Source: Murinocardiopsis flavida
GTDB taxonomy: Bacteria; Actinomycetota; Actinomycetes; Streptosporangiales; Streptosporangiaceae
Assembly (NCBI RefSeq): GCF_003014485.1
Contig: NZ_PYGA01000022.1
Coordinates: 1-64,000, forward strand
DNA length: 64,000 nt
Direction: 5' to 3'
The translations under genes were made by a program, and so were the position numbers. How positions within the stretch are numbered: the stretch's first letter is position 1; each line of letters begins with the position of its first letter. Of the stretch, positions 1 through 64,000 are shown piece after piece. The notes under the pieces are model-generated. The model saw only the letters and a list, made by a program, of their open reading frames with translations. It made no database searches and was not told the DNA's origin.

Positions 1-567
1 GCCAGCGTGCGGCCCTCCGCTCTCCCGCCGCGTGCCGCTCCCGTGACCAGAACCCGCCACCCTCGCGGGGAACCCGCCCAGGAGCCGCCCCCGCCACGCG
101 CACCCGCCCGAGCCCGACCCACCCGACGCGCCCCAGTACCCCGGTCGCACAGGCCCGGACACTCACGCGCCCCCGAACCGCCCGCCGCAGCGAGCCCGCC
201 CCACCCGCACCGCCTGTCCCCGCAGGCCAGCCCGCCGCGCCTGCCCCTTTCCTGCGTCAACACCACGTCAACGAACGAGTCCCGACCACCCCGAAACAGG
301 CCGGATCAGACCGGACCAACCCCAAACGTCCGCATGGTGAACCCCTATGACCAGCGTAAACGCGAGCCCAGGTCAACGAATGGTGACCCGCAGTATCGGC
401 CCCGGGGCAGCTCTTAGGTGCAGGCTAAACCCGGAGCCGGAGCGGGCGGCCGCTGGGCGGCGCACTACAGTGGGTGACGGATCGCGGACGGCAGGCGCCG
501 GTACCGTGGGCGCGGCGCTGAACGCACCCGGCGGCGGCCGGCACCCCGAGCGGACGGAGGCAGCCGC
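1..567. other. Non-coding stretch upstream of the aldo/keto reductase
   Basis: No convincing gene is seen. The open frames here are Pro/Arg/Ala-rich low-complexity translations of GC-rich DNA with no recognisable domain. A TACAGT hexamer at about 468-473 could be the -10 box of the aldo/keto reductase gene that follows. The nonamer GTCAACGAA occurs twice (near 267 and 373) with no obvious role. The region probably holds the 3' side of an upstream neighbour outside the window plus a promoter. Confidence 0.5.
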
Positions 568-1425
568 GTGGACGACTCCCGCACCATCGGATTCGGGGCC
601 GGAATCACCGTGCCCGTCATCGGGCAGGGTACCTGGCGCATGGGCGAGGACCCGGCCGGGCGCGACGCCGAGGTGCGCGCGCTGCGCACCGGACTCGACC
701 TCGGAATGACCCTGATCGACACCGCCGAGATGTACGGCGAGGGCGGCGCCGAACGCATCGTCGGCGCGGCGATCGCGGGGCGCCGGGACGACGCCGTGGT
801 CGTGTCGAAGGTCTACCCGCACAACGCCGGGGCGCGGTCGGCCCCTGCGGCGTGCGAGCGCAGCCTCGACCGGCTGGGCACCGACTACATCGACCTGTAC
901 CTGCTGCACTGGCGCGGGTCCGTCCCGCTCGCCGAGACGGTCGAGGCCATGCGCGGGCTGGTCGCCGCCGGCAAGATCCGCGCGTGGGGCGTGTCGAACT
1001 TCGACGCCGCCGACATGGCCGAACTGTGGCGGCTGCCCGGCGGCACCGAATGCGCCACCGACCAGGTGCTGTACCACGCTGGTTCGCGCGGCGTCGACCG
1101 CGGCCTGCTCCCCTGGTGCCGCGACCACGGCGTCCCGGCCATGGCGTACTGCCCGTTGGCGCAGGGCGGGCGGCTGCGCCGCGGGCTGCTCGGCAACCCG
1201 GTGCTGGCCGGGATCGCCGAACAGCGGGGTATCACCCCGGCGCAGGCGGCACTGGCGTGGGTGATCCGCGACGGCGACGTCCTGGCGATCCCCAAGGCGG
1301 TCGGCGCGGCGCACGTACGCGAGAACGCCGACGCGGCCGCGATCGTGCTCACACCGGCCGAGCTCGCCGCGATCGACGCGGAGTTCCCCGCGCCGAGCCA
1401 CGAGGAGCCGCTGGACATCGCCTGA
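568..1425 (+). CDS. Aldo/keto reductase
   Basis: A 285-aa NAD(P)H-dependent reductase of the aldo/keto reductase superfamily, a cytosolic TIM barrel reducing carbonyls to alcohols. The start is GTG at 568 behind a good Shine-Dalgarno (CGGAGG at 555-560). The catalytic tetrad is visible: Asp and Tyr in DTAEMYGEG, Lys in VVVSKVYP and His in YLLHWRG. The family segment GVSNFD follows, and the C-terminal IPKAVGAAHVREN matches the cofactor phosphate-binding region. Length is normal for the family. It stands alone, with no neighbour that predicts a substrate, so the physiological substrate is unknown. Confidence 0.9.
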   Translation: MDDSRTIGFGAGITVPVIGQGTWRMGEDPAGRDAEVRALRTGLDLGMTLIDTAEMYGEGGAERIVGAAIAGRRDDAVVVSKVYPHNAGARSAPAACERSLDRLGTDYIDLYLLHWRGSVPLAETVEAMRGLVAAGKIRAWGVSNFDAADMAELWRLPGGTECATDQVLYHAGSRGVDRGLLPWCRDHGVPAMAYCPLAQGGRLRRGLLGNPVLAGIAEQRGITPAQAALAWVIRDGDVLAIPKAVGAAHVRENADAAAIVLTPAELAAIDAEFPAPSHEEPLDIA

Positions 1426-1589
1426 GACCCCCGGCCCCGAGCACATCGGCGGCACGGACGTTCGGCCGCGCGGGGGGCACGGTCGCAAGAGGGCTCGAAG
1501 GCACAGGCGTGCGGCCGCGCGGGAGGCGTACGGCCGCAGGGCCGCACGGGCGGACCCGGGTCGGCCGGGTGTGCCGGGTCCGGCGCCGC

Positions 1590-1595
1590 TAGGCT
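1590..1595 (+). promoter_or_regulatory. Probable -10 box (TAGGCT) of the SUMF1-like gene, leaderless
   Basis: TAGGCT ends 8 nt before the ATG at 1604 and no Shine-Dalgarno is visible. This geometry is typical of leaderless actinobacterial transcripts. The same hexamer precedes nadE in this window. Confidence 0.45.
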
Positions 1596-1603
1596 CACCA
1601 GCC

Positions 1604-2305
1604 ATGGAAGCCGACACGGACGCCGACACGGACGCCGACATGGACAGCGGGATGGTCGGCATCCCGCCGGGCCGGGTGACGCTGTCGGACCGCCGCACAC
1701 AGACCCGGTGGGAGGTCGAGCTCGCGCCGTACCGGATCGCAGCGCTCCCTGTGACCCAAGCGGTGTACCAGCGGGCCACCGGCCTGCGGCCGGGTGCGGC
1801 AACGGGCGACCTGCTGCCCGTCGAGGGCGTGTCCTGGTGGGACGCCGCCGGGTTCTGCAACGCGTTGTCGCGGCGCGCGGGGCTGGCGCCGGCGTACCGG
1901 CTGCGTCCCGAGACCGAGGACGCCGAGTGGGACCCCTCCGCCGCCGGGTACCGGCTCCCGACCGAGGCCGAGTGGGAGTACGCGTGCCGGGCCGGGACGG
2001 AGGGCGCGCGGTACGGGCCGCTCGACGCCATCGCGTGGCACGGCCGGAACTCCGGCGGCCGGATCCGCGAGGCGGGCACCAGGCAGCCCAACGCGTGGGG
2101 CCTCTATGACATGCTCGGCAACGTGTGGGAGTGGACCTGGGACCTCTACGACGCCGAGGTGTACGGGACCTACCGGGTGCTGCGCGGCGGCGGGTGGGCC
2201 GACGAGCACTGGAGCTGCCGGGCCTCGGTGCGCCGCCGCAGCCACCCGACCTTCCGGATCGACGACGTCGGATTCCGCCTCGCCCGCTCCCTCCCCGCCA
2301 CCTAG
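1604..2305 (+). CDS. SUMF1/formylglycine-generating-enzyme-fold protein
   Basis: A 233-aa protein of the FGE-sulfatase (SUMF1) fold shared by formylglycine-generating enzyme, EgtB and PvdO. Hallmarks are YRLPTEAEWEYACRAG, AWGLYDMLGNVWEWTWD and RVLRGGGWADEHWSCRAS followed by GFRLAR. True FGE has a Cys straight after the RGGSW stretch, in addition to the later Cys. Here only the later Cys (WSCRAS) is present, so classical sulfatase activation is doubtful, and no sulfatase gene is adjacent. The ATG at 1604 sits just after a -10-like TAGGCT. The N-terminus carries a short Asp-Ala-Asp-Thr repeat, so a later ATG (1640 or 1652) is possible. Confidence 0.8.
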   Translation: MEADTDADTDADMDSGMVGIPPGRVTLSDRRTQTRWEVELAPYRIAALPVTQAVYQRATGLRPGAATGDLLPVEGVSWWDAAGFCNALSRRAGLAPAYRLRPETEDAEWDPSAAGYRLPTEAEWEYACRAGTEGARYGPLDAIAWHGRNSGGRIREAGTRQPNAWGLYDMLGNVWEWTWDLYDAEVYGTYRVLRGGGWADEHWSCRASVRRRSHPTFRIDDVGFRLARSLPAT

Positions 2306-2353
2306 ACCGACAAGGCGCGCAACGGCACCGGCCCAAGGGAGATCGAGAGGGGA

Positions 2354-2461
2354 GGGCCGAGAGCACCGGAACCCCCCGGGGTCCTGCGGGGGTGCGGGCC
2401 GAGAGCGTCGGAACCACCCGCAGCCTTGCCCTGCTTCGTTGCGGTGTGGGTGCTCTCGGCC
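2354..2461. repeat. Direct/inverted repeat cluster between convergent genes
   Basis: GGGCCGAGAGCACCGGAACC (2354-2373) recurs at 2396-2415 with two changes. Its core returns inverted as GGTGCTCTCGGCC at 2449-2461. RNA from either strand could fold a 13-bp stem between the first and last copies. The cluster lies between the SUMF1-like gene (+) and the GntR gene (-), so a bidirectional terminator is the simplest reading. Confidence 0.5.
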
Positions 2462-2519
2462 TGGAGGTCCGCTGCTGGTCGGGGCACGCGGGTCGCCGCG
2501 GGTGGGACGGGGTCGGGGG

Positions 2520-3233
2520 TCAGGGGGTGGCCGTGCGGGCGACGGCGCCCGCCTGGATGTGCTCGACCATGAGCCGCTCGGCCTCGGCGGAGTCGCCCGC
2601 GGCGAGCGCGGCGAGCAGGCGCTCGTGCGCGTCGAGGAAGCGCCGGGTGTTCGCCGGGTCGTTCCACAGTGACGCCGACAGCGGCACCGGGTTGTTCTGC
2701 CGGATGGACGCCACGTGCGCGGCCAGGAACGCCGGCCCGCCGATGTCGGCGATCAGTTGGTGGAACACCCTGCTGTCCTCGGCGAGCGCGTGCGCCCCGC
2801 TGGTCGCCCCACCGGGCTCCTCGCTGCGCTGCGCGGCGTCGAGCATGCGCTCGTGAACGGCGCGCAACCGGTCGAGCTGCTCCGGGGTGATGCGGTCGGC
2901 CGCGAGGCGGGCGGTCAGCCCTTCGACGGCGGCGCGCAGCAGGTACAGCTCCTCGGCGGCGTCGGAGCCGAGTTCGGACACTGTGGCGCCGTGGTGGGCG
3001 CGGTAGGAGATCAGGCCGTCGCTTTCGAGGCGGCGCAGCGCTTCGCGGACGGGCGTGATGGAGACCCCGAGCCGGGTGGCGATCTCCTCCTGGCCGATGG
3101 CGCTGCCAGGTGCCAGGGCGCCGCTGAGGATCTCCTGGCGGAGCGCCTCGTGGACGTAGTCGGCCTTGCTGGCCGGGGGACGGCGGGCGGTGTCGCGCGC
3201 TGCGGGACTGCCGGGGGGCCTGCCGCGAACCAA
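2520..3233 (-). CDS. GntR-family transcriptional regulator, FCD (FadR) subfamily
   Basis: A 237-aa DNA-binding regulator. The N-terminal winged helix spans about residues 25-90, with GSAIGQEEIATRLGVS, TPVREALRRLESDGLI and the wing RAHHGATVSEL. An all-helical FCD ligand domain follows, with Asp/His positions (AEDSRVFHQLI, DAHERLLAAL) that bind metal and carboxylate ligands in this family. The start is read as TTG at 3233 behind GGGAGGAG in the leader. It is divergent from the CoA-transferase, lyase and transporter operon and is likely its ligand-responsive repressor. Small organic acids are common ligands in this subfamily. Confidence 0.88.
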   Translation of the reverse strand: MVRGRPPGSPAARDTARRPPASKADYVHEALRQEILSGALAPGSAIGQEEIATRLGVSITPVREALRRLESDGLISYRAHHGATVSELGSDAAEELYLLRAAVEGLTARLAADRITPEQLDRLRAVHERMLDAAQRSEEPGGATSGAHALAEDSRVFHQLIADIGGPAFLAAHVASIRQNNPVPLSASLWNDPANTRRFLDAHERLLAALAAGDSAEAERLMVEHIQAGAVARTATP

Positions 3234-3500
3234 GGACCGGTCTCCTCCCGGGACGAGTGTTGTCTGCGCCAGCTTAGTGGAGCCGGGGGCGCCGGTCCGA
3301 TACGGCGGAGCGGGGTGCTGGCGGATCGGGTCGGCGGGTGGCGGCGAGGACGGCGTCGGCGAGGGGCGAGGGCGGCGACGGCGTCAACGGGGGTGGTGGG
3401 CGTCAACAGGAGTGCCGCGGCGGCAACCGGGTCGCGACGAGGGTGACGGGGGTGACGGGAGGCGGCAATGGGGCCAAAGGGAGGGGATTGACGGAGATCA

Positions 3501-3525
3501 CATATTTTATAGGATGCATTTTATG
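3501..3525 (+). promoter_or_regulatory. AT-rich direct repeat at the CoA-transferase start, possible GntR operator
   Basis: In a surrounding GC near 75 percent, a short AT island holds ATTTTAT at 3504-3510 and again at 3518-3524, 14 bp apart, flanking the palindrome ATGCAT (3514-3519). The second copy overlaps the ATG at 3523. An AT-rich dyad next to a GntR/FCD gene is a reasonable operator or promoter candidate. No binding data are implied. Confidence 0.45.
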
Positions 3526-4710
3526 AAACCGCTGGGAAACATTCGCGTCGTCGACGCGGCCACGTTGTTCGCCGGGCCCATGGCAGCCACCTACCTGGGC
3601 GACTTCGGCGCCGACGTCATCAAGATCGAGCACCCGCGGCGGGGCGACCCCTCGCGCGGGCACGGCCATGCGAAGGACGGCGTCGGCCTGTGGTGGAAGC
3701 TGCTCTCGCGCAACAAGCGCGTCACGGCCGTCGACTTCTCGTCTCCCGAGGGACAGGAGGTCGCCCTGCGGATGCTCGCGGAGACCGACGTCCTGATCGA
3801 GAACTTCCGACCCGGCACCCTCGAACGCTGGAACCTCGCCCCCGAACGCCTGTGGGAGGTGAACCCGCGGCTGGTCATCGCCCGGGTGACCGGATTCGGG
3901 CAGACGGGCCCCATGGCGGGGCGCCCCGGATTCGGCACGCTCGCCGAGGCGATGAGCGGGTTCGCCGCGATGACCGGCGAACCGGACGGCCCGCCGACCC
4001 TGCCGCCGCTCGCGCTCGCCGACGGCATCGCGGCCCTCGCGGTGTCCTACGCCGTCATGGTCGCGCTCCAGGCCCGCGAGCAGACCGGCCGCGGCCAGGT
4101 CGTCGACCTCGCGATCATCGAGCCGATCCTCTCGGTGCTGGGCCCCCAGATCACCGCCTTCCACGCGCTCGGCGCGGTCCCGCAGCGGACCGGCAACCGC
4201 TCCGCGAGCAACGCGCCCCGCAACACCTACCGCACCAGGGACGGCCGGTGGCTGGCCATCTCCACCAGCGCCCAGTCGATCGCCGAACGCGTGGTGCGCC
4301 TGGTGGGGCGCCCCGAGCTGGCGGACGAGCCGTGGTTCGCCACCGGCCGCACCCGCGCCGAGCACGCCGACGAACTCGACGCCGCCGTGGGCGGCTGGAT
4401 CGCCGAGCGCGACGCGGCGGCGGTCATCGACGCCTTCGAGCAGGCCGAGGCCGCGATCGCACCGATCTACGACGTGCGCGACGTCGTGACCGACCCCCAG
4501 TACCGGGCCCTCGACTCGATCGTGCACGTCCCCGACGCCGAACTCGGCACCGTGGCCATGCAGAACGTGCTCTTCCGCCTCACCGAGACCCCCGGCGAGA
4601 TCAAGTGGGCCGGCCCGCCGAAGGGCGCGCACACCGAGGAGGTCCTGCGGGCGCTCGGCTACGCCCCGGCCGACGTCGAGCGGCTGCGCACCGCGGGGGT
4701 GGTCGCGTGA
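3523..4710 (+). CDS. CaiB/BaiF (class III) CoA-transferase
   Basis: A 395-aa family III CoA-transferase, moving CoA between carboxylic acids. The N-terminal Rossmann region reads VVDAATLFAGPMAATYLGDF, followed by VIKIEHPRRGDP, the family block LIENFRPGTLERW and VTGFGQTGP. The Asp of PPLALADGIAAL aligns with the catalytic aspartate region. The ATG at 3523 has AGGA 8 nt upstream; an in-frame ATG at 3514 would have no Shine-Dalgarno. The stop overlaps the next start as GTGA. The neighbouring CitE-like lyase suggests the product is a beta-hydroxyacyl-CoA that is then cleaved. Confidence 0.9.
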   Translation: MKPLGNIRVVDAATLFAGPMAATYLGDFGADVIKIEHPRRGDPSRGHGHAKDGVGLWWKLLSRNKRVTAVDFSSPEGQEVALRMLAETDVLIENFRPGTLERWNLAPERLWEVNPRLVIARVTGFGQTGPMAGRPGFGTLAEAMSGFAAMTGEPDGPPTLPPLALADGIAALAVSYAVMVALQAREQTGRGQVVDLAIIEPILSVLGPQITAFHALGAVPQRTGNRSASNAPRNTYRTRDGRWLAISTSAQSIAERVVRLVGRPELADEPWFATGRTRAEHADELDAAVGGWIAERDAAAVIDAFEQAEAAIAPIYDVRDVVTDPQYRALDSIVHVPDAELGTVAMQNVLFRLTETPGEIKWAGPPKGAHTEEVLRALGYAPADVERLRTAGVVA

Positions 4711-5582
4711 GCATCGCGGACGCGACCCCGGTCACCTGGCTCTACGTCCCCGGCGACCGGCCCGACCGGTTCGCCAAGGCATGCCGCAGCGGCGCCGACG
4801 CGGTCATCCTCGACCTGGAGGACGCCGTCCTGGCCCCGGCCAAGGACGCCGCCCGCGGGCACGTGCTGGACTTCCTCACCGGCGGGGCGCCCGGCGGTCC
4901 GCCGGACGGCCCGGCCCCGCAGCTGCACGTCCGCGTCAACGCCCCGGACGGCGGGATCGGGCGGCGCGACCTCGCGGCGCTCGCGGGGGCGCCCCTGCTC
5001 GACGCGGTGCGCGTGCCCAAGGTGCGCTCGCCCGAGGACGTCGCGGCCGTCGCAGCGGCGCTGGGCGCCGGGACGGCCCTCCACTGCCTGCTCGAATCGG
5101 CGCTGGGAGTGGAGAACGCGGCGGCGATCGGGGCGCACCCCGCGGTGCGCGGCCTCGCGCTGGGCGAGGCCGACCTCGCCGCCCAGATGAACCTGAGCGG
5201 CGACGCCGCGTTCGGCTGGCTGCGTTCGCGCGTGGTGCTGGCCGCGGCGGCGAACGGGCTGCCCGCCCCGGCGATGTCGGCCTACGTCGACGTCGCCGAC
5301 GAGGAGGGGCTGCGGGCGTCGTGCGCGGCCGGGCGGGCGCTCGGCATGTTCGGCCGCACGGCGATCCACCCCCGCCAGGTCCCCGTGATCCGGCGCGCCT
5401 TCACCCCGTCGGACGGCGAGGTGGCCCGCTCCCGCGAGATCGTGGCCGCCGCGGAGGACGGCGCCGACGACGGCGCGGGGGCCGTCGCCCTGCCCGACGG
5501 GCGTTTCATCGATGCCCCCATTGTCGAGTCGGCGCGGCGCACCCTCGCGCTCGCCGACCGCCTCGGCCGGACGTCCGGCTAG
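4707..5582 (+). CDS. HpcH/HpaI aldolase/citrate lyase (CitE-like) family protein
   Basis: A 291-aa Mg-dependent CitE-like lyase. Visible motifs are LYVPGDRPDRFAKA (N-terminal strand and CoA-contact region), DAVILDLEDAV, VRVPKVRSPEDV, the metal-binding Glu in CLLESALGVENA, and LALGEADLAAQM. Relatives cleave (S)-citramalyl-CoA, malyl-CoA or similar thioesters into acetyl-CoA plus a 2-oxoacid. It starts with GTG at 4707, overlapping the transferase stop, so translation is coupled. No dehydratase or hydratase is nearby, so the operon substrate probably already carries the hydroxyl group (citramalate- or malate-type); this is inference. Confidence 0.88.
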   Translation: MSIADATPVTWLYVPGDRPDRFAKACRSGADAVILDLEDAVLAPAKDAARGHVLDFLTGGAPGGPPDGPAPQLHVRVNAPDGGIGRRDLAALAGAPLLDAVRVPKVRSPEDVAAVAAALGAGTALHCLLESALGVENAAAIGAHPAVRGLALGEADLAAQMNLSGDAAFGWLRSRVVLAAAANGLPAPAMSAYVDVADEEGLRASCAAGRALGMFGRTAIHPRQVPVIRRAFTPSDGEVARSREIVAAAEDGADDGAGAVALPDGRFIDAPIVESARRTLALADRLGRTSG

Positions 5583-5836
5583 AAGGCCGTCCGCTCCGGC
5601 CGCGCGCGTTGGGCGGACGGAGCGGACGGGGCGGCGCGCCGGTCCCCTCGCCCGGCCGTCCCGCCCCACTCCGCACGGCGTGGCGGTCACCCGCTCGCGG
5701 GCCACCCGTCCGCACACCGCGGCCGGCGGCAGGGACGCGCCGATACGTCGGGCGGACACCGCCGCGGAGCCACCCCCGCAGCCCACCACAAGCCACCCCC
5801 GGCCCTCGCGGGCCGCCCAACCAGCTACGGAGCACC

Positions 5837-7180
5837 ATGGTCGGCCTTTGGGCGTTCGTCGCCTACCTCACCACCATCATCCTGTGGAACGTCGTCTTCA
5901 AACGGGGCATCGGCGAAGCCATGGTCCTCGGGTTCGTCGTGGTCGCCCTGTTCGGCGGCGCGGCCGCGCCGGGCCTCATGTGGGCGGGCGTCAAGGCCGC
6001 CGCGACGGAGGAGGTGGTCTTCGCCGCGTCGGCGTTCGTGTTCATGGGATTCATGCTGAGCCGGACCGGCCTGGTCGACCGCCTCGTCGACATGCTCAAC
6101 TCGATGCTCGGCCGGCGCCGCGGCGGCCCGGCCTACGTCTCGACCGTCGCCTCGGCGCTGTTCGGCACGGTGTCCGGCTCGGGCTCCGGCAACGCGGCGG
6201 CCGTCGGGTCCATCACGATCCCGTGGATGGTCCGCGCGAACATCGAGCCGCGGCTGGCCGCGACGATGGTCGCCGGCAACGCCGGGCTGGGCGTCGCGTT
6301 CCCGCCCAGTTCGTCGCTGTTCATCCTCACCGGACTGGGCGCGGTGAGCGCCATGGTGTCCGCGGAGTCCATCTTCCTCGCCCTCTTCGTCGGCGGGTCG
6401 TGGCTGCTGCTCTACCGGTTGCTGCTCACCTGGGTGCTGGTCCGCTGGTACGGGATCGGCCCGGTCGACTCCGCGCAGATCCAGCCCATCAGGCGCACGT
6501 TCGGACTCGGCTGGCCGTCACTGCTGATCTTCGCCGGGATCATCGTCCCGGTGGTGCTGACCACCGGGACCGTCGCCGAGGGTGTCGACCGCTACGCCGG
6601 GTCAGGGGCCGTCGACGCGGTCAGCATCATCACCTGGATCCCGGTCCTCGTCATCCTGATCACGCTCGCGGTCGGCCGGAAGAGCCTGCCGCGGACCGGT
6701 GGCGGGTGGTGGCGGCTGCTCGGGGAGGCGGGGCCGAAGTACGGCGTCATCGGAGCCGTGCTGTTCTTCGCCTTCGCCGCGTCGACGATCCTCGGTGAAC
6801 TGGGGATGGGCGAGGAGCTGACCCGGCTGCTGTCGGGGTTGAACGCGCCGACCTTCGTCCTCGCGCTGCTCATCGGCGTCATCGTGCTGGCGGCCGCCGC
6901 GCCGCTCACCTCCACGGCCACCATGGTCGCCGTGGGGTCCGTCGCCTTCACCGCGCTGGTCTCCGCCGGGATCTCCCCGACGGTCGCGGCGGTGGTGGTG
7001 CTGCTCTTCGCGTCGACGGAAGGGGCGTCGCCGCCCGGCGCGGCACCCATCTACATCGCCAGCGGGATCGCCGGGGTCGACCCGGCGCGGACGTTCCTCC
7101 CGCTGCTGCTGTGGTACGTCCTCCCGACCCTGCTGATCGGCACGCTGGTCGCGGTCGGCTACCTGCCCATTCCCGGTTGA
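5837..7180 (+). CDS. TRAP-type transporter large permease subunit
   Basis: A 447-aa integral membrane protein with at least ten hydrophobic segments, resembling the DctM subunit of TRAP transporters. The conserved half-site GTVSGSGSGNAAAVGSI, followed by IPWMVRANIEP and AGNAGLGVAFPPSS, is diagnostic. A second half-site (PLTSTATMVAVGSVAF, then STEGASPPGAAPIY) completes the inverted repeat. It starts at ATG 5837 behind GGAG. No periplasmic DctP binding protein is encoded nearby and the usual DctQ is replaced at best by the 74-aa protein that follows. The context predicts import of a C4-C6 carboxylate for the upstream enzymes. Confidence 0.82.
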   Translation: MVGLWAFVAYLTTIILWNVVFKRGIGEAMVLGFVVVALFGGAAAPGLMWAGVKAAATEEVVFAASAFVFMGFMLSRTGLVDRLVDMLNSMLGRRRGGPAYVSTVASALFGTVSGSGSGNAAAVGSITIPWMVRANIEPRLAATMVAGNAGLGVAFPPSSSLFILTGLGAVSAMVSAESIFLALFVGGSWLLLYRLLLTWVLVRWYGIGPVDSAQIQPIRRTFGLGWPSLLIFAGIIVPVVLTTGTVAEGVDRYAGSGAVDAVSIITWIPVLVILITLAVGRKSLPRTGGGWWRLLGEAGPKYGVIGAVLFFAFAASTILGELGMGEELTRLLSGLNAPTFVLALLIGVIVLAAAAPLTSTATMVAVGSVAFTALVSAGISPTVAAVVVLLFASTEGASPPGAAPIYIASGIAGVDPARTFLPLLLWYVLPTLLIGTLVAVGYLPIPG

Positions 7181-7214
7181 GCACCGGCGACGCAACGAAC
7201 ACAGAAGGAGCGGC

Positions 7215-7439
7215 ATGATCAGAGCACTCGACATCGCCTTCCGGATCGGGCTCGCCCTGTTCCTCCTTGGCGGAATCGTCCTCGTCGCAGTCCAGGTGGT
7301 GGGCCTGGTGGCGGGATCGGCCCCGGTGATCGTCACGGCGGCCGAGGCGGTGGGGCCCGCGGTGTACACGGTCGCCGGATTGACCGGGATCATCGCGTTC
7401 ATCCGGTCCTACCTGGAGAACTGGTCCAGCGGCGACTGA
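7215..7439 (+). CDS. Small two-helix membrane protein, possible TRAP accessory subunit
   Basis: A 74-aa protein with two strongly hydrophobic stretches (about residues 10-33 and 46-64) and a polar tail ending NWSSGD. It begins at ATG 7215 behind AGGAG, 34 nt after the permease stop, and is the last gene before a strong terminator. DctQ subunits are usually about 150-200 aa with four helices, so this would be a minimal counterpart. The assignment rests on position only. Confidence 0.65.
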   Translation: MIRALDIAFRIGLALFLLGGIVLVAVQVVGLVAGSAPVIVTAAEAVGPAVYTVAGLTGIIAFIRSYLENWSSGD

Positions 7440-7443
7440 CCGC

Positions 7444-7479
7444 CCCCGGTGCCGGCCGCCCGGCCGGCACCGGGGTTTT
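7444..7479 (+). terminator. Rho-independent terminator
   Basis: A perfect 14-bp stem (CCCCGGTGCCGGCC, 7444-7457) with a 4-nt loop (7458-7461) and its complement (7462-7475), followed by TTTT. It lies 4 nt after the small membrane protein gene and ends the plus-strand operon. It also sits just beyond the sbcC stop on the other strand, so it may stop both transcripts. Confidence 0.85.
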
Positions 7480-7481
7480 CC

Positions 7482-10400
7482 TCAGCCCACCTGCTCCAAC
7501 CGGGAGCCGGTGGGCGTTTTCACGGCCTTGAGCTGCGCGGTGATGCGGGTGCGGAGGTCGGCGACGTGGCTGACCACGCCGACGGCGCGGCCGCCCTCGC
7601 GGAGGGCGTCGAGGATCTCCATGACCTCTTCGAGGGTGTCCTCGTCGAGGGTGCCGAACCCTTCGTCGACGAAGAGGGTGCCGATGTCGGTGCCGCCGGC
7701 CTCCTGCGCCGCGACGTCGCCGAGGCCCAGCGCGAGTGCCAGCGAGCTGAAGAAGGTCTCGCCGCCCGACAGGGTCGCGGGGTCGCGCTCGTCGCCGGTC
7801 CAGGAGTCGAGGACGCGCAGCCCCAGGCCGCCGCCGGAGCGTGAGCGGTCGCCCGCGGACCGGTCGATGGTGTGGCGCAGGGTGTAGCGGCCGCCGGACA
7901 TCGTGGCGAGCCGGTGGTTGGCGGCGTGCACCACCTGCTCCAGCCGGGCCGCGAGGACGTAGGCGGACAGCCGGGCCTTCTCGCGGTTGTCGGCCGAGGT
8001 GCCCGCGGTGAGGGCCGCCAGCGCGGACGCGGTGGCGTGCCGGCGCCGGGCCGGCCCGGAGTCGTGCAGGGCGCGGTCGAGTTCGGTGCGCAGCTCCGCG
8101 AGGCGGGCGGCGCGCTCGGCGAACCGGTCGCGGCGCCGCGCGGCGGCGGTGGCCTCGGCCTCGGCCGTCGCGAGTGCGGCCTCCAGCGCCGGGAGGTCGG
8201 GCGCCGGGCCCTCGGCCGCGGTGCGGAGTTCGGGGTCGGCGAGGGCGGCGTGCACGGCGGCGAGTTCGTCGTCGTGCTCCTTGGCGCGGCGGGCGAGGTC
8301 GCGCCGGGCGGGGTCGTCGCGCTCGGCGGCCCGGACGGCGGGGTCGTCGGCGAAGCCGTGCTCGTCGCGGGCGCGGCGGGCTTCGGTCTCGGCGTCGCGC
8401 AGTTCCTCGGTCGCCGTGCTCAGCAGGTGCAGCGCCTCGGCGGCGGAGTCGAGCAGGTCGGCCTCCGCGCGCAGCCGCTGGATGCGGGACTGGAGGTCGG
8501 GGTCGGTGCCGCGGGCGGAGTCGAGGCCGGCGGCGAGCCGCTCGGCCTCCTGCTCGCGCGCCGTGCGGCGCTCGGTGCGTTCGGCGAGTTCGGTGGCGAG
8601 GCGCGCGGCGTCGAGGCGGGCCGATTCGAGATCGGAGTCGACCGCCGCGAGCTCCTCGGCCAACGCGTCGACCTGGCGGGCCGCGGCGTCGAGGCGGTCG
8701 AGCGCCGCGGTGCGCTCGGCGACCAGGGCGCGCGCCGCGGCGGGGTCGAGCCCGGCGGCGGCCTCCTCGGCGGCGGTGCGGCGTTCGGCCAGCGACGCGA
8801 CCGCCTGCTCGGCGTCGCCGCGGCGCTGCTGCGCGGCCTCCGAGGCCCGCGACGCGGCCTGTTCGTCGCCGGGGGTGGGGCGGTCGGGCGCGCCGACGGC
8901 GGGCGCGGGGTGCACGGCCGAGCCGCACACCGGGCAGGCGCGGTCGGTGGCGAGGCGGCCGGCGAGTTCGGCGGCCATGCCGTCGATGCGGCGTTCGCGG
9001 AGGAGGTGCAGGGCGTCCTTCGCGGCCTGGGCGGCGTCGACGGCGGCCGTGCACCGGGCGCGGCTCGCGGCGAGCTCGGCGCCGAGGCGCTCGGCGGACT
9101 CGGCGGACTCCAGGCGGCGCCGCGCGGTTTCGAGGGACTCGACGGCGGTCTCGCGCGGGCCCGTGAGCGCGCGGGCGTCGGCCAACCGGGCGGTGATCTC
9201 GGCCCGGCGGACGGGCAGGTGGGCGACCGCGCCGCGAGCGGTCGCGCCCTGCTCGGCGATGCGGTCGATCTCGCCGGTGAGGGCGGTGATCTCGGCGCGG
9301 ACGGTGCGGAGGCGGTCGGCGTCGCCGAGCCGGTGGTCGAGGGTGGCGGTTTCGTCGCGCCGTTCGCGCCCGCTCGCGGCGAGGGCGGCGCGCACCGCGC
9401 CATCGGGGTCGGGGCCGGGCGCGGCCGCCGTGTCGTACCCGGCGAGCGCCGCTGCCAGCGCCCAGTGCTCCTCGGCGCCCTGGGCGGCCTTCTCGGCGCG
9501 GTCGCGCCGGTACTCGACGGTGCGCAGCACCGGGACGACGGCGGCGGCGCGCCGCGCGGAGTCGAGTTCGGCGTCGATGGCGCGCCGCTGCTCGGCGCCG
9601 CGCTCCAGGTCGGCGGCGCGCTCGGCGGCCCGCGACCGGCGGGCGCGCCGCTCGGCGGTGCCGCGCGCCTGGTCGAGGCGGTCGCGCACCCGCGCGTGGT
9701 GGGCGTCGGCCTGCTCGGCGAGGGCGGCGAGGTCGGCGGCGGTGCCCGCGGTGGCGGCGGCGAGCTCGGCCGCCCACGGGGCGAGGGAGTCGAGGTCGGC
9801 CCCGTGGCCGGCACCGTGGCCGGGGTGGGGGTCGGCCGTGGGGGGCGTGCTGCGGCCGTGCTCGGCGGCGAGCCGGGCGACGGCGAGGACGCGCTCCTCG
9901 GATTCGGCCGCGGCCCGGCCCAGCGCCCTGGAGTGCTCGGTGAGCCAGTTCTCGACGTCGGTGAAGACCCCGGTCGCGAAGATCCGCTCCAGCGAGGTGC
10001 GGCGCTCGGCCGCTGTGGCGCGCAGGAACCGCGCGAACTCGCCCTGGGGCAGCAGCACGATCTGGCAGAACTGGCCCAGTGACAGGCCGAGGAGGTCGCC
10101 GAGGAACTGGCCGGCTTCGTCGGGCCGGGTGGTGACGGGCCGCCAGGCGCCGTCGACGCGCTCGTTGACCACCACCTTGTGGTTGGCGCGGGTGGTGCCG
10201 GTGCCGCGCTGCTTGGGGCGCTCCCAGGAGGGCGACCGGACGATCGACAGCCGCCGGCCGCGGACGCTCAGCTCGCAGCGGATCTCGGGCACGCGCTCGG
10301 GCGGGGCGTGCAGGCTCCGCGGCGCCTTGGCGTCCTCGCGGGCGCCGGGCACCCTGCCGTACAGGGCGAAGCACACGGCGTCGAGCACGGAGGTCTTGCC

Positions 10401-10517
10401 GGCGCCCGTGGGGCCCTGGATGAGGAACAGCCCGGCGTCGGACAGCGCGTCGAAGTCGACGGTCTCGGTGCCGCCGAACGGGCCGAACGCCTGGAGGGTG
10501 AGGGAGTGCAGCCGCAT
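7482..10517 (-). CDS. sbcC: Exonuclease subunit SbcC (Rad50-like SMC ATPase)
   Basis: A 1011-aa SMC-like ATPase, partner of SbcD in the complex that cleaves hairpins and processes double-strand break ends. Walker A is GPTGAGKTSVLDAVCFALYG near residue 35. Long Ala/Glu/Arg-rich coiled coils flank the central zinc hook CPVC near residue 527. At the C-terminus are the signature LSGGETFFSSLALALGLG and Walker B TLFVDEGFGTLDED. The ATG at 10517 shares a base with the sbcD stop (TGATG), so the two are translationally coupled. Length is normal for actinobacterial SbcC. Confidence 0.95.
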   Translation of the reverse strand: MRLHSLTLQAFGPFGGTETVDFDALSDAGLFLIQGPTGAGKTSVLDAVCFALYGRVPGAREDAKAPRSLHAPPERVPEIRCELSVRGRRLSIVRSPSWERPKQRGTGTTRANHKVVVNERVDGAWRPVTTRPDEAGQFLGDLLGLSLGQFCQIVLLPQGEFARFLRATAAERRTSLERIFATGVFTDVENWLTEHSRALGRAAAESEERVLAVARLAAEHGRSTPPTADPHPGHGAGHGADLDSLAPWAAELAAATAGTAADLAALAEQADAHHARVRDRLDQARGTAERRARRSRAAERAADLERGAEQRRAIDAELDSARRAAAVVPVLRTVEYRRDRAEKAAQGAEEHWALAAALAGYDTAAAPGPDPDGAVRAALAASGRERRDETATLDHRLGDADRLRTVRAEITALTGEIDRIAEQGATARGAVAHLPVRRAEITARLADARALTGPRETAVESLETARRRLESAESAERLGAELAASRARCTAAVDAAQAAKDALHLLRERRIDGMAAELAGRLATDRACPVCGSAVHPAPAVGAPDRPTPGDEQAASRASEAAQQRRGDAEQAVASLAERRTAAEEAAAGLDPAAARALVAERTAALDRLDAAARQVDALAEELAAVDSDLESARLDAARLATELAERTERRTAREQEAERLAAGLDSARGTDPDLQSRIQRLRAEADLLDSAAEALHLLSTATEELRDAETEARRARDEHGFADDPAVRAAERDDPARRDLARRAKEHDDELAAVHAALADPELRTAAEGPAPDLPALEAALATAEAEATAAARRRDRFAERAARLAELRTELDRALHDSGPARRRHATASALAALTAGTSADNREKARLSAYVLAARLEQVVHAANHRLATMSGGRYTLRHTIDRSAGDRSRSGGGLGLRVLDSWTGDERDPATLSGGETFFSSLALALGLGDVAAQEAGGTDIGTLFVDEGFGTLDEDTLEEVMEILDALREGGRAVGVVSHVADLRTRITAQLKAVKTPTGSRLEQVG

Positions 10518-11668
10518 CAGCGCGCGGCCTCGCCGGTGCGGATGTCCTCGAACGCCCGCTGGATGAGGCGGTCCTCCGCGGCGGTGGCGGGGGTGCCGCG
10601 GGCCCAGTCGACGAAGTCGCGGACGAGGTCGGCCTCGCCGCGCCCCGCGGTGCGCCGCGCCCAGGTGCGGTCGTCGGCCGGGCCGCCGTCGTCGGGGTCG
10701 AAGGCGAGGTTCAGGGTGTGCGGGAACCGCCGCCGCAGTCGCTCCATGGGCGCGGCGGGGCGCGCGGGGTCGGTGAGGGTGACCTGGAGCCAGTGGTCGG
10801 TGTGCCGCTCCCACGCGGGGTCGGTGAGCAGGGACTCGATGCGGCCGCGGATGCGCGCGACGGGGCGGGGGACCGGGGCGGCGACGAACTCGGTGTGCGC
10901 CGCGCCGCCGGGGTCGAGGTCGACCAGCCAGTACCCCTTGGTCTGGTGCTCCTCGGAGAACGAGTAGGCCAGCGGCGAGCCGGAGTAGCGGACGGTGTGG
11001 GCCATGCGCTGGCGGCCGTGCAGGTGGCCGAGCGCGGTGTAGTCGACGCCGTCGTACACGCCCACGGGCACGTGCGCGGCGCCGCCGACGCTGATGTCGC
11101 GCTCGCTGTCGCTGGGCTCGCCGCCGGTGACGAAGGCGTGCGAGAGGACCACGGAGCGGGTGCCTGCGGGGCGCGCGGCGAGGTCGGCGCGGACGAGGTC
11201 CATGGCGTGGCCGACGGCGGCCTTGTGGCTGCGGTCGGGGAGGTCCCAGGCGTGCCGGACGACCTCGGGTTCGAGGTAGGGGATGCCGTAGAAGGCGACG
11301 GGGCCGCGGGGGTGGTCGATGACCACGGGCGTGCCGACGGAGCCGAGCGAGCTGCACAGGTGGATGCCCGAGGCGGCCATGAGCCGGGTGCCGTAGGCCA
11401 TGCGGACCAGGGAGTCGTGGTTGCCGCTGATGAGCACCGCCTGCGCGCCGGTGCCGCGGATGCGGGCGAGGGCGTCGTCGAACAGCGCGACGGCGTCGAC
11501 GGGCGGGAGGGCGCGGTCGTAGAGGTCGCCCGCGACGGCGACGACGTCGACCCGCTCGGCGCGCACGGTGGCGATGAGGTGGTCGACGAACGCCGCCTGC
11601 GCCTCGATCAGGTTCTCCCGGTGGAAGGACCGCCCGAGGTGCCAGTCGGAGGTGTGCAGGATGCGCAT
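10517..11668 (-). CDS. sbcD: Exonuclease subunit SbcD (Mre11-like nuclease)
   Basis: A 383-aa metallophosphoesterase nuclease. The Mre11/SbcD motifs appear in order: ILHTSDWHLGRSF at the N-terminus, VAGDLYDRALPP, ISGNHDSLVR, LSHAFVTGG and LGHLHGRQ. Together they supply the two-metal site. The C-terminal capping region ends GEAAR. The gene is first of the sbcDC pair on the minus strand and its TGA overlaps the sbcC start by one base. The complex acts on the chromosome, removing palindrome hairpins and protein-blocked ends. Confidence 0.95.
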   Translation of the reverse strand: MRILHTSDWHLGRSFHRENLIEAQAAFVDHLIATVRAERVDVVAVAGDLYDRALPPVDAVALFDDALARIRGTGAQAVLISGNHDSLVRMAYGTRLMAASGIHLCSSLGSVGTPVVIDHPRGPVAFYGIPYLEPEVVRHAWDLPDRSHKAAVGHAMDLVRADLAARPAGTRSVVLSHAFVTGGEPSDSERDISVGGAAHVPVGVYDGVDYTALGHLHGRQRMAHTVRYSGSPLAYSFSEEHQTKGYWLVDLDPGGAAHTEFVAAPVPRPVARIRGRIESLLTDPAWERHTDHWLQVTLTDPARPAAPMERLRRRFPHTLNLAFDPDDGGPADDRTWARRTAGRGEADLVRDFVDWARGTPATAAEDRLIQRAFEDIRTGEAAR

Positions 11669-11741
11669 GGTTCGGGAGGCTACTCCAGGTGCCGGGGTGC
11701 GCGCAGGGAAGCCTCGCGGGCTGTGGACGGGCGGGGGCCCG

Positions 11742-11778
11742 GCGGTGCGGCGCCGCCCCCCGGTCGGCGCCGCACCGC
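11742..11778 (-). terminator. Strong stem-loop ending the LLM/ALDH/permease operon
   Basis: A perfect 14-bp GC stem, GCGGTGCGGCGCCG (11742-11755) with its complement at 11765-11778 and a 9-nt loop. It lies 4 nt past the stop of the minus-strand LLM oxidoreductase gene. There is no U-tract, as is common in high-GC actinobacteria. It separates the operon from sbcDC. Confidence 0.7.
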
Positions 11779-11782
11779 GCGG

Positions 11783-12832
11783 TCAGGCGAAGCGCGGCAT
11801 GATGTGGTCGTGGACCAGCCGCAGCTGGGTGTCGACGTCGGCGGCCCCCGGGAGGTCGCGGCCGGTGAACGCCTTGACGAGGCTGCGGTCCGTTATGGCG
11901 AGGATCATGTGGTTGACCCCGCTGGGCGCGATCTCGTCCCGGAGTTTCGCCGCGCACTCCTCCGGCGTCCCCGCGACGGAGAGGCGCTCCGCGATGTCGG
12001 GGGTCGTCAGCTCGATCCCGCGGGCGAGGTCGCCCGCCCCGATGGCGTCGATGATGGGTTTGAGCTCGGCGGGGTCCACCCCGTTGCGGAGGAGTTGCTC
12101 CTCGGGCATCGAGGACGCGTAGATCCCGACCATGCTGCGGGCGGCGTCCTTCGCCGCGGCGGAGTCGGGCCCGGTGGCGAACACCACCCACGCGCCGATG
12201 TCGAGGTCGCGCCAGTCCTTCCCGGCACGCTCGGCCCCGATCCTGATGTGCTCGACCGCGTAGTCGTAGGCGCCGCGCGTGTAGCTCAGGGCGTGGTGGC
12301 AGCCGTCGGACAGCTCACCGGCCGCCTCGAAGGACTTCGGGCCGCGCATCGCGCCGAGCTTCAGCGGGACGCGGTCCTGGACGGGCCGCGCGAAGGTGAA
12401 CAGCCCGTCGTAGGAGAAGAAGTCCCCGTTGTAGGTGATCGCGCCGTCGTCGAGGAAGGTGCGCATGACGTGCAGGCCCTCCTTGACGCGCGACAGCGGC
12501 CGGGTGCGCGCCCAGTCGATCGTGTACTGGGCGAGGAGCCCGAAGTTGCCGCTGGACAGCACCGCTTCGGCGCGGCCGCCGGACAGCTCGTCCAGGGTCG
12601 CGACGGCCTGGGCGATCAGGGTCGGCTCGCGCAGCACCACAGAGGACACGCTGGGCCCGAAGCGGATCCGGCTGGTGCGCCCGGCCGCGGCGGCGAACAG
12701 CAGCCACAGGTCCTTGTGCCAGGTCTCGTCGGCGGCGTAGCAGGCGTAGAAGCCGAGTTCGTCGGCGAGCTCGATGCTGGCGAGCGACTCCGACAACGGG
12801 TAGTCGGGGAGCATCACATAGCTGAATTTCAC
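11783..12832 (-). CDS. LLM-class F420/flavin-dependent oxidoreductase
   Basis: A 349-aa luciferase-like monooxygenase-fold protein, a TIM barrel binding F420 or FMN. Family marks are LADELGFYACYAADETWHKD near the N-terminus, RIRFGPSVSSV, TLDELSGGRAEAVLSSGNFG, and VAGTPEECAAKL toward the C-terminus. The F420 subgroup is favoured because the genome encodes Fno and other F420 enzymes, but cofactor choice is inference. The start is GTG at 12832 behind GGAAAGG. It is the last gene of the six-gene minus-strand operon, 35 nt after the aldehyde dehydrogenase, and a stem-loop follows immediately. Confidence 0.85.
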   Translation of the reverse strand: MKFSYVMLPDYPLSESLASIELADELGFYACYAADETWHKDLWLLFAAAAGRTSRIRFGPSVSSVVLREPTLIAQAVATLDELSGGRAEAVLSSGNFGLLAQYTIDWARTRPLSRVKEGLHVMRTFLDDGAITYNGDFFSYDGLFTFARPVQDRVPLKLGAMRGPKSFEAAGELSDGCHHALSYTRGAYDYAVEHIRIGAERAGKDWRDLDIGAWVVFATGPDSAAAKDAARSMVGIYASSMPEEQLLRNGVDPAELKPIIDAIGAGDLARGIELTTPDIAERLSVAGTPEECAAKLRDEIAPSGVNHMILAITDRSLVKAFTGRDLPGAADVDTQLRLVHDHIMPRFA

Positions 12833-12867
12833 GGTGATCGCCTTTCCGGCCGGGCGCGGGGCGCTCC

Positions 12868-14304
12868 CTAGGCCTCTTCGTGGTTGCTCATGACGTGTTT
12901 GACGCGGGTGTAGTCCTCGAATCCGTACATCGACAGGTCCTTGCCGTGCCCGGAGCTCTTGAAGCCGCCGTGCGGCATCTCCGCGACCAGCGGGATGTGG
13001 CAGTTGATCCACACGCAGCCGAAGTCGAGCCGCCGCGAGACGCGCAGGGCGCGCGCGTGGTCGGTGGTCCACACGCTGGACGCCAGCCCGTACTCGACAC
13101 CGTTCGCCCATTCCACGGCCCGGTCCTCGGAGTCGAACCGCTGGACGGTGATGACCGGGCCGAACACCTCGTTCTGCACGATCTCGTCGTCCTGGCGGAG
13201 CCCGCCCACGACGGTGGGCTCGTAGAAGTAGCCGCGGTCGCGGGCGCGCCGGCCGCCCGCGAGTACGTCGGCGTGGCCCGGCAGCCGGTCGACGAAGCCG
13301 GCGACCCGGCCGAACTGGGCGACGTTGTTCAGCGGGCCGTACGCGGCGCCGTCGTCGCCGGGCGGCCCCGTTCGCACGTTCTTCGCCTGCCCGACCAGCG
13401 CGTCGAGGAAGGCGTCGTGGACGCGGGGGCCGGCGAGGACGCGCGTCGCGGCGGTGCAGTCCTGCCCGGCGTTGAAGTACCCGGCCTCGGCGATCGCCGC
13501 GGCGGCCGCCGCCGGGTCGGCGTCGTCGAACACGATCACCGGTGCCTTGCCGCCCAGCTCCAGGTGGGTGCGTTTGAGGTGGGCCGCCGCTGCGGCGGCG
13601 ACCTCCTTGCCGGCGCGGACGCTGCCGGTGATCGACACCATCTGCGGGCCGGGGTGGGCCACCAGCGCCCGCCCGGTGCCGCGGTCGCCGCACACCACGT
13701 TGAACACGCCCGGGGGCAGGTGCTCGGCGAGGATCTCGGCGGTGAGCAGGGTGGACACCGGGGTCGTGTCGGAGGGCTTGAGGACCACGGTGTTGCCCGC
13801 GGCGATCGCGGGCGCCCACTTCCACACGGCCATGAGCAGCGGGTAGTTCCACGGGGTGACCTGAGCGCACACGCCGACCGGTTCGCGCCGCACCCACGAC
13901 GTGTGGCCCGCCATGTACTCCCCTGCCGAGCGGCCTTCGAGGGTCCGGGCCGCCCCGGCGAAGAACCGGATGGCGTCCAGCGCCATGGGGATCTCCTCGT
14001 CGAGGGTGAGCCCCAGCGGCTTGCCGGTGTTCTCCGACTCCGCGGCGACGATCTCCGCGGCGCGGCGCTCGACGTCCTCGGCGATGCGGAACAGGGCGAG
14101 TTGGCGTTCGGCGGGGGTGGTGTCGCGCCACCGCTCGAAGGCCCCGGCCGCCGCGCGCACGGCGGTGTCGACCTCGTGCGCGCCCGACAACGGGGCGCGG
14201 GCGAACACCTCCTCGGTGACCGGGTCGATGAGGTCGCCGGTCTCCTCCGCCGCGGCGGGTGCCCCGTTGATGAAGTTGTGCAGGGTGCGCGGTTCGCCGC
14301 TCAT
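12868..14304 (-). CDS. NAD(P)-dependent aldehyde dehydrogenase (aminobutyraldehyde dehydrogenase-like)
   Basis: A 478-aa ALDH-superfamily enzyme oxidising an aldehyde to its acid. Key residues are the catalytic Cys in FNAGQDCTAATRV, the general-base Glu in LELGGKAPV, the NAD-site block VTPWNYPLLMAVWKWAPAIAAGN with VVLKPSDTTP, and EVFGPVITV. The C-terminal GGFKSSGHGKDLSMYGFEDYT is typical of the gamma-aminobutyraldehyde/betaine aldehyde branch. The ATG overlaps the permease stop (ATGA), so the two are coupled. An amine permease partner plus this branch suggests an aminoaldehyde substrate. Substrate specificity is inferred. Confidence 0.9.
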   Translation of the reverse strand: MSGEPRTLHNFINGAPAAAEETGDLIDPVTEEVFARAPLSGAHEVDTAVRAAAGAFERWRDTTPAERQLALFRIAEDVERRAAEIVAAESENTGKPLGLTLDEEIPMALDAIRFFAGAARTLEGRSAGEYMAGHTSWVRREPVGVCAQVTPWNYPLLMAVWKWAPAIAAGNTVVLKPSDTTPVSTLLTAEILAEHLPPGVFNVVCGDRGTGRALVAHPGPQMVSITGSVRAGKEVAAAAAAHLKRTHLELGGKAPVIVFDDADPAAAAAAIAEAGYFNAGQDCTAATRVLAGPRVHDAFLDALVGQAKNVRTGPPGDDGAAYGPLNNVAQFGRVAGFVDRLPGHADVLAGGRRARDRGYFYEPTVVGGLRQDDEIVQNEVFGPVITVQRFDSEDRAVEWANGVEYGLASSVWTTDHARALRVSRRLDFGCVWINCHIPLVAEMPHGGFKSSGHGKDLSMYGFEDYTRVKHVMSNHEEA

Positions 14305-15830
14305 GGGCGCCTCCTTGTGCTCGGTTCGCTGCTCGGTGCGGTTCCGGCGGCAGCGGGCCCGCCCGGGACGGCGTCGCCCGCCGGTGCGTCGCCGCGCTCG
14401 TAGGGGCGCGCGGTGACGAGGTAGAGCACGCCCAGCCCGATGACGACCGCACCGGACAGGGCGACGATGTAGTCGTCGTACCAGGGCGCTTCGGGGGTGC
14501 GCGGCCACGCCATGGTGGCGATCGCCAGGACCCCGTACACCAGGGCGCCGATGGTGACGGGCAGCCCCCAGCGCCCGAGGGTGAACGCGCCGGAGGGGCG
14601 CCAGCCCTTGAGCCGCGCCCGCAGGGCCGCAAGGACCACCATCTGGAAGCCGAGGTAGATGCCGAGGGTCGCGAAGGAGATGATCTTGGTGAGGGCGTCG
14701 GTGGACAGCAGCGAGCAGAGGACGACCAGGGCGGGGACCGCCGCCGCCACCGCCAGGGTGTAGGGCGGCACGTGCCGGTGCGGGAGGAAGGTGCGCAGCA
14801 GCCGCGATCCCGCGATCATTCCGTCGCGGGCGTAGGAGTAGAGGAGGCGGCTCGCGGCGGCCTGGAGGCTCAGCGCGCAGGACACGAACGAGATCAGGAC
14901 GATGCCGAGCACGACCTTCATCCCGACGGGCCCGAACGCCTCGGTGAGCACGGTCGTGACGGGGTCGGTGTCGGCGCCGCCGATCACCGCGCCGTAGTCC
15001 TCCACCGCGAGGAGCAGGGCGAGGCAGACGAACATGGCCGCAGCCCCGCCGATGTAGATCGTCATGCGCATCGCCTTGGGGATGCGCCGGGTGGGGTCGG
15101 GCACCTCCTCGGCGACGTCGCCGCACGCCTCGAAGCCGTAGTACTGGAAGATGCCGATGAGCCCGGCGGCGAGGAACGCGCCGAGGTAGCCGCTGCCCGA
15201 GCCGGCGCCGAACGCGTCGAACAGCACGCCGAGCCCGTGGTGGCGCTCCGCGATCAGCAGCCACCCGCCGACCACGAGGGCGCCGAGCAGTTCGGCGCTG
15301 AACCCGATGATCGCCGCCCACGCCAGCCATTTCGTCCCGGCCAGGTTGAGGGCGAGCGCGACGGCGATGACGGCGAGGGCGCAGCCGGTCGTGCTCGCCG
15401 GGCCGGCCTCGAAGCCGAGGAGCCGCGCCAGGAAGGGGCCGGCGCCGTAGCTGACGCTGGCGATGGTCACCAGCAGCGCGACCAGGTACACCCAGCCCGT
15501 CATCCAGGCCCACCGCCGCCCCCACAGCCGCCGCGCCCACGGGTAGACCCCGCCGGCGAGCGGGTACTGGGAGACGATCTCGCCGAAGACCAGCGCCACG
15601 AGGAACTGCCCGGCGCCGACGACGGCGAGGCTCCAGAACATGGGCGGCCCGCCCAGGGCGAGGGAGACCGCGAACAGCGTGTAGATGCCGACGACGGGGG
15701 AGAGGTAGGTGAACCCGAGCGAGAAGTTCGCCCACAGCGACATGTCGCGGCGGAACTCGGAGGTGTAGCCGAGCGCCGCGAGGCGGGCGGCGTCGGCGTC
15801 GGGTGCGGGGTTGGCGTCGGGCCGGGTCAT
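14301..15830 (-). CDS. APC-superfamily amino acid/amine permease
   Basis: A 509-aa membrane transporter with about 12 hydrophobic helices. The N-terminal ALGYTSEFRRDMSLWANFSLGF is typical of the amino acid/GABA (BAT1/GabP-like) branch of APC permeases. The consensus stretches EIVSQYPLAGGVYPWARRLWG and YYGFEACGDVAEEVPDPTRRIP match substrate-site and inter-helix loops. It probably imports an amino acid or amine by proton symport. It is fourth in the minus-strand operon, its start preceded by AAGGAG inside a 16-bp palindrome, and it is coupled to the downstream aldehyde dehydrogenase. Confidence 0.9.
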   Translation of the reverse strand: MTRPDANPAPDADAARLAALGYTSEFRRDMSLWANFSLGFTYLSPVVGIYTLFAVSLALGGPPMFWSLAVVGAGQFLVALVFGEIVSQYPLAGGVYPWARRLWGRRWAWMTGWVYLVALLVTIASVSYGAGPFLARLLGFEAGPASTTGCALAVIAVALALNLAGTKWLAWAAIIGFSAELLGALVVGGWLLIAERHHGLGVLFDAFGAGSGSGYLGAFLAAGLIGIFQYYGFEACGDVAEEVPDPTRRIPKAMRMTIYIGGAAAMFVCLALLLAVEDYGAVIGGADTDPVTTVLTEAFGPVGMKVVLGIVLISFVSCALSLQAAASRLLYSYARDGMIAGSRLLRTFLPHRHVPPYTLAVAAAVPALVVLCSLLSTDALTKIISFATLGIYLGFQMVVLAALRARLKGWRPSGAFTLGRWGLPVTIGALVYGVLAIATMAWPRTPEAPWYDDYIVALSGAVVIGLGVLYLVTARPYERGDAPAGDAVPGGPAAAGTAPSSEPSTRRRP

Positions 15831-15834
15831 CGTT

Positions 15835-15850
15835 CTCCTTCGCGAAGGAG
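15835..15850 (-). promoter_or_regulatory. Perfect palindrome enclosing the permease Shine-Dalgarno
   Basis: CTCCTTCGCGAAGGAG is a perfect 16-bp palindrome. On the minus strand its right half AAGGAG is the ribosome binding site of the permease start at 15830. Folding would pair the site with the leader and could dampen permease translation relative to upstream genes. A second short GC hairpin lies just upstream at about 15852-15865. Confidence 0.45.
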
Positions 15851-15902
15851 CGGGCGGAGCCGCCCCCGGAGGGGCCCGGTGCGCTCCGGACCCCCGGGGG
15901 GT

Positions 15903-16211
15903 TCAGTCCGCGGTCGGGGCCTCGATCTCCGCGATCAGCTCCGACGCGGGGACGACGGTGGCGGCGAAGTGGCGGTGCATCCACTCCAGGTGGTCGGCGC
16001 GGGCGTGCATGATGCGCAGCGTGTCCCAGTTGGGGAAGGCCTGCTGCGCGACCCATACGTCCATGAGCCGCGGGTCGACCTCGAAGACGTGCTCGAAGCG
16101 GGTGATGGCGACCTCGCTGGCCCGTTGCGGGGGCGGCGGGGTGTGCTGCTCGGCGTACCGGTAGGGCCGCGCGGCGCGCGGCGCGCCCCCGGACTCGGGC
16201 TCGGCGCTCAC
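15903..16211 (-). CDS. Conserved-looking 102-aa protein of unknown function in the oxidase operon
   Basis: Not recognised. It starts with GTG at 16211, overlapping the stop of the FAD oxidase (GTGA), so it is translated with the operon. A Pro-rich N-terminus (THPPPPQRAS-like) leads into a folded part: EVAITRFEHVFEVDPRLMDVW, then FPNWDTLRIMHARADHLEWMHRHFA with several His residues, ending AEIEAPTAD. There is no signal peptide or membrane helix. Its position between the redox proteins and the permease suggests a small partner or regulator of the oxidase. The function is unknown. Confidence 0.7.
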   Translation of the reverse strand: MSAEPESGGAPRAARPYRYAEQHTPPPPQRASEVAITRFEHVFEVDPRLMDVWVAQQAFPNWDTLRIMHARADHLEWMHRHFAATVVPASELIAEIEAPTAD

Positions 16212-17743
16212 GGCGTCCCCCCGTCTCCGGTCCCGGCCGTGGCGCCGGGGTCCGGGTAGGCCCGGTCGAGCAGGTACTTGCCGGGGTTCATGATGTTGTT
16301 CGGGTCGAGGGTGCGCTTGAGGTCGAGCATCAGGTCGAAGCCGCGCCCCAGCTCCTCGGGCACCAGGTCCACCTCGCCCTCGCGGCAGGACCCGTGGCAG
16401 GCGCTGATGGAGCCGCCGTGCCGCAGGGCCGCCGCGGCGATCGCCCGCTTCGCCTCGACCCACATCGCCCAGGCGCGGTCGCCGAGCTGCTGCTCCCAGA
16501 TTCCGACGTCGATCTCGGTGAGGTAGTCGGCGCCGGTGGACCCGCTGGTGTAGCAGAACATCCCCCAGTCGTCGAAGACGTCGGTCTTCGCGCGCAGTTC
16601 GCCGATGATGGCGTGCCACTCGCGCGCCACCGCGGGCAGATCCGTGTAGTTGACGGCGGCGTCCTCGCAGTGCCAGCTCATCGGGACGACCTGGCCCGAC
16701 CGGGTCCGCCCGTGCAGCGGTGTGGCGTAGCGGTCGTGGCGGGCCGCCCAGTCGCCCGCGGAGATCTCGTCGCCCAGGTAGCGGGCGCCGTGCTCGCGGG
16801 CGATGCGCAGCAGCCGGCGGCCGCCGGCGCGCACCTCGTCGTCGTAGCCGTAGAGGACCGTGCAGGCGAGGGCGCGGACATCGGCGGGCTGCGGGATGTA
16901 CGCCTCGTCGTCGCGGCGCAGGTAGGCGACCTTCCACTCGTCGAACAGCACCGCGCCGGAGAACGTCGCGACCCCGGCGCGCGCCAGCGCGCCGACGCAG
17001 GCGTAGGCGCTGTCGTAGTCGGCGAAGGCGAAGAACGGGGAGAACTCCGCCTCGGGCTTGGGATACAGCTTGAGGGTGGCCCGGGTCGCGATGCCGAGGG
17101 TGCCCTGGTGCCCCATGAACAGGTGCTTGAGCTGGTAGCCGCTGGAGCTCTTGGTGAGCTTGCCGCCCGCGCCGTCGCCGACGTGCATGACCTCCCCGGT
17201 GGGCAGCACGTGGTCGAAGCTGAGCACGAGGTCGCGGGTGTGGCCGTAGCGCGCGCCGATCAGCGACCAGCCGCTGGTGCCGATCCGCCCGCCGACCAGG
17301 GAGCACGGGTAGGACGCCGGGTCGTCGGGGTAGATAAGTCCGTACTGGGCGAGCTGCTCGTTGAGCTTGAGCATGTTGATGCCGACGCCCACGGTGCAGG
17401 TGCGGTTCTCCAGGTCGATCTCGTGGACGGCGTTCATCCGCTTGACGTCGACGACGATGCCGCCGCGCAGCGGGACCGCGCCGTCGGTGAGGCCGGTGCC
17501 GCCGTCGCGCGGGACGACGGGGATCCTGAACCGGTTGGCGACCTTGACGACCGCGGCGACCTCTTCGGTGGTCTCCGGGAGGACGGCGAGGTCGGGCAGC
17601 CGTTCGGCCCAGCGGTGGACGGGGAACGGGGCGGGGACCCTGGCCCTGTTGTAGCGGTCGGTGCGGCCGGTCAGGACCTGGTCCGGGCGCAGGACGCCGT
17701 GCAGGGCCTCGATGACCGGGTCGAGTACCTCGGTGGCTGTCAC
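16208..17743 (-). CDS. FAD-binding oxidase (GlcD/D-lactate dehydrogenase-like, PCMH type)
   Basis: A 511-aa FAD-linked oxidoreductase. The PCMH flavin domain is visible as LAVLPETTEEVAAVVKVANR, IPVVPRDGGTGLTDGAVP and GIVVDVKRMNAVHEID, then HQGTLGIATRATLKLYPKP. The C-terminal cap ends LDPNNIMNPGKYLLD, the usual signature of glycolate, D-lactate and related 2-hydroxyacid dehydrogenases. GTG at 17743 overlaps the Fe-S protein stop (GTGA). With the adjacent Fe-S protein it resembles GlcDF-type pairs that pass electrons to the quinone pool. In this operon the natural substrate may be an amine-derived hydroxyacid rather than glycolate (inference). Confidence 0.88.
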   Translation of the reverse strand: MTATEVLDPVIEALHGVLRPDQVLTGRTDRYNRARVPAPFPVHRWAERLPDLAVLPETTEEVAAVVKVANRFRIPVVPRDGGTGLTDGAVPLRGGIVVDVKRMNAVHEIDLENRTCTVGVGINMLKLNEQLAQYGLIYPDDPASYPCSLVGGRIGTSGWSLIGARYGHTRDLVLSFDHVLPTGEVMHVGDGAGGKLTKSSSGYQLKHLFMGHQGTLGIATRATLKLYPKPEAEFSPFFAFADYDSAYACVGALARAGVATFSGAVLFDEWKVAYLRRDDEAYIPQPADVRALACTVLYGYDDEVRAGGRRLLRIAREHGARYLGDEISAGDWAARHDRYATPLHGRTRSGQVVPMSWHCEDAAVNYTDLPAVAREWHAIIGELRAKTDVFDDWGMFCYTSGSTGADYLTEIDVGIWEQQLGDRAWAMWVEAKRAIAAAALRHGGSISACHGSCREGEVDLVPEELGRGFDLMLDLKRTLDPNNIMNPGKYLLDRAYPDPGATAGTGDGGTP

Positions 17744-19137
17744 CGGTCCGCACCTCCCGTCCCCGCGCAGCCGCAGGATCCGCCGCCGCAGCCGCCCGTC
17801 CGGTCGCCCGCTGCGCCGCGGCTGCCGCCGACGGTGATGCCGAGGGACTCCGCGAGCAGCTCGTGGATGTCGACGACGTCGATGGCGCGCGCCTCGCCCG
17901 CCTCGCTGAGCGGCCGCTCGGACCAGGGGCAGGCGCTGACCAGCGTGTCGACCTCCAGTGCGGCGGCCTGGTCGAGCCGCCGCGCGCTGATCGCGGCGGT
18001 GAGCTCCGGTTTCTCCACGGGGAGGCCGCCCCCGCCGCCGGAGCAGTAGGACCACTGGGTGACCCGGTCGACGTCGTTGAACACGAGGCCGGGGATGGCG
18101 CGCAGGATCTCGCGGGGCTCGGCCCACACCCCCTTGCGCTTGTTGAGCCGGCACGGGTCGTGGTAGGTGATCGTGCGCTCGACGGGGACGCTGGGGGTGA
18201 GCCGCCCGTCCCGGATGAGCTCCGCGAGCAGCTCCACGACCAGCACCACCTCGATGTCGAAGTCGGCGCCGAAGTACGCCGGGTAGTCCTCGGTGAAGGT
18301 GATGTAGTCGTGCGGGTCGAGCACGAGCACGCGCTTGACGCCGCCGGCCCGCCAGTCGTCGAGGTTGTGCCGGGCGAAGCGCTCGGCCTGCGCGCGGTAG
18401 CCCATCTCGGCGGCCGGGCCGCCGCAGCACCATTGCTCGCCCATGAGCCCGAACTCCACCCCGGCGGCGGTGAGGAGCTGGGCGACGGCGCGGGGCACCG
18501 CCGTGCGGTAGAACGCGGCCTCGCAGTCGACGAACAGGATGGTCTCGCCGCCGACGGGCAGGTCGAGCCCGTCGGCCCAGTCGCGCACGTGCTCCTGGCT
18601 GACGGGGGTGTCGCCGAGGACCGGTTCGTGGGTGCGCTCGTCGGTGCGCAGGTTCCACCGCTGCCAGCCGGGCTGGTGGACGCCGCTGTCGACGGCGAGC
18701 GCCCGCACGGCCTTGACGACGTCCACCGTGCGGGTGCGGAAGCGGTAGAAGTCGCCGGTGAACAGGGTGTTGGGGCAGCGGAGCTCGCAGGCGCCGCACT
18801 GGGTGCAGTTGACGTAGTCGGCGGCGATGTCGGCGACGTCGAGTTCGCCCTTCTCCATGGCGACGACGTTGGCGTGGAACGCGGTGGGGGTCCACGACTC
18901 GTTCCGGGTGACCTGCATGACGGGGCAGACCTCGCGGCAGAACTTGTGCCCGGAGGAGTAGCAGTTGTAGGACGCGTTGCGCCACTCCTCGACGAAGGCG
19001 CGGGTGCGCTCGTCGCGCACGGGGATCCGCGGGGGAGCGACGACGAGTTCTTCGGGCGGGTCGATCGGGGCCTCGCCCGTTCCCGGGGTGGTGGGCCGGT
19101 GCGGCGCGCCGTGGCCGCCGGGGCGTGTCTCGGTCAT
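17740..19137 (-). CDS. (Fe-S)-binding oxidoreductase with CCG domains (GlpC/HdrD-like)
   Basis: A 465-aa Fe-S electron-transfer protein. Cys111, 114, 117 and 121 form a classical CxxCxxCxxxCP [4Fe-4S] site (NCTQCGACELRCP). An earlier group, Cys59, Cys67 and Cys71-Pro, is spaced unusually (x7 and x3), so a second cluster would be atypical. Two cysteine-rich CCG-like repeats follow: EQWCCGGPA, and a variant YCSGGGGG in which the second Cys is Ser. The tail is Gly/Cys-rich (GGCGGGSCGCAG). It is the first gene of the operon and starts at ATG 19137. It likely relays electrons from the FAD oxidase to quinone or another acceptor. Confidence 0.85.
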   Translation of the reverse strand: MTETRPGGHGAPHRPTTPGTGEAPIDPPEELVVAPPRIPVRDERTRAFVEEWRNASYNCYSSGHKFCREVCPVMQVTRNESWTPTAFHANVVAMEKGELDVADIAADYVNCTQCGACELRCPNTLFTGDFYRFRTRTVDVVKAVRALAVDSGVHQPGWQRWNLRTDERTHEPVLGDTPVSQEHVRDWADGLDLPVGGETILFVDCEAAFYRTAVPRAVAQLLTAAGVEFGLMGEQWCCGGPAAEMGYRAQAERFARHNLDDWRAGGVKRVLVLDPHDYITFTEDYPAYFGADFDIEVVLVVELLAELIRDGRLTPSVPVERTITYHDPCRLNKRKGVWAEPREILRAIPGLVFNDVDRVTQWSYCSGGGGGLPVEKPELTAAISARRLDQAAALEVDTLVSACPWSERPLSEAGEARAIDVVDIHELLAESLGITVGGSRGAAGDRTGGCGGGSCGCAGTGGADR

Positions 19138-19230
19138 AGGCGGTTCTCCTTGGCCGGCGTGTGCGGGGAGTGCGGGCGGAGAGGTGCGACGGAGAGCGGG
19201 GTGCGACGGAGAGCGGGAGCGGAAGGACGT

Positions 19231-19263
19231 GTAATAAAAAACATATGGGTTTATATTTCAAAG
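19231..19263. promoter_or_regulatory. AT-rich divergent promoter/operator island
   Basis: A short AT-rich run (TAATAAAAAACATATGGGTT at about 19232-19251, then TATATTTCA) stands out in GC-rich DNA between the Fe-S protein gene (-) and the FadR-type regulator (+). Read on the minus strand it offers TATAAA- and TATTAC-like -10 candidates. It is the likely promoter and regulator-binding site of the operon. Confidence 0.45.
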
Positions 19264-19372
19264 GGCAATACCCGGGGCCACGCCTCCCGCGCACCCCCGG
19301 GCACGCCAGACTGGACCGTGTCGGCGGCAGGGTCGCCCGCCGACCGGGGCACGGCCCGCGACCCGATCCGTC

Positions 19373-20155
19373 ATGAAAGCTGGTGTGGTGAGTCGACTCT
19401 CCGGAGCCGCCAGGCGCGTGGTCTTCGCGCCCCTCGACGACGGCGCGGGCCGCGGCGAGGCCGTCGCGCGCCGGCTCGCCAAGGCGATCTCCCTCGGCCT
19501 CATCTCCGACGGCGAGCAACTGCCCTCGGAGTCGGAGTTGGCGACCGCGCTGAACGTCTCCACGGTGACCCTGCGCGAGGCGCTGTCCAGCCTGCGCAGC
19601 CAAGGGCTCGTCGAGACCAGGCGCGGGCGCGGCGGCGGCAGCTTCGTGCGGGCCTCGCCCACGGCGCTCGCCGACCGCGCGCTCGCCCGGATCCTCGAAT
19701 CGGCGACAACGGACCTGCGCGAACTCGGCGACGTCCACGCCGCGGTCTCCGGCGCCGCGGCGCGCCTCGCCGCCGAGCGGGCCGCACCCGACAACGTGGC
19801 CCGGCTGCGCGAAGTCGTCGACCGGTTCAACGCCGCCGACAGCGTCGAGGCGCGCCGCCGCCTCGACGGCCGCTACTACATCGAGGTCGCCGCCGCGGCC
19901 CAGTCCGTCCGGCTGACCACGCAGGAGTTCGACATCCAGGCCGAGGTCGGCGCGATGGCGTGGATCCCCGCGCGGACCGCGCTCGCCCCCGCTGCCGTCG
20001 CCGCCGCGCACCACGCCGCGGTGGCGGCGATCGCGCGCCGCGACGCCGAGCAGGCCCGCGCGCTGACGGAGCGGCACGTCGAAGCCCTGACCCAGCGGCT
20101 CATCGAGATCCACGTCGACCTCGCCCGCACCGCGGGCGGCACCCGCGTTCCCTGA
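19373..20155 (+). CDS. FadR-type GntR-family transcriptional regulator
   Basis: A 260-aa regulator with an N-terminal winged helix (GLISDGEQLPSESELATALN, then VSTVTLREALSSLRSQGLVE and the wing RRGRGGGSFV) and a C-terminal helical FCD-like effector domain (DLRELGDVHAAVSGAAARLA to the C-terminal ERHVEALTQRLIEIHVDLA). It is divergent from the six-gene oxidase, permease and dehydrogenase operon and is followed 178 nt later by a Cache-domain protein on the same strand. The natural reading is a repressor of the divergent operon, with its signal perhaps supplied or modulated by the Cache protein. The start is ATG 19373; a later GTG is possible because no strong Shine-Dalgarno is seen. Confidence 0.85.
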   Translation: MKAGVVSRLSGAARRVVFAPLDDGAGRGEAVARRLAKAISLGLISDGEQLPSESELATALNVSTVTLREALSSLRSQGLVETRRGRGGGSFVRASPTALADRALARILESATTDLRELGDVHAAVSGAAARLAAERAAPDNVARLREVVDRFNAADSVEARRRLDGRYYIEVAAAAQSVRLTTQEFDIQAEVGAMAWIPARTALAPAAVAAAHHAAVAAIARRDAEQARALTERHVEALTQRLIEIHVDLARTAGGTRVP

Positions 20156-20174
20156 CGGTGCGCGTCGCCCGGCG

Positions 20175-20200
20175 GGCGCGGAAACGCGGCGTTCCGCGCC
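20175..20200 (+). terminator. Stem-loop after the FadR-type regulator
   Basis: GGCGCGGAA (20175-20183) pairs perfectly with TTCCGCGCC (20192-20200) around an 8-nt loop, 19 nt after the regulator stop. There is no U-run. It is probably a terminator or attenuator between the regulator and the Cache gene. Confidence 0.5.
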
Positions 20201-20333
20201 GTATCGCCGGGACAAGCCGGGACAAGGTGCCGCCGACGGGGTGGATTTTCCCTCCCCGGCGGGTTAAGAAAAGGGGGACGGCGGCAGCGCCGCCGCGACA
20301 TCCGCCGGCGATCCCCGAGAGGGCGGAACAGCG

Positions 20334-21086
20334 ATGACCCTTCCGAGCACCCAGCGCCCCGTCGACCTCGCCGCCTGGATCGCCGGGGCGGCCGAGGACG
20401 TCTTCGCGTCACTGGAGTCCCTGCGCGGCACGATGGTCGCCTGCCACCGCGCGGCCGTGGCCCGTGGCGAACCCCTCACCTGCCGCGATATCGCCGAGGT
20501 CCGGCCCATCGTGCTCGACTGGCTGGGCGGCGACCGCGACCTCGTCGTCGGCGCGGGCATGATCGTCGCGCCCGGCCTGCTCGCCGACCAGCCGCGCCGG
20601 CTGGAGTGGTGGCATTCGGCGCCGGGCTGCGACCCCGTGTTCCTCGACGTCGACCTCGACCCCGAGAGCCTGGAGTTCTACGACTACGCCCGCGCCGAGT
20701 GGTTCCGCCTGCCGCGCGAGACCGGCGCGCGGCACGTCGCGGGGCCCTACGTCGACTTCGGCGGGACCGACCGCTACATGCTCACGCTCACCCTGCCCGT
20801 GCGCTCGGACGGGGTGTTCCTCGGCGTGGTCGGCGCCGACGTCCCCGCGGGCCTCCTGGAGGCGCGGCTGCTGCCCGCATTGGCCGCGCTCGGCGCCGAC
20901 GCGGCCCTTGTGAATACCGGGCGGCGCGTGATCGTCTCGACCTCGGCCGGCGCCCCCAGCGGGTCGCTGCTCACCGGGGCTGCGGAACCCGGCGCCGTCC
21001 ACCCGGTGCCGGGCCTGCCCTGGCTGCTGCTGTGCCCACTGGAGTCGGCGCGCAGCTCAGCGGTCAGGTCCGCCGCGCCAGTGTGA
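20334..21086 (+). CDS. Cytosolic single-Cache-domain protein, putative small-molecule sensor
   Basis: A 250-aa protein with no signal peptide and no membrane helix, yet with a recognisable Cache/PDC sensor core. WWHSAPGCDPVFLDVDLDPE and FYDYARAEWFRLP lead into VAGPYVDFGGTDRYMLTLTL and GVFLGVVGADVPAGLLEARL. Cache domains usually sit outside the cell on chemoreceptors and histidine kinases and bind amino acids, amines or carboxylates. Here the domain stands alone in the cytosol beside a FadR-type regulator and an amine/acid catabolic operon, so a ligand-binding accessory role is inferred. ATG 20334 follows GGCGGAACA. Its 3' end overlaps the convergent methyltransferase gene by 23 bp. Confidence 0.78.
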   Translation: MTLPSTQRPVDLAAWIAGAAEDVFASLESLRGTMVACHRAAVARGEPLTCRDIAEVRPIVLDWLGGDRDLVVGAGMIVAPGLLADQPRRLEWWHSAPGCDPVFLDVDLDPESLEFYDYARAEWFRLPRETGARHVAGPYVDFGGTDRYMLTLTLPVRSDGVFLGVVGADVPAGLLEARLLPALAALGADAALVNTGRRVIVSTSAGAPSGSLLTGAAEPGAVHPVPGLPWLLLCPLESARSSAVRSAAPV

Positions 21087-21723
21087 GGCCGTCGCCGACC
21101 GGGAGCATGACCACGGTGGTGCGCTCGTCGTCGCGCGCGTGCGCGTTGAAGTCGCGGATCCCCTGGACCTGCGGCGAGGTCTCGGCGGGGTCGATGACCC
21201 GCCCGTGCGAGAACGTGTTGTCGATCAGCAGCGCCCCGCCGGGGCGGATGCGCGGCACCAGGGCGTCCCAGTAGGCGACGTAGCCGTCCTTGTCGGCGTC
21301 GATGAACGCGAGGTCGAACATCCGGTCGTCGGGGAGCGCGGCGAGGGTCTGCACGGCCGGGCCGAGCGCGAGCGTGATGGTGTCGGACAGGCCCGCGCGC
21401 TCCCAGTAGCGGCGCGCCACCGAGGTCCACTCCTCGCTGATGTCGCAGGCGAGCAGGGTGCCGCCGGGCGCGAGGCCGCGCGCGGTGCAGATGCTGGAGT
21501 AGCCGGTGAACGTGCCGATCTCGACCGCCTCGCGCGCGCCGATGAGCCGGGCCAGCATCGTCATGAAGGCACCCTGGTCGGGGCCGATCTGCATGCCGGC
21601 GCGATCGGGGAAGAGGCGCTGGGTCTCCTCGGCGAGCTCGGTGAGCAGGGAGTCGGCGGGCGCGCTGTGCGCGACGGCGTAGGCGTGCAATTCCGGGCTG
21701 AGGCCCTCACTGGTGCGTGTCAC
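21064..21723 (-). CDS. SAM-dependent O-methyltransferase (class I, caffeoyl-CoA OMT-like)
   Basis: A 219-aa class I methyltransferase of the cation-dependent Methyltransf_3 type. SAM-binding motif I is AVEIGTFTGYSSICTARGL, followed by GTLLACDISEEW. The acidic metal-binding block is FDLAFIDADKDGYVAYWDAL, and RPGGALLIDNTFSHG completes the core. The length fits stand-alone bacterial enzymes of this family. It probably methylates a catechol-like or other small hydroxylated substrate, and nothing nearby identifies which. It converges on the Cache gene with a 23-bp overlap. Confidence 0.9.
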   Translation of the reverse strand: MTRTSEGLSPELHAYAVAHSAPADSLLTELAEETQRLFPDRAGMQIGPDQGAFMTMLARLIGAREAVEIGTFTGYSSICTARGLAPGGTLLACDISEEWTSVARRYWERAGLSDTITLALGPAVQTLAALPDDRMFDLAFIDADKDGYVAYWDALVPRIRPGGALLIDNTFSHGRVIDPAETSPQVQGIRDFNAHARDDERTTVVMLPVGDGLTLARRT

Positions 21724-21744
21724 CCGCCCAGCGTAGTGAGGCGG

Positions 21745-22458
21745 TCAGTACTTGGGCAGCATTTCCTGCCAGGGGAACAGGTAGACGCTGAGCAGGACGA
21801 TGGCGATGCTTAGCAACGGGGTGACGACCTTGCGCTCGACGACGCCGTCGGCCTTGAAGGAGATGGGGCTGCCGATGCGGTACTTGCTGATGGGCCAGAT
21901 CAGCGGGCAGCCCATGTCGGTGATGCAGTCGCCGACGAAGTGCAGCAGGCAGCCGAACGCCACGGCGAGCCCCACCCAGGTGTAGTTCGTGCCGTTGGCG
22001 TAGAGCGCGATGCAGATGCCGGCGGTGCCCATGGCGTTGATGACCTCGGCGGCGACCTTGTTCTTGTCCATGCCGAAGCCCAGGCCGTTGAACGCGATGC
22101 CGACGAGCAGGAACACGAAGACCTGGACGGCGAGGTCGGACCAGAGGGCGAGCGCGGTGGTGAGTGCGCCCATGAGCACGGCGAACAGCAGCGAGTGGGT
22201 GCCCATGCGGTGGCCGCCGAACAGCCAGTTGAAGATCACCCCGATCGCCCGGGTGACGGCGCCGTAGGTCTGCGTGATCGTGGAGCTCTTGTGGTCCAGG
22301 TCGGGGACGAGCGCCGCCCCGGCGCAGACCAGCGAGCCCGCCACGATCTCCGCGGGGCCCAGATCGAATCGGACGCCGAGGACCTCGGTCCCCTGGACCA
22401 CCGGTACGATCGCCATCCAGCCGACCACGCCGCTCAAGGCGTGAGAGTGCCCCATCAT
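21745..22458 (-). CDS. YdjM/DUF457-type membrane-bound metal-dependent hydrolase
   Basis: A 237-aa membrane protein of the YdjM family. Conserved polar motifs lie among about five hydrophobic helices: MMGHSHALSG at the start, AALVPDLDHKSS, GGHRMGTHSLLF and LHFVGDCITDMGCPLIWP. These His/Asp positions are thought to bind metal in the family, although the reaction is not established. Two adjacent ATGs (22458, 22455) are possible starts; no Shine-Dalgarno is visible and a TATAAC hexamer lies about 20 nt upstream. The gene is 21 nt from the methyltransferase start on the same strand. Confidence 0.8.
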   Translation of the reverse strand: MMGHSHALSGVVGWMAIVPVVQGTEVLGVRFDLGPAEIVAGSLVCAGAALVPDLDHKSSTITQTYGAVTRAIGVIFNWLFGGHRMGTHSLLFAVLMGALTTALALWSDLAVQVFVFLLVGIAFNGLGFGMDKNKVAAEVINAMGTAGICIALYANGTNYTWVGLAVAFGCLLHFVGDCITDMGCPLIWPISKYRIGSPISFKADGVVERKVVTPLLSIAIVLLSVYLFPWQEMLPKY

Positions 22459-22608
22459 GTGCGAAACCGTAGCGGTTATAGGTATTTGCGGCCACTCGGG
22501 CGGTACGTGCATCGCACCTCACCGGCCCTGCCCGCCACCGTGGCACCGGCGCAAGCCATGCGCCGCGGCCACATCGTGAACGTTGTGTGACACGGGCGGT
22601 GTAGAGCG

Positions 22609-22638
22609 TTGACGCTTTTCCGGCCACGCTGGTAAACA
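22609..22638 (+). promoter_or_regulatory. Probable sigma-70-like promoter of the peptide ABC operon
   Basis: TTGACG (22609-22614) and TAAACA (22633-22638) are separated by 18 bp, about 60 nt before the substrate-binding protein start. This is one of the few recognisable -35/-10 pairs in the window. Confidence 0.5.
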
Positions 22639-22697
22639 ACCACCAATCCACCGGTGAGACGGTCGATCTCCCTCCACCAACTAAGGGGTTTGACAGC

Positions 22698-24530
22698 ATG
22701 GTCACAGAGCAGGCACCCCCCAGACGACGAACCCCTCGCTGGTTGATGGCCGTCGCCGCCGCGATCGCACTCGTCGGCTCCGCGCTGCCCGCGGCGCCCG
22801 CCGCCGCGCAGGCCGACTCCGGCCAGCAGACGCTCACCATGGCGGCCGACCAGCCGGTCGACTCCCTGAGCCCGTTCATCGCGCAGCGGCTGATCAGCAC
22901 CAACATCCACCGCTACATCTACGACTTCCTCACCAACTACGACCCCAAGACCAACAAGCCGATCCCGGCGCTGGCGGAGTCGTGGGAGACCTCCGACGAC
23001 GACCTCACGTGGACCTACAAGATCCGCGACGACGCGAAGTGGTCCGACGGCAAGCCGCTGACGTCCGAGGACATCGCGTGGACCTACACCACGATGATGG
23101 AGGACGAGGCCGCGGCGACCGCCAACGGCAACTTCGTCGCCAACTTCGACAAGGTCACCGCGCCCGACCCCACCACGCTGGAGATCAAGCTCAAGAAGCC
23201 GCAGGCGACCATGCTCGCCCTCGACATCCCCATCGTGCCCAAGCACGTCTGGGAGAACGTCGACGACTTCGGGAAGTTCAACAACGACGAAGAGTTCCCC
23301 ATCGTCGGCAGCGGTCCGTTCGAGCTCACCAAGAACGACGAGAACCAGGGCATCACCCTTGAGGCGAACAAGGACTACTGGCGCGGCGCGCCGAAGTTCG
23401 ACAAGGTCGTCTTCAAGTACTTCAGCGACCAGGACGCCATGGTCGAGGCGCTGAAGAGCGGCGAGGTGTCCCTCGTCGCCCAGCCGTCGCTCACGCCGGC
23501 GCAGGCCAACAGCCTCAAGGGCGCCGAGAACATCAAGGTCAACTCCGCCACCGGCAAGCGCTTCAACGGCTTCACCGTCAACCCGGGCGCCCAGACCCAG
23601 GACGGCGAGAAGATCGGCGACGGCAACCCGGCGCTGAAGGACAAGGTCCTGCGGCAGGCCATCATGAAGGCCATCGACAAGGAAGCCATCGTCGACAAGG
23701 TCTACGGCGGCTACGCCGAGGTCGGCGAGGGCTACATCCCCGCCCGCTACAAGGACTACTACTGGAAGCCCGAGGGCGCCGACCGCCTCGACTTCGACCC
23801 CGAGGCCGCGAACAAGATGCTCGACGACGCCGGGTACAAGATGGGCGACGGCGGCGTCCGCGAGACCCCCGACGGCGACCCCCTCAAGCTCCGCATGGCC
23901 GTGCACAACGACAAGCCCGACTACGTCGACACCGGCAAGTTCATGGAGGAGTGGCTCAAGGACATCGGGATCGAGATCGAGGGCCAGTACGTCGACTCCA
24001 ACCTCATCTCCGAGAAGCTCAACGGCGGCGAGTACGACCTCATCTTCACCGGCTGGAACGTGAACCCCGACCCCGACTACGTCCTCGGCCTGCACACCTG
24101 CGACGCCCGGCCCGAGGAGAAGGGCTCGATGCGCGGCGACGCGTTCTACTGCAACAAGGAGTACGACAAGCTCTACGACCAGCAGATCGAGGAGTACGAC
24201 CCGGAGAAGCGCGCCGCCATCGTCAAGGAGATGCAGCAGGTCCTGTACGAGGACGCCGTCGTCAACGTGCTCGACTACCCCGGCGCCCTCGAGGGCTACC
24301 GCACCGACCAGGTCGCCTCCTTCCAGGTGCAGCCCGACCCCGGCGGCAACATCTGGGGCCAGGACGGCTACTGGTCGTTCTACGAGGCGGAGCCCGCAGA
24401 GGCCGACTCCGGCGGCGGGATCTCCACGGGCATGCTCGTCGGGATCGGCGCTGCCGTCGTGGTCGTCCTCGGAGCGGGTGCGTTCCTGGTGCTGCGCCGC
24501 CGTTCCGCCACTGCGGACGACCGGGAGTAG
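22698..24530 (+). CDS. Family 5 peptide ABC transporter substrate-binding protein, C-terminally anchored
   Basis: A 610-aa extracellular peptide-binding protein (SBP_bac_5). A twin-basic N-terminus and signal peptide (about residues 12-38, ending APAAAQA) lack a lipobox Cys. The fold is clear: LTMAADQPVDSLSPFIAQRL, AESWETSDDDLTWTYKIRDD, WSDGKPLTSEDIAWTY and PIVGSGPFELTKN. The C-terminus adds a Gly-Ser linker, one transmembrane helix (about residues 578-598) and LRRRS, so the protein is membrane-tethered by its C-terminus rather than by lipid, an established alternative in actinobacteria. ATG 22698 has AAGGGG upstream. It is the first gene of a five-gene dpp/opp-type operon. Confidence 0.92.
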   Translation: MVTEQAPPRRRTPRWLMAVAAAIALVGSALPAAPAAAQADSGQQTLTMAADQPVDSLSPFIAQRLISTNIHRYIYDFLTNYDPKTNKPIPALAESWETSDDDLTWTYKIRDDAKWSDGKPLTSEDIAWTYTTMMEDEAAATANGNFVANFDKVTAPDPTTLEIKLKKPQATMLALDIPIVPKHVWENVDDFGKFNNDEEFPIVGSGPFELTKNDENQGITLEANKDYWRGAPKFDKVVFKYFSDQDAMVEALKSGEVSLVAQPSLTPAQANSLKGAENIKVNSATGKRFNGFTVNPGAQTQDGEKIGDGNPALKDKVLRQAIMKAIDKEAIVDKVYGGYAEVGEGYIPARYKDYYWKPEGADRLDFDPEAANKMLDDAGYKMGDGGVRETPDGDPLKLRMAVHNDKPDYVDTGKFMEEWLKDIGIEIEGQYVDSNLISEKLNGGEYDLIFTGWNVNPDPDYVLGLHTCDARPEEKGSMRGDAFYCNKEYDKLYDQQIEEYDPEKRAAIVKEMQQVLYEDAVVNVLDYPGALEGYRTDQVASFQVQPDPGGNIWGQDGYWSFYEAEPAEADSGGGISTGMLVGIGAAVVVVLGAGAFLVLRRRSATADDRE

Positions 24531-24539
24531 CGCGCCGGA

Positions 24540-25616
24540 ATGAGCCTTTCCTCGTCGTCGCCGCGGCCCGAGTCCGAAGCCGCCGCGCCCGATGCCGCCG
24601 CCCCCGGCCCAGTGCCGGGGCGGCGGCCCGCCGGCCGCCGCGTGTCGCTGCGCTACTTCGCCGTGAAGCTCCTCGGCGCGCTGGTGTCGCTGCTCGCGGT
24701 CATGGTGACCAGCTTCTTCCTGTTCCGGGTGATCCCCGGCGACCCTGTGGCGGCCATGACCCAGGGCCGCAAGGTGACACCGGAGCAGCGGGAGGAGCTG
24801 TTCCGCCAGTTCGGGCTCGACCAGCCGCTCTGGCAGCAGTTCCTGGGGTACCTGCGCGACCTGCTCCGGCTCGACCTTGGCCTGTCCTACCAGTACAAGG
24901 CGCCGGTCACCGAGCTGATCGCGACGCGGCTGGGTCCGACGCTGCTGCTCGTGGGCACCGCCACCCTCATCGCGGCGGCCCTCGGCCTGTGGCTGGGCAC
25001 CCGGGCCGGGTGGCGGCGCGGCTCCACCGCCGACCGCGTCCACACCGGGGTGGCGCTCACCCTGTTCTCCGTGCCGACGTTCTGGCTCGGGCTGCTGATG
25101 ATCGTGGTGCTCGCGGGCGGGGCCGGCGGCATGCCGCACCTGTTCCCCACGGGCGGCATGGGCTCGCCCGACGTCTCCGGCGTCGGCAACGTCATCGTCG
25201 ACACCGCCCACCACATGGTGCTGCCGGTGGCGACCCTGGTCGCGGTCCTGTACGCCCAGTACCTGATGATCATGCGGTCGTCCCTGTTGGACGAGATGGG
25301 CAGCGACTACCTGGTCACCGCGCGCGCCAAGGGCCTGCGCGACGACCTCGTGCTGCGCCGCCACGCGGTCCCCAACGCCCTGCTGCCGACCGTCACCCTG
25401 CTGTTCCTCAAGATCGGCCAGGTGGTGTCCGGGACGATCCTGGTCGAGGCGGTCTTCTCCTGGCCCGGCCTGGGGATGCTCTTCTACGAAGGGCTCTCGG
25501 TGCCCGACCTGCCGCTCGTGCAGGGGCTCTTCATCTTCTTCTCCGCATCGGTGATCTTCATGAACCTGCTGGCCGACTTCGTCTACCCGCTGTTCGATCC
25601 GCGGGTGCGCACGTGA
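24540..25616 (+). CDS. Peptide ABC transporter permease (DppB-like)
   Basis: A 358-aa inner-membrane permease with a long polar N-terminus (about 38 residues) before the first helix. The DppB/OppB family start is visible as SFFLFRVIPGDPVAAMTQGR, followed by FGLDQPLWQQFLGYLRDLLR. The EAA loop that docks to the ATPase is YLVTARAKGLRDDLVLRRHA. About six helices are present. It lies 9 nt after the binding protein and its stop overlaps the next start (GTGA). Confidence 0.92.
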   Translation: MSLSSSSPRPESEAAAPDAAAPGPVPGRRPAGRRVSLRYFAVKLLGALVSLLAVMVTSFFLFRVIPGDPVAAMTQGRKVTPEQREELFRQFGLDQPLWQQFLGYLRDLLRLDLGLSYQYKAPVTELIATRLGPTLLLVGTATLIAAALGLWLGTRAGWRRGSTADRVHTGVALTLFSVPTFWLGLLMIVVLAGGAGGMPHLFPTGGMGSPDVSGVGNVIVDTAHHMVLPVATLVAVLYAQYLMIMRSSLLDEMGSDYLVTARAKGLRDDLVLRRHAVPNALLPTVTLLFLKIGQVVSGTILVEAVFSWPGLGMLFYEGLSVPDLPLVQGLFIFFSASVIFMNLLADFVYPLFDPRVRT

Positions 25617-26563
25617 GCGCCGGGCCGGTCGAGCGCCCGCCGGGGGAGGCCGGCGGCGGGTCCGCGGCCCCCGCGTCGCCCCGCGCCCTCGCCTGGCGGC
25701 GCAGGCGCCACTCGCTGGGCCGGTTCTGGGCCGGGTACCGCGGCAACCGGGCCGGGCTGGCGGGCCTCGCGGGGCTCGCCGTGTTCGTGCTGATCGCGCT
25801 CTGCGCCCCGCTGCTGATCGGCCCCGCCGACCTCAGCCTCACCGACGCGCCGGGCGGGCCGCACGAGCCGCCGAGCGCGGCCTACCCGCTGGGCACCGAC
25901 AACTACGGGCGCTCGATCCTCGACCTCGTCATCTGGGGCTCGCGGGTCTCGCTGACGGTCGGGTTCCTCGCCACCCTCATGTGCGTCGGCCTGGGCACCC
26001 TCGTCGGGATCGTCGCCGGGCACTACGGCGGGTTCGGGTCGACCGTGCTCATGCGGATCACCGACTGGGTCCTGGTGCTGCCCGCACTGGTCCTCGCGGT
26101 CGCGTTCGCCGCGGTCATGGGACAGGGCACGGTCACCATCATCCTCGCCATCGGCCTGACCGCGTGGCCGACGACGGCGCGGCTGGTCCGCGCGCAGACC
26201 CTCGCGGTCGAGGCGCGCCCCTACATCGACCGCGCGAAGGCGCTCGGCGGCGGGCACGGGCACGTCATGACCCGCCACGTCCTGCCCAACGTGATGCCGA
26301 TCGTGCTGGCGCAGACCACGCTGACCGTCGCCGAATCGATCATCATGGAGTCGACCATGGCCTTCCTCGGGCTCGGCGACCCCAACACCCTGTCGTGGGG
26401 CGGCACCCTCCAGGAGGCGCGCAACGCCGGGGCAGTCAGCTCCGGCCTGTGGTGGCACCTGCTGCCGCCCGGCCTCGCGATCGTCCTCGTGGCGCTCGCG
26501 TTCACCCTGTGCGGGCGTGCCATCGAAGGCGTGCTCAACCCCCGTCTGAGGGAGCGCCGATGA
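25613..26563 (+). CDS. Peptide ABC transporter permease (DppC-like)
   Basis: A 316-aa permease starting with GTG at 25613, overlapping the dppB-like stop. After a polar N-terminus, the DppC signature YPLGTDNYGRSILDLVIWGS is visible, then helices and the ATPase-docking EAA loop (YIDRAKALGGGHGHVMTRHV). It ends CGRAIEGVLNPRLRERR, the family C-terminus. With the DppB-like subunit it forms the membrane channel for oligopeptide uptake. Its stop overlaps the DppD-like start (ATGA). Confidence 0.92.
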   Translation: MSAGPVERPPGEAGGGSAAPASPRALAWRRRRHSLGRFWAGYRGNRAGLAGLAGLAVFVLIALCAPLLIGPADLSLTDAPGGPHEPPSAAYPLGTDNYGRSILDLVIWGSRVSLTVGFLATLMCVGLGTLVGIVAGHYGGFGSTVLMRITDWVLVLPALVLAVAFAAVMGQGTVTIILAIGLTAWPTTARLVRAQTLAVEARPYIDRAKALGGGHGHVMTRHVLPNVMPIVLAQTTLTVAESIIMESTMAFLGLGDPNTLSWGGTLQEARNAGAVSSGLWWHLLPPGLAIVLVALAFTLCGRAIEGVLNPRLRERR

Positions 26564-27663
26564 GCACCGGAGGCAACGACGCCGCGCAGCGGACCAACTT
26601 CCTCGCGGTCGAGGACCTGTCCGTCACCTACCGCACCGGCAGCGGCGACGTGCCGGCCGTGCGCGGGGTCGACCTCGCCGTGGCGCCGGGCACGAAGCTC
26701 GGTGTCGCGGGGGAGTCGGGGTGCGGCAAGTCCACCATCGCGCTCGCGCTGCTGCGGCTGCTGCCCTCGACCGCCAGGATGAGCGGGCGCATCCTGCTCG
26801 ACGGCGAGGACGTCCTCACCATGAAATGGGGGCGGCTGCGCGCGGTGCGCTGGGCCGGGGCGTCCATCGTGTTCCAGGGGGCGATGCACTCCCTGAACGC
26901 GGTGCGCCGCATCGGCGACCAGATCGCCGAGCCGATACTGCTGCACGAGCAGCGGACGCCCGCCGAGGTGCGCACGCGCGTGAGCGCCCTGCTGGAGCAG
27001 GTCGGCCTGCCCCAGCAGCGGGCCGCGGCGTACCCGCACGAGCTGTCCGGCGGGCAGCGGCAGCGGGTCATGATCGCCATGGCACTGGCGTGCAACCCCC
27101 GGCTGATCATCGCCGACGAGCCGACGACGGCGCTGGACGTGATGATCCAGGCGCAGATCCTCCGGCTCATCAGCGGGCTCGTCTCCGACCACGGCATCTC
27201 GATGCTGATGATCAGCCACGACCTGTCGGTCCTGGCCGACACCTGCGACCGCCTCGCCGTGATGTACGCGGGCCGGGTCGTGGAGGAGGGGGCCGCCCAC
27301 GAGGTGTTCAGCACCCCGCGGCACCCCTACAGCGAGGCGCTCAGCGCCGCGTTCCCGCGGATCGGCGACCCCGCGTCCCGGCGCAGGCCCCGCGGCCTCC
27401 CCGGCGACCCGCCCGACCCCGCGGCCCTGCCCGCGGGCTGCTCGTTCCGGCCGCGGTGCCCGGCGGCGCAGGACCGCTGCGCCGAGACCGACCCGGCCCT
27501 CTGGCGGGCCGGCGCCGAGCGCCGGGCCGCGTGCGTGCACGTCCTCAGCGACGAGCAGGCCGTGGAGCTCGGCGTGCCGCCCGCGCCCGCCGCACCGTCC
27601 GCCGCACCGCCCGACCGCCCCGCGAACGGCGCCGACCCCGCCCAGCCGGAGGAGATCCGATGA
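26560..27663 (+). CDS. Peptide ABC transporter ATP-binding protein (DppD-like)
   Basis: A 367-aa ATPase. Walker A is GVAGESGCGKSTIALALL, the Q-loop SIVFQGAMHSLN, the signature LSGGQRQRVMIAMALACNP, Walker B LIIADEPTTALD and the H-loop MISHDLSVL. The C-terminal oligopeptide-transporter extension carries the conserved Cys cluster (GCSFRPRCPAAQDRC) seen in DppD/OppD proteins and able to bind an Fe-S cluster in some. It energises import with the DppF-like partner, whose start overlaps the stop of this gene. Confidence 0.93.
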   Translation: MSTGGNDAAQRTNFLAVEDLSVTYRTGSGDVPAVRGVDLAVAPGTKLGVAGESGCGKSTIALALLRLLPSTARMSGRILLDGEDVLTMKWGRLRAVRWAGASIVFQGAMHSLNAVRRIGDQIAEPILLHEQRTPAEVRTRVSALLEQVGLPQQRAAAYPHELSGGQRQRVMIAMALACNPRLIIADEPTTALDVMIQAQILRLISGLVSDHGISMLMISHDLSVLADTCDRLAVMYAGRVVEEGAAHEVFSTPRHPYSEALSAAFPRIGDPASRRRPRGLPGDPPDPAALPAGCSFRPRCPAAQDRCAETDPALWRAGAERRAACVHVLSDEQAVELGVPPAPAAPSAAPPDRPANGADPAQPEEIR

Positions 27664-28727
27664 CCGCCCAGACCGGCCCCGACCCCGCGACCCGGGACGA
27701 CGCGGGCGATCGCGCCGTCCCCGGCGGGGCGGCGGCGCCCGTGCTCAGCGCGGAGGGCCTGGAGGTGCGGTTCAAGGGGCGCGGCGACCGCGGGGTCGCC
27801 CGCGCGGTCGACGGCGTCCACCTCGACGTGCGCGCCGGGGAGATCATCGCGCTGGTCGGGGAGTCGGGCTGCGGCAAGACCACCCTCGCCAGGACCCTGC
27901 TGGGCCTGGAGCGCCCAACGGACGGCAGGGTCACCTTCGAGGGGCGCCCGCTGTCCTACACCGGCAAGGCCCTCAAGGCGTACCGGCGGCGCGCCCAACT
28001 GGTGCTCCAGGACCCCAGCGGTTCGCTGAACCCCCGGCACGTCGTCTACGACGCGGTCGCGGAGGGCCTGCGCATCCACTACGGCGTCACCGCGGACGAG
28101 AAGGCGAAGGTGGCCGACGCGCTGGCGCGCGCCGGGCTGCGGCCGCCCGAGCGGTTCTTCCTCCGCTACCCGCACGAGCTGTCCGGCGGGCAGCGCCAGC
28201 GGGTGGTCATCGCGGGGGCGCTGGTGCTCGACCCCGAGGTCATCGTCGCCGACGAGCCGGTGGCGTCGCTCGACGCGTCGGTGCGCGGCGAGATCCTCGC
28301 GCTGCTGCTGCGGCTGCGCGACGACCTCGGCCTCTCCGCGCTGGTCGTCACGCACGACCTGGGGCTCGCGTGGAACATCGCCGACCGGGTCGCGGTGATG
28401 TACCTCGGCCGGGTCGTCGAGTCGGGGACGGTCGAAGAGGTGCTCACCGCCCCGCGCCACCCCTACACCCAGGCCCTGCTGTCCGTGCTGCCCGAGGGCG
28501 GGGTCGCGGAGCGGGTCGTCCTCACGGGCGAGCCGCCGGACCCCACCCGCGTCCCGGGAGGGTGCCGCTTCCACGCCCGCTGCCAGATCCTCGCCTCGGG
28601 CGAGGCGGACCGCGCGGGGATCGCCGACCGCTGCCGCGGCGAGGACCCCGGCGTCCTCCCCGCCGGGAGCGACTCCCACCTGGCGGCCTGCCACTACGCG
28701 GCCCTCGGCGAACCCGCCGGCACGTAG
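27660..28727 (+). CDS. Peptide ABC transporter ATP-binding protein (DppF-like)
   Basis: A 355-aa ATPase. Walker A is LVGESGCGKTTLARTLLGLE, the Q-loop LVLQDPSGSLNPRH, the signature LSGGQRQRVVIAGALVLDP, Walker B VIVADEPVASLD and the H-loop VVTHDLGLAW. The C-terminal extension has the oligopeptide-type Cys motif (GGCRFHARCQILASGEADR). ATG 27660 overlaps the previous stop. It is the last gene of the importer operon. Confidence 0.93.
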   Translation: MTAQTGPDPATRDDAGDRAVPGGAAAPVLSAEGLEVRFKGRGDRGVARAVDGVHLDVRAGEIIALVGESGCGKTTLARTLLGLERPTDGRVTFEGRPLSYTGKALKAYRRRAQLVLQDPSGSLNPRHVVYDAVAEGLRIHYGVTADEKAKVADALARAGLRPPERFFLRYPHELSGGQRQRVVIAGALVLDPEVIVADEPVASLDASVRGEILALLLRLRDDLGLSALVVTHDLGLAWNIADRVAVMYLGRVVESGTVEEVLTAPRHPYTQALLSVLPEGGVAERVVLTGEPPDPTRVPGGCRFHARCQILASGEADRAGIADRCRGEDPGVLPAGSDSHLAACHYAALGEPAGT

Positions 28728-28818
28728 CCCGCGCGGCCCCGCCCCCCGCGAACCTCGACGGCCGCCGGGGCGGTGCGCCGCGGGCGGGGGTTGGAGCAGG
28801 CCCGGGAATACCTCAATG

Positions 28819-28837
28819 TTAGGTTAGCCTTGCTTTT
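28819..28837 (+). promoter_or_regulatory. Iron box (IdeR/DmdR1-like) before the heterodimeric ABC transporter
   Basis: TTAGGTTAGCCTTGCTTTT has the left half-site of the actinobacterial iron-box consensus (TTAGGTTAG, then a C/G centre and CT) perfectly conserved, with a weaker right half. It lies about 75-90 nt before the transporter start, inside an AT-rich promoter-like stretch, so iron-dependent repression of the two ABC genes is expected. Confidence 0.75.
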
Positions 28838-28909
28838 TCTTTCCTTGAGGGATGTGCGGGGATTCTGGATGCGACCACGGCGACGGTGCCGGCCCGGCCG
28901 GAGGCGGCG

Positions 28910-30685
28910 GTGACCGCCGACGCGCTCGTGGACGGCCGCCCCGACCGCGTCGGGCACGAGGGCGGCGACACGGAGGCGCCCCTCGGGGAATGGACGCCGG
29001 GAGCGGTGATCCGGCGCGCGCTGCGCGGCCGCCGTGCGCTGCTGAGCGGCTCGGCGGCGCTGATGGTCAGCCACCAGGCGGGCGAGGCCATGGTGCCCGT
29101 ACTGGTCGGGGTGGTCATCGACCAGGCGCTCGGCGAGCGCAGCACGGCGGGCCTCGGCCTCGGGCTCGGCGCGCTGGCGGCGGCGTTCCTGCTGCTGTCC
29201 TTCAGCTACAAGTACGGGTCGCGGCTGGGGGTGCAGGCCGCCCAGTACGCGGAGCACGACCTGCGCGGCGAGGTCGCGGCGCGGGTGCTGCACCCGCGCG
29301 GCGGCGCCGAGGACGGCCGCACCTCCGGTGCGCTCCTCAGCGTCGCCACCTCCGACGCGCAGCGGGTCGCCTCCGTGGCGCTCGTCGTCGCCATGAGCGC
29401 CGCGGCCGCGTCGGCGTTCACGGTCGCCGTGGTCTCGCTGCTGCTGATCTCGGTCCCGCTGGGACTGCTGGTGGTGGTCGGGCTGCCGCCCGTGCTGCTG
29501 CTCTCCCACCTGCTCGGGCGCCCCCTTGAGCGGCGCGGCCGCGCCGAGCAGGCGCGGGTGGCCCGCGCCGCCGGGCTCGCCGCCGACCTGGTGCGCGGGC
29601 TGCGCGCCCTCAAGGGCATCGGCGCCGAGCGCGCCGCCGCCGACCGCTACGTCGGCGCCAGCCGCGGCTCACTGCGCGCCACCCTCTCGGCGGCCCGCGC
29701 CGAGGCGGCGGTCGAGAGCATCGCGCCGCTCACCGTCGGCGCGTTCCTCGCCCTGGTCGCCTACGTCGGCGGCGTGTTCGCGATCGACGAGCGCATCACC
29801 GTCGGCCAGCTCATCTCCGCGGTCGGCCTGGCCCAGTTCCTCACCTCCCCCATGGAGCGCTTCGCCGTCATGCGGTCCCTGTACGCGCAGGTGCGCGCGT
29901 CGGCGGGGCGGGTGGCGGACGTGCTGGGCGCGCCGACCGCCGTCGGCGCCGGTGACGGGTCGGCCGTCCCCGCCGGGGCGCGCGGCGAGGTGCGCGTCGA
30001 CGGGCTGCACCACGGCGCCCTGAACGGGCTGTCGCTGCACGTCCCCGCCGGTTCGCTCGTGGGGGTGGCGGCACCCGACCAGGCCGCCGCGGCCGCGCTG
30101 CTGGACTGCCTGGGCCGCCGCTGCGAACCCGCGTCCGGGTCGGTGCTCCTCGACGGGGTTCCGCTGGTCGGCCTCGCGCCGGGCGACGCCCACGCGGCGG
30201 TCCTCATCGGCGACCACGACGCCGACCTGTTCGAGGGCACCGTCCGCGAGAACCTCGCCGGTGCCGCCGACCCCGCCGAGGACCGCGCCGGGGTGCGCGA
30301 CGCCGCGGTCGCCGCGGCGGCGGTCGACGAGGTGGCGGCGTCACTGCCCGCCGGGCTGGACACGGTCATCTCCGAACGGGGCCGCTCGCTCTCAGGCGGG
30401 CAGCGCCAGCGGGTCGCCCTGGCGCGGGCGCTGGCGGCCGACCCGGTGGTGCTGGTGCTGCACGAGCCCACGAGCGCCATCGACTCCGTGACCGAGGCCC
30501 GCGTCGCCGAGGGGCTGCGCGCGGTCCGGCACGGGCGCAGCACGGTGCTCGTGACGACCAGCCCGGCGCTGCTCGCCGTGTGCGACCGGGTCGTGCTGCT
30601 GGACGCCGGGACGGCGGCAGCGGAGGGCACGCACGCCGACCTGGTCGCCGACGACCCCCGCTACCGGGAGACGGTGCTCACGTGA
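28910..30685 (+). CDS. ABC transporter, exporter fold, subunit 1 with degenerate ATPase site
   Basis: A 591-aa half-transporter with an N-terminal six-helix domain (about residues 40-310) and a C-terminal nucleotide-binding domain. The Walker A region near residue 385 reads GVAAPDQAAAAALLDCLG and lacks the GxxGxGK(S/T) pattern and its Lys. Walker B reads VVLVLHEPTSAID, with His instead of the first Asp. The Q-loop Gln and H-loop His are also missing. The signature LSGGQRQRVALARAL (near residue 493) is intact. GTG 28910 follows GGAGG with a 5-nt gap; an upstream GTG at 28886 is weaker. It pairs with the next gene, overlapping GTGA. Confidence 0.88.
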   Translation: MTADALVDGRPDRVGHEGGDTEAPLGEWTPGAVIRRALRGRRALLSGSAALMVSHQAGEAMVPVLVGVVIDQALGERSTAGLGLGLGALAAAFLLLSFSYKYGSRLGVQAAQYAEHDLRGEVAARVLHPRGGAEDGRTSGALLSVATSDAQRVASVALVVAMSAAAASAFTVAVVSLLLISVPLGLLVVVGLPPVLLLSHLLGRPLERRGRAEQARVARAAGLAADLVRGLRALKGIGAERAAADRYVGASRGSLRATLSAARAEAAVESIAPLTVGAFLALVAYVGGVFAIDERITVGQLISAVGLAQFLTSPMERFAVMRSLYAQVRASAGRVADVLGAPTAVGAGDGSAVPAGARGEVRVDGLHHGALNGLSLHVPAGSLVGVAAPDQAAAAALLDCLGRRCEPASGSVLLDGVPLVGLAPGDAHAAVLIGDHDADLFEGTVRENLAGAADPAEDRAGVRDAAVAAAAVDEVAASLPAGLDTVISERGRSLSGGQRQRVALARALAADPVVLVLHEPTSAIDSVTEARVAEGLRAVRHGRSTVLVTTSPALLAVCDRVVLLDAGTAAAEGTHADLVADDPRYRETVLT

Positions 30686-32484
30686 CGACCCCCGACACCC
30701 GCCGGGCCGCTGACGGCACCGGCGCCCGGCCCGGCCTGCTGCCGACCGCGTCCCCCCGCCAGGCGCGGCGGATGCTGCGCCGCCTGCTGCGGCCGCACCG
30801 GCCGCTCGCGGTGCTGAGCGTGGCGGCGCTCGTACTGGGCACAGTGGCGCAGCTCGCGGGGCCGCCGATCATCGGCCGGATGGTCGACCTGATCGTCGCC
30901 GGCGGCGCCGCGGCGGCCCTGGTGCCGCCGGTGGCGCTGCTGGCCGGCCTCGCCGTGGCGCAGGCGGTGCTGCTCGCCGCCGGAAAGGCGCTCGCCGCGC
31001 AACTGGGCGAGTCCGTCCTGGCGGTGCTGCGGGAACGGGTCATGGACCGGGCGCTGCGGCTGCCCATGGGGCGGGTGGAGCAGGCCGGGTCCGGCGACGT
31101 CGTCGCGCGGGTGTCCGGCGACGTCTCGGTCATCGCCAAGGCCGTGCGCGAGGCGATCCCCGTCTTCGCCATGTCCGGGCTGACGGTGCTGCTGACCATC
31201 GCCGGGCTCGGCGCGCTCGACTGGCGGCTGATGCTCGCCGGGCTGTGCGCCGTGCCCATCCAGGCGTTCGCCCTGCGCCGGTACCTGCGCGCGACCGCCC
31301 CGGTGTACGCGCGCGAGCGCGTCGCCGAAGGGGAGCGCGCGCAGCAGCTCCTCGACTCGGTCGGCGGCGCCGCGACGGTGCGCGCCTTCGGCCTTTCGGC
31401 CGGGCACCTGGCGCGCGTCGACGCCCGGTCGCGGGCGGCCGTCGGCCTCGCGCTGCGCGCCAACGTCCTGCGGACGCGCTTCCTCGCCCGGTTGAACGCC
31501 GCCGAGTACGTCGGCCTCGCCGCGATCCTGGTGGTCGGCTTCTGGCTGGTGACGTCGGACGCCGTGAGCATCGGGACGGCGTCGGCCGCGGCCCTGTACT
31601 TCATCGCGCTGTTCAACCCCATCAACGTCCTGCTGTACCTGTTCGACACCGTGCAGGAGGCCGGCGCCGGGTTCACCCGGCTGGTGGGGGTCGCCGAGAT
31701 GCCGCCGCCGGACGATCCGGCGGAGCCGCCCGCGCCGAAGGGGGCGGCGGTGCGGGTGCGCGCCGCGCGCTACGCCTACACCCCCGGCCACGACGTGCTG
31801 CACGGCGTCGACCTGGACGTGCCCGCGGGGGCGCGGGTCGCGCTGGTCGGCGCGAGCGGCGCGGGCAAGACCACGCTCGCGAAGCTCGCGGCGGGGGTCC
31901 ACGAGCCGGACTCCGGGACGGTCGAGATCGGCGGGGTGCGCCTCGACGCGCTCGGCCCGGCCGCAACCCGCGCCCAGGTCGCCCTGGTCACTCAGGAGGT
32001 GCACGTCTTCGCGGGGCCGCTCGCCGAGGACCTGCGGCTGGCCCGGCCGGACGCCGACGACGCGGCCCTGCACTCGGCGCTGGACCTGGTCGGCGCCGAT
32101 GCGTGGGTCCGGGCGCTCCCCGACGGGCTCGACACCGTCGTCGGCGACGGCGGGCACCGGCTGACCGCCACCCGCGCCCAGCAGCTGGCGCTGGCCCGCC
32201 TCGCGCTGGCCGACCCGCCGGTCGCCGTGCTCGACGAGGCCACGGCCGAGGCGGGCAGCGCGGGGGCCCGGGTCCTGGAGGCCGCGGCCGACCGGATCCT
32301 GGCGGGGCGGACGGCGATCGTCGTCGTCCACCGCCTCACGCAGGCCGCGACCGCCGACACCGTGGTCGTCCTCGACCAGGGCCGCGTGGTCGAGACCGGC
32401 ACCCACGCGGAGCTGCTGTCCTCCGGCGGCACCTACGCGACCCTATGGTCCGCCTGGTCCACGGCGAATACCCAAGCGGAGTAG
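30682..32484 (+). CDS. ABC transporter, exporter fold, subunit 2 with intact Walker motifs
   Basis: A 600-aa partner of the preceding half-transporter. The transmembrane domain spans about residues 50-330. The NBD has a good Walker A (LVGASGAGKTTLA, near residue 388), Q-loop (LVTQEVHVFAG), Walker B (PVAVLDEATAEAG) and H-loop (IVVVHRLTQ). Its signature is degenerate (LTATRAQQLALARLAL in place of LSGGQ). One full ATP site therefore forms from this subunit's Walker motifs and the partner's LSGGQ, and the other site is dead. The iron box upstream suggests siderophore or metal-chelate transport; direction (export, or IrtAB-like import) cannot be decided from sequence. Confidence 0.9.
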   Translation: MTTPDTRRAADGTGARPGLLPTASPRQARRMLRRLLRPHRPLAVLSVAALVLGTVAQLAGPPIIGRMVDLIVAGGAAAALVPPVALLAGLAVAQAVLLAAGKALAAQLGESVLAVLRERVMDRALRLPMGRVEQAGSGDVVARVSGDVSVIAKAVREAIPVFAMSGLTVLLTIAGLGALDWRLMLAGLCAVPIQAFALRRYLRATAPVYARERVAEGERAQQLLDSVGGAATVRAFGLSAGHLARVDARSRAAVGLALRANVLRTRFLARLNAAEYVGLAAILVVGFWLVTSDAVSIGTASAAALYFIALFNPINVLLYLFDTVQEAGAGFTRLVGVAEMPPPDDPAEPPAPKGAAVRVRAARYAYTPGHDVLHGVDLDVPAGARVALVGASGAGKTTLAKLAAGVHEPDSGTVEIGGVRLDALGPAATRAQVALVTQEVHVFAGPLAEDLRLARPDADDAALHSALDLVGADAWVRALPDGLDTVVGDGGHRLTATRAQQLALARLALADPPVAVLDEATAEAGSAGARVLEAAADRILAGRTAIVVVHRLTQAATADTVVVLDQGRVVETGTHAELLSSGGTYATLWSAWSTANTQAE

Positions 32485-32518
32485 GCACGCGGCTCATGGC
32501 GCATGTAAAACCCCATCC

Positions 32519-32725
32519 ATGGTTGTGCTGAGGATCGAGAGCGTCCCTGAACACGTTCGCGACGCCCTGGTTCGGGCGGCCGACGCAAAGGGCCAGTCGC
32601 TGCAAGCGCTGCTGCTCGACCTGGTCGAGGCCAGAGCACGCCGGGCCAAGAACATGGCCGCAGGTCTGCGGGGCGGCCTTGTCACCGGGCGGGATGCGGG
32701 TGGTCTGCGGGAAAAGCGGCACTGA
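32519..32725 (+). CDS. Orphan FitA-like ribbon-helix-helix antitoxin
   Basis: A 68-aa protein. The N-terminus VVLRIESVPEHVRDALVRAA followed by GQSLQALLLDLVE fits the short RHH DNA-binding domain (strand, then two helices) of FitA/VapB antitoxins. The basic tail (ARRAKNMAAGLRGGL) resembles the toxin-neutralising region. No PIN-domain toxin follows; the next 370 nt hold no gene. It is therefore an orphan antitoxin or stand-alone RHH regulator. It starts at ATG 32519, 34 nt after the ABC transporter stop. Confidence 0.6.
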   Translation: MVVLRIESVPEHVRDALVRAADAKGQSLQALLLDLVEARARRAKNMAAGLRGGLVTGRDAGGLREKRH

Positions 32726-33097
32726 CGACGGCGGTGGGATCCGGTCGGCGGTCATCCGCACGGTGCCGGCGCCGCGTTCACCCCGGTGGCCGGCCTCCGT
32801 GAAGTATTTCCCACTTCACGGCGCCCGAAGTGGTAATCACTTCACGGAGGCTGCCGAATAAGCCGAACGCCCACCCGCGACCGGGGGAGTACTTCGTCCG
32901 GAATTGGGAATGAGCCGGCAGGCCCCGGTGCGAGCGGTGCGTCGGCACGCCGCCGACGATCGCCCGGCCGGGCCCCTGGCGCCTTTGGTGCTGCCTTTTC
33001 CCACTGGTCACCGGTGTCCTGGCAGCGCACAAGGCCGCCCAGCGGACCCGACGTCCACCGAACGTCCGCGCGCGGCCCCATGGGCGGCCACGTCGTT
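32726..33097. other. Gene-free stretch containing a nested inverted repeat
   Basis: No coding sequence is supported between the RHH gene and the convergent peptidoglycan-binding-domain gene. The only structure seen is the inverted repeat at 32793-32851. The possible frames here are short and unlike known proteins. Confidence 0.5.
32793..32851. repeat. Long imperfect inverted repeat with four ACTTC half-sites
   Basis: Arm 1 (32793-32817) and arm 2 (32827-32851) are 25-bp inverted copies differing only in a 5-nt centre (ATTTC versus GATTA in the same orientation), around a 9-nt spacer. Arm 1 extends into a smaller perfect dyad, CCGTGAAGT (32797-32805) with ACTTCACGG (32813-32821). Arm 2 contains AAGTGGTAATCACTT. 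Four alternating GAAGT/ACTTC half-sites result. This could be a multi-site operator, a terminator or a mobile-repeat remnant. Confidence 0.75.
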
Positions 33098-33475
33098 CTA
33101 CAGCCCCAGGGCGCGGAGTTCGCGGTGTTCGCGGGAGTCCCTGGTCAGGATGGTCACGGTGCGGGCGTCGGCGACGCCGTCGGGGCGCAGTCCGTGGGTC
33201 CGCTGGAACGAGCGCAGTGCCTCGATGCGCTCGGCGTGGCCGGCCGCGTTGTCGAGGTAGCCCAGTTCGACGAGCTGGTCGCGGATGACGCCGGGCTCGG
33301 CCTCGGGGACGACGATGTCGGCGGCGAAGACGCTGGCCAGCATGGCCCCCGCGAACTCGACCGTGCCCCGCAGGCCGCCGGGGCGCACGGCGGCCCGGGT
33401 GCTGCCGGTGCGCTGCACGGGCACCGGCCCCTGCCGCTGTGTGCGCCGCCGGTTCTGCGCTGGTGTCGTCGTCAT
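33098..33475 (-). CDS. Small peptidoglycan-binding-domain-like protein
   Basis: A 125-aa protein. The C-terminal half resembles a PG_binding_1 three-helix domain: IRDQLVELGYLDNAAGHAER, then ALRSFQRTHGLRPDGVADAR with T and L positions as in the family. The N-terminus is basic and low in hydrophobicity, with no signal peptide, so the protein may be cytoplasmic or the true start may lie elsewhere. ATG 33475 is chosen because an AGGTGAG lies upstream; longer GTG/ATG options exist to 33547. The biological role is not evident. Confidence 0.6.
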   Translation of the reverse strand: MTTTPAQNRRRTQRQGPVPVQRTGSTRAAVRPGGLRGTVEFAGAMLASVFAADIVVPEAEPGVIRDQLVELGYLDNAAGHAERIEALRSFQRTHGLRPDGVADARTVTILTRDSREHRELRALGL

Positions 33476-33668
33476 CGCGCTCACCTGCCCCTCGCGGGAC
33501 GGTCCGGGGATCTCCCGGGCGCGTCCCCCTACTTCGAGTCTCCGCACGGAGGGTTAAGGAACCGCAATGGGCACGCGTGTTTTCGGTGTGGAAGCGGCGC
33601 GCCGGATCGCGCGGCGGCCCGGCCCCGGTCCGGCGGGGTGCCCGGTCCGGGCCCGGACCGGTGTCGGG

Positions 33669-33833
33669 TCAGTGCCCGGCCCTCTCGGCGGCGCGCCGGG
33701 TGATCCAGTCGAACAGGGCGGGGTCGGCACCCATCTCGGGGTGCCTGCGTCCCGCCGCGCCCTGGAGGTCGGGGCCGCCGTCCAGCTCACCGCGGAGCAG
33801 GACGCGCTGCTGCGCGCGTTTCTCAGCTGACAC
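33669..33833 (-). CDS. Possible small protein (54 aa), unknown
   Basis: A short frame downstream of the LD-carboxypeptidase on the same strand. GTG 33833 has GAGG 5-8 nt upstream. The peptide runs SAEKRAQQRVLL through an acidic middle to GADPALFDWITRRAAERAGH, a folded-looking amphipathic C-terminus. No family is recognised. An opposing plus-strand frame covers the same DNA, and the minus-strand version is preferred for its ribosome binding site and composition. Confidence 0.35.
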   Translation of the reverse strand: MSAEKRAQQRVLLRGELDGGPDLQGAAGRRHPEMGADPALFDWITRRAAERAGH

Positions 33834-33880
33834 TGGCCTCGGCTGACACCGGGGGCCGCGCCAGTGCCGCCGCACCGGTG

Positions 33881-34819
33881 TCACGCCAGCGCGGGCTCGT
33901 GCAGCCGCAGCTCGCCGCGGTCGGCGTCGAGCACCGCGGCGACCCCCAGCGGCACGGTGAGCTGGCTGGCCCCGTGGCCGAACCCCAGCTCCCACACCAC
34001 GGGGACGCCCAGCGGCCCGAGGCGTTCGCGCATCAGCTCCCTGATGGATTCGGGCCCCGGCGTGCAGTCGCGCCACGACCCGAGCGCGAACCCCGCCGCG
34101 CCGCGCAGCCAGCCGCTGCGCAGCAGCTGGGTGAGCATCCGGTCGATGCGGGAGACGTCCTCCCCGATGTCCTCCAGCAGCACGATCCCCCCTGCCGCCG
34201 AGGGGCGGCTGTGCGGGGTCGCGATGCCGTCGGCGAGCAGGCTGAGGTTGCCGCCCACCGTGATGCCGTGCGCGGCGCCGCCGACCAGCGGTTCGGCGGT
34301 GTCGGACGTCAGACGCAGCCGGGTCTCGGGCTCCATGAGGGTGGCGCGCAGCTCCTCGGCCGTCCGCGCGTCGTTCAGGAACTCCGCCGAGGCGATGACG
34401 GGCCCGTGCACCGTCGCCACCCCCATCTCCACCGCGAACGCCTCGTGCAGCGCCGTGACGTCGCTGTAGCCGACGAACGCCTTGGGCGCGCCGCGGCGCA
34501 GCTCGGTGAAGTCCAGCGCGTCGAGGGTGCGGTGCGCGCCGTCGCCGCCCCGCGCGCACAGCACGGCCGAGACACCGCGGTCGAGCCAGGCGTCGCGCAG
34601 GTCGGCGGCCCGGTCGGCGTCGGTCCCCGCGAGGTAGTGCAGCGCGGGGTGCCGGTCGCGCGCGTGCGCGCCCTCGACCACCTCCAGGCCCCAGCCGCGC
34701 ACGACCGCGCAGGCGGCGTCGAGCCGGTCGGCCGGCATCGGGCTGCACGGGGAGACGACGGCCACCCGGTCGCCGCGCCGCAGCCGCGGCGGCCGGGCCA
34801 GCGGCGCGGCGGTCCGCAT
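33881..34819 (-). CDS. LD-carboxypeptidase (S66 family, LdcA-like)
   Basis: A 312-aa S66-family peptidase, which cleaves the terminal D-Ala from L,D bonds of murein tetrapeptides or processes related peptides. Family marks are RGDRVAVVSPCSPMP at the N-terminus, AVLCARGGDGAHRTLDALDF, the nucleophile Ser in FVGYSDVTALHEAF, the Glu of VLLEDIGEDVSRIDRML and the His of LGFGHGASQLTVPLG. No signal peptide is seen, so it acts in the cytosol on recycled or imported muropeptides. It lies 66 nt after the S9 peptidase on the same strand, in a run of peptidase genes. Confidence 0.92.
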   Translation of the reverse strand: MRTAAPLARPPRLRRGDRVAVVSPCSPMPADRLDAACAVVRGWGLEVVEGAHARDRHPALHYLAGTDADRAADLRDAWLDRGVSAVLCARGGDGAHRTLDALDFTELRRGAPKAFVGYSDVTALHEAFAVEMGVATVHGPVIASAEFLNDARTAEELRATLMEPETRLRLTSDTAEPLVGGAAHGITVGGNLSLLADGIATPHSRPSAAGGIVLLEDIGEDVSRIDRMLTQLLRSGWLRGAAGFALGSWRDCTPGPESIRELMRERLGPLGVPVVWELGFGHGASQLTVPLGVAAVLDADRGELRLHEPALA

Positions 34820-34851
34820 GGGCTACCCGCCCCGGACGCGGCGGACCGGGG

Positions 34852-36885
34852 TCACGGGCGCAGCTCCAGCACCGGCGGGCCGCCCGCCGGTTCGAAGCCG
34901 AACACCTGCGCGTACAGCGACAGCTCCGCCTGCAACGCGGCGATGATCGTGGGCTCCTTGCGGAACCCGTGCTGCTCGCCGTCGAAGGTCAGGTAGGCGT
35001 GCGGGACGCCCTTGCCGTCGGCCGCCAGTGCCGCGATCCGCTCAAGGAAGCGCTCGCACTGCACGGGCGGGCAGATCGCGTCCTCCAACCCCTGCATCAG
35101 CACGAACGGGGCCGTGACCGACGCCGCCCGGTTCACCGGGGAGCGCTCCTCGTAGCGCTCGCGGGTCTGCGGCCACGGCCCCACGAGGCTTTCGAGGTAC
35201 TGGGACTCGAAGTCGTGGGTCTCGCCGTTGCGCCAGCCCGCCAGGTCCAGGATGGGGTAGAGGATGGCCGCGCAGCTGAACACGTCGGTCGACGCCAGGG
35301 CCGCCGCGCTGGTCCAGCCGCCGGCGCTGCCGCCGCGGATGGCGATGCGCGCGGGATCGGCGGCGCCCTCCTCGGCGAGCGCCCCGGCGACGGCGGCGCA
35401 GTCCTCGACGTCGACGACGCCCCAGTTCTCCCTGAGCCGTTCGCGGTAGGCGCGGCCGAACCCGGTCGACCCGCCGTAGTTGACGACCGCCACCCCGATG
35501 CCGCGGCTGGTGAAGTACGCGATCTCCAGGTCGTGGACCATGGGCGCGCGGCTCGTGGGGCCGCCGTGCACCCAGACGGCGTAGGGCGCGGCGGCGTCGT
35601 CGGGCCCTGACGCGGCGGGGTTGCGCGGCGGGTGCACGACGGCGTGCACCTCGCGCTCGCCGCCCGCGGCGGGGCGGCAGGTGAAGACGCGGGGCCGCGG
35701 CGCCGACAGGTAGGGGGCGAGCGGGTCGGCGGTGTCGCCGCCGGGCCGGCTCAGCGAGCGCCACGCGGCCTTGTCGGGCTGGACCGCGATGACCTCGTGC
35801 GCCCGCTCGGCCGACGCGGCGATGCTCACGATGGTGGACCGGTCGGTCCCGGCGAGGGTCAGCCGCGGCGACCACTCGGTGAACGGGGTGGCGAGGTCGA
35901 AGAACCGGCCGGAGCGGGGTTCGGTCACGGCGATCCGGGTCGACGCGGTGCCGTGGACGGCCGCGATCCTGCCGTCGGGCAGCGGGCGCAGCCACCGCGC
36001 GCCGAGCTGCCACAGCGGCCCGCCGAACTCCTCCTCGACCGGACCGAGCGGCTCAACGGTGTCGCCGTCGGGGCCGATGGTGAGCCGGAACGGGTTCCAC
36101 CAGCCCTCGGGGTCGCTCACGTAGTACAACCGGTCGGGGTTGGCCCATTCGACCTGGACGACCGCCTCGCGCGGCCCGCCGGCCACGGTGCGCGCCCCCG
36201 CCGCGCGGCCCTGGACGTCGATGTCGGCGACGCGCAGCTCGGTGGCGTCCCACGGCATGTCGGGGTGATTCCAGCCGATCCACGCCAGCCGCCTGCCGTT
36301 GGGCGACAGCCGCGGGCAGGCCAGGAACCGGTGCCCGGAGGCGACCTCGCGGACGGCGGCGGGGTCCTCGGCGGCGGAGCCGTCGAGGGGCACCGCGACG
36401 ATGGCGCGGGCGACGTCGGTGGGCGCCGGGCCGGTGAGGGTCTCGCGGATGCACCACACCTCCCCGGTGCGCGGGCCCGCGACCGGTTCGACGTAGCGCA
36501 GCCCGCCGGGGATCTCGGGGACCGGGGTCAGCGCGGTCGGCTCGCCCCCGGAGTCGGGGGAGTAGAGGTACAGCCGCTGGTCGCTGTACTCGCTGAAGAC
36601 CACGGCCGTGCCGGCGCCGTCGGCCAGCAGCGCGTAGGGGTGCCCGCCGTACTCGTGGACCCTGCTGCGGGCGTTCCACGGCGGCGGCAGCACGGTCTGC
36701 GGCGGGTCCTCGCGGTCGAGGCGGCTGCGCACCAGCGCCACCCGGCCGTCCTCCTCCGGGCGGCCCTCCGTCCACCACACCTCCTCGCCGAGGGCCTCCG
36801 GCCAGTTGGGCGTGCCGTCGTGGCGGGCGACGGTCGCCGCGTCGATGGGGGAGGGCCAGGAGCCGTAGGGCAGGCGCTCGGTCAC
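34852..36885 (-). CDS. S9 family prolyl oligopeptidase/acylaminoacyl peptidase
   Basis: A 677-aa cytosolic serine peptidase. An N-terminal beta-propeller (about residues 40-400; motifs RFLACPRLSPNGRRLAWIGW and TELRVADIDV) precedes a C-terminal alpha/beta-hydrolase domain. The domain shows VWVHGGPTSR, VAVVNYGGSTGFGRAYRERL, the nucleophile Ser in IRGGSAGGWTSAAAL and the catalytic His in FDGEQHGFRK. Members cleave short peptides, often at dipeptidyl or acylated N-termini. GTG 36885 (TERLPYGSWPSP) has an AGGA upstream; an in-frame ATG lies 66 nt earlier. It follows the M20 peptidase by 52 nt. Confidence 0.9.
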   Translation of the reverse strand: MTERLPYGSWPSPIDAATVARHDGTPNWPEALGEEVWWTEGRPEEDGRVALVRSRLDREDPPQTVLPPPWNARSRVHEYGGHPYALLADGAGTAVVFSEYSDQRLYLYSPDSGGEPTALTPVPEIPGGLRYVEPVAGPRTGEVWCIRETLTGPAPTDVARAIVAVPLDGSAAEDPAAVREVASGHRFLACPRLSPNGRRLAWIGWNHPDMPWDATELRVADIDVQGRAAGARTVAGGPREAVVQVEWANPDRLYYVSDPEGWWNPFRLTIGPDGDTVEPLGPVEEEFGGPLWQLGARWLRPLPDGRIAAVHGTASTRIAVTEPRSGRFFDLATPFTEWSPRLTLAGTDRSTIVSIAASAERAHEVIAVQPDKAAWRSLSRPGGDTADPLAPYLSAPRPRVFTCRPAAGGEREVHAVVHPPRNPAASGPDDAAAPYAVWVHGGPTSRAPMVHDLEIAYFTSRGIGVAVVNYGGSTGFGRAYRERLRENWGVVDVEDCAAVAGALAEEGAADPARIAIRGGSAGGWTSAAALASTDVFSCAAILYPILDLAGWRNGETHDFESQYLESLVGPWPQTRERYEERSPVNRAASVTAPFVLMQGLEDAICPPVQCERFLERIAALAADGKGVPHAYLTFDGEQHGFRKEPTIIAALQAELSLYAQVFGFEPAGGPPVLELRP

Positions 36886-36937
36886 GTCGGGGTCCTCACG
36901 TTCGGTGGGGATGGTGGCGGCGGGGTGGTACCCATCA

Positions 36938-38326
36938 CTAGCGCCCGCCACCCGATGCGGTCAAGAACCGGTCCATGACCCGCGCACCGAAGTGCAGGGC
37001 CTCGACGGGCACGCGTTCGTCGACGCCGTGGAACAGGGTCCCGTACTCCAGGGAGGGCGGCATCAGCAGGGGGGTGAACCCGTACCCGGCGATGCCGAGG
37101 GCGGCGAACTGCTTGGCGTCGGTGCCGCCCGACATGCACACCGGGACCACGTGCGCCCCGGGGTCGTGGGCCAGCAGCGCCGCGCGCATCTCGCCGAACA
37201 GGGGCGCGTCGACCGGCGCCGATGCCGGGGTGGTGTGGTGCGCGAACTCCCAGTCGACCTTGGGGCCGGTGAGTTCGTCGAGGGTCGCGCGGAACTCCGC
37301 CTCGCCGCCGGGCAGGATCCGGCCGTCGACCCCCGCCGACGCGGTCTCCGGGATGACGTTCACCTTGTACCCGGCGTCGAGCATCGTGGGGTTGGCGCTG
37401 TTGCGCACGGTGGAGCGCAGCATCGCCGCCGCCGGGCCCAGCGCGTCGAGCAGCGGGTCGAGGTCGCGTTCGGGGTCGAACGCCGGGGAGTGCGGGTCGG
37501 CGGGCACCCCGACGGCGGCGGCGATGCCCGCCAGCGCGGCGCGGGTCACCGGGGTGAGCCGCACCGGCCAGCGGTGCGCGGAGATGCGGGCGACCGCCGC
37601 GGCCAGCGCCGCGACCGCGTTGTCGTAGTTGACCTTGGACCCGTGGCCGGCGGTGCCGTGCGCGCTGAGGCGCAGCCACGCGGTGCCCCGCTCGGCCGCC
37701 GCGACGGGGTAGATGCGGAGCGGGCCGCCGCCGGAATCGGCGGCGTGGAAGGTGTACCCGCCGGACTCGCTGACGCCCTCGGTGCACCCCTCGAACAGGT
37801 GGGCGTGCTCGCGCACGAGGTAGTCGGCGCCGTAGGCGGCGCTGTCCTCCTCGTCGGCGGTGAACGCGAGGACGATGTCGCGGCGCGGCCGCCGGCCGCT
37901 GCGCGCCCACTCCCGCACCACGGCGAGCACGACAGCGTCGGCGTTCTTCATGTCGATCGCGCCGCGGCCCCACACCATGCCGTCGCGGACCTCGCCGGAG
38001 AACGGGTGCACGCTCCACTGGGCAGGGTCGGCGGGGACGACGTCGAGGTGCCCGTGGACGAGCAGGGCCGGCGCCGCGGGGTCGCTGCCCGGCACCCGTG
38101 CCACCACATTGGAGCGGCCCGGGGCGGCCTCCAGGACGGCGGGTTCGATCCCGGCCTCGGCGAGGCGCTCGGCGACGTACTCGGCGGCCGGCCGCTCACG
38201 GCAGTCGCCGCCGCCGCGGTTGGTGGTGTCGATCCGGATCAGGTCGGAGGTGAACCGGACGGCCTCGTCGTCGCGGACGCTACCAGCGCCGGTGTGCGGG
38301 GCCGTGCGCGTGGTGTGCTCAGCCAT
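36938..38326 (-). CDS. M20 family metallopeptidase (ArgE/DapE/CPG2-like)
   Basis: A 462-aa di-zinc peptidase. Metal ligands are visible in LLVHGHLDVVPADPAQW (His, Asp), GRGAIDMKNADAVV (Asp), FTADEEDSAAYGADYLV (catalytic and bridging Glu pair) and the C-terminal LFHGVDERVP (His). SGGTDAKQF is also typical. The dimerisation lid begins around AWLRLSAHGTAGHGS. Substrates in this branch are dipeptides or N-acyl amino acids. Its start overlaps the end of the D-aminopeptidase gene by 8 bp, implying one mRNA. Confidence 0.92.
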   Translation of the reverse strand: MAEHTTRTAPHTGAGSVRDDEAVRFTSDLIRIDTTNRGGGDCRERPAAEYVAERLAEAGIEPAVLEAAPGRSNVVARVPGSDPAAPALLVHGHLDVVPADPAQWSVHPFSGEVRDGMVWGRGAIDMKNADAVVLAVVREWARSGRRPRRDIVLAFTADEEDSAAYGADYLVREHAHLFEGCTEGVSESGGYTFHAADSGGGPLRIYPVAAAERGTAWLRLSAHGTAGHGSKVNYDNAVAALAAAVARISAHRWPVRLTPVTRAALAGIAAAVGVPADPHSPAFDPERDLDPLLDALGPAAAMLRSTVRNSANPTMLDAGYKVNVIPETASAGVDGRILPGGEAEFRATLDELTGPKVDWEFAHHTTPASAPVDAPLFGEMRAALLAHDPGAHVVPVCMSGGTDAKQFAALGIAGYGFTPLLMPPSLEYGTLFHGVDERVPVEALHFGARVMDRFLTASGGGR

Positions 38327-39152
38327 AGGTGCGCTCCACCGCCGCCGAGATGAGCGTGGTCACGGCCTTGAAGCAGCGGATCATCGCGTAGGCGCCGGGC
38401 GCCGTGTAGCGGACCCGCCGCTCCCCGATCTGGGTCACCCCGGGCACCATGGCGGCGGCGCCGGCCAGCTGCGCGGCGTCGACCTCCACCTCCACCGTGA
38501 GTTCGCCGTGCGCGACCGGTGCCGTGCGCCGCGCCAGCGGCGCGGCGGACTCCGCGGCCGCAGCGATGTCGGCGAACGTCCGGGCGGGCGGGCGGCACAC
38601 GGCGGCGTAGCGCGACACGTGGTCCTTCACGGCGACCGTGCGGGCCGCCGGTGCGTAGGTCGCGGCGTCGTCGCAGGCGCGGTCGTCGCCGGTGACCAGG
38701 ACGACGGGGCTGCCGTACGCGGCGGTGACGTGGGCGTTGAGCCGCCCCTCGCTCGCGGGTTCGCCGTCGAGCCACACCCCGGTGATGGAGTTCGGCAGGT
38801 AGGTGTGCGCGAGGACGCCTTCGGCGCCCGCGCCGCAGTGGTAGCCGAGGAACGCGACGCCGTCGACGTCGCCGTGCTGCACCCCCTCGACCATCGTGAG
38901 GTCCTTGTGCCGACCGGTGAGCATGGTGGCGCGGTCGTCCAGCTCCTCCAGCAGCAGGTTGCGCATCGTGGAGTGCGCCTCGTTGACGAGGACCGAGGTG
39001 GCGCCGCCCGCGAAGAAGCCCGCGATGGCGCCGTTGACGTCGGAGGTGAACATGGTGCGGCAGCGCTGCCACTGCTCGGTGCCGGGCTCGACGTCGGCGG
39101 GCCAGGTGACCCCCGTCGCCCCCTCCATGTCGGCCGAGATGAGGATCTTCAC
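38319..39152 (-). CDS. dppA: D-aminopeptidase, DppA family (M55)
   Basis: A 277-aa zinc D-aminopeptidase. It starts with GTG at 39152 (VKILISADMEGATGV, with the metal-binding Asp and Glu), then VLVNEAHSTMRNLLLEELDD, VAFLGYHCGAGAEGVLAHTY, GEPASEGRLNAHVTAAYGSP and VVLVTGDDRACDDA. The best-studied member, Bacillus subtilis DppA, removes N-terminal D-Ala from D-Ala-D-Ala and similar peptides and is encoded with a dipeptide permease. Here the permease operon lies about 10 kb away, and this gene instead leads an M20 and S9 peptidase run. Confidence 0.92.
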   Translation of the reverse strand: MKILISADMEGATGVTWPADVEPGTEQWQRCRTMFTSDVNGAIAGFFAGGATSVLVNEAHSTMRNLLLEELDDRATMLTGRHKDLTMVEGVQHGDVDGVAFLGYHCGAGAEGVLAHTYLPNSITGVWLDGEPASEGRLNAHVTAAYGSPVVLVTGDDRACDDAATYAPAARTVAVKDHVSRYAAVCRPPARTFADIAAAAESAAPLARRTAPVAHGELTVEVEVDAAQLAGAAAMVPGVTQIGERRVRYTAPGAYAMIRCFKAVTTLISAAVERTYG

Positions 39153-39256
39153 GGTGCCCGACCCTATTGCCTCGCGTCCGCGGCCGCACGCGGCGGCACC
39201 GGTGGGCGCCGCCGCGTGCGGGGGGTGCGGACAGGGTGTGCGGGTGGAGCGGCGCC

Positions 39257-40108
39257 TTACGGCAGGGTGAGGATCTCGGCGCCGGTGGCGGTGATGACGA
39301 GGGTGTGCTCGAACTGGGCGGTGCGCCTGCGGTCGGACGTGACCGCGGTCCAGCCGTCGTCCCACACGTCGTAGGCGATGTCGCCCAGGGTGATCATGGG
39401 CTCGATCGTGAACGTCATGCCCGGCACCATCTCGGTGTCGGCGCGGGGGTCGTCGTAGTGCGGGATCACCAGGCCGGAGTGGAACTCCGGGCCGACGCCG
39501 TGGCCCGTGAAGTCGCGGACCACCCCGTAGCCGAAGCGCTTGGCGTAGGACTCGATGACCCGCCCGATGATGTTGACCTGGCGGCCCGGGCGGCACGCCT
39601 TGATGGCGCGCATGGTGGCCTCGCGGGTGCGCTCGACCAGCAGCCGCGACTCGTCGTCGGCGGTGCCCGCGACGAAGGTGGCGTTGGTGTCGCCGTGGAC
39701 GCCGCCGATGTAGGCCGTGATGTCGATGTTGACGATGTCGCCGTCGGCGACCACGGTGTCGTCGGGGATGCCGTGGCAGATGACCTCGTTCAGCGAGGAG
39801 CACAGCGACTTCGGGAAGCCCTTGTACCCGAGCGTGCTCGGGTAGGCGCCGTGGTCGATGAGGAACTCGTGGCCGACCCGGTCGAGTTCGTCGGTCGTGA
39901 CGCCGGGCACGATGTGCCGGCCGACCTCGTCGAGGGCCTGCGCGGCGATGCGTCCGGCGACGCGCATGCGCTCGATGGTCTCGGGGGTCTGGATGTCGCC
40001 GAGGACCCCTTCGACCGGGCGTTTGCGCCCGACGTACTCGGGTCGCTCGATGCTGCCGGGGACCCTGCGCGGCGGCGATAGGCGCCCGGGGACAAGCGGA
40101 GTCGTCAT
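39257..40108 (-). CDS. map: Methionine aminopeptidase, type I
   Basis: A 283-aa type Ic-like methionine aminopeptidase, removing initiator Met from nascent proteins. Metal ligands are seen in [20 protein letters not shown] (two Asp), [10 protein letters not shown] (His), [12 protein letters not shown] (Glu) and [11 protein letters not shown] (Glu). The N-terminal extension ([21 protein letters not shown]) is the linker region of actinobacterial MapB-type enzymes. The start is ATG 40108. Confidence 0.95.
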
Positions 40109-40285
40109 GTCTGCGAAGTCTACCGACCCGCCGTGCTGACATGGGGCTGCGCCCCGGCGCCCGGCGGCGGGCCGGGTGCCCGCGGGATTCCGGTGTGCGC
40201 CGCCGCCGCGCGCGGGGCCGGGCGGATGGCAGGCTGGGTGCGGGCGCGCGGGCGCGCGCCCGGATCGACCCGGCGGGAGGCGGCG

Positions 40286-40471
40286 ATGAGCGGACCGATG
40301 GACGGCGACTGGTGGTACTGCCTCAAGCACGGCCGCGTCGAACACGGCGCGGGCTGCCCGGACAATGTGCGCATGGGCCCCTACCCCGATGAGCCCTCGG
40401 CGGCGAACGCGCTGCGGCACGCCGCGGAGCGCAACGAGGCGTGGGACGCCGAGGAGGAGCGGGAGGAGTAG
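40286..40471 (+). CDS. Conserved small actinobacterial protein (61 aa), unknown function
   Basis: A 61-aa acidic protein: [20 protein letters not shown], then [17 protein letters not shown], ending with a Glu-rich tail. Two Cys and a His could bind a metal. Very similar small proteins are common in actinomycetes as far as I recall, with no assigned function. ATG 40286 lies behind GGGAGG with a good spacer. The next gene follows after 4 nt. Confidence 0.75.
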
Positions 40472-40475
40472 CCGC

Positions 40476-41156
40476 GTGGCCGATCCGGCGCCGCGCACAG
40501 CGGCGGAGCACGTCCGGGCGGACGCCCCGCGTGCCGGCGGCCCGCGCGCCGTGCGGCGGACCCGGCGGGTCGTCGTGGCGGTGCTGGTGCTCGGGCTCGT
40601 CGCGGCGGGGTTCGCGGCGTTCGCCGCCGTGCCCCTCGGGCGGCGCTTCTACCTGCTGGAGGCGCCCGTGCTCTACGCCGTCGCGGCGCCGGCCTGCTGG
40701 TTCGCCGCGACCGTGCTCTACTCCGTTGCCGCGCGGCGCGTCTGGGGGCACCGGGTCTGGGTGATCGTGGTGGTCGCCGTCGCCGGGGCGCTGCTGTGCG
40801 CGGCGGGGGCGGTCCTCGCGTCGCTGGTCGCCCTGGTGCATTCCGGCCCACCAGAGGAGACGGTGGCCGCCGAGGTCGCGCCGGGCGGGCGGCACGTCCT
40901 GGTCGCGGAGTCCTACGTCAGCGTCATCGACCCGTCCTGCCGGGTGTACCTGCGCGAGCGCGGCGGACCGTTCAGCAGGCAGGTCGTGGTCTGGGACCGG
41001 CAGGAGGCCCCGTGCCCCGAGCGCATGGAGTTCGCGGGCGGGAACCGGATCCGGATCGTCGAGGAGGCGGTGCCGGGCCGGGACACCGCCCCGCCGCTCA
41101 CGACGACCTTCGACCGGCGGCGGATGAGCGTCGCGGAGGAGCTCGGCGGCTGGTGA
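40476..41156 (+). CDS. Membrane protein of unknown function
   Basis: A 226-aa protein starting with GTG at 40476, 4 nt after the preceding small gene, so probably co-transcribed. Three hydrophobic segments (about residues 30-50, 60-83 and 91-114) are followed by a soluble C-terminal domain (about 115-226), whose segment [20 protein letters not shown] leads into [18 protein letters not shown]. Two Cys in the domain might form a disulfide if it is extracytoplasmic. No known family is recognised. Confidence 0.7.
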
Positions 41157-41174
41157 GGCGGGGCCCCGCGCCCG

Positions 41175-41765
41175 TCACTCGCCGATGCGGGGGCCGCTCA
41201 CGACGTCGAGGAAGCGGTTGAGCCGGTCGCGCAGGCCCGGGCGGCGCTGCGCGCGCGGATGCCCCGCCGCGGTGCTCACCAGGTGTTGCAGGCTCTCGAA
41301 CGACAGCGGGTCGGTCGCCGGGTCGAGGGTGATGGAGTCGTGGGCGAGCGCGGTCAGCTCCCGGTCGCCCTGGTCGAGTGCGAGGACGGTGGCACCGGTG
41401 CGCCGGGCGTCGTCGACCCGTTCGAGCAGCGGGACCGGCGCCTCGGCCGCCGAGTTGACGACGAACAGGGTCTCCCCCTGCCGGACCTCCGCCAGCCGGT
41501 CGAGGCCGACGCGCAGGTGGGCGGGTGCCCCGGGAGCGGGGTCCCAGCGGACGAGCGTGGGCGAGAGCTGCGGCAGCCCCGCGTACCTGCTCTCGTCGTC
41601 CAGGTGCGCCGTGAGGTGCCACGGCTCCTCCTCGGGGGTGCCCATGAGCAGCAGCCCGCCGGGGTCGCGCGTGTGGCGCAGCGCGCGGGCCAGCTCCTCG
41701 GCGCGGTCGACCCACGGGGTCGCCGCGAGGAGTTCGTGCAGTGCCGCTACGTGATGGGCTTCCAC
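41175..41765 (-). CDS. Hypothetical protein (196 aa)
   Basis: A soluble 196-aa protein. The middle, RQGETLFVVNSAAEAPVPLL followed by RRTGATVLALDQGDRELTAL and AHDSITLDP, looks like alternating strand-helix units, faintly reminiscent of SIS-type sugar-phosphate domains, but the match is too weak for a claim. It is convergent with the membrane protein gene (18-nt gap) and divergent from fno. The start is ATG 41765. Confidence 0.7.
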   Translation of the reverse strand: MEAHHVAALHELLAATPWVDRAEELARALRHTRDPGGLLLMGTPEEEPWHLTAHLDDESRYAGLPQLSPTLVRWDPAPGAPAHLRVGLDRLAEVRQGETLFVVNSAAEAPVPLLERVDDARRTGATVLALDQGDRELTALAHDSITLDPATDPLSFESLQHLVSTAAGHPRAQRRPGLRDRLNRFLDVVSGPRIGE

Positions 41766-41922
41766 GCACCCATGGTGCCCTACGCGCGCGGCCCGCCGCA
41801 GCCGCTCCGCCCGGTTCGCCCGCCGGGGCCGGAGAGCGGGGCGGCCGGCGCGGCCGAAGCGCCCGCGGCGCGCCGGTGACCCGGAGGCACTGGGGCGCGG
41901 CCCGGCCTGAAATGATCGGGGG

Positions 41923-42624
41923 ATGGCAGCAGACCAGAAGTCTCCTCACGACCTCCCCGATGTAGCGGGGCTGTCCGTCGCGGTCCTGGGCGGAACCGGC
42001 GACCAGGGGCGCGGGCTCGCCCGGCGGTTCGCGATGGCGGGGCACCGCGTCGTCATCGGCTCCCGCAGCGCCGAGCGCGCCGAGACCGCGGCCGCCGAAG
42101 TCGGGCAGGGCCTCGGCGCCGGCGCGGACATCAGCGGGGCCGACAACGCGGCGGCGGCCCGGCAGGGCGACCTCGTCGTGGTCGCCGTGCCGTGGGACGG
42201 CCACCGGGCGCTGCTCGAATCGCTCGCCGACGCGCTGGCCGACAAGATCGTCATCGACTGCGTCAACCCGCTGGGCTTCGACAAGAAGGGCGCGTTCGCC
42301 CTGGACGTGCCCGAGGGCAGCGCGGCTCAGCAGGCCGAGGCGGTGCTGCCGCGCAGCCGCGTCGTCGCCGCCTTCCACCACGTCTCGGCGGTGGTGCTGC
42401 TCGACCCCGAGGTCGACCGGGTGGACCTCGACGTCCTCGTCCTCGGCGACGACCGCGACGCCACCGACACGGTGCGCGCCCTCGCGGCGCGGATCTCGGG
42501 GGTGCGCGGCATCTACGGCGGCCGCCTCCGCAACGCCCACCAGGTGGAGGCGCTGACCGCGAACATCATCTCGGTGAACCGGCGCTACAAGGCGCACGCG
42601 GGGATCCGCATCACGGACGTGTGA
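41923..42624 (+). CDS. fno: NADPH:coenzyme F420 reductase (Fno)
   Basis: A 233-aa F420-dependent NADP oxidoreductase. The Rossmann NADP site is SVAVLGGTGDQGRGLARRFA with HRVVIGSRSAERA. LVVVAVPWDGHRALLESLAD, VIDCVNPLGFD and VAAFHHVSAVVLLD follow as in characterised Fno proteins. It exchanges hydride between NADPH and F420 and would supply or drain F420H2 for the LLM and PPOX-type enzymes in this window. ATG 41923 lies close behind an AATGAT/GGGGG stretch. Its stop overlaps the possible GTG start of the next gene. Confidence 0.93.
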   Translation: MAADQKSPHDLPDVAGLSVAVLGGTGDQGRGLARRFAMAGHRVVIGSRSAERAETAAAEVGQGLGAGADISGADNAAAARQGDLVVVAVPWDGHRALLESLADALADKIVIDCVNPLGFDKKGAFALDVPEGSAAQQAEAVLPRSRVVAAFHHVSAVVLLDPEVDRVDLDVLVLGDDRDATDTVRALAARISGVRGIYGGRLRNAHQVEALTANIISVNRRYKAHAGIRITDV

Positions 42625-43415
42625 GCGGTGGCGGGAGCGGCGTGACCAGTGGGCCCGCCGTCGACGACACCGGGGCGACCGTCGAGGTGCCGGCCCGGGT
42701 GCGCCGCGTGGTCTCCCTGGTCCCGTCGCTGACGGAGGCGGTCGCCGTCACCGACCCCGGCCTGCTGGTGGGCGCGACCGACTGGTGCGCCCACCCGCCG
42801 GGCCTGGCCCTCGCCCGGGTGCGCGGCACCAAGAACCCCGACCTCGACCTGGTGCGGGAGCTGCGCCCCGACCTCGTCGTGGCGAACTTCGAGGAGAACC
42901 GGCAGGGCGACCTCGACGTGCTCCGCCTGGCGGGGATCCCCGTGTGGGTGACGGTCATCCGCACCCTGCCCGAAGCGCTGACGAGCCTGGACCGGATGCT
43001 GTCGGCGTGCGGCCTGGACGCCCCGGCGTGGCTCCAGGCGGCGACCGACGCGTGGGGCGACGTGATCGCGCGCCGGCCCCGGCCGTGGGCGCACGCGATC
43101 GTGCCGATCTGGCGGCGTCCCTGGATGGTGCTGGGCCGCGACACCTTCGCCGGGGACGTCCTCGCCCGGCTCGGCGTCGCCAACGTGCACGCGGGGTCGG
43201 GCGGGCGCTACCCCAAGGTGCCGATCGAGGAGCTGACATCGGGGCCCGCCGACCTGGTCGTCCTGCCCGACGAGCCGTACGCGTTCTCCGCGTCCGACGG
43301 CCCGGAGGCGTTCCCCGGCCTGCCCGCCGCGCTGGTCAGCGGCCGCCACCTGACCTGGTACGGCCCGTCGCTGGTGGAGGCGCGCGCGGTGCTGGAGCGG
43401 CAACTCGCCCGGTGA
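42621..43415 (+). CDS. Helical-backbone metal receptor (BtuF/FepB-fold) protein without signal peptide
   Basis: A 264-aa protein of the class III periplasmic-binding fold used for cobalamin and siderophores. It shows RRVVSLVPSLTEAVAVTDPG, LLVGATDWCAHPPG, RGTKNPDLDLVRELRPDLVV and the long linking helix (LPEALTSLDRML). It has no signal peptide, lipobox or neighbouring permease, so it is probably a cytosolic relative rather than a true transporter component. GTG 42621 overlaps the fno stop. The GTG at 42642 has a better Shine-Dalgarno (GGGAG) and would shorten the protein by seven Gly/Ser-rich residues. Confidence 0.8.
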   Translation: MSGGGSGVTSGPAVDDTGATVEVPARVRRVVSLVPSLTEAVAVTDPGLLVGATDWCAHPPGLALARVRGTKNPDLDLVRELRPDLVVANFEENRQGDLDVLRLAGIPVWVTVIRTLPEALTSLDRMLSACGLDAPAWLQAATDAWGDVIARRPRPWAHAIVPIWRRPWMVLGRDTFAGDVLARLGVANVHAGSGGRYPKVPIEELTSGPADLVVLPDEPYAFSASDGPEAFPGLPAALVSGRHLTWYGPSLVEARAVLERQLAR

Positions 43416-43447
43416 CGGTGCCGGGCGCCGGGCCGCTCGCGGGCGGG

Positions 43448-43921
43448 CTACGCCCCGTCGGCGGCGTTCTTCAGGGCGGCGATGTCGAGCTTGCCCATGG
43501 TGAGCATGGCCGCCATCGCGGCCTGGGACCGCTTCGGGTCGGGGTCGCCGACCAGTTCGGCCAGGACCGTCGGGACGATCTGCCAGGACAGGCCGAACCT
43601 GTCCTTCAGCCAGCCGCAGGGCCCCTGCTCGCCGCCCTCGGCGAGCCGCTCCCAGTAGTAGTCGACCTCGTCCTGGGTCTTGCAGTCCACCTGGAAGGAC
43701 ACGGCCTCGCTGAACGTGAACTCCGGCCCGCCGTTCAGCGCGACGTAGCGCTGGCCGTCCAGTTCGAAGGTGACGGTCATGACCGAGCCCTCGGGGCGTG
43801 GGCCCGCCGAGCCGTAGCGGGTCACCTCCAGGATCTTGGAGTCGGCGAAGACGCCGGTGTAGAAGTTCGCGGCCTCTTCGCCCTGGGTGTCGAACCATAG
43901 ACACGGTGTGGGTCTCGGCAT
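43448..43921 (-). CDS. VOC-fold PhnB-like protein
   Basis: A 157-aa protein of the PhnB/3-demethylubiquinone methyltransferase-like VOC family. It shows PCLWFDTQGEEAANFYTGVF, VMTVTFELDGQRYVALNGGP, EFTFSEAVSFQVDCKTQDEV and DYYWERLAEGGEQGPCGWLK, then FGLSWQIVPTVL. VOC proteins of this group are usually of unknown catalytic role. The gene is divergent from the hemoglobin fusion. ATG 43921 follows a GGAGG. Confidence 0.88.
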   Translation of the reverse strand: MPRPTPCLWFDTQGEEAANFYTGVFADSKILEVTRYGSAGPRPEGSVMTVTFELDGQRYVALNGGPEFTFSEAVSFQVDCKTQDEVDYYWERLAEGGEQGPCGWLKDRFGLSWQIVPTVLAELVGDPDPKRSQAAMAAMLTMGKLDIAALKNAADGA

Positions 43922-44125
43922 GGTGGGCTCCTCCCTGTCTGCACGGCCCCACCTGGTGCGGAGCCGCGCTGGGCGCTTGGGATCACCATGCCACGGGGCG
44001 GCATCGGCCGCCACGGTCTCCGCCCGCCGCCCCGCCGGTTCCGCTGCGTGACGGCGGGCCGCGATTACCGCGATGTGGCGCGCACGCAATGGTGGCGTGC
44101 GGCGGCCGGTGCTTGGCTCCTGGGC

Positions 44126-44902
44126 ATGACCCTTGAGTACATCAGGTACCGCATCGCCGAACCCGATCGAGCGGAGTTCGAGGCCGCCTGCGCCCGGGCC
44201 GCGGTGCCCTTGGCGTCGGCGCCCCAGTGCAGGGCATACGAGCTCTCCCATTGCGAGGAGGAACCCGGCAGCTACATCCTGCGGATCGACTGGACGTCGA
44301 CAGAGGACCACCTCAAGGGCTTCCGGGCCAGTGACGCGTTCCACGCCTTCGTCGCCGAGGTCCGGCCCTACGTGCGCGACATCGAGGAGATGCGGCACTA
44401 CGCACCCACCCGCGTCGCGGGGGCCGGCGCCGGAGCCGCAGAGGACACCGCGCCGAACCTGTACGAGTGGGCCGGGGGCGCCGAGGCATGGGAGCGGCTG
44501 ACCGAGGCGTTCTACCGCGAGGTGCACCGCGACGACCTCCTCGAACCGCTGTTCCGGCACATGGACGCGCACCACCCCCACTACGTCGCGCTGTGGCTCG
44601 CCGAGGTCTTCGGCGGGCCGGAGCACTACACCGAGGAGCGCGGCGGCTTCCAGCGCATGGCCGACCGGCACCTCGGCAAGGGCATCACCGAGCAGCAGCG
44701 CCGCCGCTGGATCTCCCTGCTCATGGACGCGGCCGACGAGGTGGGCCTGCCCGCCGACCCGGAGTTCCGGTCGGCCTTCACCGGCTACATCGAATGGGGG
44801 ACCCGGCTGGCGGTCGCCAACTCCCGGCCGGGCGCCGGTGCCGCCGGGTGGGCCCCCGTCCCGAAATGGGGGTGGGGCGTCGCACCGCCCCGGCGGTCCT
44901 GA
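44126..44902 (+). CDS. Antibiotic-biosynthesis-monooxygenase/group II truncated hemoglobin fusion
   Basis: A 258-aa two-domain protein. Residues 1-95 form an ABM-fold ferredoxin-like domain (LEYIRYRIAEPDRAEFEAAC; SYILRIDWTSTEDHLKGF). An Ala/Gly linker leads to a group II truncated hemoglobin (about 112-230), with NLYEWAGGAEAWERLTEAFY, HYVALWLAEVFGGPEHYTEE, the proximal-His region FQRMADRHLGKGIT and Trp in RRRWISLLMDA. Such chimeras are known from Streptomyces avermitilis. A role in oxygen, NO or peroxide chemistry of a quinone-like substrate has been discussed but is unsettled. Confidence 0.9.
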   Translation: MTLEYIRYRIAEPDRAEFEAACARAAVPLASAPQCRAYELSHCEEEPGSYILRIDWTSTEDHLKGFRASDAFHAFVAEVRPYVRDIEEMRHYAPTRVAGAGAGAAEDTAPNLYEWAGGAEAWERLTEAFYREVHRDDLLEPLFRHMDAHHPHYVALWLAEVFGGPEHYTEERGGFQRMADRHLGKGITEQQRRRWISLLMDAADEVGLPADPEFRSAFTGYIEWGTRLAVANSRPGAGAAGWAPVPKWGWGVAPPRRS

Positions 44903-44955
44903 CCCCCGCCCCGCGGCACCGCGAAACGGGCTTGTCCGCCATTGCGCGGCGCTCC

Positions 44956-44961
44956 TAGGAT
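44956..44961 (+). promoter_or_regulatory. Probable -10 box (TAGGAT) of the DUF4037 gene, leaderless
   Basis: TAGGAT ends 7 nt before the GTG at 44969, with no Shine-Dalgarno between, the arrangement expected for a leaderless transcript. Confidence 0.5.
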
Positions 44962-44968
44962 CGGCCGG

Positions 44969-46114
44969 GTGACGGCGACCTTCATCCCTGGCGCGCGGCT
45001 GTGCGGGCTCTTCTTCCGCGAGGCGGTGCGGCCCGTGCTCGCCGCCGCCTTCCCCGGGCTGCGCTACAGCGCCGCGCGCATCGGGGAGGGGTCCGACGTC
45101 CTCGGCTTCGACAGCGCCCGCTCCACCGACCACGACTGGGGGCCGCGGGTGCACCTGTTCCTCGACCCCGAGGTGGCGCGCACGCAGGGCCCCGCCATCA
45201 GCGCCGTGCTCGACCGGCGGCTGCCCGAGCGGTTCCGCGGCTGGCCGGTCCGCTACACGCGGCACGAGGACGGCACCGACGCCGCGGCCGCCGACGGGGC
45301 GGGTGAGCACCGGGTGGCGGTCACCGACCCCGGCTCGTTCCTGCGCGCCCGCCTCGGCGTCGACCCGCGCGGGGGCATCGCGACGACCGACTGGCTCGCC
45401 GTGCCGGCCCAGCGGTTCGCCGAGGTCACGGGTGGCGCGGTCTACCACGACGGGCTGCGCGACGACAGCGGCGAAGGCGCGCTGACAGCGCTGCGCGCGC
45501 GGCTCGCCTGCTACCCCGACGACGTCCGCCGCTACCTCGCGGCCGCCCTGTGGGTGCGGTTGGACCAGGAGGAGCCGTTCGTCGGGCGCGCGGCCGAGGC
45601 GGGCGACGACCTCGGCAGCCGCGTGGTCGCGGCGCGCCAGGCCCGCGACGTGATGCGGCTGTGCCTGCTGCTCGCGCGCCGCTACCCCCCGTACTCCAAG
45701 TGGCTGGGCACCGCGTTCGCCCAGGTCCCCGAGGCCGCGCCGGCCGCCGAACGGCTGGGCGCCGCGCTGGCTGCGGCCGACCCCGCCGAACGCCAGGACG
45801 CCCTCGCCGGGGCCTACGAGGAGGTCGCGGCCTGGCAGAACGGCGCGGTGGTGCTGAGCGGCGCCCCGCTGGCGTCGCCGCGCGACCCGCGGACCCGCCC
45901 CTTCCACGCCCGCCCGTACCCGGTGCTGGACGCCCGGCGGTTCGCCGAGGCGCTCATGGAGCGGGTCGACGACCCTTTCCTGCGCGCGCTCCCGCTCGTG
46001 GGCGGGGTCGACCAGATCGCCGACTCCACCGACGTCCTCACCCGCCCCGGCCTCGCCCGCGCCCTCGCCTCCGCCGCAGCGGAGGAGGGGGCGGTCAGCT
46101 CAGCCAGCCGTTGA
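44969..46114 (+). CDS. DUF4037 nucleotidyltransferase-fold protein
   Basis: A 381-aa protein of the DUF4037 family. The N-terminus carries a nucleotidyltransferase-like core: ARIGEGSDVLGFDSARSTDH followed by DWGPRVHLFL, with Gly-Ser and an acidic pair in the expected order. A helical C-terminal half follows (RYLAAALWVRLDQEEPFVGR; RRYPPYSKWLGTAFAQVP). Its substrate is unknown. The start is GTG 44969, supported by the adjacent -10-like hexamer. The 3' end overlaps the convergent LLM gene by 20 bp. Confidence 0.82.
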   Translation: MTATFIPGARLCGLFFREAVRPVLAAAFPGLRYSAARIGEGSDVLGFDSARSTDHDWGPRVHLFLDPEVARTQGPAISAVLDRRLPERFRGWPVRYTRHEDGTDAAAADGAGEHRVAVTDPGSFLRARLGVDPRGGIATTDWLAVPAQRFAEVTGGAVYHDGLRDDSGEGALTALRARLACYPDDVRRYLAAALWVRLDQEEPFVGRAAEAGDDLGSRVVAARQARDVMRLCLLLARRYPPYSKWLGTAFAQVPEAAPAAERLGAALAAADPAERQDALAGAYEEVAAWQNGAVVLSGAPLASPRDPRTRPFHARPYPVLDARRFAEALMERVDDPFLRALPLVGGVDQIADSTDVLTRPGLARALASAAAEEGAVSSASR

Positions 46115-47135
46115 CCTTCTCGATCAGCGCCACGGGGTCGTCGGCCGCGGGGGTGACGTTGAGGTGGGTGACCCCCGCCTCGCGGAACGCCTCGACCCGC
46201 TCCCTGACGTAGGACTCCGGCCCGACCAGGTTGGTGAGTTCCAGCATCTCCTCGGGCACCGCCGCCGCCGCGCCCTCCTTGTCGCCGGCCAGGTACCGGT
46301 CCTGGATCTCGGCCGCCGCGTCGGCGTAGCCGTAGCGCTGGGCGAGCGTGTTGTAGAAGTTCTTGCCCTTGGCGCCCATGCCGCCGACGTACAGCGCGAT
46401 CATGGGCCGGGCGAAGTCGAGCAGCGCCTTGGTCTCGGGGCCCTCGCCGATGGCGAGCATGCCGCCGGCGGCGATCTGGAGGGGGCCGAGGTCGGGGGAT
46501 CGCTTGGCGGCGCCCTCGGCGAGCGCCGCGCCCCACACCGCGTCGGCCTTCTCCGGGATGAAGAGGATGGGCAGCCAGCCGTCGGCGATCTCGGCGGTCA
46601 GGGCCACGTTCTTCGCGCCGAGGGACGCGATGAAGGTGGGGATCGCCGGGCGCACGGGGTGGTTGATCAGCTTGAGCGGCTTGCCGAGGCCGGTGCCGTC
46701 CTCCGGGGGCAGCGGCAGGGTGAAGACCGCGCCGTCGTGGGTCAGGCGCTCCTCCCGCGCCCAGATCTTGCGGCAGATCTCCACGGTCTCCCTGGTGGCG
46801 GCGAGCGGGCGCTTGTAGGGGACGCCGTGCCAGCCCTCGATGACCTGGGGGCCGCTGGCGCCGAGGCCGAGGACGGCGCGTCCGTCGGAGAGGTAGTCGA
46901 GCCCCGCTGCGGTCTGCGCGATGAGGGAGGGGGTGCGGGTGTAGACGTTGAGGATGGCCGCGGCGATGTTGACGCGCTCGGTGCGGGCGGCGATATAGCC
47001 CATGAAGGTGGGGCTGTCGTAGCCGTACGCCTCGGCGACCCAGACGGTGTCGAGTCCGACCTTCTCCAGTTCGACGACCTGGTCGACGGCCTGCTTCGGG
47101 TCGCCCGCGTATTGCAGGGGCATGGAGATGCGCAT
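46095..47135 (-). CDS. LLM-class F420-dependent oxidoreductase
   Basis: A 346-aa luciferase-like enzyme predicted to use F420. Marks are VVELEKVGLDTVWVAEAYGY, RVNIAAAILNVYTRTPSLIA, TAAGLDYLSDGRAVLGLGAS, GPQVIEGWHGVPY and a C-terminal LVGPESYVRERVEAFREAGV. These match the large mycobacterial/actinobacterial F420 LLM families. ATG 47135 has GGAGG 6 nt upstream. An ATG 24 nt earlier is less likely. The substrate is unknown. The enzyme should depend on F420H2 or F420 recycled by Fno. Confidence 0.9.
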   Translation of the reverse strand: MRISMPLQYAGDPKQAVDQVVELEKVGLDTVWVAEAYGYDSPTFMGYIAARTERVNIAAAILNVYTRTPSLIAQTAAGLDYLSDGRAVLGLGASGPQVIEGWHGVPYKRPLAATRETVEICRKIWAREERLTHDGAVFTLPLPPEDGTGLGKPLKLINHPVRPAIPTFIASLGAKNVALTAEIADGWLPILFIPEKADAVWGAALAEGAAKRSPDLGPLQIAAGGMLAIGEGPETKALLDFARPMIALYVGGMGAKGKNFYNTLAQRYGYADAAAEIQDRYLAGDKEGAAAAVPEEMLELTNLVGPESYVRERVEAFREAGVTHLNVTPAADDPVALIEKVNGWLS

Positions 47136-47244
47136 CGTCGCCTCCGTTGTGGGTCGCATGGGGAACGCGCCGGAACAGCAGCGACTCTACCGCCGAGTAG
47201 CGTTCGGTTTCGCGGCGGCCCGCCACCGTGTCCGGCGATGCGCG

Positions 47245-47275
47245 GGCCCCGGGCCGCGTGGGCGGACCCGGGGCC
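47245..47275 (-). terminator. Stem-loop after panB
   Basis: GGCCCCGGG (47245-47253) and CCCGGGGCC (47267-47275) form a perfect 9-bp stem with a 13-nt loop, 14 nt beyond the panB stop on the minus strand. No U-tract is present. Confidence 0.55.
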
Positions 47276-47289
47276 GAGCGGTGCCGGGA

Positions 47290-48156
47290 TCAGGCGTAGG
47301 AGTGCTCTTCGTCGGGGAACGTGCCCGCGACGACCTCCTCGGCGTACGCCGACGCGGCGTCCCTGAGGGCGTCGCCGATCTTGGCGTACTCCTTGACGAA
47401 CTTGGCGACCCGCGGGCTGAGCCCCGCCATGTCCTGCCAGACGAGGACCTGGGCGTCGGTCCCGCTGCCCGCTCCGATGCCGATGGTGGGGATGGTCAGG
47501 TGCGCCGTGATGTCGGCGGCGAGGTCCTTGGGCACGCATTCGAGGACGACGGAGAACGCGCCGGCGCGCTCCAGCTCCTTGGCGTCGGCGAGCAGCCGGG
47601 CGCCCTCCTCACCGCGTCCCTGGACGCGGTAGCCGCCGAGCGTGTTCACCGACTGGGGGGTGAGCCCGACGTGGCCCATGACCGGGACACCGGCCGCGAC
47701 CAAGGTCTCGACCTGGGGTGCGACCCGGTGGCCGCCTTCGAGCTTGACCGCGTGCGCGCCGCCCTCCTTCATCAGCCGGGCCGCCGAGGCGAGCGCCTGC
47801 TCGGGCGACGCCTGGAAGGAGCCGAAGGGGAGGTCGGCGACGACGAGGGCCCTGCTGGTGCCGCGGGCGACCGCCGCGGTGAGCGGGACGAGGTCGTCGA
47901 CGGTGACGGGGATGGTGGAGTCGTGGCCGTAGACGACCATTGCCGCGGAGTCGCCGACGAGCAGGACGGGGATCCCCGCGTCGTCGAAGACGCGCGCGGT
48001 GAGCGCGTCGTAGGCGGTGAGCATGGGCCAGCGCTCGCCGCGGCGCTTGGCCTCGGCGATGTCGCGGACGGTGACCCGCCGGGAGGTGGTGCCGCCGTAG
48101 AGGGCGTTGGGGGCGCTCGCGGCGGGGGTTGGGGTCTTCGGGGCAGACGTCGACAT
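47290..48156 (-). CDS. panB: 3-methyl-2-oxobutanoate hydroxymethyltransferase
   Basis: A 288-aa PanB, the first committed enzyme of pantothenate synthesis. It transfers a methylene-derived hydroxymethyl group from 5,10-methylene-THF to 2-oxoisovalerate, giving ketopantoate. Conserved blocks are [91 protein letters not shown] and [19 protein letters not shown]. The Mg-binding Asp residues and catalytic Glu lie in these blocks. ATG 48156 is preceded by GGAGGAA. Confidence 0.96.
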
Positions 48157-48336
48157 TGTGCGTTCCTCCGTGATCTCGAAGCGCCGTGGGGCGTCCCCGG
48201 ATCGTTGTGGTCGACACGGTTTCTCGCCGGTGGGGCCGACGAGCGCGGCCGGTGCGCGGCCGGTGCATTCATCATCGCACGCACCTAAAACGGGCATCGA
48301 GGCCGAGGTGTTCCCGCGCCGGTTTCCCATGGCGAA

Positions 48337-48364
48337 ACCGACTTGCGAAACGATACCGACTCGT
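48337..48364. promoter_or_regulatory. Possible TetR operator/promoter of the MFS pump gene
   Basis: ACCGACT occurs at 48337-48343 and 48355-48361. A short dyad ACGA-N7-TCGT spans 48350-48364, overlapping a TTGCGA -35-like hexamer. A dyad in front of an efflux gene whose own operon encodes a TetR suggests autoregulation. Support is weak. Confidence 0.3.
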
Positions 48365-48425
48365 ATTGAAATAGGGCGGTACACCCCTTTCAGCCATGTT
48401 CTTCAGTCACGTTGAGGAGTCGATG

Positions 48426-50054
48426 ATGTCGGTGCAGACACCGGACCGACCCGCCGGACACCGGCGGCGCTGGGCCGTCCTCGGTGTCTTGGTGATCTGC
48501 CTGCTCGTGGTGGTGCTCGACAACACCATCCTGAACGTCGCGCTGCGGGTCATCTCCGACCCCGAGATCGGGCTCGGCGCCTCGCAGAGCGAGTTGGCCT
48601 GGGCGATCAACTCCTACACGCTGGTCTTCGCCGGGCTGCTGTTCACCTGGGGCGTCATCGGCGACCGCATGGGCCGCAAGCGCGTGCTGATGTTCGGCCT
48701 CGTCGTGTTCGGCCTCGGCTCGTTCGCGTCCGCCTACGCCCAGGACCCCGCGCAGCTCATCGCCGCGCGGGCCGTCATGGGGCTGGGCGGCGCCGCGGTC
48801 ATGCCGCAGACCCTCTCGATCATCACCAACGTGTTCGAGCCCGAGCAGCGGGCCCGCGCGATCGGGATCTGGGCCGGCGCGGTCGGGCTGGCACTCGGCA
48901 TCGGGCCGCCGCTGGGCGGCCTGCTCCTCGCGCACTTCTGGTGGGGGTCGGTGTTCCTCATCAACGTGCCGATCGTGGTCGTGGCCCTCGCGCTGATGCT
49001 GTGGCTGGTGCCGGAGTCGCGCAACGAGCGCCCCGGCCGGCTCGACCCGCTCGGCGTCCTGATGTCGATCGTCGGCCTCGTCCTGCTGGTCTACGGCATC
49101 ATCACCGCGGGGGAGCGCGGTTCGCTGGCCGACCCCGAGGTCTACCTGTCGATCGCGGCCGGCGCCGCCGTCCTCGCCGTGTTCGTCTGGCACGAGTCGC
49201 GCATCGAGCACCCGGCGCTCAACGTCCGCCTGTTCCGCAACCCGCAGCTCAGCGTCGCCGTGCTGGCGATCATGCTGATGTTCTTCGCGCTGGCCGGGGT
49301 GATCTTCTTCATCAACTTCTACTGGCAGAGCGTCCGCGAGTTCTCCCCGCTCCAGGCGGGCCTGCTGGTGATCCCCGTCGCGGTGGCGCAGGTGGTGTTC
49401 GCCCCGATCAGCTCCTCGCTCGTGGCGCGCTTCGGGCCGCGGCTCGTCTGCGCCAGCGGACTGGCACTGGCGTCGCTGGCGCTGGGCAGCTACGCGCTGA
49501 TCGACCGCACCACCCCCGTGTGGCTCATCGAGGTGGCGTTCTTCGCCCAGGGCACCGGCATGGCCGTGGCGATGACCCCGACCACCGTCGCCATCATGAA
49601 CGCCGTGCCGCGCGAACAGGCCGGCGCCGCTTCGGCGGTGCAGAACACCGCGCGCCAGGTCGCCACCGCTCTGGGCGTGGCCGTCCTGGGCGCCCTGGTC
49701 TCGGCGTTCTACCGCTCCGGCATCGGCCCGGCGCTCGACGGCCTGGACGGCGTGCCCGCGCCCGTCCGCTCGGCGGCGGGCGAGTCCATCGAGGGCACCA
49801 TGGCGCTGGCGCGGTCCCTGGGCGCGCCGGGCGCCGCGCTGGTGGAGCCCGCGAAGTCGGCGTTCCTGTCGGGGATGCACATGGCGGCGCTGTGCTCGAT
49901 GGGCATCGGGCTGTTCGGCATGCTCGTCGTCCTGGTCTGGATGCCGGGCCGCCGCGCGCGCGGCGGCCCGGCGGCGCCCGGGCCCGAGGTGGCGGCGGGC
50001 GGCGCGACCCGGCAGAGTGGCGCCGGCAGCCGGACCGCGACAGCGAGGGACTGA
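48426..50054 (+). CDS. MFS drug-efflux transporter, DHA2 (EmrB/QacA) family
   Basis: A 542-aa membrane protein with about 14 hydrophobic helices. The DHA2 motifs are present: LLVVVLDNTILNVALRVI (motif D1 in helix 1), motif A GVIGDRMGRKRVLMFGLVVF, and motif C ALGIGPPLGGLLLAHFWW. It likely exports hydrophobic drugs by proton antiport. GAGGAG is best spaced for ATG 48426; ATG 48423 is adjacent. The TetR gene 5 nt downstream is almost certainly its co-transcribed repressor. Confidence 0.92.
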   Translation: MSVQTPDRPAGHRRRWAVLGVLVICLLVVVLDNTILNVALRVISDPEIGLGASQSELAWAINSYTLVFAGLLFTWGVIGDRMGRKRVLMFGLVVFGLGSFASAYAQDPAQLIAARAVMGLGGAAVMPQTLSIITNVFEPEQRARAIGIWAGAVGLALGIGPPLGGLLLAHFWWGSVFLINVPIVVVALALMLWLVPESRNERPGRLDPLGVLMSIVGLVLLVYGIITAGERGSLADPEVYLSIAAGAAVLAVFVWHESRIEHPALNVRLFRNPQLSVAVLAIMLMFFALAGVIFFINFYWQSVREFSPLQAGLLVIPVAVAQVVFAPISSSLVARFGPRLVCASGLALASLALGSYALIDRTTPVWLIEVAFFAQGTGMAVAMTPTTVAIMNAVPREQAGAASAVQNTARQVATALGVAVLGALVSAFYRSGIGPALDGLDGVPAPVRSAAGESIEGTMALARSLGAPGAALVEPAKSAFLSGMHMAALCSMGIGLFGMLVVLVWMPGRRARGGPAAPGPEVAAGGATRQSGAGSRTATARD

Positions 50055-50059
50055 CTCCC

Positions 50060-50680
50060 GTGACCGAGACCAGCGCAGCACCGACCGGAACCCGCGCGCC
50101 CGGCCGGCCCCGCAGCCGCGAGGCCGGGGCGGCGATCCTCGCGGCGGCGCTGGAGCTGCTGGCCGAGCGCAGGTACATCGCGAAGATCTCGGTCGCCGCC
50201 ATCGCCGCCCGCGCCGGTGTCGGCAAGGCCACCATCTACCGGCGCTGGGCCGCGAAGGAGGAGCTGTTCACCGACGCGGTCGCCACCCTGCGGCCGCCCC
50301 TGCCGGCGCTGGCGGGCGTTTCGGTGCGCGACGACCTCGTCGACCTGCTGGCGCAGGTCTGCGCCGAGGGCGACAGCCCGCTCGACCGCGCGCTCGGCGT
50401 GCTGATGCTCAACGACGACCACCTCGAGCTGGTGGTGCGCATCAAGCGGACGGTCTTCGGGCCCCGCGACGAGCAGATGCGCGCGGTGCTGCGCCGCGGC
50501 GCGCGGACAGGGGAGCTGCGGCCCGGCTTCCCGCCGCAGACCGTGCGGCACCTGCTCGTCGGCGGGGCGCTCATGGCGCGCAGGTCCGAGGGCACCCGCC
50601 CCCCGCGCGATTGCGCCGCGGAACTGGTGGACACCCTCCTCGACGGTCTGTGCGCCGCACCGGCCGCCGATCCCGGCTGA
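50060..50680 (+). CDS. TetR-family transcriptional regulator
   Basis: A 206-aa regulator starting at GTG 50060, 5 nt after the efflux gene. The helix-turn-helix is EAGAAILAAALELLAERRYI then KISVAAIAARAGVGKATIYR and RWAAKEELFTDAVATL. The C-terminal ligand domain (TetR_C-like; RGARTGELRPGFPPQTVRHL) would bind a drug or metabolite. It most likely represses the MFS pump operon. Confidence 0.92.
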   Translation: MTETSAAPTGTRAPGRPRSREAGAAILAAALELLAERRYIAKISVAAIAARAGVGKATIYRRWAAKEELFTDAVATLRPPLPALAGVSVRDDLVDLLAQVCAEGDSPLDRALGVLMLNDDHLELVVRIKRTVFGPRDEQMRAVLRRGARTGELRPGFPPQTVRHLLVGGALMARRSEGTRPPRDCAAELVDTLLDGLCAAPAADPG

Positions 50681-50719
50681 CCCGCCGGGCGCACCCGGCG
50701 GGCCCGGCCCGGGTCGCCG

Positions 50720-51148
50720 TCAGTCCGGGTCGACGGTGATCTCCAGGCCCACGGGGGCGCCGCCGCGGGCGCGCGGGCGGGCGATGAACGTGACGAGCGT
50801 GAACCAGCGGAACCGGCCCCGGTACTTCGCGGCCAGCGCGCGCGTTGCCGCGGCCAGTTCCGCCGCGGGCAGGACCCGTGCCGTGCCGCCGCGCCACGCC
50901 CCGTGCGGGGTGCCGGAGAAGTCCGACGGCGCGATCTCGACGCGGGGGTCCGCGCGGAGGCGCCGCACCTTCCAGGACCGGCCCGGGGTGTAGGCGTAGA
51001 GGCGGCCGCCCGCGGGGGCGAGCCAGATCGGGGTGGACACAGGGGAGCCGTCGGACCGGAAGGTGCGAAGCGCGTAGTACTCGCTGCGGTCGAAGACCAC
51101 CGGGCCGCTCGGGTCGCCCGCTGGTTCGGGCGGTCGCTGCCGGGACAT
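50720..51148 (-). CDS. PPOX-class F420-dependent oxidoreductase-like protein
   Basis: A 142-aa split-barrel protein of the pyridoxamine-phosphate-oxidase-like/F420 family. It shows YYALRTFRSDGSPVSTPIWL, GGRLYAYTPGRSWKVRRLRA, DPRVEIAPSDFSGTPHGAWR and GRFRWFTLVTFIARPRARGG. The arrangement fits the F420-binding PPOX subgroup rather than FMN PdxH. ATG 51148 is preferred over upstream frames because the conserved region begins soon after it. The gene is divergent from the L,D-transpeptidase. Confidence 0.85.
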   Translation of the reverse strand: MSRQRPPEPAGDPSGPVVFDRSEYYALRTFRSDGSPVSTPIWLAPAGGRLYAYTPGRSWKVRRLRADPRVEIAPSDFSGTPHGAWRGGTARVLPAAELAAATRALAAKYRGRFRWFTLVTFIARPRARGGAPVGLEITVDPD

Positions 51149-51166
51149 GGCGCCAGCCTCCCCGGA

Positions 51167-51257
51167 AATGGGCCCCGCGGGCAAGCCGCGGCCGCCCCGC
51201 AGCGAGGTCCCGTGTGCAGGCACACCTCTCCGCAATGGCGCCCCGCGGGCAAGCCGC
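51167..51257. repeat. Pair of 23/24-bp direct repeats in a divergent intergenic region
   Basis: AATGG, then one or two bases, then CCCCGCGGGCAAGCCGC occurs at 51167-51189 and 51234-51257, 67 bp apart, between the PPOX-like gene (-) and the transpeptidase gene (+). The only difference is a G versus CG at one position. A shared regulator-binding site or duplicated leader element is possible. Confidence 0.65.
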
Positions 51258-51315
51258 CCAAAATAGCGTGCCGGGATCAGGTGGCAGCGAGGCAAATACC
51301 GGGCAAAGTGGCTTT

Positions 51316-52125
51316 ATGCACATTCCTGCACATGGGTCCCGCGGGCGCCGCGCCGCCCGCACCGCCGTCGTGGCGCTGTCCGCGCTCGCCGTCACCGGCG
51401 GCGGCACCGTGGCGCACGCCGCGGCGGTACCCGCCTCCCCCGCATACTCCGCCCCCTACACCAACGGCGCCGTCGACGCCCGCCCGGCCGCCAACGACCC
51501 CACCGGCGTCCCCGCGACCATCTCCAAGAAGGGACTGCTGAGCCAGGGCGACTCCGGGCCGAAGGTCAAGGCCCTCCAATCGCGCCTGCTGAAGCTCGGT
51601 TACTGGATCGACTCCGCCGACGGCGAGTTCGGCGGCAACACCAAGCAGGCCGTCTACGCGGTGCAGAAGGCCGCCGGCCTCGGCCGCGACGGCGTCGTCG
51701 GCCCCCAGACCCAGGCCGCCCTCGACAAGGGCGTCCGGCCCAAGGCGACCAGCACCAAGGGCCGCGTCATCGAGATCGACCTCAAGCGGCAGCTGCTGCT
51801 CGTCGTCGACAACGGCAAGGTCCGCCAGATCCTGAGCACGTCCACCGGGTCGGGCAAGCCCTACACCCAGGACGGCAAGAAGCACACCGCCACCACCCCC
51901 AAGGGCGACTACAAGGTGTTCCGCGGCGTCGACAAGTGGGACCCCGGGCCGCTGGGCAAGCTGTACCGGCCCAAGTACTTCAACGGCGGCATCGCGGTGC
52001 ACGGCTACGGCTCCGTGCCGCCGTACCCGGCGTCCCACGGCTGCGCGCGGGTGAGCCTCGCCGCGATGGACTGGCTGTGGAAGGACGGCAGGATGTCCTA
52101 CGGCACCATCGTCCGCGTGCGCTGA
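51316..52125 (+). CDS. L,D-transpeptidase (YkuD) with peptidoglycan-binding domain
   Basis: A 269-aa secreted cell-wall enzyme. The signal peptide occupies about residues 1-36 (RRAARTAVVALSALAVTGGG then VAHAAAVPA). A PG_binding_1 domain follows (QGDSGPKVKALQSRLLKLGY; DGVVGPQTQAALDKG). The YkuD domain begins around VIEIDLKRQLLLVVDNGKVR and has the catalytic motif HGYGSVPPYPASHGCARVS with nucleophile Cys and upstream His. It forms or remodels 3-3 crosslinks. The start is ATG 51316. The stop codon lies inside the first unit of a 32-bp tandem repeat. Confidence 0.92.
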   Translation: MHIPAHGSRGRRAARTAVVALSALAVTGGGTVAHAAAVPASPAYSAPYTNGAVDARPAANDPTGVPATISKKGLLSQGDSGPKVKALQSRLLKLGYWIDSADGEFGGNTKQAVYAVQKAAGLGRDGVVGPQTQAALDKGVRPKATSTKGRVIEIDLKRQLLLVVDNGKVRQILSTSTGSGKPYTQDGKKHTATTPKGDYKVFRGVDKWDPGPLGKLYRPKYFNGGIAVHGYGSVPPYPASHGCARVSLAAMDWLWKDGRMSYGTIVRVR

Positions 52126-52268
52126 GCAGCGCCCGCACCACGGCGCAGGCGCACTGAGCGGAGCCCGCCCTCTGGCGCGGGCGCGCTGAGCGGTGCCGGC
52201 GCCACGGTGCGCGTGCGCTGAACGGTGTCGGCGCCACGGTGCGAGCGCGCTGAGCGGCGCCGCCGCGG
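52119..52268 (+). repeat. 32-bp tandem repeat array overlapping the transpeptidase stop codon
   Basis: Four full 32-bp units (52119-52150, 52151-52182, 52183-52214, 52215-52246) and a 22-bp partial unit (52247-52268). Each begins GCGCTGA(G/A)CGG or close to it, and the best conserved pair (units 3 and 4) continues with GGCGCCACGGTGCG. Unit 1 contains the TGA of the L,D-transpeptidase gene. There are no spacers, so it is a degenerate minisatellite rather than CRISPR. Confidence 0.85.
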
Positions 52269-52380
52269 TTCGGCCATACGCCGGACGCCGTCCCGGGCGG
52301 TTGCCTAGGGAGGAGGCGGTGGGCGCGGCGCCGCCGACTAGGGCGACTTCCCGATAGCGCAGGCCAGGGCCTTACGGCGA

Positions 52381-52421
52381 CGGTTGCGGGTGGCGGAGAG
52401 ACACTCCGCCACCCGCAACCG
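52381..52421 (+). terminator. Perfect 18-bp stem-loop
   Basis: CGGTTGCGGGTGGCGGAG (52381-52398) pairs perfectly with its complement at 52404-52421 around the loop AGACA. It is about 255 nt past the transpeptidase stop and has no U-tract. It may act as a terminator or mRNA-stabilising hairpin, or be a recombination scar. Confidence 0.55.
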
Positions 52422-52429
52422 AGCCGGGA

Positions 52430-52597
52430 GTGCCCGTGACGTTCGACCAGGCCGCCGCGGCCAACGACCAGTACCAGTCCGACACCCGCAAGTGGGCGGC
52501 CGAGCAGCGCCGCCACACCGCATCGCGCGAGCCCCGCCGCCCCCCAAAGCGCCCGGACCCCCCGCGAATCCTCACCACGGTGCACATCCGCCGATGA
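52430..52597 (+). CDS. Possible 55-aa small protein
   Basis: A short frame starting at GTG 52430 (or 52436) behind GGGAG. It encodes VTFDQAAAANDQYQSDTRKW then AAEQRRHTASREPRRPPKRP, hydrophilic with a basic Pro-rich tail. Its TGA overlaps an ATG (52594) that opens a 35-codon frame ending just before the prepilin-hydrolase promoter region. No family is recognised, and it may be a decayed gene fragment. Confidence 0.35.
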   Translation: MPVTFDQAAAANDQYQSDTRKWAAEQRRHTASREPRRPPKRPDPPRILTTVHIRR

Positions 52598-52745
52598 CCA
52601 TCACGCTCATCCCAGCGCTCGCCGAAACAGCGGCGCTGGGCCCGAAGTCCCGACGAACTGGGCCCTGGTTGGGACTTCTGCGGGAAGGGAACGGAATGTA
52701 GGCTCGCCGCGTCCCCCAACAACAGAACACGCATATGGAGCCCTC

Positions 52746-53579
52746 GTGGCCCAGCGCTCATCCCCCAATGACCGCGGCGCCTCTCTTGTCGAGTACGCAG
52801 CGGTGGTCGTCCTTGTCGGTGCCATCTTCGCCGGCCTTTACAGTGCAATCTCCCCTTCCTTTATCAGCAGCTCGGTCGCCGGAGCGGTCGACTGCCTCAC
52901 CCTGTCCGAGGACTGCGGTACCGATCCGGACTCCGCCAAGGGCGCTCCCGAGTCCGCGTCGGACCCCGGTGAGCCCACCCCGAGCCGGGCCGACCGTGCC
53001 GCCCCGGACCCGTCGGCATCTCGGGACGCTGCGGGCGACCCGCCCGACCGTGCAGAACCCACGAAAGACGCCGAACCAACCAAGGACGGCGGCGGGGGTT
53101 CACCTGACGACGGTGCTCTCAATTTCACCTTCTTCGACTTCGGCTCCGGGCTGGCACCCGACCCCGAGACCAAGCCCGCTGACGTCAACAAGTGGTGGAA
53201 GGGCCTCAGCAAGGCCGAGCGCAAGGAGGTCATGCGCAAGGAGCCCGACGCCATCCGCAACCTCGACGGCGTTCCCGCCGCGGTCCGCGACAAGCTCAAC
53301 CGCGAGTTCCTCACAGAGGAAATCGACCGGATGCTGGAAGAGGAGGGTATGACCCGAGAGGAGGTCCGGAAGTTCGACCTCCAGGACGTCCGCCCCGAGG
53401 GCTGGACCGAATCCCGTGCCGACGGTGCGCCATCTCTGGAGCTGTGGGAGTTGGAGAAGCTGGAGCGGACCGTCACCGCGAAGGACTCCGACCACTACAT
53501 CCTCGGGCTGGACCCGAGCGAGGGGGAGGGCCGCGCGATCGTCTCGACCGGTAACCCCGACACCGCCGACAACGTCTAA
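52746..53579 (+). CDS. N-terminal part of a frameshifted protein: prepilin-like leader plus helical linker
   Basis: A 277-aa frame beginning with GTG 52746 behind GGAG. The start NDRGASLVEYAAVVVLVGAI is a Flp/TadE class III prepilin-like signal: Gly before the cleavage point, Glu five residues later, then a hydrophobic helix. A 90-residue Asp/Pro/Ala-rich spacer leads to a helical region (WWKGLSKAERKEVMRKEPDA; NREFLTEEIDRMLEEEGMTR). HYILGLDPSEGEGRAIVSTG then begins the alpha/beta hydrolase domain. TAA at 53577 interrupts this domain; the rest continues in another frame from 53582. Together the two frames span 52746-54178. Confidence 0.8.
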   Translation: MAQRSSPNDRGASLVEYAAVVVLVGAIFAGLYSAISPSFISSSVAGAVDCLTLSEDCGTDPDSAKGAPESASDPGEPTPSRADRAAPDPSASRDAAGDPPDRAEPTKDAEPTKDGGGGSPDDGALNFTFFDFGSGLAPDPETKPADVNKWWKGLSKAERKEVMRKEPDAIRNLDGVPAAVRDKLNREFLTEEIDRMLEEEGMTREEVRKFDLQDVRPEGWTESRADGAPSLELWELEKLERTVTAKDSDHYILGLDPSEGEGRAIVSTGNPDTADNV

Positions 53580-53581
53580 CA

Positions 53582-54178
53582 CTGGTACCCGGAACGGGAA
53601 TCAAGTGGACGGCGATCAACGGTCAGCTCGGCCGGGCCGAGAATGTCCACCAGTCCGCAGACCTGGCCGACAGCGAGTCCGACCACGCGGTGGTCTCCTG
53701 GATCGGATACGACAGTCCTGGGTGGACTGGGGCCGTCTCCGGTGGACACGCGGACGACGGCAAGGACGACCTCCAGGACTTCCAGGCTGGACTGCGCACC
53801 ACACATAGGGGCGCCCCGTCGAACAACACGCTCATCGGGCACAGCTACGGCTCGACGGTGGTCGGTGCCGCAGCGCGCAACGACTCCGGGGCCTACGCCG
53901 ATAACCTCGTGCTCGTGGGAAGTCCCGGAGTCGGGAGTGAACTCACCGATCTGAAGTTCGACGGTGGCATGAAGGACATCCACGTCGTCATGTCGGAGAA
54001 CGACTGGGTTCGCGACAGCGAGTCGTACCAGACGCACTACTTCGACAAGCAGGAGGACCCGCGGGCGACTCACGTCCAGACCGACCCGGAGACCGAGCAC
54101 GACGGGTACTTCAATGACTCCGAGACCCCCGAGATGGAACATATCGGCAAGGTCGTTGCCGGTACGAGGCGCGACTAA
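53582..54178 (+). pseudogene. C-terminal alpha/beta hydrolase (DUF1023/Abhydrolase_8) fragment after a frameshift
   Basis: The 198-codon continuation of the preceding frame, displaced by +1 (or -2) nt at 53577-53581. It opens LVPGTGIKWTAINGQLGRAE, the typical DUF1023 entry motif, then DHAVVSWIGYDSPGW, the nucleophile elbow NNTLIGHSYGSTVVGAAARN and NLVLVGSPGVGSELTDL. All expected hydrolase blocks are present after the shift, so a single recent lesion, sequencing error or recoding event separates the two parts. If translated alone it could start at GTG 53690, which would omit the first strand. Confidence 0.8.
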
Positions 54179-54192
54179 GGAAGGAGGGCGGT

Positions 54193-54660
54193 ATGCGCCG
54201 GGTGAAATGGTTCGTTTGGGCTGCGGCGATAATGCTGCTGGCCGGTTGCGGAGGTCCCGATGATGTGCCGGAGAGTCCTCTCGATGAGGGGCAGGCGGAG
54301 CGGCGCGTCGATACGCACATCGATGACACGGTTACGGTCCTGCCCGACTCGCTGGAGCTGGAGTTGGTGGGTCCAGCGGTGAAAGCTTCGTGCGACCACG
54401 AGACCTTCCTCTCCGTGTCCAAGAAATACTGGCTGCGTGACATACCGCCCGGCGAGAACGAACAGCACGTCGAGGCGCTGGTCGAGTATTGGAAGGACCA
54501 CGGCTACACGGTGCATAGCGACCAGCGCCCCGACAACCTGTTCGTGTCGGTGGAGCACAAGAAGGACAAGTTCAGCATGTCGGTGCGCTCCAGCATCCAG
54601 AAGGAACTCTCCATCGGCGCGAGTTCGCCGTGCATCCATCCCGATGGCGCCGACCGTTAG
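54193..54660 (+). CDS. Putative lipoprotein downstream of the hydrolase
   Basis: A 155-aa secreted lipoprotein. The signal ends in the lipobox LLAGC (Cys near residue 19), preceded by RRVKWFVWAAAIM. The mature part is acidic to mixed: DDVPESPLDEGQAERRVDTH; LVEYWKDHGYTVHSDQRPDN; LFVSVEHKKDKFSMSVRSS. Two later Cys residues could pair. It lies 14 nt after the hydrolase stop with AAGGAGGG upstream, so it is co-transcribed. The pairing suggests an immunity or chaperone partner of the exported hydrolase, which is inference only. Confidence 0.8.
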   Translation: MRRVKWFVWAAAIMLLAGCGGPDDVPESPLDEGQAERRVDTHIDDTVTVLPDSLELELVGPAVKASCDHETFLSVSKKYWLRDIPPGENEQHVEALVEYWKDHGYTVHSDQRPDNLFVSVEHKKDKFSMSVRSSIQKELSIGASSPCIHPDGADR

Positions 54661-54706
54661 AGACGCAAGGGGATGCGCGGACCTGCACCGGGTTGGCGCG
54701 GGGGCG

Positions 54707-55969
54707 TCACCGCAGTTGGCGGTGGCCCCAGAGGACGGAGAGCGGCATCGAGTAGATCCCGTCGCCGCGCGACGCGGCCTCGGTGCCGAGGTGCAGCAGG
54801 ATCCCGGCGTGCAGGCGCTCGCCCAGCCGCTCGCGCAGCCACCGGAGTCCTTTCAGGGCACGCGGGCCCGGCGAGCTCGACGCCTTCAGCTCAATGGCGA
54901 CGATCTTGCCCGCGGGACCCTCCAGGACGAAGTCGACCTCGTTCTGGTCGGTACTGCGCAGATGGAAGGCGCTGGTGCGCGTCTCGCTGTACGACCGGGC
55001 CTTGAGCAGTTCGGTCGCAACGAAGGTCTCCATCAGCGGCCCAAGCGCGGGATGCCCTGGCTCGGCCAGCTCGGATGCTCCGACGCCGAGGAGGTGCGCC
55101 GCCAACCCCGAGTCGGTCGGGTAGAGCTTCGGGGTCTTGAGCAGCCGCGCCGTCAGGTTGGTCGACCACGCGGGCAGGCTCGTCGTCAGGTAGACCATGT
55201 CCAGGTAGGACAGGTAGTTCTTGGTGGTCTCCCTGGCGAGTTCGACGCTCTGGGCGAGGTCGGACAGGACGGCGATGCTGCCGGCGCGGGCGGCGACGAG
55301 CCCGAGGAGGCGCGCCGCCGCGTCTCCGTGAGTGATGCTCGCGAAGTTCGAGATGTCGCGGTTGATCACCGTTTGGAGATAGCCGTCGAACCACGCGTGG
55401 CGCGCTACACCCGGGGGGATCGAGACGGCCTCCGGGTAGCCGCCCGCGACGACGCACTCCAGGTACTGCTCTCGCGTCCAGGTCGAATTGTCGAGGAGCG
55501 CCGAGGGCGATGCGAAGGCACGGGTCAGGAAGTCCTCGCTCGCACCGGTGCGCTCGCGCATGCTCAGCGGCCAGAGGTCGACGAAGGCCATTCGCCCCGC
55601 CAGGGATTCCGACAGGGTCGGGATGGTCAGGAAGCGGCTCGATCCGGAGAGGACGAATCGGCCCGGCCGGGGGTCGGCGTCGACGGCGACCTTGATGGCG
55701 CGGATCAGGTCGTCGCCGCCGAGCTGGACCTCGTCGATGATCCTGGGCGAGTCGCCGTATTCGGCGAATGCCGCGGGATCGTCGCGGCTCGCGCGGAGCG
55801 TGTCCGCGTTGTCGAGGGTGCGGTAGCTCCCCCCGCCGCCGTCGGCCAGGTAGCCCTTCATCAGGGTGGTCTTGCCGGCCTGCCGGGGGCCGCCGACCAT
55901 GACGATCCGCAAGTGATCGGCCAATTGTGAGAGTCGGCCGGCGGCCACGCGCGCAACCAGGTCGGACAT
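54707..55969 (-). CDS. AAA_14/DUF4143 ATP-binding protein
   Basis: A 420-aa protein. The N-terminal AAA_14 ATPase has Walker A IVMVGGPRQAGKTTLMKGYL, Walker B-like SPRIIDEVQLGGDDLIRAIK and sensor FVLSGSSRFLTIPTLSESLA then GRMAFVDLWPLSMRE. The C-terminal DUF4143 domain ends with a nuclease-like fold: TDQNEVDFVLEGPAGKIVAI followed by ELKASSSPG, an E/D...D...ExK pattern. The cellular role of this widespread family is unknown; it is patchily distributed and often mobile. Three 24-bp dyad repeats lie just upstream of its start (ATG 55969). Confidence 0.88.
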   Translation of the reverse strand: MSDLVARVAAGRLSQLADHLRIVMVGGPRQAGKTTLMKGYLADGGGGSYRTLDNADTLRASRDDPAAFAEYGDSPRIIDEVQLGGDDLIRAIKVAVDADPRPGRFVLSGSSRFLTIPTLSESLAGRMAFVDLWPLSMRERTGASEDFLTRAFASPSALLDNSTWTREQYLECVVAGGYPEAVSIPPGVARHAWFDGYLQTVINRDISNFASITHGDAAARLLGLVAARAGSIAVLSDLAQSVELARETTKNYLSYLDMVYLTTSLPAWSTNLTARLLKTPKLYPTDSGLAAHLLGVGASELAEPGHPALGPLMETFVATELLKARSYSETRTSAFHLRSTDQNEVDFVLEGPAGKIVAIELKASSSPGPRALKGLRWLRERLGERLHAGILLHLGTEAASRGDGIYSMPLSVLWGHRQLR

Positions 55970-56012
55970 GATGACTCCGTGTCGTCGGGGTTCCGCTTCG
56001 ATACTAGTCGAT

Positions 56013-56083
56013 TATTTGACAGGTGATCTGACAAATATTTGGCAGGTGACTTGGCAAATTATCGGCGGGTGAGTTGGCAGATT
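56013..56083. repeat. Three tandem 23/24-bp dyad repeats, probable operator array
   Basis: Units at 56013-56035, 56036-56059 and 56060-56083 follow the pattern TAT(T/C)(T/G)G(A/G)C(A/G)G-GTGA-(T/C/G)(C/T)TG(A/G)CA(A/G)A. Each unit is itself an imperfect palindrome (TTTGACAG facing CTGACAAA in unit 1). They are AT-rich against the background and lie between the DUF4143 ATPase gene (-) and the LAL regulator gene (+). Confidence 0.75.
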
Positions 56084-56181
56084 TACGACGTCCCAGGTGG
56101 CGGGTGGTGGGCGGCGTGGGTTGTGGGGGAGGGCGGTTGCCGGGGCGGGGTGGGCGCGCGGCGGGTGGGATGCTGGGCGGC

Positions 56182-59139
56182 ATGGGTGATCGCGACAGCA
56201 GTCCCGTGTTCGCCGGGCGGCGGCGGGAACTCGCCGCTCTGCTCGATAGTGGCCACCAGGCGCGCAACGACGGCGCGACGGCCGTCCTGCTCGCCGGTGA
56301 GGCGGGGGTCGGCAAGTCCCGGCTGCTGCGCGAGTACGCGGCGCGCAGCCCCATGGCGCGGGTTGTTACGGGCGGCTGCCTGGAGATGGGCGGCGACGGC
56401 GTGCCCTTCGCGCCGTTCATCACGGTGCTGCGCAGGCTCGTGCGCGACGTCCCCGCCGCCGAGCTCGGCGCGGTGCGGCGCAACGAGCTGCCCCGCCTGC
56501 TGCCGGAGCTCGGCCCGCTGCCAGAGCAGCCGGACGAGGGCCGCGCCCGGCTGTTCGAGGAGATCCTCACCCTCCTCGAAGCCGCCGCGGACAAGGGCGG
56601 CCTCGCGGTGATCCTGGAGGACCTGCACTGGGCCGACCCCTCCACCCGGGCCCTCCTCGTGTTCCTGCTGCACAACCTGCACGAGCCGGGCGTCCAGCTT
56701 CTCGGCGGCCTGCGCACCGACGACCTGCACCGCACGCACCCCATGCGCGCGCTGCTGCCGGAGCTGGTGCGCCTGCCGTCCGTCACCCGGATCGACCTCG
56801 CCGCGCTGAACCCGGCCGAGGTGGCCGAGCAGGCCGCCGGTATCCGCGGCACCGCCTTGGACCCGCAGGCGCTGGCGCGCGTCTACGAGCGCACCGGCGG
56901 CAACCCGCTGTTCGTCGAGTCCCTGCTGGAGTTCACCGGCCCCGATACTACCGGGTTCGACCGCGCGCCGGTGCCCGACATCCCCAGGGAGATGCTGCTG
57001 GGGCGGCTGCGCGGGCTCGACTCCGCCGCGCGGCGGACGGTGCGCCTCGCCGCTGTCGGCGGGGAGTACACCGCCGACGCGCTGCTCGCCGCGGCCTCCG
57101 AACTCGACGAGGACGCGCTCGACACGGCGCTGCGCGCCGCCGTCGACGCCAACCTGCTGCGGCCGCAGGGCGAAGGCTACGCGTTCCGGCACGCGCTGCT
57201 CGCCGAGGCGATCCACGAGGATCTGCTGCCCGGCGAGCGCATCCGCCTGCACCGCCGCTACGCCGACGCGCTCCAGGCCGGTGTCCCCGGGCTGCCCGCC
57301 GCCGAATCCGCCGCGCAGTACGCCCACCACGCCTACGCCGGGCGCGACGCGCCCCGTGCGCTCGCCGCGGCGTGGATCGCAGCCGACGCCGCCGCCGGGG
57401 CGCTCGCCTACCCGGAGTGGCTGCGGATGCTGGAGCGCGTCCTCGAACTCTGGGAGGAGGTCGAAGACCCCGTTGCGCACCTCCTCCCCACGAAAGGGCG
57501 CACGCCCCTGACCGACCGGGTGGACGTGCTGTACACGGCGTCGATCGCCGCCGTCGAGGCCGGGGTCCCGCGGCGGGGCGCCGCGTTCGCGGACGCCGCG
57601 CTGGAGGAGCTGGGCTGGGCGGGCGACCCGCGGCCCGAGGACACCGCCGACGCCGTCCGCGTCGCCCTGCTGCTGATGGCGCGGGGCGACGCCTACCGGG
57701 AGAGCGCGCACGGCAGTTCACTGGCCGACCTGCGCGCGGCCCAGCGCCTGCTGCCGGCCGACCACCCGGAGCGCCCCCGGCTGCTCGGCACGCTCGCGGC
57801 CGGGCTGATGATGCACGACCAGAAGGCGGAGTCGCTGGCCGTGGGGGAGGAGGCGCTGGCGGCCGCCCGGGGCGCCCGCCAGCGCCGCAGCGAGGCCGAC
57901 GCCCTGATCACCATCGGCACCGTCGTCGGCGCCCGCCATGACCCGGAGGCCGGCCTGCGCACATTGGACGAAGGGCTCGGCATCGCCCGCGCCATCGGGG
58001 CGGCGCGCGAGGAGCTGCGCGCCATCATCAACAAGGGGTCGGTGCTGCTTGCGGCGGGGCGGGTCGACGTGGCCATCGAGGTGACCCGCCGCGGCCTCGA
58101 CCGCGCCCGGGAGCTGGGGCTGCTGCGCACCCGGGGCGCCGGTGTGGTCAACGCGGTCGGCTGCGGCCTGCTCGTCAAGGGCGACCTCAGCGGCGCGCGG
58201 TCGCTGCTGCTCAACACCCCCGGCTCGGACAACCCCATGTGGCGGGGGCGCCGCCTGGTGCTGTGCGCCGAGATCGAGTTCTACCAGGGCGCGCTGACGC
58301 GGCTGCGGGAGACCGTCCGCGAGTTCCACACCGTGCTGCCGCCGGACTCCTCGGCGGCGACCGAGGTCGCGGCGATGCGCGCCTTCGAGATGCGCCTCGC
58401 CACGGCGGAGGACCGGCTCGCCGACGCCGCCGCGATCGCGCTGGACGCCCTCGGCCCCCGCTGGACGGCGTTCGGCGGCGCCGAACGCGACATGCTCATC
58501 GGCGCCGCGGAGGTGTGCGCGCGGCTGCGCCGTCCCGGCCCCGGTCCGCAGGGCGATGCGCGGGCGCGGCTCCTCGCCGAGGTCGAGGCGGCGACCCGCG
58601 GTGCACTGGACCGCCACGATCCGCTGCCGGGGTCGGTCGGCGAGCTCCAGCACCACCAGGTGTGCGGGCTGGTCAGCGAGAACCCGGCCGAAGCGGTCGA
58701 ACACCTGCGGCGCGCCGAGGAACTGGGCCGCCGGCTGGGCGCCCGCGTGGAGCTGGCGGCGACGCTGACCGCCCTCGTGCGGATGACGGCCGGCACCGGT
58801 GACGCCGCGCCGCGCCGCCTGCGGGAGGCCGCCGCGCTGGCGCTCGACACCGGGGCGAACCTGCTCCGCAGGGAGATCGCCGACCTCGCGGCGGCGGCCG
58901 GGATCGCCCTGGAGCAGCCGGGTCCCGCACCGGCGGCCCGCGCCCCCGGCGGGATCACCGCGCGGGAGAGCGAGGTGCTGCGCCTGGTCGCCAAGGGCAG
59001 CACGAACCGGGAGATCGCGGAGGAGCTGCGGATCTCCGCCAAGACGGTCAGCGTCCACGTGTCGAACCTGCTGGCGAAACTGGGCGTCACCAACCGCAAC
59101 GCGGCCGCCGTCCGCGCCCGCGAACTCGACCTCGACTGA
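56182..59139 (+). CDS. Large LuxR-type (LAL) transcriptional regulator with AAA ATPase
   Basis: A 985-aa LAL regulator. The N-terminus has [20 protein letters not shown], Walker [21 protein letters not shown] and Walker [22 protein letters not shown] long TPR-like helical middle follows (about residues 400-880). The C-terminal LuxR HTH is [20 protein letters not shown] then [20 protein letters not shown]. It would be ATP- and ligand-controlled. The start is taken at ATG 56182 ([11 protein letters not shown]); ATG 56170 is possible and neither has a strong Shine-Dalgarno. A paralogue lies at the window end. Confidence 0.9.
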
Positions 59140-59217
59140 CGGGCTCCCCCGGGGACCGCCACGGGCACGGCGCCGTTCCGGGCACGTCCCACCGCGGGGC
59201 CCGCCCGGTCAGCAGGC

Positions 59218-59260
59218 CAGAGTGTCGGCAGGCCAGAGCGCAGATCAGAGTGTCGGCAGG
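59218..59260. repeat. Short duplication of the glnA-like 3' end
   Basis: CAGAGTGTCGGCAGG occurs at 59218-59232 and 59246-59260, 28 bp apart. The second copy covers the last codons and stop of the glutamine-synthetase-like gene. This looks like a small slip duplication and has no clear function. Confidence 0.6.
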
Positions 59261-60606
59261 TACCGCTGGAGTTCGTACGGGGTGACCTGGCGGCGGTACT
59301 CCTGCCACTCGGCCTTCTTGTTGCGCAGGAAGAAGTCGTAGACGTGCTCGCCGAGGGTCTCGGCGACCAGTTCGCTGTTCTCCATGGCGCGGATGGCTTC
59401 GTCGAGGCTCTGCGGGAGCGGGGCGATGCCGAGCGCGCGGCGCTCGGAGTCGGTGAGCGCCCACACGTCGTCCTCGGCGCCCGGCGGCAGCTCGTAGCCC
59501 TCCTCGATGCCCTTCAGCCCGGCGGCGAGGATGACGGCGTAGGCCAGGTACGGGTTGCACGCGGTGTCGAGCGAGCGGATCTCGATGCGGCTGGAGTTGG
59601 ACTTGGTGGGCTTGTACATGGGCACCCGCACCAGCGCCGAGCGGTTGTTGTGGCCCCAGCAGATGTAGGCGGGGGCCTCGCCGCCCATGCCGGCCGACGC
59701 CGCGGCGTTGTCCCACAGCCGCTTGTAGGAGTTGGTCCACTGGTTGCACACGGCCGTGATCTCGGCGGCGTGCCGCAGCAGGCCCGCGATGAACCCGCGC
59801 CCCACCTTGGACAGCTGGTACTCGGCGCCCGGCTCGTGGAACGCGTTGCGGTCGCCCTCGAACAGCGACAGGTGGGTGTGCATGCCCGAGCCCGGGTACT
59901 CGGTGAACGGCTTGGGCATGAACGTGGCGTAGACGTCCTGCTCCATCGCCACCTCCTTCATGACCAGGCGGAAGGTCATGATGTTGTCGGCGGTGGTGAG
60001 GGCGTCGGCGTAGCGGAGGTCGATCTCCTGCTGCCCGGGGCCGCCCTCGTGGTGGCTGAACTCCACCGAGATGCCCATGGCTTCGAGCATGTTGATGGCG
60101 TTGCGGCGGAAGTCGTGGGCGCTGTTGTGCGGGGTGTGGTCGAAGTAGCCGCCGGAGTCGTTGGGCTCGGGGAACTCGCCCGGCCCCGGCTTCTTCTTCA
60201 GGAGGTAGAACTCGATCTCGGGGTGGGTGTAGAAGGTGAACCCGAGGTCGGACGCCTTGCTGAGGGTCCGCTTCAGGACGTGCCGCGGGTCGGCGTAGCT
60301 GGGCGTGCCGTCGGGCATCAGGATGTCGCAGTACATGCGCGCGGTGCCGTGGGGCTCGTTGCGCCACGGGAGCACCTGGAAGGTCGACGGGTCGGGCTGG
60401 GCCAGCATGTCGGCCTCGTACACCCGCGCGAACCCCTCGATGGCCGACCCGTCGAACCCGATGCCCTCGGAGAACGCCGCTTCGAGCTCGGCGGGGGCGA
60501 CGGCCACCGACTTGAGGTATCCGAGCACGTCGGTGAACCACAGTCGGACGAACCGGATATCGCGCTCCTCCAGCGTGCGGAGCACGAATTCCTGCTGTCG
60601 GTTCAC
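59245..60606 (-). CDS. Glutamine synthetase-like ligase, GlnA2 type (probable gamma-glutamylpolyamine synthetase)
   Basis: A 453-aa type I glutamine synthetase fold. It shows IRFVRLWFTDVLGYLKSVAV, the Asp-flap block IGFDGSAIEGFARVYEADML, metal ligands in FTFYTHPEIEFYLLKKK, PGSGMHTHLSLFEGDRNAF, the ATP/substrate loop YKPTKSNSSRIEIRS and NPYLAYAVILAAGLKGIEEG. The Tyr that is adenylylated in classical GlnA is replaced by Trp (DDVWALTDSERRALG), as in actinobacterial GlnA2 and GlnA4. The Streptomyces coelicolor GlnA2 (SCO2241), also near nadE, is reported to glutamylate polyamines. The same activity here is inferred from similarity and synteny. Confidence 0.88.
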   Translation of the reverse strand: MNRQQEFVLRTLEERDIRFVRLWFTDVLGYLKSVAVAPAELEAAFSEGIGFDGSAIEGFARVYEADMLAQPDPSTFQVLPWRNEPHGTARMYCDILMPDGTPSYADPRHVLKRTLSKASDLGFTFYTHPEIEFYLLKKKPGPGEFPEPNDSGGYFDHTPHNSAHDFRRNAINMLEAMGISVEFSHHEGGPGQQEIDLRYADALTTADNIMTFRLVMKEVAMEQDVYATFMPKPFTEYPGSGMHTHLSLFEGDRNAFHEPGAEYQLSKVGRGFIAGLLRHAAEITAVCNQWTNSYKRLWDNAAASAGMGGEAPAYICWGHNNRSALVRVPMYKPTKSNSSRIEIRSLDTACNPYLAYAVILAAGLKGIEEGYELPPGAEDDVWALTDSERRALGIAPLPQSLDEAIRAMENSELVAETLGEHVYDFFLRNKKAEWQEYRRQVTPYELQRYLPTL

Positions 60607-60792
60607 GGTCTGCCTTCCTGATCGGCGGTGTCGGGCGCGGCCGGCGGGACTGCCGCCTTCCTACCAGACGACTCGAAGCGAGTGTGCCCTGTCAAGGTTT
60701 CCACCGCGTTAACGCGCAGGGCTGAACGACCAGGTGGCAGGCGTTAGGGAGCGGGATCACCCGCCGGAGGGCGCCGCGGCGGCCCGGCGGAC

Positions 60793-60798
60793 TAGGCT
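60793..60798 (+). promoter_or_regulatory. Probable -10 box (TAGGCT) of nadE, leaderless
   Basis: TAGGCT ends 6 nt before the GTG at 60805, with no Shine-Dalgarno. This implies transcription starting at or next to the start codon. Confidence 0.55.
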
Positions 60799-60804
60799 CG
60801 GTCC

Positions 60805-62571
60805 GTGGCTCAACTGCGCATCGCACTCGCACAGATCAACACGACCGTCGGCGACCTCGCCGGAAACGCCGACCTGGTCGCCGCCTACGCCCGCCGCGCC
60901 GCCGATTCAGGCGCGCACCTGGTGGTGTTCCCGGAGATGACCCTCACCGGGTACCCGGTCGAGGACCTCGCACTGCGACGCTCCTTCGTCGACGCCTCCA
61001 TCGGCGCCGTCGGGGACCTGGCGGCCCGGCTCGACGAAGAAGGGCTGGGCTCGCTGCCCGTCGTCGTGGGCTACCTGGGCCGCGCAGAAGGGGCCGAACC
61101 CCGTTACGGCAGACCGCCCGGCGCGCCGCAGAACGCCCTCGCGCTGCTGCACCACGGGCGTGTCGCCGCGGTCTCCGCAAAGCACCACCTGCCCAACTAC
61201 GGCGTGTTCGACGAAGCGCGCTACTTCGTCCCCGGCGACACCCTGCCGGTGGTGCGGCTGCACGGCATCGACGTGGCGTTCGCCATCTGCGAGGACCTGT
61301 GGCAGGACGGCGGCCCAGTGGCGGCCGTGCGCGACGCGGGCGCCGCGCTGCTCGTCGTCGCCAACGGCTCGCCGTACGAGCGCGACAAGGACGACGCCCG
61401 GCTGGAGCTGTGCGCGCGCCGCGCCCGCGAGGCCGGCGCCGCCCTGGCCTACGTCAACCTGGTGGGCGGCCAGGACGAGCTGGTCTTCGACGGCGACTCC
61501 CTGGTGGTCGACTCCGGCGGCGAGCTGCTGGCGCGCGCCGCCCAGTTCGAGGAGGCGCTGCTGGTCACCGACCTCGAACTCCCGGTCGCGGGCACCGCAG
61601 CCGGTGCCGCTGATGGCGGCGGCGACGGCCCGGCGGGCGAGGTCGCCATCGAGCGGACCACCGTCGACGACGCGCCGGTCGCCGCCTACCCCCCGCTCGC
61701 CCCGGTGGTCGCCCCCCGGCTCGACCCCGTCGGCGAGGTCTACGCCGCCGTGGTCACCGGCACCCGCGACTACATCGGCAAGAACGGGTTCGGGTCGGTG
61801 ATCCTCGGCCTGTCGGGCGGCATCGACTCCGCGCTGGTCGCGGCCATCGCCGCCGACGCGATCGGCCCCGAACGGGTCAACGCCGTCCTCATGCCCAGCC
61901 GCTACTCCTCCGACCACTCCGTGGGAGACGCGGAGGAGCTGGTCAAGCGCACGGGCATCAACGGCCGCACCATCGCGGTGGCGCCGATCGTCGCGGCGTA
62001 CGAGACCGCGTTCCCCTGCGACGGCCTCGCGGCCGAGAACCTCCAGGCGCGCGTGCGCGGCCAACTGCTCATGACCATCTCCAACCAGGAGGGCCACCTC
62101 GTCCTGACCACCGGGAACAAGAGCGAGCTGGCCACGGGCTACTCCACCCTCTATGGCGACTCCGCGGGCGGCTACGCCCCCATCAAGGACGCCTGGAAGG
62201 TCCTGGTGTGGGAGCTGGCACGGTGGCGCAACGCCGAGGCGGCGCGGCGCGGCGAGACCCCGCCCATCCCGGAGAACTCCATCAGCAAGCCGCCGAGCGC
62301 TGAGCTGAGCCCCGGCCAGGCCGACACCGACTCGCTGCCCGACTACCCAGTGCTCGACGCGCTCCTCGACGACTACGTGGGCACCGACCTCGGCCGCGCC
62401 GAACTGCTCGCGGCCGGGCACGACCCCGCCCTGATCGACCGGGTGATCCGCATGGTCGACCGCGCGGAGTACAAGCGGCGGCAGTACCCGCCCGGCCCCA
62501 AGATCAGCCGCCGCAACTTCGGCCGCGACCGCCGCCTGCCCATGACCAACCGGTGGGCCGCCCCGCGCTGA
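60805..62571 (+). CDS. nadE: Glutamine-dependent NAD+ synthetase
   Basis: A 588-aa two-domain enzyme making NAD+ from deamido-NAD+, ATP and glutamine. The N-terminal nitrilase-type glutaminase has Glu in VVFPEMTLTGYPVEDL, Lys in VSAKHHLPNYGVFDEAR and Cys in FAICEDLWQDGG. The C-terminal synthetase begins near residue 310 (YIGKNGFGSVILGLSGGIDS, with the SGGxDS pyrophosphate loop), then LMPSRYSSDHSVGDAEELVK, TGNKSELATGYSTLYGDSAG and RAEYKRRQYPPGPKIS. The start is GTG 60805, supported by the -10-like hexamer. The gene is divergent from the GlnA2-like gene. Confidence 0.95.
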   Translation: MAQLRIALAQINTTVGDLAGNADLVAAYARRAADSGAHLVVFPEMTLTGYPVEDLALRRSFVDASIGAVGDLAARLDEEGLGSLPVVVGYLGRAEGAEPRYGRPPGAPQNALALLHHGRVAAVSAKHHLPNYGVFDEARYFVPGDTLPVVRLHGIDVAFAICEDLWQDGGPVAAVRDAGAALLVVANGSPYERDKDDARLELCARRAREAGAALAYVNLVGGQDELVFDGDSLVVDSGGELLARAAQFEEALLVTDLELPVAGTAAGAADGGGDGPAGEVAIERTTVDDAPVAAYPPLAPVVAPRLDPVGEVYAAVVTGTRDYIGKNGFGSVILGLSGGIDSALVAAIAADAIGPERVNAVLMPSRYSSDHSVGDAEELVKRTGINGRTIAVAPIVAAYETAFPCDGLAAENLQARVRGQLLMTISNQEGHLVLTTGNKSELATGYSTLYGDSAGGYAPIKDAWKVLVWELARWRNAEAARRGETPPIPENSISKPPSAELSPGQADTDSLPDYPVLDALLDDYVGTDLGRAELLAAGHDPALIDRVIRMVDRAEYKRRQYPPGPKISRRNFGRDRRLPMTNRWAAPR

Positions 62572-62649
62572 CCCCGGCGCCAGAAGCGGACGGCCTCGAC
62601 GCGCTCAACGGGCTCGGCGGGTTCGTCGAGTCTGTCGGGCTCGGCGGCT

Positions 62650-64000
62650 TCAGTCGAGGCCCAGCTCGCGGGCGTGCGCCGCGGCGGCGCCGCGGTTGGC
62701 GAGCCCGAGCTTGCCGAGGATGTTCGACACGTGCACGCTCGCGGTCTTGGCGGAGATGAACAGCTCCCCGGCGATCTCGGCGTTGGTCCTGCCGCGGCTG
62801 AGCAGCCGCAGCACCTCGGTCTCGCGCGGGGTCAGGCCGGCCGGCGGCCCCGGGGGCGCCGACGCGGGGGTGGCGTCGAGCGCGATGCCGGTGCGGCGGG
62901 CGAGGTCGGTGACGCGGCGCTCAAGCGGTTCGGCGCCGGACTCCTTCGCGGCGTGCGCGGCCGCGCGCAGCAGCGGGGCGGCGCTGTGGCGGTCGCCCGC
63001 CGCCGCTGCCGCGGCGGCGGCACCCAGTTGGGCGTCGGCGCGCTGGAGCGACAGGCCGGTCGCCGCCCACTCCTGGACCGCGGCGCCCCAGGCGGCGTGG
63101 GCGTCGTCGGCGGGGGCCGCCTCGGCGTTGAGCAGGGTGGCCCGGACGCTGGAGCGCCAGGCGCCCTGGACTGCGCAGTGCACCGGTATCCGGTCGACGA
63201 GTGCGCTGATGCGGTCGTGGAGGTCGGCGGCTGCGTCGAATCCTTCGGCGGCGCGGTGTGCGTGCAGCGCCTGGGCCGCCGACTGGAGCAGCGGCCAGCC
63301 GTAGCTGAGGGCGGAGCCGGCCTCGAACGACGCGTCGCTGACCGAACGCGCGATGTCGATCGCGGACGCGGTGTCGCCGAAGACCCGGTGCGCGTCGATG
63401 GCGAAGGTGGCCGAGCAGATCGCGTGCTGGAGGTGCGCGAACCGAAGGGTGCCCAGGTGCCGGATGTGGCCGAGTACGGTCTCGGCCGTGGCGAGGTCGC
63501 CTTGCGCGAGGGCGATGGTGCCGTCGACGACGTGCATGAACGACCGCCACAGCGGCGGCTTCGCCCAGCTGAGTCCGTTGGCGACGGCGTCGCGCGCCGC
63601 GGCGAGCTCGCCGCGGTCGCGCAGGGCCTCCGCCTTGTTCAGCATCACGAAGGTGCTCATGGTGCGGTGCAGGTTGGACTGGTGGGCGCGTGCCAGGCCG
63701 AGGTCGGCGGCGTCGACCGCTTCGTCCAGGCGCCCGATCTCGCGCAGGAACGCCGACTTGTTGCTGATGCCGCGGAGTTCGAGCGCGGGTTCGTGCGCCG
63801 CCCGGGCGATGTCGACGCCTTCGCCGAACGCCGCGACGGCGGCGTCGAAGCGGCCGTCGTTTCCGTAGAGCGTGCCCAATGTGATGTGGGCGTCGGCCTC
63901 GGCGCAGCGGTCGCCGGACGCGGCGGCGTGCCGCAGTGCCGCCCGCGCGAGGTCGGCCACTGTGATGGCCCGTTCGTCGGCGGGGGCGGCGGCGGTGTTG
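62650..64000 (-). CDS. Large LuxR-type (LAL) regulator, partial (N-terminus outside window)
   Basis: The C-terminal 450 codons of a LAL-type regulator, open to the right window edge without a start. The visible part is a TPR-like helical array (ALRHAAASGDRCAEADAHIT; LGTLYGNDGRFDAAVAAFGE) ending in a LuxR HTH: LTPRETEVLRLLSRGRTNAE then IAGELFISAKTASVHVSNIL. The HTH and C-terminus (AAAAHARELGLD) closely resemble those of the 985-aa regulator at 56182-59139, so the two are paralogues. The ATPase domain is not in the window. It is convergent with nadE. Confidence 0.88.
   Translation of the reverse strand, partial: NTAAAPADERAITVADLARAALRHAAASGDRCAEADAHITLGTLYGNDGRFDAAVAAFGEGVDIARAAHEPALELRGISNKSAFLREIGRLDEAVDAADLGLARAHQSNLHRTMSTFVMLNKAEALRDRGELAAARDAVANGLSWAKPPLWRSFMHVVDGTIALAQGDLATAETVLGHIRHLGTLRFAHLQHAICSATFAIDAHRVFGDTASAIDIARSVSDASFEAGSALSYGWPLLQSAAQALHAHRAAEGFDAAADLHDRISALVDRIPVHCAVQGAWRSSVRATLLNAEAAPADDAHAAWGAAVQEWAATGLSLQRADAQLGAAAAAAAAGDRHSAAPLLRAAAHAAKESGAEPLERRVTDLARRTGIALDATPASAPPGPPAGLTPRETEVLRLLSRGRTNAEIAGELFISAKTASVHVSNILGKLGLANRGAAAAHARELGLD

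What the first reader, a model, noticed from the sequence alone, without database searches (positions are those of the whole stretch)
52746..54660. Prepilin-leader alpha/beta hydrolase, frameshifted, with a lipoprotein partner
A class III prepilin-like N-terminus (RGASLVEYAAVVVLVGAI) is joined by a long disordered spacer to a DUF1023 hydrolase domain, and a lipoprotein gene follows within 14 nt. This is the layout of a surface-tethered hydrolase effector with an immunity-like lipoprotein. I do not recognise it as a described system. In this copy a +1/-2 frameshift at 53577 splits the hydrolase just before its VPGTG motif.
Basis: partly seen in the sequence, partly recalled or inferred. Interest (0 to 1): 0.68.

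Follow-up and report, generated by a model that had tools for sequence, protein, structure and literature searches.

The report
Pilin-tagged toxin family with paired lipoprotein
This broken gene is one of about thirty in the same bacterium whose proteins start with a pilus-protein tag and end in different toxin-like enzymes, often next to a small likely antidote gene, which suggests that a pilus machine is used to deliver antibacterial toxins.

Summary
ORF 52746-53579 has a class III (Flp-type) prepilin N-terminus, a spacer and the first part of a DUF1023 (PF06259) hydrolase. The hydrolase continues in another frame to 54178, and a lipoprotein follows 14 nt later. The shift is a net loss of one base relative to intact homologues, not +1/-2. 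Intact pilin-DUF1023-lipoprotein sets occur in Nocardiopsis species.

The leader occurs at 33 places in this genome and is homologous to its own Flp pilin. C-termini of the family include ADP-ribosyltransferase, RNase, deaminase, calpain and metallopeptidase domains, often behind a pretoxin-HINT domain; small candidate immunity genes often follow. Leader proteins track an Flp-type Tad locus across genomes and cluster beside it.

The lipoprotein follows 63 of 78 separately fetched DUF1023 hydrolases, most without a pilin leader: a portable cassette. Its predicted fold matches mycobacterial LppA, and LppA-family genes also sit behind DUF1023 hydrolases.

Best reading: a polymorphic toxin system whose trafficking domain is an Flp prepilin, probably exported by the Tad machine. 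Toxicity, immunity and export are untested. The literature found holds only a passing mention of Flp pilins as toxin carriers.

The parts
52746..53579 (+). ORF 1: Flp-type prepilin leader + spacer + N-terminal part of the DUF1023 hydrolase; ends at a premature TAA (53577-53579)
   Evidence: intact homologues L004/L053, L101, L078 run through this point
52746..52916 (+). class III (type IVb/Flp) prepilin leader: basic n-region, Gly11 (codon 52776-52778) at -1, Glu +5, Tyr +6, hydrophobic helix, then a short Cys-ending segment
   Evidence: profile A1 match G000:C22:52749-52916, E=1.2e-21; 23/49 identities to the genome's own Flp pilin
52917..53180 (+). low-complexity Pro/Asp/Glu/Ser-rich spacer
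   Evidence: translation; equivalent region of the intact homologue has pLDDT 30-45
53181..53576 (+). conserved helical module and first strands of the DUF1023 hydrolase (VNKWW... to NPDTADNV)
   Evidence: alignments A4 and A5; predicted structure of the intact homologue
53577..53581 (+). frameshift site: net one base fewer than intact homologues, giving the premature stop
53582..54178 (+). rest of the DUF1023/Abhydrolase_8 domain in the displaced frame, with nucleophile motif GHSYGS at 53837-53854
   Evidence: PF06259 E=1.5e-19
54193..54660 (+). partner lipoprotein, 155 aa, lipobox Cys19, conserved Cys pair and W100; candidate immunity protein with an LppA-like fold
   Evidence: no Pfam family

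Best explanation
The locus is one disrupted member of a polymorphic toxin (effector) system whose trafficking domain is an Flp-type prepilin. I infer that the leader is cut by the A24 prepilin peptidase and handled by the Tad machine of the same genome, as a minor pilin or pseudopilin-like cargo. This carries a variable C-terminal enzyme to the cell surface or to a contacted neighbour. Members with a pretoxin-HINT domain release nuclease-type domains that act in the target cytoplasm, and their antidotes are soluble proteins. Members with extracellular hydrolases or proteases lack HINT and are often followed by lipoproteins that protect the producer's outer surface. Here the payload is a serine alpha/beta-hydrolase, probably a lipase or esterase that attacks membrane lipids, and the lipoprotein is its immunity protein. 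Shown here: leader, domain architecture, family size, linkage to Tad, gene pairing, cassette portability, predicted folds. Inferred: processing, export, toxicity, substrate, neutralisation. This copy cannot make the full protein without frameshifting; the lipoprotein gene is intact and could act as orphan immunity.
For: Leader profile: 33 places in this genome, 43 and 25 in two relatives, 59 of 149 relatives with any. 75 of 78 distinct long leader proteins have G/A at -1, Glu +5 and Tyr or similar at +6. C-termini over Pfam cut-offs: PT-HINT in 11 own-genome proteins, ADP-ribosyltransferase, PF00545 RNase, PF09000 colicin E3-type, calpain, DUF6782 metallopeptidase; in Nocardiopsis potens also PF14424 deaminase. 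Complete Tad locus at G000:C20 (L052) with Flp pilin; A24 prepilin peptidase. Four or more leader proteins: 27/36 genomes with Flp-type TadA, 0/113 without. Long leader proteins within 50 kb of tadA: 15/41, 0.75 expected. Nocardiopsis potens carries a run of about nine leader proteins next to its Tad locus, most followed by small genes. When a paired gene is found, HINT members are followed by soluble proteins 15/15, non-HINT by lipoproteins 15, soluble 7, TM/secreted 7, P=2e-5. Lipoprotein behind 63/78 hydrolases; hydrolase upstream at 25 of about 30 lipoprotein loci; tandem lipoprotein copies. Predicted fold like LppA, Z 11.5, and 10 of 12 LppA-family loci have a GHSYGS DUF1023 gene directly upstream. 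Precedent: TslA phospholipase neutralised by lipoprotein TilA (PMC10730906).
Against: No experiment shows toxicity, neutralisation, Tad-dependent export or pilus incorporation. Co-occurrence with TadA is confounded by shared ancestry, with only a few within-genus contrasts (g37, g48). In genome G071 none of 15 long leader proteins on the main chromosome lies near tadA. 30 of 74 leader proteins had no paired small gene by my simple gene caller. Several leader proteins have no recognisable toxin domain. No DUF1023 substrate was established in the papers found.
Confidence: 0.62

Rival explanations
1. The leader proteins are modular pilins or surface enzymes: the Tad machine displays catalytic or adhesive domains for colonisation, scavenging or wall remodelling, and the small neighbours are accessory factors, not immunity.
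For: Modular minor pilins with grafted adhesive domains are known (PMC10191384); Tad tips carry variable domains (PMC12075869); a pilin-leader protein with a weak SLT (transglycosylase) match lies inside the Tad locus; a five-member subfamily shows no toxin domain.
Against: PT-HINT with RNase, ADP-ribosyltransferase and deaminase C-termini plus polymorphic small neighbours is the polymorphic toxin layout.
Confidence: 0.2
2. The lipoprotein is a foldase, chaperone or secretion partner for the hydrolase, like a lipase-specific foldase, and the pair is a housekeeping lipid or envelope enzyme.
For: Tight one-to-one adjacency over a broad range of actinobacteria, including the LppA family, fits an obligate partner as well as an antidote.
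Against: Tandem lipoprotein duplications, seven LppA copies in one genome, lipoprotein copies without hydrolase, and attachment to a toxin-type front end are more typical of immunity.
Confidence: 0.2
3. The leader is only a membrane anchor or signal sequence; export is by Sec and has nothing to do with Tad.
For: The leader is short and hydrophobic; many leader proteins are far from tad loci.
Against: Gly -1 and Glu +5 conserved in 75 of 78, homology to the genome's own Flp pilin, co-occurrence and clustering with Tad.
Confidence: 0.15
4. The frameshift is a sequencing or assembly error and the gene is intact in the organism.
For: A single disruption in a 1.4 kb gene whose two halves and partner gene are otherwise well conserved; draft assembly of 75 contigs.
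Against: No homopolymer at the site; no second assembly of the strain available here; loss of a toxin with retained immunity is a plausible natural outcome.
Confidence: 0.35

Closest known systems
Polymorphic toxin systems (Zhang et al. 2012, PMC3482391)
   Same: Constant N-terminal trafficking domain, optional PT-HINT, variable C-terminal toxin domains, small downstream immunity genes, many paralogues per genome
   Different: No pilin or Tad trafficking mode is mentioned in the held text of that survey, and it names Imm65 as its only immunity lipoprotein
TslA-TilA (type VII-secreted phospholipase and immunity lipoprotein, PMC10730906)
   Same: Lipase-type toxin with an adjacent lipoprotein, variable tandem lipoprotein copies
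   Different: Different secretion system and domain order; no sequence or fold link to TilA tested here
Myxococcus Kil Tad-like system (PMC8460266, PMC12075869)
   Same: Tad pilus used for contact-dependent killing, tips of large modular minor pilins
   Different: In the passages read, Kil tips are heterotrimers with no described toxin-immunity pairs; here toxin domains are fused straight to Flp-type leaders in actinobacteria
ARC (CD38-like) polymorphic toxins (PMC12605009)
   Same: Mentions Flp pilins in passing among carriers of one toxin domain
   Different: No description of the carrier family, its arsenal, Tad linkage or immunity pattern in the passage found
LppA lipoprotein family (PF16708, structure 2v7s)
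   Same: Predicted fold (Z 11.5, rmsd 3.2 A over 124 residues) and position behind a DUF1023 hydrolase
   Different: No detectable sequence similarity to this lipoprotein family

Membership tests
Polymorphic toxin system | One N-terminal trafficking domain shared by many proteins with different C-terminal domains | tested here: met
   33 leader matches in the genome, several unrelated C-terminal Pfam domains in the family
Polymorphic toxin system | Processing domain (PT-HINT) before the toxin in a subset | tested here: met
   11 own-genome proteins over the Pfam cut-off; not present in the DUF1023 member
Polymorphic toxin system | Known toxin domains at the C-terminus | tested here: met
   PF03496, PF00545, PF09000, PF14424 over cut-off in family members
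Polymorphic toxin system | Adjacent immunity gene that neutralises the toxin | tested here: inconclusive
   Adjacent small genes behind 44 of 74 by a simple caller; neutralisation not testable here
Flp / type IVb prepilin leader | Gly(Ala) -1, Glu +5, aromatic or similar +6, followed by a hydrophobic helix | tested here: met
   75 of 78 distinct long leader proteins
Flp / type IVb prepilin leader | Curated Flp_Fap (PF04964) or DUF4244 model over cut-off | tested here: not met
   Only sub-threshold matches; the Flp pilin of the genome's own Tad locus is also below cut-off
Tad-exported protein | Processing and export depend on prepilin peptidase and TadA | not testable with these tools
   Genes present and co-occurring, but no experiment
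DUF1023 / Abhydrolase_8 | PF06259 over cut-off with GHSYGS nucleophile motif | tested here: met
   70.8 bits against a cut-off of 20.5 for the window fragment; 94.6 bits in the intact homologue
Bacterial lipoprotein | Signal peptide with lipobox Cys | tested here: met
   MRRVKWFVWAAAIMLLAG|C; Cys19 nearly invariant in 34 relatives
LppA family (PF16708) | Sequence match to the family model | tested here: not met
   No Pfam LppA match among 34 members; fold and synteny agree
Type VII (WXG100/LXG) toxin | WXG100 or LXG N-terminal domain | tested here: not met
   The window protein has the pilin leader instead; hydrolases without leader have other helical N-termini with no WXG100 Pfam match

The most novel reading that the evidence does not exclude
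The Tad pilus machine of Nocardiopsis-like actinobacteria is a dedicated toxin delivery device: dozens of effectors per genome are themselves prepilins that enter or ride the Tad filament and carry exchangeable toxin domains to neighbours, a route not yet described for polymorphic toxins, with hydrolase plus LppA-fold lipoprotein as one cassette shared with other export routes.
Probability: 0.4. Interest if true: 0.86.

Novelty: new variant of a known kind. Interest (0 to 1): 0.72.

Why it matters
If true, it adds a trafficking mode (Flp prepilin/Tad) to polymorphic toxins and gives the poorly understood actinobacterial Tad pili a role in antagonism. It also offers a function for DUF1023 hydrolases and for LppA-family lipoproteins (toxin-immunity or enzyme-inhibitor pairs). 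Each step can be tested in environmental Nocardiopsis strains and laboratory hosts.

Tried and rejected
Programmed frameshifting: rejected as unlikely, because intact homologues read through the site without a shift and no slippery heptamer is seen. Leader as a quirk of one protein: rejected. Lipoprotein specific to the pilin fusion: rejected, since it also follows hydrolases without the leader. WXG100 assignment of the other hydrolases' N-termini: W-x-G-like motifs are visible but Pfam gives no match, so left open. PDB sequence search with the lipoprotein profile found nothing credible; plain Foldseek was weak, and only the second look with VIA-align put LppA first. The hydrolase model matches esterases and lipases generally, which does not fix the substrate. 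A paper search for a Rv2542-lppA link gave nothing. Searches for pilin plus polymorphic toxin gave one passing mention. The broken gene was not repaired or joined; its two halves were searched apart.

Full report
What is there. ORF 52746-53579 encodes a class III prepilin-like N-terminus, a low-complexity spacer and the first part of a DUF1023 (PF06259, Abhydrolase_8) protein, and ends at TAA 53577-53579. The hydrolase continues in another phase from 53582 to 54178, with GHSYGS at 53837-53854 and PF06259 E=1.5e-19. A 155-aa lipoprotein begins 14 nt later, at 54193. G+C falls to 0.67-0.69 here against about 0.74 around it, which would fit an acquired cassette (inference).

Intact relatives. Pilin-DUF1023 proteins with open frames of 506, 523, 593 and 584 aa occur in relatives G072, G006 and G071. 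Named records show them in Nocardiopsis potens, N. halophila, N. chromatogenes and Nocardiopsaceae bacterium YIM 96095. All have the lipoprotein directly behind; G071 has two tandem lipoproteins after one hydrolase.

The leader is a family trait. When the N-terminal ORF was used as query, its N-terminal part (about residues 4-139) matched about 15 other long ORFs in the same genome. An alignment of 21 leaders found 33 places in this genome, 43 in G049 and 25 in G071. 75 of 78 distinct long leader proteins keep Gly/Ala -1, Glu +5 and Tyr or similar at +6. The leader aligns to the genome's own 79-aa Flp pilin far above shuffled sequence. In a phylum-wide sample the leader profile finds, outside the own genome, mostly short proteins of 50-150 aa, as expected of plain Flp pilins, so the expansion into many long proteins looks concentrated in this lineage.

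The C-termini are toxin-like. Pfam matches over cut-off in this genome: PT-HINT in 11 proteins, ADP-ribosyltransferase exoenzyme, PF00545 ribonuclease, PF09000 (colicin E3-type cytotoxic domain), DUF4160, calpain, DUF6782 metallopeptidase; Ntox50 is below cut-off. In Nocardiopsis potens: PF14424 deaminase and two calpains.

Tad link. The genome has an Flp-type Tad locus at G000:C20 (L052: CpaB-, TadZ-, TadE-, TadA-, TadB- and TadC-like genes, a two-component pair, an Flp pilin and a TadG-like gene; names from sequence character and gene order) and an A24 prepilin peptidase elsewhere. TadA scores split sharply: 36 of 149 genomes have a match of 580 bits or more, the rest 408 or less. Four or more leader proteins occur in 27 of those 36 and in 0 of 113 others; within the family 26/31 against 0/59. 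Two genera contain both states (g37, g48), and leader proteins go with TadA in each. Shared ancestry still inflates the P-values. In seven near-complete genomes 15 of 41 long leader proteins lie within 50 kb of tadA against 0.75 expected, although G071 shows none. In Nocardiopsis potens the Tad locus is followed by about nine leader proteins, most with a small gene directly behind.

Immunity pattern. With a simple codon-based gene caller, HINT-bearing leader proteins that have a paired gene are followed by a soluble small protein in 15 of 15 cases. Non-HINT ones are followed by a lipoprotein in 15, a TM/secreted protein in 7 and a soluble one in 7 (Fisher P=2e-5 for lipoprotein against soluble). 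The rows include homologous copies, so the P-value is optimistic; 30 of 74 had no paired gene by this caller. The pattern is what toxin site and immunity site would predict: cytoplasmic toxins with soluble antidotes, extracellular hydrolases and proteases with surface lipoproteins.

The cassette. Among DUF1023 loci fetched by the hydrolase alone, 63 of 78 have this lipoprotein family downstream, usually within 100 nt, about ten of them with two or three copies; only 4 of the 78 have the pilin leader. Starting from the lipoprotein in whole genomes, 25 of about 30 testable loci have the hydrolase directly upstream. The hydrolase-lipoprotein unit is therefore portable across front ends. The other front ends are helical and may be type VII substrates, but Pfam does not say so.

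Structures. The lipoprotein (model pLDDT 88) has no Pfam family. Its best match is LppA of Mycobacterium tuberculosis, Z 11.5, 3.2 A over 124 residues, then a DUF4853 protein, Z 9.2. This suggested that LppA genes should also sit by DUF1023 hydrolases. In 10 of 12 LppA-family loci drawn from the class, a GHSYGS-bearing DUF1023 gene lies directly upstream, and in an eleventh a partial match lies on the other side, with no sequence similarity between the two lipoprotein families. The hydrolase model is a typical esterase/lipase fold, which leaves the substrate open.

Literature. TslA-TilA shows that a secreted phospholipase toxin can be held in check by an adjacent lipoprotein (PMC10730906). Kil shows that a Tad-like pilus can kill by contact and that its tips are modular minor pilins (PMC8460266, PMC12075869). 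Modular minor pilins are known for adhesion (PMC10191384). The main survey of polymorphic toxins has no pilin trafficking mode in the held text (PMC3482391). A 2025 paper names Flp pilins in passing among carriers of one toxin domain (PMC12605009). I found no description of this system; the library lacks many subscription papers and preprints.

Verdict. A new variant of a known kind: a polymorphic toxin system with a prepilin trafficking domain, of which the window holds a frameshifted lipase-type member with an intact lipoprotein. Shown: architecture, family, linkage, pairing. Inferred: Tad export, toxicity, immunity.

Noticed in passing
L193-L204 (LppA-family loci in genomes G171, G321, G264, G289, G367, G359, G352, G272, G235, G326, G371): LppA-family lipoproteins (PF16708) sit directly behind DUF1023 hydrolases in 10 of 12 loci; one genome has seven LppA copies. 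Suggests LppA is the partner or immunity protein of these hydrolases.
   Followed up: partly
L052:6470-6997 (-), L053:10107-10709 (+): Beside the Flp pilin in the Tad locus lies a pilin-leader-like protein; the N. potens copy has a weak SLT transglycosylase match, possibly a wall-opening enzyme of the Tad machine.
   Followed up: no
L040, L042, L045, L066, L068 (own genome): A five-member leader subfamily appears to share long C-terminal regions (DEFAFIRQEYSDG... type); the members scanned have no Pfam match, and some lie next to a small membrane protein gene.
   Followed up: no
L034:1656-2777 (-), L046:3135-4316 (-): Two leader proteins have a HAHNDY...VEADV motif that by eye resembles glycerophosphodiester phosphodiesterase-like enzymes; no Pfam match for the one scanned.
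   Followed up: no
L054:14279-14755: In the Nocardiopsis potens island a leader protein looks truncated (158 aa) but keeps its downstream small gene, like orphan immunity.
   Followed up: no
window 52125-52330: Intergenic stretch with repeated GCGCTGAGCGG-like units between the L,D-transpeptidase gene and this locus.
   Followed up: no
window 54707-55969 (-): AAA_14/DUF4143 ATPase gene directly behind the lipoprotein on the other strand.
   Followed up: no
leader proteins in fetched relatives: Three long leader proteins have Asn in place of the Glu +5 (GEGAVNY type); a pilin subunit lacking Glu5 is described as capping filament tips (PMC10191384).
   Followed up: no
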